A program made the position numbers and the translations under genes. The notes under the pieces were generated by a model. That model ran no database searches. It was not told the DNA's origin and saw only the letters and a list, made by a program, of their open reading frames with translations. From Dinochytrium kinnereticum (lineage: Eukaryota > Chytridiomycota > Chytridiomycetes > Chytridiales > Chytridiaceae): 33,882 nt of DNA. This document shows, in pieces, positions 1 to 33,882 of the stretch (positions within the stretch are counted from its first letter, which is position 1; each line of letters starts with the position of its first letter). The DNA lies in NCBI GenBank assembly GCA_027604005.1, contig JADGJT010000240.1:1-33882 (forward strand), read 5' to 3'.

Positions 1-832
1 GTTCTTATCCCCTTGATTGGGGGTATGCCGATCGCCTTCATCTCTGACTGGCACACTTGCCAATCACTGGCGGATACGCGTGTCGTACGCGTCTCGCCCG
101 ATTCCGTCATTCCCCATCATTCGGGGGGTCGAATCACAACACAGGAGTAGGCAGGACGGCGAACTGAGGATTTTTGTGGGACAACTTCTCTCATCGTTTA
201 TTTGTTAGTTGATGTTACGATAAATAATATAATAAATACAATACATACAAGAATAACACAACTACAACTAAACGACAAGTATAAACAATGTAAACACAAT
301 CCCCCTATATACACGATGGTTCTCCATCATAAGATAAAAACCTGAGGATAAAAACTATATACAAAAACCTTAGGAAAGATACTTAAGAATGGGAATTGCC
401 CGGATGAACTCAACGGTATAACCGTAGTTTATAGCCAAGGGCAATATATCCACGATGAATGTATTGAGGAATATAGCATCTCTAATTTCTTAAATATGCT
501 CTGTGAAATATTGAAACTAATGAAATCTTTCACAATTCTGTTTTTATTTTCAATATCATGGCCAACTGATCCTGCGTGCTCTTGCAGACTGTCAAGATTG
601 CATAGTTATTTGAAGCCGCGAGAAAATGACTGGGCCTATCAGACCACCTCTATGACTTGTGTCTTTTCGTGATATACACCGATGGATTGAAAGCAAAAGA
701 ACAATAGCCCGGAAAACTGTTGACGCACGTGTTCAAGGAAAATCATCCAGCAGGCCAGTATCCTCACGTTATCCGATAAGCACTCAAGTTGTCGATATTT
801 TATTGTTATGCCAAACGATTGAGCAAAACAAC
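1..832. other. AT-rich stretch with no recognisable gene
   Basis: The first 200 bases have mixed composition; from about 200 to 640 the sequence is strongly AT-rich. The short open frames here have no family motifs and no splice-consistent continuation. I see no tRNA, gene fragment or long repeat. The part next to 833 would be the 3' flank of the broken gene that follows on the minus strand. Confidence 0.5.
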
Positions 833-1737
833 TCAGGAAGCCGTAGATGGAGGTGGGGTACACGCCTCATGACAACATTTCACAATGTAATGCACAATGC
901 GGTACACCTGCAAAACCTGCAATTCGTCATAAGAACGTAGGTCCATATAAAATGGACCACTTTGCCACAGAAAGCCATCTTCATCGATATAAAGGAACTG
1001 CCATTGTTTTGCATTCGAGAAAATTCCCCAGACGCTCTTGCTGACGTTGCCCGCATCCACGTGAGTCTTGTAAAAAGAGGCGGCCTCTGCAACACATGGC
1101 CACAGATCTTCTTCACCGATGCTCGTCTTTGCTTGCACAGCCACCAGATGAACGTCGCGAGGAATGGTGTTGTCAAGTATGTCCATTCCTTTCCCAAATC
1201 CAACTGCGTAACCTGTTCTTCCAGTGAGCTTGCGTTTCTTCGGACCGTTTGTTTCCACCACCGTCACTTCCAGCTCCGGGAAGATACGCAGGGCTTCGTC
1301 AAATTCAGGTCGAAGAATGATGTCACTGAGAAAAAGGTTGAGAAAAATGCGACGACTGGCTTCATTTAGCTGATGGAAAGCTTTTCCGACTCTTTCAAAG
1401 GCTGCCTTGAATTCAGGTCCTGGGAGAACAGTTTCGTCAATCACATAACCGGTCCACTTTCGATAGGTGGTATTGACTCCGGTGACTGCTTGAATCTATT
1501 CGTGGTCCGCCTAGGAGACCGATTTGGATTCGGGAGGTTCTTTGATGGCGAGCTTAATGAGTGCAAGGTAGTCTTTCCTGTGCTCCCTGGCCTCAGCTAG
1601 ACCATCTCAAGACGGGCCAATTCCTCTTGCTCATCTGAGGTGAGTACCTGCTTTCGTTCCACTTTCTTCACCGCAGCTCGTTGGTCGATGAGGTCCTTGA
1701 TTTCCTGTTCGACGGCAGCCAGTAGTTGATAATCCAT
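833..1737 (-). pseudogene. broken PD-(D/E)XK nuclease-like gene
   Basis: Reading the minus strand from the ATG at 1737, a charged N-terminal helix (MDYQLLAAVEQEIKDLIDQR) runs to a stop near 1600. The frame resumes one base over as DGLAEAREHRKDYLALIK, which fits a 1-nt deletion in the GAGAT at about 1604-1608. That second frame then crosses two TAG codons (1511-1513 and 1496-1498) and stays open to 833. The C-terminal 200 residues resemble a restriction-endonuclease-like fold: a GRTGYAVG strand, a VQAKTS strand, a helix with CVAEAASFYK, then VWGIFSNAKQWQFLYID. Families of this shape usually carry D in the first strand and E-x-K in the second. Here G and Q stand at those places, so the metal site looks lost. 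The fold assignment is inference by pattern only. I call it a pseudogene rather than a spliced gene because the only GT-AG gap that removes the stops is 24 nt. Confidence 0.5.
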
Positions 1738-2050
1738 TTTGTTGTATTTTTGACTGAGACGCAATATCCAACACGTGATACAAAAATTATAATATTAATG
1801 TCATAAACAACAACTCGCAGTTATTATTCGTGGGTCTCAATATTATGAAGTGTAATAGTGGGTCGTTTTATAGCTCCGAATATTCATTTCACGCTTTGGC
1901 CTGCTGGCTTTTGCTGTCGCAGAAGATCTTCTGCGGTATACTTATTTGAATTAGTTGAACGGAAAAGGGAAAGGCAAAAAATGAAAGACGCAAGGTAGAC
2001 AGATCTTGCAGAGCACATAAGCTTCCTTTGCCTTTAGTAGCCCTATCACC
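1738..2050. other. intergenic, no feature seen
   Basis: AT-rich gap between the 5' end of the broken minus-strand gene and the 3' end of the coiled-coil gene. It would hold the promoter of the former and the 3' UTR of the latter. I see no gene or repeat in it. Confidence 0.5.
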
Positions 2051-4483
2051 TCATACCTGTAAACCTCTTGGTCGCTGCAATTCATTATCAAAGTTTGCTG
2101 ACTTCCTATCCAAAGCCACAGTAGCCCACTGTTCGAGGGCACGATTAATCAGCATCTTTGCTTGGGTTAAATCTTCCAATGAACGGGATAACTTGGAAGC
2201 CTCTTCCTCAGCAGACTTCTTCTGCTCCTTAACCTCCAGTAACCTCTTAGTCAAATTCTCAATCTCGTTCTTTAGGTCATTATTTTCAAAAGACACTGCC
2301 CTAAGGTTCAATATCTGGCCGGTACAGAACGATAATTTACGTCGAAATTCGGCCGCTTGCTCTTTCTTCTCTGAATTAAACTGGGATAGTCTCGCGTCAC
2401 TTTTTCGAAGGTCCTCTTCAAGGCGAGATATCTTTAATTTTGTCTCGACGGCAGTTGAACGGTGTTTTGTAAGTTCGGTCTCGAGCCCCTGAATCTGGAA
2501 TCCCATCACAGCCTTAACATCTTTAATGTGACTGTCAAGTTGCTTGATCTTGGCCTCTCTCTCGGATATATTCGACGTTAAAATTCCAATCTTGTCAACG
2601 CTTAATTTGAGCTTTCTCTCCTTTTCTTCATTCTCTTTCTTAAGGTCCAACATCTCAGATTTGATGGTCTTCATTTTCATCTCGTTATCTAAAACGACTG
2701 ATTCTAAATCCGTAATAGCATCTTTCGCTTGGTTTATGCTCAACTCCTTATCGGCAACCAGCCTCAGCAGGTTGGTGTTTTCTTCCATCAATCTCTTCTC
2801 CTTCTTTTCGTTACATCTTGCAAGTCTGTCTATATAGCTCTCTTTCCCTTTTATCGTCGACTCAGCGTCCTCAACTATCTTTGAAAGACGAGCATTCTCG
2901 GATTCGTAAGAATCTATCTTCAACTTGCTCTCCGAGACCTGCTTTTGTAGACTTTGAACTTGTTCCACCTTCTGCTTGACCTTTGAATTATTCTCCAAAA
3001 TCTTTTTCTTCAGGCTAGAGATTTCCTCTACGTTCCGAATAGCTTTCGTCCTATTCGCTTCCAGTGTCGTTTGCATCGTTTCATGCTCTTTCCACGTTTG
3101 GCCTAATTTCTCTTTGCACTCGTCTATGGTCTTCTTGAGCGATGTAATCTCCTTTGCATTTCGCCTTATTTCTTCTTCGTAATCAGCTGCTTGCTTACTC
3201 TGCGCCGAAACGAGATCCTCGCTCTTCTTCAATTTCTCTTTGAACTCTGATATTGAACTTTGCAAAGTCATGATTTCATTTAAATTCTGCTGTGCTTCCT
3301 CTTCTTGATGATCTCCCGTCTCCCTCAACTGTAAAATCGTATATGCGTTCTGTTTCATCTTCTCCTCGTTATCTAGTTTGGTACTCCGCAATGACATCAT
3401 CTCGTTTGAACACTCTCTTATTTTATCCTTATACTCAGCCTCGCTTTTCTGCATTGAATCAATCTTCTCTGTGCTTTGCTTGATCATTTCAGTATTGTCG
3501 TTTATCTTTTGTTTTAGTCTTGAGATTTCCGCCTCGCTCTCCTTAAGTTTCGTGTTATAATCAATGTTCTCTTGTAAACACACCAGAAAGTCTTTCTCTT
3601 GCTGGGCGCATATCTCCTCCAAATATTTAATCTGCCCCTCTCTTTCGTGCACAATACTTTGAAGTCTTTCAATTTCCGCCGTCGAAGTTGACTGAAGACT
3701 CTTTACAGATTCCCTCAATTTCTTGACTTCATTCTTTTGCGTATGAGTTTGATCCAAATATTTGGGGTCAAGTGCTTCAAACGTTCTCATCTGCTCCTCC
3801 ATCTTTGGTGTAAGTGATTCAATCTTTTTACTCTGATATTGCATCGGCTCCGCGTCTGACGGCTTCTGCAGCTTATCATTCGTGGGCATCGTCAGGGAGA
3901 TCGATTTTCGCATCTCTGTTTCTATATGGCCCTGAAGTTCAACCATCGTCCGCTTATCCACTTCCAGCTGCGCTAGCACATCATTTACTCCAAAAATCAT
4001 GTCCTTATCCTTCTTTTCAGCGTCATCAATATCCACATCCAACTTCTGAGTCTCCATATCTACCCCATTCCCCTCATTTCTGAGAGATCTCTCATGAAGT
4101 TTGCTGGAATCACTGCCGCCAGGTATCGCATCGGTTGTCTCGAGATTCTTGGGGGCAGCAGGAGCATTCGTCTTGGTAGGGATACCTTGATAAGTCGAAT
4201 CGGGCCCCTGGATACCTCGCTCTGCAGCGATGCTTATTGAAGCTGATGGGCTGACTTCAACGGGGCGATCGTCCTGCTCGTGGTTGATGGGCCCTGATGA
4301 TTTGTTGAGAGCGTGCTTGGATTTCAGCCTCTTCTTATTGCTATCCGGAGACCCGATACATGCCTCGCGTGCTGTTCGTCTGGAAGACTTTGAGCAGGAA
4401 GGGAAATTCATGTCGCTCGATGCGTCGACTCGCTGCGGGTGCCGTTGGGGTGCCGTCCTGTTGAACTCCTCTGCTTGGTCCAT
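2051..4483 (-). CDS. long coiled-coil protein with six-heptad repeats
   Basis: An uninterrupted 810-residue frame starting at the ATG at 4483. Residues 1-160 are disordered, Ser/Pro/Asp-rich, with basic patches (SSRRTAR near 33; KKRLKSK near 50) that could be nuclear localisation signals. From about 245 to 790 the protein is almost pure coiled coil, rich in E, K, L and S with few prolines. Residues 314-523 are five consecutive copies of a unit of about 42 residues with the shared pattern NEI-sLk-(x)9-Kl. The C terminus (about 735-800) matches the end of the neighbouring coiled-coil protein in order and spacing: LTKRLLEVKEQKK here against LTERLLVAEEKSE there. I do not recognise a named family. 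Nuclear filament or scaffold proteins of the TPR/Mlp or SMC-like type are possible but unproven. Coding is supported by length, codon periodicity and coherent composition. There is no intron, unlike most neighbours. Confidence 0.85.
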   Translation of the reverse strand: MDQAEEFNRTAPQRHPQRVDASSDMNFPSCSKSSRRTAREACIGSPDSNKKRLKSKHALNKSSGPINHEQDDRPVEVSPSASISIAAERGIQGPDSTYQGIPTKTNAPAAPKNLETTDAIPGGSDSSKLHERSLRNEGNGVDMETQKLDVDIDDAEKKDKDMIFGVNDVLAQLEVDKRTMVELQGHIETEMRKSISLTMPTNDKLQKPSDAEPMQYQSKKIESLTPKMEEQMRTFEALDPKYLDQTHTQKNEVKKLRESVKSLQSTSTAEIERLQSIVHEREGQIKYLEEICAQQEKDFLVCLQENIDYNTKLKESEAEISRLKQKINDNTEMIKQSTEKIDSMQKSEAEYKDKIRECSNEMMSLRSTKLDNEEKMKQNAYTILQLRETGDHQEEEAQQNLNEIMTLQSSISEFKEKLKKSEDLVSAQSKQAADYEEEIRRNAKEITSLKKTIDECKEKLGQTWKEHETMQTTLEANRTKAIRNVEEISSLKKKILENNSKVKQKVEQVQSLQKQVSESKLKIDSYESENARLSKIVEDAESTIKGKESYIDRLARCNEKKEKRLMEENTNLLRLVADKELSINQAKDAITDLESVVLDNEMKMKTIKSEMLDLKKENEEKERKLKLSVDKIGILTSNISEREAKIKQLDSHIKDVKAVMGFQIQGLETELTKHRSTAVETKLKISRLEEDLRKSDARLSQFNSEKKEQAAEFRRKLSFCTGQILNLRAVSFENNDLKNEIENLTKRLLEVKEQKKSAEEEASKLSRSLEDLTQAKMLINRALEQWATVALDRKSANFDNELQRPRGLQV
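2915..3544 (-). repeat. five tandem coding units of about 42 codons
   Basis: Within the 810-residue coiled-coil protein, residues 314-355, 356-397, 398-439, 440-482 and 483-523 align end to end. Each begins with a basic or polar residue, then a NEI/KEI/EEI-type core followed by a short Leu-Lys segment, and ends in an I or A before the next unit. Forty-two residues are exactly six heptads, so the register of the coil is kept from copy to copy; unit four is one residue longer. The DNA copies have diverged strongly, so this is an old duplication. Confidence 0.7.
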
Positions 4484-5049
4484 CCAGCCAGCAATTTTTT
4501 TTGTTGTTGGTCGGAGTTTCTGACCCTTGTCCGATCATTGTGTTTTGACAGGGTTGTTGGATGCCACTCACAAAATGCGCTTTTCGAGCTCAAGGGAAAC
4601 ATGAGAGATGTAAGTAGCAACAATTATATCATTTATTGCTGTCTTTATAACATTACTTGATGCTCAAATACAACAATCTTGCTCACGTACAAATGCATCC
4701 ACTTAGTTCAAAGATAAAGAAAAAGATGAATATACGCACAGAACACGAAAAAATTAAAAACTCGTTAAGCATTTACTCCACCAGAACGTTCTTAGGGCCT
4801 GCTTTCATCTCTACTGATGTGGTCTTTGCAATTTGGGGTTGTCATGGGGCATCCACTAACCAGATTGTTATCGAGCTAAGCAAAAGATCGACTTCGTTTG
4901 CTCAAGAGTCATTGAAGAGTTTTTCCGGACGATTCAGTGAGACTTGAGATGCGGTAATGGTGCCTGTTAAAGAGTTTAAAGGGCTTTCAAGCATGTCCGG
5001 CTTTTTCAATTGATCTTTCGATGAAGTCGAGGAACCATCCAGAGAAGTC
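4484..5049. other. intergenic between the two coiled-coil genes
   Basis: This gap holds the promoter and 5' UTR of the downstream minus-strand gene (towards 4484) and the 3' UTR of the upstream one (towards 5049). Another frame on the minus strand is open from 5129 to 4902 and overlaps the end of the upstream gene. I see no intron that would join it, so I leave it out. Confidence 0.5.
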
Positions 5050-7395
5050 TTACAGATCAATGGCCTCATTACTTGACGAAGAGTAAATCCTGCCAACACT
5101 CTCCTTTGACTCGGCCTGATACCCAGCATTATGGTTTATATCGACTGGAATTCTTTCAGTCAAGCCGGCCTTTACTAACGTAACCTGTTCCGTGGCCTTC
5201 CTGTTCTCGACAAGACTATCCTCAAGCCGCTTTGCCAATCCTCCAATGCCTTCAAGGTACCCTTCCATTACTTTCTCCAGTCTCGCGACCTCACCAGCTC
5301 TCATTTCACTCTTCTCTTCGGCAACAAGCAACCGTTCCGTTAGGGCTGTAACTTCCCGGTCTCTGGCCTCACGTTCTGAAAGAACTCGCTGCACATACAG
5401 AAGCTGAGGCCAACTCACGCCGTTAAGTTTACTCTGACTTAACTCCCTTATCTTTTTGTCTTTTTCCGTAACGATGGCCTCGAGATATTTGACTCTTTCT
5501 GAGCTTTGCAGAAAGCTCCCTTCAAGGCGGCTTATTGCGGAATCGCTTTCCGTCTTTGCGACTTTTAGTTCCGTTACCAGATGAAGGATTTGGAGCCCGC
5601 TATTTGTTAAAGTTTTCCTCCCCTCTTCCTCTAATTGCTGTATCTTAACCTCGTTCCTCGCTATCGTCTTCTTCAGCTTGGACTCTTTGGTATTGAAAGT
5701 CTTCAAGTTCTCGCCGATAACATGTTGGAGCCGCGCGATCTCAGTAACGCTTTGATCTAAAGCTGCATTCCTCTCAGCCAACAATTCTTTAAGGTTCGAT
5801 ATGCTGCTTTCACCCTTCGTCCGGGTTTCAATGATGAGGTTCTCGAGCCGCTGCGTCTCCTCAACGCTTTCGTCCAAGGCTGCTTTCTTTCTGGCCAGCA
5901 ATTCTTCCAGATTAGAACCTTCATCTGAAATCCCCTTGCTCTTTCCATGCGATGGCGTTTTCGGAATATCAGAATTTGGCAGTGAATTACTACCTTTGGC
6001 CTGTGTTGTGTCCTCACTCTTATAATGCTCACATGTTCTTTTCAAGTGATCAATCATTGCCTCCTTCTCCGCGATCACACTCTCAAGCTGCGCAATATCG
6101 CCCATCCTCTGCTGCATCTCTCCCGAAAGATTAATTGCAGAAGCACCATAATTGATAGCCTTCCTCTGAGCTTCCCTAAGCTGCTCTTGAATGGTAGCGG
6201 CTTCCACATTCATTCGGCGGATATGATCATCCTTCTCGTTCACCCTCTCCCACGCCTTGCTGAGCTTGGTCAATCTCTCTTTACTTATCCTCTCACTGTC
6301 ACTAAGCTTACGTTCAAGAGATACGATCCTATCTTCTGACCATTTGGCCAAGGCAAGATTTCGCTGTTTCTCTTTCTCCACCTCTCTCTGAAATCTACCT
6401 CTCTCTAGCTTGGCTGCCTCCAAATTCTTTGTTACCCTTGCGAAATCGGATGAGAGTTGCTTTTCGTCGGCCTCCATCTCGTCCATCTTCTTTTTTGAGC
6501 GAAGAATCTCAGACTTGTTCATCTCATTCTCTTCCTCACATTTAGCCAAAACCTCTTTCATGGACGCCATCTCCAACAGGTGTTTTTGTCTCTCATACCT
6601 CAACTCTTCAAGAGCAGCATCAGTGGCCATCTTCAACATTTCATTCTCTTTCGCGGACCTGCCGAGCTTTACCTTGAGTTCCTCTACTTCTGTTGTTGTG
6701 AGAGGCCCCGGTTTGAAAGCTCGGCCCATTGTGACGTCCTTCAATCTTGTTTCTTGAAGCAAGGCGAGCTCCTGTATCGTTTTCGTCAAATCCTTCTCAC
6801 ATCGATTCAGCTGGGCTCTCAGTTCGTCATTTTGACGAGCCATGAAATCCACCTCTGGGTGTCTGGGACAGCTGTGGTCCTCAGGCTCTATTTTTACGGC
6901 AATGATAGACCCATGAGCTTCATCCCTCACCCTCTCTGGTCGCCTAGTGGATTCATCATATTCCTGCTTGATACGAGCTTCCTCTGTTTTCATCCTCGTA
7001 GTTGGACCTTCGAGTCTATCTCGCTCATGGATTGCCTGCGTCCCATCGACCCGGGGTATGGCCAAACTCGAGGTACTGACATCTACATTGTACCATCCTG
7101 AACACGGCTCTGCGGCTTCGCTGACCACTGGTACAGCTTCATAGTGTAGTTGAGCAGAGTGCAGGGACGACGACGGCCATCCGGTGGCTTGAGCTGTGAT
7201 GGACTCGTGGTTGCCTTTGTGACGCTTGGACGAACGGTGGTCAGGAGAAAAAGAAAAATATCGAGATCGCTGGGGACTGGAGGTCATGGAAGCCATCTCC
7301 ATGTCGCTCAGGTCATCATCCATCGTTTGGGAAGTCTGCTGTGGGTTGCTGCTTTCAGCTGTGGTTTGGACCGTGGCTGTCAATGGCCCAAGCAT
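5050..7395 (-). CDS. long coiled-coil protein, probable paralogue of the next gene
   Basis: A single open frame. I choose the ATG at 7395 (781 residues, MLGPLTATV). The frame is open up to 7566, but that extension (a hydrophobic start, then a lysine-rich run) reads like 5' UTR; a start at the later MDDDLSDMEM is also possible. The first 230 residues are disordered with a basic SSKRHKG patch and three psi-K-x-E sites (MKTEE, IKQE, VKIEPED), the usual SUMO-attachment pattern. From about 230 to 750 it is a continuous coiled coil. It includes a duplicated segment of 39 residues (NLEELLARKKAALDESVEE, then NLKELLAERNAALDQSVTE). Layout (disordered NLS-like head, long coil, short tail), strand and C-terminal motif match the 810-residue neighbour, which suggests an old tandem duplication. 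No named family is recognised. A nuclear location is inferred from the basic patch and SUMO sites only. Confidence 0.82.
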   Translation of the reverse strand: MLGPLTATVQTTAESSNPQQTSQTMDDDLSDMEMASMTSSPQRSRYFSFSPDHRSSKRHKGNHESITAQATGWPSSSLHSAQLHYEAVPVVSEAAEPCSGWYNVDVSTSSLAIPRVDGTQAIHERDRLEGPTTRMKTEEARIKQEYDESTRRPERVRDEAHGSIIAVKIEPEDHSCPRHPEVDFMARQNDELRAQLNRCEKDLTKTIQELALLQETRLKDVTMGRAFKPGPLTTTEVEELKVKLGRSAKENEMLKMATDAALEELRYERQKHLLEMASMKEVLAKCEEENEMNKSEILRSKKKMDEMEADEKQLSSDFARVTKNLEAAKLERGRFQREVEKEKQRNLALAKWSEDRIVSLERKLSDSERISKERLTKLSKAWERVNEKDDHIRRMNVEAATIQEQLREAQRKAINYGASAINLSGEMQQRMGDIAQLESVIAEKEAMIDHLKRTCEHYKSEDTTQAKGSNSLPNSDIPKTPSHGKSKGISDEGSNLEELLARKKAALDESVEETQRLENLIIETRTKGESSISNLKELLAERNAALDQSVTEIARLQHVIGENLKTFNTKESKLKKTIARNEVKIQQLEEEGRKTLTNSGLQILHLVTELKVAKTESDSAISRLEGSFLQSSERVKYLEAIVTEKDKKIRELSQSKLNGVSWPQLLYVQRVLSEREARDREVTALTERLLVAEEKSEMRAGEVARLEKVMEGYLEGIGGLAKRLEDSLVENRKATEQVTLVKAGLTERIPVDINHNAGYQAESKESVGRIYSSSSNEAIDL

Positions 7396-7749
7396 GTCGG
7401 AGTTTGGAGGCAAATGTTTGCCCTCCCCCACTTGTTTTTTTTCTTTTTTCTGGGCCTTTTTTCGTTCAGCGGGTGCTTGGAACAAGAATCCCACTGACAA
7501 CCAGGGAGGTAAAAGGGAGACTGGAATCAGATGGTGTAAGAAAGGATTTATTTTACATGCATGCAAGGACTGCTTGAATGGCCATCAGGGCTGGAAGGGG
7601 ATGAATAAAGTATCAAATAAAATTAATAAAAAGTAAAAAACCCAAAGACGTTAACGCGTCATCATGGCCAATACTAATAACACAAATCGAAGCACACAGG
7701 ACTGAATAGCATCCAACATAAAAATAATGAAAAGTCTGAAGAAAGTAAA

Positions 7750-8982
7750 CTACTTCCTCTTCGGGGAATTCGTCATGATAAATACTGTGATGATGATAGC
7801 CAGAATAATAACAATGGCAGCGACAATGGCAAAGATGTACCATTGCTTTTTTCTCGCGCCTTCCGCATGCTTGTTGGCTACCGACAGTTGTTCATTCGCC
7901 ATTACAACGTTAACGTAGGTGCTCTCCACTTTCTCTTCAATAAAATCCACAAAGTGTTGTTGTTGCTGCAGGTTTGTTTCATATGTTAATGTTAATTCTT
8001 AAAAAAGAGAGGGAGAGAGCGATGGAAGAGCACGATGCCGCAACGACAATAAAACAAAAATAAAAACAAAAAACAAAAAACAACGGATGAAAACAAGACC
8101 AAATTACGCGAAAAACTCACAGTAATCATCGCGTCCAATTCATTCACGATTTGAGAAAGCTGAACAATCGAATCCAAGATTCTATCCAGCCCCTTCTTCC
8201 TCTCCTCAACATCCCTCAACATTCTTCTCTGAACCCCCAGATTCTGCGTTAAATCCTGCGTCAAAAATGACTCCAAATCCCCTGTATCCACAATCCGTCG
8301 AACCTCCTCCTCAGAAGCATCGGGTCTAACAATCTGAATATGCCTTGCGAATCTTTGGCGAGTGCTTGAGGCTACCTCATTCTCGGTTATTAGATGAAGT
8401 TGCGTCGCTGACCGAAATCGACGGCTGACGTCGGTGAATGTTTTCTGACGAACGTTTGGGTCGCCGCCGCGAGAGGATTTGAGTTGAAGGATGCCGCTGC
8501 GGCCTTCTTGAATGAGAAACTTGCATTCCGCGTTGATGGTGTCGAGTTGTTCCTTCAAACCTGGGTGAGGGCAATTAGGTCTGAGCAAATGTCGTTGAGG
8601 GGGGAGTGGATTCAAAAGGCACAGATTGGGAAGAAAAGCGTTCCAACTTACTGTCTTCAACGCTGGGGATGGTCTCTCCCTCCAAACGCTTATTCAATGC
8701 CTTTGTTGTCTCAGTATGCGCTTCAAGTCTTTGCGCTATGCCACGAATGCTCTCAGCCTTTCTCAGAAAAGCCTCCAGGCCTTCAATTTGCACAGGAGCA
8801 GAAATGGGCGCCAAAGCTGGTGACAGTGAGATGACGGTGTCTGCGGGGGGTTCAGTCGAGCCAAGCTCCTGGTGGGCAATTGTTAGCGCAAAACACGCAG
8901 AAGGTGCTGGTGAGGACGGAGCCTGCATGCATGCATGGGTGAGGGGCCCTACCCTGTATTCTCCAAGTCTGTTTCTGGCCAT
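7750..8982 (-). CDS. plasma-membrane t-SNARE, syntaxin-1/Sso family
   Basis: Four exons, in transcript order 8953-8982, 8652-8868, 8121-8560 and 7750-7965, give 300 residues with all phases matching. Donors are GTAGGG, GTAAGT and GTGAGT. The start MARNRLGEYR is typical of Sso/syntaxin-1 proteins. Residues about 25-150 form the regulatory Habc bundle (AFLRKAESIRGIAQRLEAHT, then LKEQLDTINAECK). The Qa-SNARE helix spans about 195-268. The zero-layer glutamine lies in the ITQQQHFVDFI stretch across the last junction (near 230-232). One C-terminal membrane anchor (271-293, Ile/Val/Ala-rich after KKQW) is followed by a short basic tail. The family sits in the plasma membrane, pairs with a SNAP-25/Sec9-type SNARE and a synaptobrevin, and drives exocytosis. 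The first intron (84 nt) has no in-frame stop. The gene lies head-to-head with the A-T-ANK gene. Confidence 0.9.
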
Positions 8983-9512
8983 TTGCTGGTGTGGGTTGGT
9001 GAGGAGGGAACGCGGTGGTGGTGGTGGTGGTGGTGGTGGTGGTGGTGGGATGCTGACGGCTGCTGGACTTTCAAAAGCTGAATGAAATTTGGCACAGCCG
9101 CTTGTCTGCCCCTCTCAAAACGAACGACAAACGAACGACAAACCATCTATCTGCATGCTGCACACGACGCGTTGCCCATCGGCCGGTCAGTCACCACTCG
9201 CACTCAGCAGCTGTGCGGGAAGGAGGGGCGATGCTACTTCAAGAGCCTGCGATGGAGCCTGCTAACGCCGCCGCGGTTGGATGCGAGATGGGAGGGAGGT
9301 GAGCTGCTTTTACTGCCTTGGGCACTCTCCCATGAACAGCTGCGTGTGGTGTGCTCATGGCCGTTGCAGGGGAAGGGGAGAGGTGAAGGGAAGGGAAGGA
9401 TCATCTCTCACATGCATCGATTGCTGCATTCGCACCGCACTGCGTCGACACCCAGCTTGTCATGGGGCAGAAGGAATTGTCAGTCAATGGAAGAAAAAAA
9501 CCTCCATCCACC
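8983..9512. promoter_or_regulatory. divergent promoter region, syntaxin / A-T-ANK
   Basis: These 530 bases separate the start codons of two divergent genes and must hold both promoters and 5' UTRs. They include the GGT microsatellite just upstream of the syntaxin start and a GA-rich patch around 9370-9400. I see no TATA box that clearly serves either gene. Confidence 0.5.
9014..9049. repeat. (GGT)11 microsatellite
   Basis: Eleven uninterrupted GGT triplets followed by GGG, about 30-65 bp upstream of the syntaxin ATG. On the minus strand it reads as CCA/CAC triplets and is probably in the syntaxin 5' UTR or promoter. A polyhistidine reading of it is an artefact. Confidence 0.95.
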
Positions 9513-12500
9513 ATGCCTCAACCCCTCCTCCCCTCCCTCATCCACGCCGCAGCCCTCAACGCTCCGTCACAGACTGCCATTCTGCACATCGATCCCCGCC
9601 GACAAGGAAGGGATGCGGATCCTTTCACGCTGAGTTATGCGGACGTCTGGGCAAGAGCGACGCTTTGGGCTGCCATTGTTTCACGACGGGCGACAAATGC
9701 TGGAGAGGGTGGGGAGAGAATCAGGACTGGTGCGTTTGTGTGATCTTCTGCGTATAGCTCGTTGCTGCTGTTTGGTGTTTACGCTAACGTCTTTGTTCGA
9801 ATCGAACAGTTGGTTTGATGGTCTCAGAGGGGCCTTGGCTTCCAGTCCTGCATTTAGCCATTTTACTTTCCCGACCCGCTTTAGGTAATCAAACGGCCCC
9901 AAGTTTAAACATTGCATTACTTGCCGTACAGAGTCTCTCTTGAATGGAATGGCAATAACTTAAGCTATATTGATATTGATAAACAGCCATCATCCCTCTG
10001 GACAGAACTGACCCCCGTCTCCACTACATCCTCGACGACACCCTCCCATCCCTCATCATCGCCATCGACTCATCCGACACAAACATCCTCAATGACGCTA
10101 TAAGCAGGTTTGATCAATCATCCGAAGGACAAGAAAGGGCTGCTATTGTGCGGTCGGCACCTGTTTTGACACTAAAGGAGCTGTTGGAGGAGGCGAAGAG
10201 TACGGGTGGTGATTATGGGCAGTTTGTGGAGGGAAAATATGGGAGTGATGATGTTTCGCACATTTATTTTACAAGTGGGAGTACTGGACGGCCCAAGGTA
10301 CCTTCCGGTTTTGATTATTACCTTCTTTCACCTCTCATGTTAATAAACCAAACCGGATCATTAAATAGGGATGTATCTCAACCCTCGGCTCCCTCACCGC
10401 ATACGTCCACGCCAAGAATATCACCCACTCAATAACTCAGACTAGCACAGTCTTCGTCGCCTCCTCCCACACCTTTGACCCATCCCTTGGAGATTTCGTC
10501 GCAACTTTAGCAGCAGGCGCCACTATTGCTCTTTCTCCGCGATCTGCCATCCTTGATTCACTTGCCGAGTGCATAAACTTGACAAAATCAACTCACCTAC
10601 TCTCTACCCCGGCTTTGGTTGGAACCATTGTTGACCCGACAAGATGCTCGACCTTGGAGGTTTTGGCCCTTGGTGGGGAGTTGATGGGAGAGAGCATTGT
10701 TGCGGGATGGTCAAGGAGGGTGAAGCTGATGAATACTTATGGAGTGACAGAGTGTTGTGTTTATCAAACTGCTGCAGTGGTGAGCCCTAATGATTCTGGG
10801 TCCAGGAAACCCGGCGTTGGATCTCGAAGGGATGTTGGAACAGCGATGGGAGATAATCTCATTCATATCATGACGTTACCAAACAAGCCAGAATCAGGTG
10901 ATGGGATCGTTGATTCCGGTCCTCAGGATCTCGTCCCAGCTTCCAATGGCGAGGTTGGGGAGATCTGGATATCTGGCCCTCAAGTCGGGTTGGGCTACCT
11001 CAACCGACCGGACCTCACTCAAACACGGTTTATATGTCATCCTGAATTCGGTCGCTGTTTCCGAACAGGTGATCTTGCACGACGAGTTGGAGATGGGAAG
11101 GGGCTGGTGTATCTCGGTCGGCATGACACACAGATAAAGGTTTCTGGACGAAGAGTGGAGGTTGAGGAAGTTGAGCAGGTTATTCTAGGGGTGTTGGCAC
11201 CACGAGTAGTTACCGAAGTGGCGGTCGTCTTAAATTCGGCGGCAAGGGTATTGGTTGCTTATTGCGTTCCTGTGGATAGGAAGAAATTAGGGATGGACGT
11301 TGATGCTGAGGTTATCGGGCAGACGGAGAAGAAAAATAGAGAGATCACAGTGTCGCTAATGAGACTTGTAGCGGAAAGGAATCTTCCCCATTACATGGTC
11401 CCTGCGAGGTTTGAGTTTTTGAGTGAACTGCCTCAAACGGCGACTGGAAAGATTGGGAGGTCGGCGCTTTCGAAACTTGACCTTTTGTTTGACGATGATG
11501 GGGACGATATGGAAGTGGATATGGATGACACACTTGCGCCTTGGATAACAGTTATAGCTGATGCTTGGAGAGAGTGTTTGGCGATCCCCGAAGACGGGTT
11601 TCGGATTACGCCGTCGATGAGGTTTGATGAAATTGGTGGGGACTCGATCAAAGCGCTTTTGGTGACTCGGAGGTTGTCTAGAATCATTGGGGTGGGATCT
11701 TCGGATGCCGACGTTAGAGATGGGAATTCCTCGTCTGAAAGACAAAAGGACTTTAAGTTGTTTGTGAATGGGGATTTGGAACCTGCTGAGTTGCTGAAAC
11801 GGCCGAGGCTGATTGATTATGCGAGGTATTTAAGGGATGAGATAGCCGTTCGAGGAGATGATAAGACTGTCGTTTCTGGCGTCAGGGAGGCGGATATTAG
11901 CCATAGTGGAAGTGATAAGGGTTTTATTCGGGATCTAAGATCGATTTTGTATCGGGCGGCTGGAGCTGGCCTCTTGCCCGTTATTCGGAGCATTGTGACT
12001 GATCTGAAGGTCATGGACGCGGACGGTCGACTTTCCTCTGTGAAATCCATCGGGGACACGACCACTCCACTTCATTGCGCTTGCTTGAATGGTCACACTG
12101 AAACGGTTAGAGAGCTCATTGCTTTAGGAGCGAGTTTGACGGCTCGAGACGCTCGAGGGGTCACTCCGCTGCATTTCGCAGCTCATCAAGGGCCTGTTGA
12201 GCTTTTGGAGACTGTGCTTGCAAATTTAAAGGGTGGGCGCCTGGGTGATCCTTTGCTGGTAACAGATGAAGACGGCCAAACCCCCCTTCACCACGCAGCT
12301 CGATCTGGGGCGCCCCCAACTGTTATGGAGAAACTCCTCCATCACCCTCTCCCAACGATCAAACCCAAACCGACTGTGGACGACGCCACGCTTCACCGTC
12401 GCCTAGAATGCCGTGACGCCGGATCTCGAACCCCCTTGCTTTGGGCGGCGATGAACGGGCATCGAGGATGCGTCAAGGTTTTGATGGAGAATGGGGCTGA

Positions 12501-12675
12501 TGTCAGCGCAAGGGATTGTGAAGGGGAGGATGCTGTTCTGATTGCCGAACGACTTGCGAGGTGTGGGGCTGGTGAGAGGGGGGGTGGAGTCCGAAGCAGT
12601 GTCTTTGGGGACATTGCTCGGATTGTTGGGGGGAGGGGGACCACAAAGAGCGTTGGGAGGTTTGTTGGCAAATGA
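9513..12675 (+). CDS. adenylation-carrier-ankyrin (A-T-ANK) NRPS-like protein
   Basis: Exons 9513-9729, 9810-9884, 9987-10297 and 10369-12675 give 969 residues in phase. It is an acyl/aminoacyl-adenylate-forming enzyme with a carrier domain: ATP activates a carboxylic acid, which is loaded on the phosphopantetheine arm. Visible motifs: A3 IYFTSGSTGRPK (about 190-201), A5 NTYGVTE (323), A6 GEIWISGPQVGLGYLNRPD, A7 FRTGDL (432-437), A8 GRHDTQIKVSGRR (451), A10 with catalytic Lys 562 in TATGKIGR. The T domain follows with Ser 627 in EIGGDSIKAL. There is no condensation, reductase or thioesterase domain. Instead the C terminus (about 764-945) has four to five ankyrin repeats (TPLHCACLNGHTETVRELI, TPLHFAAHQG, TPLHHAARSG, TPLLWAAMNGHRG). 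The A-T core resembles AASDH-type ligases, which in animals end in a beta-propeller. The substrate is unknown. The start at 9513 is chosen for its ACC-ATG context. Confidence 0.88.
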
Positions 12676-13125
12676 CTCTTCATCCGGGATTGGGATGGAT
12701 GGCGTGTTGTGATGTGTTGAGTTGTGTGTGGTGTTGGGGTGAGGCTGATACGGATGCAGTCGGGAGTCAAGGGTGCTGGTCAGAACCCAGTTCATTCAGC
12801 GCATCGCAGCGGTAGTTGGCGGCTGCTGCAGCCAAGCAGGCAGGCACGTCCGCGTCGAGTCATTGAGCGTGTCTCCAGCCTTTCAGCGTGTCCGAAGGGG
12901 GTTGCGTGCGCTTGTCGTTCGGACAATTGAAGGAATATTAATAGTGACAAACCTTGTTCGCGTCGATTGTCATCTCTGGGCCCTTCTTCCTCCATCCTCC
13001 TCCCGACGCAGCTGCGATCAATGCGAAAGTTCCCTCGCTCGCACCTCAAGCTCCCCTCAGAGCACCACCATTGCCCCCCAACCATCACCTCGCAGACAGC
13101 CCACACACACACACCGGCGCTCCCA
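12676..13125. other. intergenic, promoter of the oxidase gene
   Basis: Contains the 3' UTR of the A-T-ANK gene and the 5' region of the WSC-oxidase. The oxidase frame stays open upstream to an ATG at 13021, which would add 35 residues before the signal peptide. The stretch is otherwise without recognisable features. Confidence 0.5.
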
Positions 13126-16039
13126 ATGTTGCTCCTGCTCGCAGCCATCGCTTCAACCCTCACTGCAACCGCTTCTGCGTCGGACCCTGCATGCAGCCCT
13201 TACGCTTCACCCCCGCAATCGCTCCTGGGGTACGAATATGCTGGATGCTTTGAAGACTCGATCTCTGACCGCGCTATGGAATGGGAGTGGAAGGGGTTTG
13301 GGGAGATGAATGTCACGATGTGTTTGGGGCATTGCAGAAGATTTGGCTATCCTGCTGCTGGGCTTCAGTGTGAGTTTGCCAGGTCTTTTTCGTTTGTTTT
13401 TCTTTTCTTTTCCTTCCTTCGGCAGCGTTTTTTTTGTGTTCTTGAAAAGAGAGCCTGTTGTTTTAATATTAACCCTCGTTTATTTCGTTTGGTTTTTTTT
13501 GTAGTTGGCCATGAATGCTGTGAGTAGTTGTTGTTTATTCTCGTTTCCCTTGCTGCATCCATTAATAACTCGCTCTTCTCAAAGGGTGTGGCGATCGTCT
13601 TAACTACGAAAAACGGGTGTCCGACCGTCATTGCAACTTCCAATGTGACGGCAACCCCAATCAATGCTGCGGCGGTTCGAACCGTATATCCTGTGAGTAT
13701 ACAATACTTTTTCTCTCTCGCTCATCTTCTAAAACCGTGTAAGTGTATGTAGCGGAAAACGCTGATTTCGCACCTGTCTTCCATCGACCAAAGAATAAGG
13801 GCAGATTTGAGTACATTTTTACTGCGCCGATTGTTCCGCTTGTTAGCGCGCTGACAAAGACGAATAAGGTGGTTTTGCTTGAGAAGGTGAGGTGTTGCAT
13901 AATGCACGTATAATACTCATTGTCCTTTTTTAAATCATGTAGTTTTCATACATCATTGCTGGCGGAAGACCCAACTCAACCCACGCATACGAGGTGCGTG
14001 CTTCCTCCCGTTCCCAACATTCTTATCATATCTCTGTTGCAATTTGTAGTACGATTATTCTATTACCGACAGATCCAAAGCGTTTCGCGAGATGCATGTT
14101 GAAACCGACGTCTTTTGCTCTGCCGTTCATATCATGCCGGATCAGTGGGGAAGGTTGTTGAGCGTGTCTGGTATGCGAGGGGTTGCGTTAAAGGGCATTC
14201 GGGTTTACCGACCCACGGGAACCAGCGGGGTGAATGGAACCACGGACTGGGAGGAGAATCATCGGGTGTTGAAGCTTCAGGTTCGAGTTGTCATTTTTTC
14301 CTTTCACTCGCAACGTGTTCTGATGTTGTTTCTTTCTTTTCTTTTTTATCTTTCTTTTTTTCTTATCTCTTTCGTGTTTTTTTTTTTTTTTAGAAACCGA
14401 GATGGTATCCGACGATGCAATTGCTACGAAATGGCAGTTTTGCGATTTTTGGTGGGTCTGAGAATGCGGATATGACAGGGCAAACACCGTCCGTTGAGAT
14501 TGTCCCTCCCAATGGACACCCTTCGGCCATAGTTGATCTTTTGAAAGAAACTGATCGGTATAATCTTTACCCATTCACGTAAGTAATCGTAACCTTTGCT
14601 CCGGAAAGTAAGAACACAGTACCGTTTTTTTAACCAAACAAAAATCTCCACTCCCTATTTTGAACTTATGGGGGGAAAAGCTATATGCTCCCCACTGGCA
14701 ATCTACTATTGATAGCGGATACCCGTGCGGTTATTTTGAATTCTCAAACATTCACTGCCATTCGAGAACTTCCACGTATTCCCGGCAACCCCTCGGGTCA
14801 TGCAACCTTAGATCCTTTGGGTGCTGGCGGAAGGACTTACCCACGATCAGGCACGAGTGTGATGTTGCCTATTTTGCCGCCGTACACCGATCCGGTTGAG
14901 GTTCTTATTTGTGGGGGTGGGGAGGCTGTGAGGAAACGAGCTATTGGTAATTGCGTTAGAGGGCCGGTTGAGGATTTAGGGATGATGTGGCAGGTTGAGA
15001 GAATGGTGTGGATGTATTCTTCTTTTTGATTATTTTACCACTGTTATGATTGATTTTGGAGGCTAAATCATCTATTTTCTTTCGCCCAATCTTCAACTCC
15101 CCGCGTCGATAAGCCATCCCCTCGAACCATGCATAATACCATAGCCCTTCCCGACCTCACGTTCCTTTTCATCAACGGTGCCTCTGTCGGTGTTTCTGGA
15201 TTTGCCACCGCCGATGATCCTGTTGGAACTGCTTGGATTTATGATCCTTTTAAACCGTCGAATCAACGGTTTGAGATACTGAATTGGACGGATATACCTA
15301 GAATGTATCATTCAGAGGCGACGCTTGTGCATGATGGGCGCGTTTTGGTTTCGGGCTCTGATCCTGTTGATTTGAGGTACCCAGATGTGAGTGCACTTAT
15401 TAGCTTTCGGTGTGGTCTTTTTCGGATTTTTTTTTTTTTTTGTTTTTCGGGTGGGGTGATGTGTTTGGGCTTTCCTCTCATGCAAGTTCTTTTTTCTCTG
15501 TAGGAGTATCGACTTGAGTTCTTTTACCCGCCGTACTTGACTTCTGGAATCGCGAGACCGACGTTTAAAGTCTTGTCCGGGGGTCCAGGTCTCGAGTTCC
15601 AGTATGGCGACACGATACGCGTTTCAGTTACCTTACCCTCTGGAGATGCGTCAAAGATACGCGCGTCCATTGTTTCACGTAAGTTGTCCTTTTGGTTGCT
15701 CTCAGGATATGCTATCATCCAACTGACTATCTATTTGTATTTTTTTTCTTCTTCTTCATTTTTGTTGGTGAAGCCGGTGCCAATACACATGGCAACCACA
15801 TGGGACAACGGTCTTTTGGCGTTACAGTCACCCCCACCTCTGAGTCTACCGAGTTTATTTTGGGACCATTACCAGTTTCGGATGCGGTTATGCCTCCAGG
15901 AAATTATTTGGTGTTTGTTTTGGATGGACCTACGCCGTCTGTTGGTACCTGGATACGGGTGGGACCCTTGTTTAGGGAGTTGGATGCGTGGCCTGTTGGG
16001 GAAGGGTTTTCGGGGATGCCCGAGTGGACGCCGCAGTAG
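13126..16039 (+). CDS. secreted WSC-domain glyoxal oxidase (copper radical oxidase, AA5_1)
   Basis: Eleven exons: 13126-13369, 13505-13519, 13585-13692, 13753-13886, 13943-13993, 14050-14280, 14394-14578, 14681-15005, 15114-15386, 15504-15678, 15774-16039; 668 residues, all phases consistent. Residues 1-19 are a signal peptide (MLLLLAAIASTLTATASAS). Residues 37-125 form a WSC domain (YAGCFEDS, MCLGHCRRFGYPAAGLQ, HECWCGDRLN, CDGNPNQCCGG), a cysteine-rich carbohydrate-binding module. The rest is a glyoxal-oxidase propeller. All active-site residues are present by pattern: Cys207 (TDVFCSA) and Tyr266 (RWYPTM) for the Cys-Tyr cofactor, Tyr496 and His497 (RMYHSEA), and His586 (ANTHGNHMGQR). Their spacing (59, 230, 90) is close to that of Phanerochaete GLOX. 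The enzyme oxidises small aldehydes or alpha-hydroxycarbonyls with O2 to give H2O2 outside the cell. Exon 2 is a 15-nt microexon. An upstream in-frame ATG at 13021 would bury the signal peptide, so 13126 is preferred. Confidence 0.9.
13505..13519 (+). other. 15-nt microexon of the WSC domain
   Basis: TTGGCCATGAATGCT lies between a GTAG acceptor end and a GTGAGT donor. It supplies the end of a Phe codon, Gly-His-Glu-Cys and the first base of a Trp codon. It restores the WSC motif ECWCG exactly in phase 1 on both sides. Skipping it would keep the frame but remove five residues and one conserved cysteine. Confidence 0.8.
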
Positions 16040-16481
16040 TGTTTGTTTGTGGTGACTCTTTTACTCGTCTTTTTTTGGTTTAATTTTGCGATCGTTTACT
16101 TGACCCCCTCCCCTTCTTTTTTTTTTTTGTTGAGTTTTTGAGCTTTTGAGGTTTTTTCTTCTTTGAGAATTTTAAATAGTGATGCGATTCTTTTGTGCTT
16201 TTTTCTCTACCTTCTCAGATGTATGCCGTCAATTTTCCTTTTTATCTGCGTTAGTTTGGGCCACAAATGCTTTCGATACTTTTTTGAATAGCATATCTTT
16301 TTTTCTTTCTTGCCTTTCATGGCCTTTCCATGTGTTGGAAATGACGCGTAAGGCGACGCGTTCAGGGGCCATGATGGGTGGTAACATGACCTAGGCGCCA
16401 CCCTACGCGGTGTGGATGAGGCTAAGGATATATGCTTTTGCCAAAAAAAATAAAAAAAAATTGCAAAAGAAAAGTACACAT
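16040..16481. other. intergenic between the oxidase and the tRNA
   Basis: T-rich on the plus strand, consistent with the 3' UTR of the oxidase gene. The A/T homopolymer runs at 16442-16460 serve as the RNA polymerase III terminator of the minus-strand tRNA. No gene is seen. Confidence 0.6.
16442..16460 (-). terminator. Pol III T-run terminator of tRNA-Thr
   Basis: On the minus strand, downstream of the tRNA 3' end, there are long T runs (eight and nine Ts around one A). A shorter TTTTC-TTTT stretch lies closer, at about 16468-16474. Four or more Ts are enough for Pol III release, so termination may occur at the first run. Confidence 0.6.
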
Positions 16482-16555
16482 TGCCTTCCACCAGAGTCGA
16501 ACTGGTGACCTCCTGCTTACTAGGCAGACGCTCTAACCAACTGAGCTAGGAAGGC
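16482..16555 (-). tRNA. tRNA-Thr(AGT)
   Basis: A full 74-nt cloverleaf on the minus strand. The acceptor stem GCCTTCC pairs with GGAAGGC, with A as discriminator. The D arm is GCTC/GAGC with loop AGTTGGTTA. The anticodon stem (CTGC/GCAG) encloses the loop CTAGTAA, giving anticodon AGT; A34 would be read as inosine and decode ACU, ACC and ACA. The T arm is ACCAG/CTGGT around TTCGACT. There is no intron. The internal A box (TAGCTCAGTTGG) and B box (around AGTTCGACTCT) are in place, and T runs follow. Confidence 0.96.
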
Positions 16556-17133
16556 AGATATGAAATTGAATTTGTCCACTTTAATATATATTTAATTAAA
16601 TAAAGTAAATTTAGGTTAAACCAATTGTAAACTTGGTTTTTTTTTTTTGATTCAACATAATAATATAATCATATCTTGACGGAGGCTGTTTTGTTTACTT
16701 GGTTGTCCTTGGTTGTCCTTAATTACATAGCACTGCGTTTTATATCGTCCAATAGCACTCATGTTTAACTTGACCTACATGGTGAACTTGAGTAAAAGTA
16801 GGTAGTTTGATCCATGCTTACAGAATGGAGGGCATCCAAACATATTTATATTATTCTCATCAGACAAGAAATGACCGACACGAGCGCGCTCAAACAAAAG
16901 AACAACTCAGGTATACACAAAAAAGGGAGTAGGAAAATGTACAAAATGGTGAAAGGGAAGCAGCAGAATTTTGGGTAAACAAGAAAAGCAACACCAACAC
17001 AATAGAAAAAAAGTCTGTTGGCCTTACTACCTCATCATCGACTAAATCGTCACCAACCAAAACAAGGGCAAAAAGAAGAAAGAAAAAAATAAAGACAAAA
17101 CGAAAAGACCATTGGCAAGCAAAGCAACAATAT
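16556..17133. other. intergenic, no gene seen
   Basis: AT-rich. It includes an immediate tandem repeat of TTGGTTGTCC around 16698-16720 and the 5' flank of the minus-strand tRNA gene. Towards 17133 lies the 3' UTR of the next minus-strand gene. Nothing else is recognised. Confidence 0.5.
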
Positions 17134-19954
17134 TCATCCATCCATAACATAATCTCCATCCCCATCTTCCTCAACCTTCCCACTAACACTTTCTCCGTCA
17201 GAGTCTGTACCCCACTCTGTTCCTTCCCAATTTTCTGATGTTCCTCCTCTCCATCGTGTCTCACTCCACGACTGCAGAGGCTGGGTAAGGGCAGTAGAGG
17301 AGGATGGCAAGGATGAAGCGCCATTGACAGTCACGCTATCTAAGCTTTTACTGAAGCCCTCACGACATGCAACCTCTCCAGTTAGAGTCGAAGCCGCAAT
17401 GTAAGGCGGAGGGTCAACATGTCCAGATGGCGCAGCAACAGCCTCAACAGCCTCTTTCTCGTCAACCACGACTTCTCTCACCCGCCCCATCAAGCCCCTC
17501 TCATCAGGAGCTGATGCTGGAGCAACCTCAGCCTGTGGCGCATTGGCAACGGTTCTCCCGATGTAAGGAGGGAGTGGCTCCGCATCGTGCCGCTGATCTT
17601 TTACGGTCGTGGTGGTTGTCGTGGCGGCCGACGCCACTGTCTCCGTACCTCCTTTTGTCTCGTCGGAAAAGTCCAGGTATTCTTCATACTCCACCCCAGG
17701 CGGGACCTCGCCACCCGAAAGCGGCCAAGTCGCATCTCCGATTGGCCCTAACTCATCAGTTTCGATATGAAACGCCGAAGCATCGCTCCACTCCATATCG
17801 TTCACAGGCTCAGCAGATACGGTTGATGTAAAAGTAACATGGGGCATAGAGGAAGCCAATCCCTCATCAAGATATGGCGGCAGCTCATCAAAGTAATGAG
17901 AGCTGTAACCTTTTAAATCTCTTGGAACCTCTTTCTGCTGAGAAATGAGAGACGCAGCTGGAATGCCGAACGCCTCTGACGCGACCTGCGCGATAGAATG
18001 GAGATTGGTTGCTGAGCGATATGGATGTGATGCAGTAGAGGGGGGGTGGAAGGAGGGGGGTGGTCCCTGGGTTTGCGGCGATGCGGACGCTACAATGCTC
18101 ATAAATTTTTTGGCGTCGATCAGAGCGTCGAGAATATCGCTATCGGCAGTCGAGTGGTGAAGCCCAACAGTTGTGACCGGATAATGGGGACCAGACCAGC
18201 CACCGATGACTTGCTGCTGCTGCTCCTGCGCCGCACTATCAGGCTTGATCTCCTCCTCATCCGAGTCATCATCAACCAGGATCATCTGCTCAAACAGCTC
18301 TCTGGGTAATTTTTCATCATCCATTTGCCAGGTAAGTCTCTCTGACTCAGAGGGTGCTCGGGCGGTGGTCGCGTAAAACGGGGGCGGAGCTTCGCTGCCT
18401 TTGAAACCGGGTGATCGATTATGCTGAAGTTGAAGTTGCTGTTGCTGTAGCTGGAGCTGCTGCTCCATCATAAACATCATCGTGTATTGCTGGTATTGCA
18501 GGTCTTGAGTTGCTTGTAAAGTGGTATCTACCGCGTTCTGACTTGAAGGAGGAGGTGCGCCAAACGGAAAGTAATCTGAGGATAGGTCTTGGAATAGGGA
18601 CGAATCATCGTCAGGCGGAAGAAGGTCATAATGCAGCTCTACATCTCGCGGCTTAGCCTTGGAAGAATCAATAATGTCATCCCAAACAGAGACTAGGCCA
18701 TTATCATCGTCTTCTTCGTCATCATCATCTTCCAAAGTATCCTCGTCGTTCTCATAATCATCATCCTCGTTATTATCATCATCAGACAAGTCCGAAGCAG
18801 ACTCGACTCCATAAGTTGCACCTCCACTGCGCCTTGCAGTATACCATCCGTCAATAACTAATCCCCTTCTAGATGGAAGCGAAGCCGACAAGCCACGCCT
18901 AGTAGGTGCCGGAAGAGCCGGCATCGACGCTCTGCGCCGTTCAATAGCCTGAGGAGCTGGAAAGTTCAACGGAGAAACCTTGGATGGCACAACCGTCGCG
19001 TGGTCACCAACAGATGTATGGTTGGCGCTATCACGAGGAATATAAGCATTATGGTACGTTGAGACACCAGCAGAATCAGCAAGCGATCGTGGAACCGCTT
19101 GCAATTGGGACACCCTTCGTCCCTTCGACGGAGCCTCCAACGCGACGTGTTTTGTGATTGGCGCAACTGGGGGTTTTCGAAATGAAGATGCAAGTGGTTG
19201 TGAATTTAGGGACTTGGAGAGCAAAGATGACGGGGCCACCGGCGCGCCACTCCTCATACAGCCATGCTGAACCGGCTTCGGCAATAAAACCCCACCAGTC
19301 CTATCCGCTGGCGTTCCATTGGAGTCTCTGACAATGAGCATGAGCTCAACAAACTCTGCATGGGTCCACCTGCTGGCAAACGTTTCCTTGGCCCCAGCAA
19401 ACTTGTCTCTCAACTCTGTCGAGACCCAGACCGTCCACTTTGAGCCTTTGGGGGCTACCGATCTTGCTCGCTTTACCAGGGAGGCTGGAAGGCTGGATTC
19501 GGAGAAGGGTATTGTTGGGTCGGTATGCTGGGAACGGACGTAGGACCAGAGGAAGTTGACGAGGCTATCCAGACAGTCGTCGAAGGGATTTGAGAAGCGG
19601 GGGCGATGGTCCTGTTTGATTGAATAGCTCGATCAGTAAGTTTTTAGGGGAAGCGGATGGCGACGGGGATGCAGGAGATCAGCAAGACGAGTAATGCATT
19701 TAATGCTTTTTGGCATATCGGCCATAGCCTCCGCAAGTCAATTCAACCATCAGCGAGGGCCAATTCAAGCATTGCGAAACTCAGCAGAGCAAAGAAAAGA
19801 GCCAATGAAGGACTGCTAACAAAGAGAAACTCACACTGGCCAGCTTGAGATTATGCCTTTGAGATCTAATGGAGGGGTCAACAGCGAGATCGTTGGCGAC
19901 AGTGCTTCCATGCACGGCTGTCGTTGGATAATGGTGACGAGAGAGAGAGGACAT
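17134..19954 (-). CDS. 865-residue acidic protein with PPxY motifs, function unknown
   Basis: Two exons, 19835-19954 and 17134-19611 (transcript order), joined in phase 0 across a 223-nt intron with a GTGAGT donor and an AAACAG acceptor. The start MSSLSRHHYP follows a long leader. Residues about 41-135 form a compact, probably folded region (NPFDDCLDSLVNFLWSYVRS, SKWTVWVSTELRDKF, SRWTHAEFVELMLIVRD) that I cannot assign to a family. The rest is low complexity: an acidic run of D and E at about 313-345, a Q-rich patch near 428 (QQLQLQQQQLQLQ), and Pro/Ser-rich spacers. Three proline-tyrosine motifs occur in the C-terminal third: LPPY near 620, LPPY near 721 and PPPY near 774. Such motifs bind WW domains, for example of Nedd4/Rsp5 ubiquitin ligases, so an adaptor role is possible but only inferred. 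There are no membrane segments. It ends EEDGDGDYVMDG. Confidence 0.8.
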
Positions 19955-21111
19955 GACGGCCGCGGAGCAGTTGAAAGAGTTCAGCGGCAGCAGCTGATAA
20001 GGATAACAGCCGACTGCTGGTGCTGGAGGAAAAGCGGTGTTGGGAGCAGTGCCTCTCCGCAGCAACAGAAACGATCGGTGGGATGAAAAAGTTTCGAATC
20101 TCCGACTCGGAGAAGAAAAAACAAGATAAAGGGGTGGGTGGCCTCGAGTGAGTCCGTCGCTTCCAATATCGTGAAGCTGCAGAGCGGTGCTGTCGTCAAG
20201 AGAGTGAAGGGCGTCAAGGCGGTTGAAGGAGTTCGAAGGAATCCACGAAGCAGCGATTAGGGCTACCGTGCGGAAGAATGGCCAGGAATCAGGGCTGTGA
20301 ACTTGTCTGCAATATCCCGTGAATATTGGACTTGCCACTCAGCCATCCCCTTGATCGTTGGTTGGTCAAGGGTAAGATATCGCCGAGAACATTCACCGGT
20401 ATTTTATGCAAATTCGTGAAAACCTTGCGAGAAAGACACGATCACCCGCGCGCCCACCTACTTGCAGCCTGGCAAAGCTCCCTGCGCCCAGAGCACAAAG
20501 CGATTGCGATCCGAAACTTAACTTTCTGCGCCGTTGCCATTATCAATCATTATTAATTATTGTTCAACTGACGGCGTCGATGCGATTCGGATACTGCTGC
20601 GGCGATCCAGCCGAAGGCAGTGAGTCTGAGCGGATAAGTCGTCTCAATTGATCATCTCTTCATGACGGGCCCATCGAAAAGACGCCCGATGGGCGATTGT
20701 GCGGGTGGGGGCAGTGCTGAATGCGTGCGTCGTCGCCTGCGAGCAGACAACTGGGCGTTGGCTTCAAATTGCCCTTGTATTATTATTTACTATACAACGT
20801 GTAAAAAAAAACAATTATAAAAAGAGAGTCCAGCGCACGGCCTCATCTGACCACTGCGCATACCTTTTCAAACTCGCTGATATGATTTTTAATCATGATG
20901 CGATTAGAATAACGTGAGGTTGAGCCTGATTAGACCAAACGTATACCGCATATGTCTTTGTGTAGAAGTTGGATGTGAATATTTACACTGAACGTCTGTA
21001 CCAATCTCTACAAAACGCGCCACAGAATAAAATATGCAACATGCTGATATTTAAGAGAGAGGACTTAAGCCACAGGGACAAGAAAAGAGTGTAACGAAAA
21101 TCCTATGGGCT
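19955..21111. other. long intergenic region, promoter of the 865-residue gene
   Basis: About 1.15 kb between the 3' end of the mannosidase gene and the start of the 865-residue gene, both on the minus strand. The frame of exon 1 remains open upstream to about 20338 without family motifs, so it is taken as leader. A perfect 8-bp inverted repeat with a 10-nt spacer lies at 20669-20694. No gene is recognised. Confidence 0.5.
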
Positions 21112-23604
21112 TCAAACCAGCCCCCCAATCTTTCTCCCGAAATCCTTATCACTTTTAGGCAACTTCGGCATTTTTTTCACATCCGCCCTCCTCCCTTTCC
21201 CCCGAATCGACATCGGATGCGCCTCAGTGTTAAACACGTATTCATCAAGTGGTATCAGGTCGTCATCCGCAAAAAGCCTTAAATGACCAAAAAAGACAAA
21301 TGTCAGAATATCCAGAATACAGAGCAAAAAAAGAGGGATAAAGGAAACTCTTACAAGAAAAGATACTTTAACGTCTCAGCGAGGAAAAAGCTCTCCATCC
21401 TATCCCGAGGTTGCCCGCTGTTCACGTTCTCCAGAGAGCGATAACCCGCCTTGGCCTTACAGTTTGACTCAAGGGCCGCGACGACCTTCCAGCCACGGTC
21501 ACGGTATTTCTGGTTATGGGTGTAGCGCCAGAGGTAGAAAAGCGATTCCACGTATTCAGGCCTGTATCCAAAGGAACGGGATTGCTTAGCTCTAGAATGT
21601 GCTCGAAAGACGAAAGATACCAACGAACAGCGAAGCCATTAAAAATCTTACTCACCGCAAAATATAATACCCGTGATAAGCTCCAAACCCATTGATCTGG
21701 AACGTCTCAGGTCCTAGCCCGCTCCCACTCGTCTCGTAAGACTTGAAACACGACTCTGTGATTTGCTCTCCAAGCTCCATCATTCTGGCCTTATCCAGTT
21801 TCTCAACATATAAAGCAGCCGTTGAGAATAGTCCTCCTGTATAGCAACCCTATTTTCGTCGGTGTGAGTAGAATGACTATACACAGAAAGAGACAGGTGG
21901 GACTGGATCAACTTACAAGGTGAGGGAAGAACGATTCATACTGAAACTCGGACTTGCCACTCCGAATATACTCCACCGCATCAGGGATGAAGAGATGATC
22001 GCCACTTCCTTTACGGACCATCTTCTTATCCAATGCCTGGATTGAAGATGATATTGTGAGATGAAAGAGCAACTGCAGTATCTACACTTACATCAGCAGC
22101 ATCTTCAAACATCTTCAGATAGCGCTTATCCTGAGTAGATATGTAAAGCTTCAAAAGGTATTCGTAGTACGAATCCGACTCCCCTCCGACACCATAATCA
22201 TACGAAGAGTCTTAAAACAAAAAAACAAACATCACAATAAATACGCACTTTAATGAGAGAATACAAGGAAAGGGGGAAAAACGAAGCAAGCAAAAACAGA
22301 AGGTGTCATGGGGATTATATAGCAAATTCAACTCACATCCCGAGACGTCCAGAGTCTCCGCACTAAACCTCTTCTTAACCAAACCTTTTGTCGGCCATTT
22401 CATGGATTCAAGCTGTTCATAAACAAATAATGCCTACAAAAATTGGTTTGCATTTTTTATAGATAGGCAGGCATCCGGTAAAAAGAATTTACCTTCTGCG
22501 CATAGGCTTTGTTCCCTGTCACGTCAGTCATATACTGCCACTCAAGCTGTATCGTTCCAATCTCTGACAACAAGACAATATCAGTTTGGCCGTTGAAGTT
22601 TGCGGCACTTTTCCTATTAAAATGCAAAGAGAGAATAGCGAAACGTTAGAGAAGCCGATACAAAAGAAACCTTAAAGATACAATACCGAAAAAAGAAAGG
22701 GAAAGAAAAGATATAAAGAAAAAAGAGCGACTAAAAGCATGCAAATGGGATTCAGCATCTAGCTTTAAAAAAAACCACTCACTGAACAACATTAACATAA
22801 TTGAGCGGAAACCCTGTTGGCGTCTCAAAAGCCACCAAAAACTTGTCCACTACTTCCTTTGCCTTCTTCAAAAACCTCTCATCCCCATCCATCTCCCAAG
22901 CCCCAATCAATCCTCCAACAATCCTAATAGTCGTCTCAAACACATTCACACCTTTATCAACACCACTGATATCAAGTTTTTCCAAGACAAGTTGTTTAGC
23001 CTCCTTGTATTCTGTCGTCAAGTTCATGATGTAGAGTGTGTCGAGGGCGTCCACAGGAGTTGAGAGGAGGGAGTGGTGGGCGTACCAGTTTCGGGGTGTC
23101 GCGGAGATGGGGTGGACTTCGTCTGCTCCCCAGGCGTAGGTTTTGTAACCGGTCCAGGCATGAAGCATCATCTTTTCATTGATAACAAACACAGATCGTT
23201 GATGGTTCATTTAAAGATGGAATGAGGGATAAATATTCTTTAGTAGGAACTCCACGCTAATGGGGAATAATAGAACAAAAGGACAAAACTATCCCACTCA
23301 AACTCACCTCCTTCACCTTCTCCATCTTCTCAACATCTCTCCCTCCACCCTTCTTCTCCTTCCCCTTCCCCTTCCCCTTCCCAGCCTCAACGATCTCCTT
23401 AACAGTCTTAACCTCCCCCTTTCCATCCCCGTTCTCATCAGCAACGCTCTCACCCTCACCCTCACTTCCGGCAAACGCCCCATTGGCCAGCTCCTCCAAA
23501 CTGGCTTGCGGACCCGCAGAGAGGTAAAGCTGCATGATCGACACAAGAGCTATGAGAATAATGGCCAGGACCAAGACGGTTCTGAATCGTGGTGCTCTGA
23601 TCAT
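21112..23604 (-). CDS. GH47 mannosyl-oligosaccharide alpha-1,2-mannosidase
   Basis: Nine exons in transcript order: 23308-23604, 22783-23171, 22493-22613, 22337-22433, 22092-22210, 21917-22036, 21656-21849, 21355-21561, 21112-21277; 569 residues. It is a type II membrane protein: a short cytosolic end (MIRAPRFRT), one anchor (VLVLAIILIALVSIMQLYL), a Lys/Gly-rich stem to about residue 99, then the (alpha/alpha)7 catalytic domain (AWTGYKTYAWGADEVHP onward). The expected acidic residues are present: Glu178 (NVFETTIRIVGG), Asp314 (GGESDSYYEYLLK) and Glu448 (RPEYVESLFYLW). Thr532 in FNTEAHP is the calcium ligand. The structural disulfide cysteines are in GCYTGG and ESCFKSYET. Spacings agree with the human ER enzyme. 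It trims alpha-1,2 mannoses from N-glycans in the ER or Golgi. Whether it is the ER (Mns1) or Golgi type cannot be told from motifs. Confidence 0.93.
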
Positions 23605-24065
23605 GGTTGGCTGGGTGATAATCCTTATTCTTTCAGTCGATTTGAGGACAGCGATGGCCCTCAACGGCCTCGCAAGATATCAACGCAGCAGCTGGCCAAC
23701 CGGCAAGCAAAGAGGAAGAGGACCAGCGGAGCGTCACTGGAGTTCTGGGTATGAATCCTCTTTCCGTCAGGGGCAAGACGAGGTCCAAAAGCAAGGTGCC
23801 GCGTCCAGAGTACGGCAACACAAGATTTGCCTTCTAGACGAGTGCCCAACAACACACTCGACGCCTTGAGGCATGCCGGGTTTTATTTATTTGCGGAATC
23901 TGTGAAGCGAGCGTCCCTCCCCATCAAGCCATTGCTGGGTAAAGCAACGGCTTCCTGTCTCTAACCATCACACTCCAAACATCAGGCACTCAAGCCCGAG
24001 ATCATCTCTTAAATCACAAAAAAAGGGAAGAACAAAACAAAAAATAAAAAGTGGTGGGTTCACGC
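23605..24065. other. intergenic, promoter of the mannosidase
   Basis: Lies between the 3' end of the uS15m gene and the start of the mannosidase gene, both on the minus strand. The mannosidase frame stays open to 23664, but that extension would put 20 residues before the membrane anchor and is not preferred. No other feature is seen. Confidence 0.5.
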
Positions 24066-25659
24066 TCAAATGCTATCCGGTTCGATGCCAAGAGCGTGGC
24101 AAGTCTCAACAAATCGAGGCAGGTTCTAAGGATAAAGATAGTTTAAAAAAAAATATTTCAGAGTAAGAGACGACATCAAATGAACGGTCGGAAAATAAAA
24201 TGGCAACGGTCTGGAATGGCAGAACATGACGTATGGGGATCAATAGACTCTACCTTTCGCCTGAGGTATTTTAGCATGTTGGTACGCTTGGAAAGAACCT
24301 TCTGGAGCTGCCGTTTAGTGGACATGTCCTTTCGGAACTTTTCGAGATGGCTCTTCATGGCTTCGATTTTGACGGTAAAGATGGCCGCTACATACGAGAA
24401 GAGCAAATGAAGAGGGGGTAGAACAGAATCGCCATCCAAACAAAAAAGATTCGAGTCAAAAGTCGATGGGGAAGGGTTGGAAAGGGAAGGGAAGGAAAAG
24501 AGTGAGTCGCTCAAACATATGAACTGAGGAAAGAAGAAGAAAAAAAGTGACAAAAACAAAAAAACAAATCAAACCCACCTTGAACCTCTGGGCTCCCCGT
24601 ATCGAAAGGCCTCCTTCCAAACACCTCCACCATCCGCGCCCGATTCCACCGATGTGTCCCCTTCATTCCAGAATTCTCCAAAGCCGTCAATCTCCTAACC
24701 ATCTCCGCCTGCTCCTCAACGTCCTCTCTCTTCTTCCCACTCCCCAGTCTGCTACCAACACCGTCCTCACCCCAAATCATCCCCGCCAAAGCCTTTGGAG
24801 CCTCCCCAAACAAAAATCCAGCATCCTGATCCGTGATGCCAAAATCAAACGCCGACCCCGAAGACGTCGTTGGGACCTTTGGCTGGGCTGGACCGTGGGC
24901 CGAGATGAGTTTTTTGGGAACCCGGACGGCTTGAGGAGGGGTGGTGAATTGTGCTGGGTCTGGGAGAGTCAGTCGCGTGTCTGGACCAGTGTTGCGGTCA
25001 TTCTGATCAAGGGCTTCGAAGTGAATGGCTTTAATGGATCTCATGGACCGTGATGAGGTTGATGCATCACCCGTTGAGATCTCCTGCCCCGCCTCAGCCT
25101 CACGTTTCTTTAAAGCCTCCAAAGTCCCCATCAAATCGTAAGGTTTGATAGCCTCAGGTTGCGGATTCCCTGGTCCCGCGAGTAATGGCAGCACCCGGGG
25201 TTTTGATGGAGCCGGATGAGCGGCATCATAAGGGGGGTTGAGAGACGCTGAAGCATAATGCGCGAATAAAGTCCGTTCCTTTGCCTTCCTTCTCATCTGA
25301 ACAATCTGATTCGGTAGAGCCTCTTTCACCACCTTCTTTGATTTGCTACCCTTCCCTTCCGTCGTCGTAGCCGTCGTCTCCTCCCCACTCTTTCTCTTAT
25401 TCTTCCGCTTCAGAATCCGGTTCGCGAGGATCGTCTCCCGCTTCTCCTGCCGTTCCTGACGGCGTCGGTTGGTTGCCACATACAGCGCTGGGAAGCGTGA
25501 GTGGGGGAGGGGGGTCGTGTGGAATGGACGGAAAGGCTGGATGGGGGAGGCGGTGTGTGGGGCATGGGGTTTGCATGCACCAAGAGCTGTGAGCAGCAGG
25601 AAGGATCGTCCTGCGATGGCCGTTGCTGCTGCAGAGGTTGATGGGCAGCGGGGCAGCAT
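24066..25659 (-). CDS. mitochondrial small-subunit ribosomal protein uS15m
   Basis: Three exons, 24579-25659, 24254-24387 and 24066-24125 (transcript order), give 424 residues. The C-terminal part (about 340-424) is an S15 domain split by both introns: RPFDTGSPEVQ, AAIFTVKIEAMKSHLEKF, RKDMSTKRQLQKVLSKRTNM, LKYLRRK, LPRFVETCHALGIEPDSI. The first part is a mitochondrial presequence (MLPRCPSTSAAATAIAGRSF and FRPFHTTPLPHSR). It is followed by a very basic stretch and a long linker, an extension of over 300 residues beyond the 89-residue bacterial S15. Large N-terminal extensions are known in fungal mitochondrial uS15 (Mrps28 of yeast). The protein binds the central domain of the mitochondrial 15S/12S-type rRNA. 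Its start lies 170 bp from that of the divergent small membrane protein, so the two may share a promoter. Confidence 0.93.
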
Positions 25660-25829
25660 GGTTTCGTTTTTTTCTGGGGGCAGAAAACTGAAAAAAAACA
25701 CGAAAATTCCGATCAAAGTGCTAAACGGACAGCACTTGGTTCGCCTTGAATCCAAATCCCTCCCTCCCTCCACCCACCCTCATACCGTCGGGCAGCTTCA
25801 TCCTCGCTCGACTGCACGCATCGCTCGCT
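25660..25829. promoter_or_regulatory. short bidirectional promoter, uS15m / small membrane protein
   Basis: Only 170 bases separate the two divergent start codons, so the promoters must overlap. The region has a pyrimidine-rich CTCCCTCCCTCCACCCACCC stretch near 25768-25787 but no clear TATA box. Confidence 0.55.
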
Positions 25830-26533
25830 ATGCCCGACCAGGACGAAGCTCCATGGCCCCTTGCCCTGGGCCACCCCCCCTCTTACTTTGAAGAAAAGCT
25901 TGAAAAGGCTGAACGGGAAGCTCGGATCACTGGGTTCTTCATTGGGATAATAGGTATACTTCGTTTTTTTATTTGGAAGGGTGGGGTGGAGGGGGGCGCA
26001 TTCTTTGTTGTTGGCTGGATTTATTTTGGTTTTTTGGTTGGGTCAGCCCAAAAAGGTTTCTTTTTGTCCTTTACTATTTTTTGTTTTGTTGTTGCTTCTA
26101 TTATTTGTATCGGGTTGTTTTTTGTAGTGGAGAAACGCTTCTTTTTTTTTTATTCTGGGGGGGGGGGGGGCGCACTTGCCGAAAAAAAGATGGGATGTTC
26201 CCGCTAACTCTGTTCAAACAACCACCCAGGCTTCGCAGCCGGCGCAGGCGCCTACTTGATCGCAAAACGTCAAAACGTCACCATAAACGCGAGACCACTG
26301 AATATGTACCACGCTGGTATCGTCACCTCCCGTAAGTCCCATCTCACCCTGCACGTTCGCGTTCCTTTTTTTCTTCTTCCAAATCTAAAACTCAACCATT
26401 GCCAGTCGCCGGTCTCTGCTCCTCGCAACTTGGAACACATTACAGCTTTCTGGTTAAGCACCAGGATATTAATGAGCAGAGGAGGAGGGAGGCGTCTTTG
26501 AGGGCTGAGTATAGGAAGAAGATGGCTTTGTAA
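25830..26533 (+). CDS. small two-TM protein, 117 residues, unknown
   Basis: Exons 25830-25953, 26230-26331 and 26406-26533 join in phase 1 with donors GTATAC and GTAAGT and CAG acceptors. The start MPDQDEAPWP is the first ATG of the frame that gives a coherent product. A charged amphipathic helix (SYFEEKLEKAEREAR) leads into a Gly/Ala-rich membrane segment (about 33-55, ITGFFIGIIGGFAAGAGAYL). A short polar loop (AKRQNVTINARPL) and a second hydrophobic segment (about 70-90) follow, then a basic tail (EQRRREASLRAEYRKKMAL). The topology recalls small mitochondrial inner-membrane proteins such as OCIA-domain or NDUFC2-like subunits, but no diagnostic motif is present and I make no assignment. The pairing with uS15m on a shared promoter fits a mitochondrial role weakly. 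Confidence 0.75.
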
Positions 26534-27311
26534 TTTTTTTTATAATTTTTTTTTCTTCTTGCTTCTTGGTTTGCGGAGGAGTTACATTATTTTTTCCTTT
26601 TGGGGGGGTAGGCGGGTTGGTTGTTTGATGCCGGTTATAGGTGGTGCTGGATATTGTTTCAGATTAGCTTCGGTTTGAATGGATTTCGTGTACCCATTTT
26701 TGGCGAAGGGCGGGGTAGGAAAGCGGATGAAGTTGGGTTTTGGCTTCTTGGTTTTTGGTTTGATGCCGGGGTTGTTCGTCTTGTTTTTTCTTTCTTCTCT
26801 TTTCTTTTATATTTTCCTTATTCTTCGATTCTCCATTCCTGACATTAGATTCTCGTTTCTGAAGAGTCTTTTACCCTCCTCTTCTTTTCTTTGGCTCTTA
26901 ATCATCGTTTGTCATTATGTACATAAAAATCTCGCGTGGATTTACGACCCTTTTTCTTTATAACCACAGCCAAAAACCATTGTCTCCACCCCTCATCATG
27001 GTGAGGATTGGCAGGCAAGCCATATTTATTCTCTTCATCCTTTATCTATAGAAATAAATAAAATCACAAAAAAAAAGGAACCCCAACACAACCCAACCCA
27101 ACTCCCCCACCCCCCGAAAAGTAAACTAATGATAAAAATGGTATCAATCAACCGTCAAACTCAAAAGATCGCGCATGTGGTAATCCACCCAGAAAAAATT
27201 CACCAACCATCCACGGTATCAATCAACCGTCCAACTCGTCAGCAGAGTCATGCTCCAAAAAAAATTTTCTTCAACACCCCGCTCATCCCAACCCGTTTGA
27301 TAAAACAAAAA
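26534..27311. other. convergent intergenic region
   Basis: Between two converging genes, so it contains two 3' UTRs. It is T-rich on the plus strand up to about 26960 and C/A-rich afterwards. A 17-bp direct repeat (27140-27156 and 27215-27231) lies in the second half. No gene is seen. Confidence 0.5.
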
Positions 27312-30300
27312 TCAATACCCCCTCTTCCCAAGCAACCCATCTCCAGCTCGATATCCCCCCCGTCTCCCACCCGCACCGAGATCCCACCCACGTCTCCCAG
27401 CCTCCCCCACCCGTTGCATCGACTCGATGACGGCGATGAAGGCGATGGAGGCTAACGCCGAGATAAGAAAGATGACGTCGAACCAGCGGGTGTAGTAGTC
27501 AAAGGAGATATTGCCGAGGACGGTGGTGATCATTGTGCTGCGGTTGTTGTTGTTTTAGGTGGTTGTTTGTTTTTTTTTTTTGGAAAGAGTGGTGAGGGTG
27601 TAGGGTAGGTTGGTTAATGCAATTGCTTCGTGGAAGGGAGAGGGGGTAGGGAGAAGGGTAGGAAATTGGTACAGGTAGGGATGGTAGGTCGGGGTCTGAG
27701 GTGAAGAAGAGTGGAAGGAGAGAGGAAAGAGACGGGGATGATGAAGGACGAAGGTAAAGGGGAGGAACCACTGACCGGTATTGAGGGGGAAGGTTCATGC
27801 GCATCATGAGAACTGTGGAGATAAAGTACATTCCCATGAGATGAGTAAGGAAGAGGATAATGTTGTCGGTAGATATGGACCCAGAAACCTGTCTAAACAC
27901 CTGGGCGTGCCAAAAAGAACAAAAAACAAAACCAAAAAAATTAGTTAACCAACGTAACGAAATGGCGAGAAAAGAATAATAAAATAAAAAAATAAACGAC
28001 TCGGTCCAATCTTCCCAAAATTCACCACTGCTATGTTCTACCCCCCCCGCCACTTGCTTCATGTTAATGTCAAGCAGCAGAAGCCAGATCAATAACATGT
28101 AGGCTTAAATGGATGCGATTACTTCGCAGTTACTTCAAATTATTACCCAAGCGCATTCCAGTGGTATCTAAAAATACGAGTCTGGCGCAAGGCCAAGGAG
28201 TTGCTAAACGCTCGAGTGGTCTTTAACGCGTATGGGCAACAATCGCAACTGTGAAGTGTCACTTGCATACGGGCATGTATATCATTGCTCTGCTTCCGCT
28301 GCTTGGCTTTGAAATCACGCAAGGACTCTACCCCCTCTGAAACATCTAACTAAAAGAGAAAAAAAACATCAACAAACCTTCACAAACTGCACCAACACCC
28401 CCCGAATGGAGAACACGACCAACACCCCCACAAATACAAACGACATCTGCTGCGACACCTCATCCACATCCAGCCCGTAGCCCAATCGATGCACCGCAAG
28501 GTTCACCGTGTGGGTCACCGGGTCTATCCCACCCTTACGATGGAGGGCGAGATTCAGGAGTGACTAATTATTGTTTGTTTGTTTGTTTTTTTTGTCGTTG
28601 TTTTTAGGGGAAAGGGTGGAGTTTGGTGAGGATGAGAAAAGAAAGGAAGGGAGAGAAGGAGGGGGAGGACGTACGGTGATGATTTTGTAGACGCAGTAGA
28701 TGGAGAAGAAGTATCCGGCAATGTTGAAGAGTTTTCCTTTCGTGGTTTTGGAGTCGAGGAAGCGGGTCTGATTAAGGGGTGATTAAACGAGGAGGAAGAA
28801 GTTTCATGAGACATGATTTCATTTATTTAATTTTTTTTTTATTTTGTGGGAAGGCGCAGGACAGATTGGGTATAAAGGGCGGTAAAGGGAAGACCGGTAC
28901 CCGTTCGACTTGGAGAGACTCGAGATGGGATTGCATTTTCGCGCTTAACGTTTCCAGAGCTTTGATCTCGGTGTTCAGGGAGGAGAATTCTGATTGTTTC
29001 ATGTTGGAGATTCGGGTTAGTGGTGAGAATGGTGTCAACAACTAGTTTTGACAACAAAAGCAGAAAATATTCAATATGCAATATTTTCGAAATAACGAAA
29101 AACTAAAGAAGTAAAGGAACGAGAAAAGGAAATAAAGGGGGGGGGAAATTTGAAAAACAATGTGTATCGGAAGGTCTGAATAGGCGCAATTGGGATTCTT
29201 ACCATCCACCAATCCCATAGAGAGACTTGACGAGACGCTCGAGACCATTCGACGCACAAACCCCGAGGTCCCACCCTTTTCCAAGCCAAAGAAGTGAAAA
29301 ACCAAAAACCAGCAAAGGTAAGCAAAAATCGCACCTCAAAACAAACCCCACGAGCTCCGCCCACCTCCTCCATAAAAAAAAACGAAGACAAAAGTAAGAC
29401 AGCGCACACCCACCTCAGACCCCCACTCCCCGCCTCTCCCACCCCCACCCCCCTTCCGCTTTAAAACCTCCGCAAGCTTCCTCCTCTTCTCGATGATCAG
29501 ATCCTGGGTACCCTCTAGCTCCCGCTCCGCACTGCGAACATGCTCCGCCGTTACGCCTTTCAGGAAGAAAAAGAGTGAGGTGTAGGGGGTATTGACGGCT
29601 CCGAAACCAGAGAGGATAGCCATGAGCGTCACGCCCACTACTCCTACCCTTGATAGACTTTGCTCGATGGAGAAAAGCCCTTGTTTGTTTTTTTATCATT
29701 GCATGGAATGTGAAGGGGCATTTTTTAGTTTTAGTTAAGAAAGGCGAGAAAAATAGGTTCTTTTTCTCACTCACATAAATGAATCCAGGATCTCGGTCTC
29801 TCGACAAACCCGTCGCCGATCCTCCACATGACGAAAAGGTAGATGGCCAGACACCCGAACGAGATCTGAAACCGGTTTCTCCGAACCCAGTCTACAAAAA
29901 GAAAGAAAGAAAATCATCGGTATATGAAGTGGATACGGAGTAATGGGGGTAGGATAAGGTTCGAGTTGTTAATTTTTTGTTTGTGTTGGTGGATAGAAAG
30001 AGTAAAAAAGGGTAAAGGATGGAAGAGCGTGGAAAGGAGGACGTAACCTACTGTTTGAGGCATCTTCAAAGATAATGAAGAATTGGAGAAAGGGCAGACA
30101 GATCAGGACGTTAAACAGCGCGAGGTGGAGATGGATCCTCCAGAATAGTAGACGTGAACTGGTCCGTCAGGGAATGAGAATATGTTAGAAGCCAGGTCAT
30201 GTTGAAAATAAGAGTGTGAATGCCATGGTGTGTCGAGATTTGATAGTATGTAAAATGTTGTGTAAACAAGTCGAGGAAAAAATAATTAAAATGTTACGTA

Positions 30301-31085
30301 TAGCTCGCTGCGCTCGCCCGAAAAGAAAGTAAATTAAAATAAAGGATTGCTCGCCCCGCTCGCGTTAGGATGAAGATAAAACGTGTATAGCTGGCTCCGC
30401 TCCTGAGTAGAAAAGGCAAAATGTGTATTGCTCGCTTCCCTCGCCAGAAAATAAAACAAAATAGACGTGGCAATGCTTATAGTTCGCTTCGCTCGCGGGA
30501 AGATGAAAAAAGAATGTATAGCTCGCTTCGCTCATAAGAGATCTTGCTCCGCTCGCGGGAAAATAAATAAATGTATAGCTCGCTTCGCTCGCGGGAAAAT
30601 AAATGAAACATGAATAGCTCGGTTCGCTCACAAGAGATCTTGCTCAGACGGCGTAAAAATAAAATAAAGCATGTAAAGCTCGCAAGAGATCTCGCTCCAC
30701 GAGCTGGAAAATAAAAAAGATGTGAAAAGCTCGCTTCGCTCGCAAGAGGTATCACTTTGATCGCGGGAAAATAAATAAAACAGGTATAGCTCGCTTCGCT
30801 CGCAGGAGATCTCGCCACCGCTCAGAATTACCTCTCCTGCACCCCGCCAAGAATATCAAACGAGATGAGCTCAAAAAGCGTGCAAGAGGATGCAAAGGTC
30901 CCACAAAAGGCGAGCCTGGCCAGCGGCCGAACACCGGCCGCGGCAGCGACGCCCCCTCTCCCTCCTCTTGTGTGTGGGTGGACGGCGCCTCCGGCGGTCT
31001 CAATGTAGGAGCTGAACAGGATCTGTGCAATGTAGAAGAAGAATGCTTGGGAGACGGTCAGGAAGAGGCCGGAGAGGAGGGGCAT
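27312..31085 (-). CDS. Golgi pH regulator / GPR89-like anion channel (GPHR)
   Basis: Ten exons in transcript order: 30832-31085, 30052-30158, 29775-29891, 29414-29679, 29203-29275, 28901-28989, 28675-28767, 28378-28563, 27776-27900, 27312-27537; 511 residues, all phases consistent. The reading follows GPR89/GPHR closely: CTLFELISFDILGG, LFSIEQSLSRVGVVGVTLMA, ILSGFGAVNTPYTSLFFFL, a coiled loop (EIKALETLSAKMQSHLESL), KGKLFNIAGYFFSIYCVYK, IDPVTHTVNLAV, MSFVFVGVLVVFSIRGVL, LTHLMGMYFISTVLMMRMN and YYTRWFDVIFLISALASI. The family has about nine membrane spans; it is a Golgi anion channel needed for luminal acidification, and the plant homologues GTG1/2 bind abscisic acid. Unusual are a Gly-rich insertion after the first span and a Gly-rich patch (KGGGGGRGGEWGSE) in the cytosolic loop. 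Intron 1 (30159-30830) is by far the longest and is filled by a repeat array. Confidence 0.93.
30297..30830 (-). repeat. degenerate intronic repeat array in GPHR intron 1
   Basis: About fourteen degenerate copies fill some 530 bases of the intron. In the sense of the host gene the core is GCGAGCGAAGCGAGC followed by TAT and an A/T-rich spacer such as TTTATTTATTTTCCC. Alternate copies are preceded by an AGATCTC block. Exact cores lie at 30578-30592, 30729-30743 and 30789-30803, and a one-base variant at 30482-30496. The copy next to the exon reaches the splice donor itself. The array explains several low-complexity open frames here, which I do not call genes. Confidence 0.9.
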
Positions 31086-31356
31086 GGTGCCGAGTTCTTT
31101 GATTGTCCTGGCTTGAGGGGTGGTGGTGGAATGGTGTTGCTGGTGAGGATGTTGAGGAAGGGAAACGTGTGCGGATGGGGTGCTGCTGGATGGATGGATG
31201 GATGGATGGATTCTTATTATTGTCCATGGTATTTATTCGTGAAGGTACATACCAACAACCATCGTTTGTTTCTACCATTCCACCGAGCACAATAATACCT
31301 GTGGGGTAAATACCTGCGACTGCTGACAAGAATTGAATTGTCACCACTTGAGCCAG
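31086..31356. promoter_or_regulatory. bidirectional promoter region, GPHR / RalGAP
   Basis: 271 bases between two divergent starts. Contains a TGGA tandem repeat (about six units) at 31187-31210. Long open frames occur on both strands here and over the first RalGAP exon, but they have no coherent protein and are set aside. Confidence 0.5.
31187..31210. repeat. (TGGA)n microsatellite
   Basis: Six tandem TGGA units in the divergent promoter region between GPHR and the RalGAP-like gene. Confidence 0.9.
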
Positions 31357-33614
31357 ATGCTGCCGGCCACGGGCGGTGCTGGAGGTCTCAACAACGGCTG
31401 CAGCAATGCGAGCAGCAGCGCCGGCGGTGGTGGGGACGGTGAGGAGGCGCACTCTCGGCGGTTCAGGCGCCGTGCAATGCGCGCATTCCTCGATGACCGC
31501 CAGCGACCCAAGCATCGCATGGCGTCGCTCATCAGCGTTCTGGGTATACTTTTGCTTCATTCGATTTGTTTTCATCGGCGGCTGCTGCTGTTTGGCGCTT
31601 TTATTCCGCTAACGCTGGCCATGCATCCCTGCGTGTTTCATTGCTCGATCGCCCTCAGTCTGCGACTGCTGCTTGATGATTCATTAAATATTGATTTTTT
31701 ACTCACTCTCATCCACTTTAACGTGCCGATGGGACTTGTCTTTTAACGTCTTTCTTTCAACTCCATTCTCCTTCACTAGACACCGCCTCAAGTGACATGG
31801 ACCTGCACAGCCTCTTCAATAACCACCACTCTCACATCCTGCACATCACACATACTATGTTCTTCATCCACGCAGACAGGCTGAGAGGTTGTTGCTCTTC
31901 CTTCTCTTTCCCCTCCATATTTCCTTCGTCTTTTGTTTTTCTTTCTATTTATCTCTATTTGTTTCATGTTTTCTGTTGTTTTTTTTTCTTTTCGTATTTC
32001 TTCTTATTTTTTCTCTAACTTGGTCTTCCTTTCTTATTGTCTCTAACTTCCTTATCTTCTTTCTTTCTTTCTTTCTTTCTTCTACTTACTCTTTCAACCT
32101 TAAAAAACCAGCAAAGGATTCGGCCTCCACCGCAAAAATAATAGACCCCACCGACCTCCTCAAACCCCTCTCCATTCTCTCAAGGGCCATCAAACACCTC
32201 TCACCAGAGACCCTTCTCTCCGCATTAACCCACCCCCACCACCCCATCCTCCCAATCCTCTCCTCCCTCCTCACCCCCTCAAACTCCCTCAGGCTTCGTC
32301 ACGAGGGCCTCAAGCTCCTCCTTCAATGCATCAACGTTCTAGCCCCCCACTCTCCGCATTCAACAACAACGACGACGAGGACTGGCCTGGCCCAACTCTT
32401 TGCCTTGTATAACGCCTCTATCCCTTTGGACGCGCTTTGGGGCGTCGAGGCAGAGAGGGCCGCCGCCGCTTGGCCCGCTCCAAGGGAGGTAGCATTGGCG
32501 CATGGGTGGGGTGAGGATGTCGATTGGTTCTTGAAAGAGGGGAGTGAGTGGATTGGGAAGGAGGGGGGATGGGCTGGTAACGTGACAGGTTTTCGGGGAT
32601 TGCATGGGGGGGTTGGTCTTTCTGGTAAGTGCAAGCGATAACGAGATCTCCTGTGAGCGCAGCGAGCTATGTATATATACATTTTTTTTTCCTCTTTCGG
32701 GCGAAGCAAACTACCATCTATTTCGATTCTAATTTGCGAGATCTCCAGCAAGCTATGTTTTACTGTGTTTTTCTTTTGCAAGCGTAGCGAGCTGTATTTA
32801 TTTTGATTTTAATTTCTCACACATACAATTACATCTTAATTCATTCCACCCCTTCCTCCTTTCCTCCTTACACTAACCTTTCTATGAAAAATAGCCCCTA
32901 TCCTCACCTCCCCAGCCCCCATAACCCCCCAGGAGACCCTCGACCTTCTCCAAGAGATCCTTACGAACCTTACAAACCTCTCCCAGACCACCTCCAACGC
33001 CCCCCTAACCACCACCGCCCATGTCCTCTCCGCCTCTACTCGACTCGATGACGGCACGCCTTTCGGGGATAACCTGGGAAAGGCCGATCTGGGGGCTTTG
33101 GGGGAGCCTGGACGGATAAAGGGGGGTGAGGCTTTGGAGGTTCAGTGGGGGTTGTTTAGGGAGACCTTTTTAAGAGGGTTGTTTCCTGCTGTTGGAAGAC
33201 AGTTAACGGGGGTTAGGATGGGAGATGAGGGGGAAGGTGCGTTTGCGTTTACTTTTTTGGTCTTTTGATTGTTTTTTGTTTTTTGATCCTAGCCACTCAT
33301 TCTTCCTCCCGGCTTTCCCCGTCTCCATTTCTCTGAACCTACAATCACAAACCTAATCGTCCCACCCCCCACCCCTAAAAAAAAAAAAGCGCCCCCCTGC
33401 CCCCCTCCCCTCCTTCACCTGCTCCTCGAGTTAATCGTTCAGAACCTCATCGACGCCTCCTCCTCCACGGCGAGCTTGAGACGGCTTCTGCTGGATGATG
33501 TGGTGAATCGGGAGTACGTGCATGAGATTGTGAGGCAGGGGTGTTTGGCGCCGTTTGGAGCTGGACGGGTCGGAAAGTTGGCAATTTGCGTTGTTCGGGG
33601 GTGGAGTTTTTGGG
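31357..33614 (+). CDS. RalGAP-alpha-like (tuberin-type) GAP, N-terminal part, runs off the window
   Basis: Exons 31357-31543, 31780-31887, 32112-32624, 32895-33236 and 33390 to about 33614, all phase 1; about 458 residues so far. The assignment rests on the order of segments shared with the alpha subunit of RalGAP. First comes FLDDRQRPKHRMASLISVLD (human: a VLDTKKD-type helix), then DLHSLFNNHHSHILHI. Next is SLRLRHEGLKLLL before AQLFALYNASIPL (human: REGVRLFLLWLQ, then a Cys-Leu-Ile-Pro segment). Last is VNREYVHEIVRQGCLAPF, followed by a VxxW segment (human: a FVTEIFRQAFLLP block). The catalytic Rap/Ran-GAP domain would lie beyond 33882. RalGAP stimulates GTP hydrolysis by Ral/Rheb-like GTPases in a complex with a beta subunit. 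The first ATG and the last donor are uncertain, and the final 270 bases are probably intron. Confidence 0.7.
32054..32083. repeat. (TTTC)n microsatellite in RalGAP intron 2
   Basis: About seven TTTC/TTCT units in the polypyrimidine part of the intron, some 30-55 bases before the acceptor at 32110-32111. Confidence 0.85.
32625..32800 (+). repeat. copies of the GPHR-intron repeat in RalGAP intron 3
   Basis: Three to four degenerate copies of the family seen in GPHR intron 1. The first starts at the splice donor (32625-32670; GAGATCTCCTG, then AGCGAGCTAT). The others are at about 32695-32715 (CTTTCGGGCGAAGC), 32733-32762 (GCGAGATCTCCAGCAAGCTATG) and 32778-32795 (GCAAGCGTAGCGAGCTG). The copies read in the same sense as transcription, as they do in GPHR. 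Confidence 0.85.
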
Positions 33615-33882
33615 GTGTGAGCTTTTTTGTTGTTTTTTGGGAGGAGGGGAGGGGGAAGGGGGGGTTGGTTAGGGTTTTTTCGTTTTTCTTTCATTTAAAC
33701 TGCTTTTTTCTTTCCGCTCTTCTTTTTTGTTCCTCTTGTTCAGGCCTTTCTTTTGTTGATCTACATGCACCTATTTTTTAGGGTGGATCACATTTCCTTT
33801 CTTTTCTTTTTTATTTCTCTTGGCCATTCATTCAATTATCCTCGTTCTTGTTTTGAAGGGGGGGGGGATGCCTTTTGTTTTT
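33615..33882. other. probable intron at the right edge
   Basis: T-rich sequence after the last recognised RalGAP exon. Possible acceptors lie at 33742-33743 and around 33779-33780, but what follows each is either soon stopped or improbable protein. I therefore do not extend the gene. Confidence 0.4.

Follow-up and report, generated by a model that had tools for sequence, protein, structure and literature searches.

Why should introns of two neighbouring genes, encoded on opposite strands, begin with nearly the same sequence? The question arises in a stretch of 33,882 nucleotides from the chytrid Dinochytrium kinnereticum (contig JADGJT010000240.1), which we call the window. A preliminary description had read the shared sequence as the mark of introner-like elements, which insert as ready-made introns, or else of gene conversion between introns. 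We find that the shared block is not an isolated element but a single repeat unit within an array. Our best explanation, which has perhaps an even chance of being correct, is that it belongs to a genome-specific family of intronic minisatellites.

The two introns of the window

The first intron belongs to a gene on the minus strand, whose GPHR label is supported by Pfam families GPHR_N (1.5e-21) and ABA_GPCR (1e-7). Its exon 1 (30832..31085, predicted ATG at 31085) was placed by the gene model and the junction alignment. Intron 1 (30159..30831, minus strand) has 673 nt, is in phase 2 and is mostly repeat array. The gene finder skipped exon 2 and so miscalled an intron of 940 nt; when the exons are joined by hand, the product (...GGVQE/SSRLLFW...) aligns without gaps across the junction to the colinear GPHR protein of Chytridium lagenaria (71% over 235 amino acids). 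The second intron (32625..32894, plus strand, 270 nt in the gene model) lies in the divergent neighbour. This gene had been labelled RalGAP, which we could not confirm (no Pfam match with E < 0.1 came from four of its exons, and the contig ends before the gene does). The intron had been counted as the third; the gene model makes it the second, with the gene's 5' end uncertain. The predicted start codons stand head to head across a gap of 271 bp (31086..31356), which is thus flanked by two arrays, one in a first intron and the other in a second intron.

When the alignment starts at the GT dinucleotides, 37 of the first 46 positions are identical between the two introns, as are 27 of the 29 inner positions (18–46), just as first reported. 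The GTAATT donor of GPHR starts at 30831 instead of 30830, so the block, donor's first base included, runs from 30831 to 30786 (30786..30831, minus strand) and not from 30830 to 30785; in the neighbour it occupies 32625..32670 on the plus strand. Beyond the block, the next 14 positions agree at 5. The last 46 bases of the introns agree at 14, which is the chance mean, so the 3' ends are unlike. Predicted introns of 60 nt or more in the window and in 23 fetched loci gave 23,005 pairs; scored ungapped from the donor, these average 15.2 matches (s.d. 3.8), the runner-up reaches 32/46, and this pair comes first. A repeat search returned the same pair as the longest inverted repeat of the window (30786-30832 / 32624-32670, 81%).

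The array in the GPHR intron (30300..30813, minus strand) consists of a core, GCGAGCGAAGCGAGC, followed by YAT and a T-rich spacer. It has 11 copies with up to 4 mismatches, all in the sense orientation. The neighbour's array (32643..32795, plus strand) has 3 copies at the same threshold: cores at 32653-32667 and 32778-32792, and a weaker one between them. A sub-variant, GAGATCTC, is private to the window pair, and it occurs a second time in the neighbour's intron, at 32738; with 1 mismatch it is found in two other places, one in an exon and one between genes. Similarly, GAGATCTCYTGYGAGC has 3 exact matches in 22.4 Mb, every one of them within these two introns. That the sub-variant is confined to the pair suggests local exchange between neighbouring introns. 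Of the two readings offered at first, exchange between introns therefore fits better, while ready-made introns do not hold up (see below).

A family of sense-oriented intronic repeats

Across the genome of D. kinnereticum, the core is about 18 nt long, GCGAGCGAAGCGAGC(T/C)AT, often in tandem and mostly with T-rich spacers. At up to 1 mismatch there are at least 37 copies in 22.4 Mb (0 for the reversed control; all whole-genome counts are lower bounds), and all 37 are in introns, 12 of them, in the sense orientation. With up to 2 mismatches allowed there are 56 copies, of which 54 are in 19 introns and again all sense; the remaining two lie antisense within predicted exons. Allowing 3 mismatches in 15, all 84 core hits within predicted introns are sense, and each of the 21 introns with a hit is sense-only (p = 9.5e-7). 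The fixed orientation relative to the host gene, noticed in the window pair, thus extends to the family, and a genome-wide search did not find the close copies scattered between genes in both orientations.

Looser copies are less clean. The 18-mer at up to 3 mismatches matches 113 places versus 39 for its reversed control, and eight further loci chosen at 3 mismatches gave 4 intron-sense, 1 intron-antisense, 5 exon and 1 intergenic hits. Two exact matches to the core's inner 13-mer are in predicted exons, and an extra place matching the pattern, at C256, is inside an exon. Because the core holds a mirror palindrome, one reversed-pattern control is invalid (84 versus 85), and the palindrome also inflates the 39 control places of the 18-mer. 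The counts we rely on come from patterns with the core tail and few mismatches. The apparent conservation of the core is inflated because the copies were found by the core itself.

Introns in general do not share the core as a common word: counts in 213 others, sense then antisense, are 5 and 4 for GCGAGC, 5 and 14 for AGCGAG, and 4 and 1 for GAGCTAT. We also considered whether the arrays themselves determine the strand calls, as the 164 kb on which the gene finder trained itself were mostly loci picked for carrying core hits. With the arrays reversed in place, 15 of the 21 introns are still called on the same strand, 1 flips, and 5 become mainly intergenic. For the neighbour's intron in the window (32625..32894), the strand call survives both reversal of the array and its replacement with random sequence.

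Arrays are closer to the donor than to the acceptor in 19 of the 21 introns (p = 2.2e-4, using the corrected GPHR acceptor), so the proposed closeness to the 5' splice site holds as a tendency. The distance of 18 nt from the donor is peculiar to the window pair: across the 21 introns, between 11 and 237 nt separate the donor from the start of the first copy, and no fewer than 74 nt lie between the end of the last copy and the acceptor. Intron 1 or 2 hosts the array in 20 of 21 cases, versus 30 of 70 other introns (p = 1e-5; ab initio models, where the comparison introns are 200 nt or longer and come from genes that start within the stretch). The host introns are 200 to 971 nt long, with a median of 408 nt versus 145 nt, and five of the 21 contain just a single hit at up to 3 mismatches. 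An extrapolation from 234 introns in 184 kb gives the genome perhaps 28,000 introns, of which about 20 are array introns.

The host genes have no obvious common function. Fourteen of the 21 have one or more exons with a Pfam hit (E < 1e-3) on the predicted strand; the exons tried from the other 7 gave no family at that threshold. Scanning five array loci (the window, L036, L037, L043 and L051) against Rfam 15 at the gathering score gave no match in an array intron. The scan's lone match is a tRNA at 16482-16555 of the window.

Proposed growth in place

Copies from the same intron are more alike than copies from different introns: over 33 sites, they differ on average at 8.1 (220 pairs) versus 13.2 (1991 pairs). 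Within an intron the copies share spacer sequence as well, and between introns it is mainly the core that is common. Units in the larger arrays are spaced by about 25, 40, or 36-60 nt, and one array has a higher-order duplication of 265 nt (231/280). Minisatellites have tandem units of roughly 10-60 bp that are more alike inside an array than across arrays, and the arrays follow this pattern; they also have one orientation to the gene, as in strand-biased intronic tandem repeats.

We propose that a short module reaches pre-existing introns via exchange with other introns, probably assisted by T-tracts on the sense strand, and that it would then multiply in situ by slippage and unequal exchange. 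Copies would survive only if they are transcribed in the sense orientation within an intron. We infer that the reason is a constraint, with the pre-mRNA as its target or else the sense strand in the course of transcription. The private GAGATCTC sub-variant of the window introns would reflect a recent exchange between neighbouring genes. Our proposal would not require the creation of any intron.

Alternative explanations

The bias could also arise without selection or function. The core might be copied between introns by ectopic conversion or template switching at T-tracts, with its orientation following that of the tracts and with slippage lengthening the arrays; we consider this a real possibility, if not a likely one. 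The array spacers are mostly T-rich, and in introns, runs of at least 8 T are more frequent on the sense strand (2.07 versus 0.71 per kb; 0.58 and 0.61 on the two strands of intergenic DNA). Runs of at least 6 T are denser in the 5' half of introns (6.45 versus 3.56). This distribution predicts both a sense bias and a donor-side bias without any function, so part of the bias that we attribute to constraint could be neutral. However, tract density multiplied by area predicts that about 60% of copies would be sense in introns, 21% antisense in introns and 19% intergenic, and under this expectation the probability of 19 sense introns out of 19 is near 7e-5. Copying along T-tracts also does not explain the preference for introns 1 and 2, and the spacers of the C522 array (L051) are not T-rich, yet that array is sense too.

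Conversely, the core might be functional. It seems unlikely, though worth stating, that the family is a sense-only RNA module of the promoter-proximal introns of unrelated genes, with short unstructured cores that would be recognised in the nascent transcript and tune splicing or expression while the module spreads and multiplies in place; if true, this would be a regulatory element evolving through minisatellite growth. In a stricter version, which we think quite unlikely, a protein would attach to the unstructured sense core while the pre-mRNA is still nascent and close to the promoter, copies would act additively, and the effect would be to boost expression or the splicing of longer 5' introns. 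The sense orientation, the donor-side placement, the long host introns (408 versus 145 nt) and the location in introns 1 and 2 would fit such an element, and a promoter-proximal position, as in intron-mediated enhancement, is found for 20 of 21 arrays in ab initio models. Two large arrays are less stably folded than shuffled sequences (GPHR, z = +3.9; C212, z = +9.6) and could form an open platform. But the same arrays fold just as poorly on the antisense strand (z = +4.1 and +9.0), and the mean z over the 21 introns is +0.73 for sense and +0.88 for antisense. In our trained donor model, GAGC at donor positions 3-6 ranks 12th of 256, so the core is weakly donor-like; this is suggestive of splice-site mimicry but no more. 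Against a functional element, the host genes are not obviously related in function and very few introns carry the core; about 20 array introns out of perhaps 28,000 argues against a general role in splicing.

It is very unlikely that the array introns arose when a mobile element, already an intron and bearing a shared 5' module, inserted into the genes, and we reject this as the main account. Sense orientation, closeness to the 5' splice site and a window pair that is alike from the first intron base would all fit introners, and flanks matching at 4 or more bases at donor and acceptor are slightly more frequent in array introns, at 3 of 21 versus 12 of the 212 remaining introns (p = 0.14), with AG ahead of both sites raised. 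However, the likeness is at the 5' end only. According to the available portions of PMC9860276, introners are recognised by similarity that reaches to within ten intronic bases of the boundary at both the 5' and the 3' ends, in a family of at least four such introns, and introns alike only in their interior are set aside. The window pair agrees at 37/46 at the 5' end and at the chance level of 14/46 at the 3' end, and in ungapped comparisons no other sampled pair exceeds 32/46 from the donor or 30/46 to the acceptor, so no family of four emerges from the 23,005 pairs. Nor do introns that vary from 200 to 971 nt, with the last copy at least 74 nt short of the acceptor, look like copies of one element. 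Many introner families carry target-site duplications or terminal inverted repeats (PMC9860276, in the same portions); here terminal inverted repeats are not in excess (the longest exact run is 6 in array introns and up to 9 in others). We also reject a mobile source element, as the copies with up to 1 mismatch are all within introns and leave no candidate outside them.

Finally, the idea that tandem G-A pairs make the sense core a small hairpin (GCGAGC-GAA-GCGAGC) is hardly credible and was rejected: the sense RNA has a predicted fold, ((..((...))..)) at -2.1 kcal/mol, where the antisense has none, and the loop is among the most variable core positions, but the pairs do not covary (252 of 316 paired cells versus a shuffle mean of 253.8, p = 0.78, 79 distinct copies) and whole arrays are no more structured than shuffles.

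Comparison with known systems

We found no account of this repeat in the open-licence literature that we searched (on introners, chytrid introns, intronic minisatellites and intron-mediated enhancement). The close copies are without exception intronic and identically oriented, and most of them lie towards the 5' splice site of an intron early in the gene, which makes this a clean case for asking whether selection on pre-mRNA or strand-biased copying shapes intronic repeats.

The motifs of intron-mediated enhancement also lie in promoter-proximal introns, but those described in the portions available of PMC8157754 are first-intron hexamers with expression evidence, whereas ours are long arrays in few genes. 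CeRep25B of Caenorhabditis elegans is likewise a mostly intronic minisatellite with a short unit and a proposed influence on splicing. As far as the excerpts of PMC4039745 describe it, its sequence is a perfect or near palindrome and its copies cluster on two chromosomes, while our core, which has no Watson-Crick self-complementarity, is oriented and found on many contigs. Strand-biased intronic tandem repeats, such as those of Daphnia, also prefer one strand of the intron and are T-rich in the sense orientation; in the parts of PMC3152781 used here, the authors suggest a selective advantage. The intron cases given there are simple T-rich motifs with a graded bias, unlike our GC-rich core of about 18 nt, which 19 introns share when up to 2 mismatches are allowed and which, at that threshold, has no intronic copy in antisense. 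Introners, to judge from the portions available of PMC9860276 and PMC4457414, share with our family a repeat in the introns of unrelated genes, a consistent orientation and a position near the 5' splice site, but their likeness extends as far as both splice sites and they give rise to new introns. In our family a short tandem core sits in introns of differing lengths and 3' ends, so a shared 5' module can mimic an introner.

A block shared by two neighboring introns

Intron 1 of GPHR (minus strand, from 30831 down to 30159) and an intron of the divergent neighboring gene have in common a block that begins at the 5' splice site. When the two introns are lined up on their GT, 37 of 46 bases are identical, including 27 of 29 at positions 18–46, as the preliminary description had it. 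In an ungapped comparison of predicted introns (23,005 pairs), no other pair is as similar (the next best has 32 matches; mean 15.2, s.d. 3.8). The last 46 bases of the two introns have 14 matches, versus a mean of 14.0 across all pairs. The GPHR donor is at 30831, instead of 30830 as first described, and the naming of the neighbor as RalGAP is unconfirmed.

When joined across intron 1, the GPHR product is colinear with GPHR from Chytridium lagenaria (71% over 235 residues, with no gap at the junction), and Pfam matches to GPHR_N and ABA_GPCR confirm its identity. Our gene finder missed exon 2 at this locus, which is why it called a GPHR intron of 940 nt. The best 120 protein matches listed for GPHR (27312–31085, minus strand) include several chytrid orthologs and no D. 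kinnereticum entry; a D. kinnereticum desaturase is present in the same database. The public GPHR gene model for this fungus may be missing or broken, perhaps owing to the 673-nt array intron. We also noticed a tRNA gene at 16482–16555 (minus strand; Rfam RF00005, 67 bits).

The shared block is a single unit of a larger array. The variant with GAGATCTC ahead of the repeated core is matched exactly at three sites in the genome, every one inside these two introns; outside the window, it has two one-mismatch places (one exonic, one between genes). We read the restriction of this variant to the pair as a probable recent exchange between neighboring introns.

Copies across the genome

We searched the 22.4 Mb assembly, of which the window is contig C240. 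GCGAGCGAAGCGAGCYAT occurs at 37 places with at most one mismatch, all within 12 introns and every one in the sense orientation of the host gene; the reversed control has none. Allowing two mismatches gave 56 copies at 21 places (from the list for a slightly wider pattern), and we took the surroundings of all 21. Sense copies within 19 introns account for 54 of these; the other two are exonic and antisense.

For gene prediction we used a simple gene finder that models both strands; its training set was the window plus 15 loci. Run on the window plus 23 loci, it predicts 234 introns. The sampled letters are about 30% intron, 55% exon, and 16% intergenic. In this sample, the core (15 bases, as many as 3 of them mismatched) has 91 matches, of which 84 are in 21 introns (sense in 84/84), six are exonic (four antisense, two sense), and one is intergenic. 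A looser whole-genome pattern (up to 3 mismatches) has 113 places versus 39 for the reversed control, which is inflated: the core GCGAGCGAAGCGAGC holds a mirror palindrome (CGAGCGA/AGCGAGC), so this control is misleading. Eight further loci chosen at up to 3 mismatches had four intron-sense, one intron-antisense, five exonic, and one intergenic match. These looser copies run against a perfect sense-intron rule.

Of the 21 host genes, 14 have one or more exons with a Pfam match on the strand that was predicted (E < 1e-3): GPHR, bestrophin, TSNAXIP1-like, kinesin, FAD oxidoreductase, ANF receptor, ABC transporter, AMP-binding, TRP-like, Arf, Sel1, pyridine-nucleotide oxidoreductase, acetyl-CoA hydrolase, and sphingolipid desaturase (three of these, AMP-binding, Arf, and Sel1, score under Pfam's curated cut-off). 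The Arf array intron splits the domain match at profile positions 80/83. The other seven had no match at E < 1e-3 in the exons tried (0.048 for a malate synthase-like one).

We checked the arrays' influence on the strand calls by reversing each in place and by substituting random letters. With reversed arrays, a same-strand intron was kept at 15 of 21, one flipped (in contig C212), and five turned mostly intergenic; substitution by random letters left 16 in place, flipped none, and made five mixed. GPHR and the desaturase lost their calls on reversal and were fixed by homology instead: the desaturase of contig C21, joined from its gene model, matches a protein of Dinochytrium kinnereticum with 100% identity. 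NCBI taxonomy lists this species under Chytridiaceae, within the Chytridiomycota.

Arrays and their placement

On average, copies differ at 8.1 of 33 sites within an intron versus 13.2 between introns. Different introns have in common mainly the core and the following YAT; spacers, usually T-rich (the C522 array is an exception), are alike mainly within an intron. Unit spacing varies by array (about 25 nt in one, some 40 nt in a second, irregular in GPHR), and five array introns have a single match. The largest array found (L037, on C212; intron 1108–2078) has 19 core matches at up to 3 mismatches and a 265-nt higher-order duplication spanning several units.

Across the 21 introns, the distance between donor and first copy ranges from 11 to 237 nt, and the last copy ends no closer than 74 nt to the acceptor. 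The array is closer to the donor in 19/21 (p = 2.2e-4). The array intron is intron 1 or 2 in 20/21 cases, versus 30/70 other introns of at least 200 nt (p = 1e-5), a count whose weak point is the prediction of first exons. Array-bearing introns are long (median 408 versus 145 nt). At locus L036 (C27), nearby genes in opposite directions have core copies in both first introns (1669–2216, minus; 4192–4824, plus), an arrangement like the window pair's; the copies in its bestrophin gene are weak.

Origin of the bias

Close copies are thus confined to introns, sense-oriented, biased towards the donor side and early introns, and amplified locally. We propose that modules would move from intron to intron, multiply in place through slippage, and persist only in the sense orientation.

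Sense T-tracts could guide the copying, which would explain part of the sense bias. Predicted introns of the window and the 23 loci (L036–L058) are strongly T-rich in sense. Within introns, sense T-tracts are about threefold denser than antisense ones, and also denser in the 5' half: runs of at least six T in introns of at least 200 nt occur at 6.45 per kb there versus 3.56 in the 3' half, so the extra runs are not due to the 3' splice-site tract. By arithmetic, T-tracts would give a sense-intron share of about 60%, versus 19/19 seen; the bias left over suggests a possible constraint on the transcript.

The preliminary description named introner-like elements, which insert as ready-made introns, or gene conversion between introns. 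Passages of PMC9860276 give similarity near both intron ends as the criterion for introners, by which the repeat is no introner, since the 3' ends and the lengths are unlike. Putative target-site duplications, counted as runs of at least four matches between donor and acceptor flanks, occur in 3/21 array introns and 12/212 others (p = 0.14), and array introns have no excess of terminal inverted repeats. We also rejected a hairpin of the core, which can fold on paper but lacks covariation; whole arrays are no more stably folded than their shuffled versions. Nor is the repeat a property of introns in general.

Comparison with known repeats

In the open-licence papers that we searched, we found no description of a GC-rich core that is common to 19 introns and, with two mismatches allowed, has no intronic copy in antisense; as far as these searches show, such an oriented core is apparently undescribed. 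Intronic repeats of two kinds are known: passages of PMC3152781 describe intronic tandem repeats with a strand bias, and passages of PMC4039745 describe an intronic minisatellite tied to splicing.
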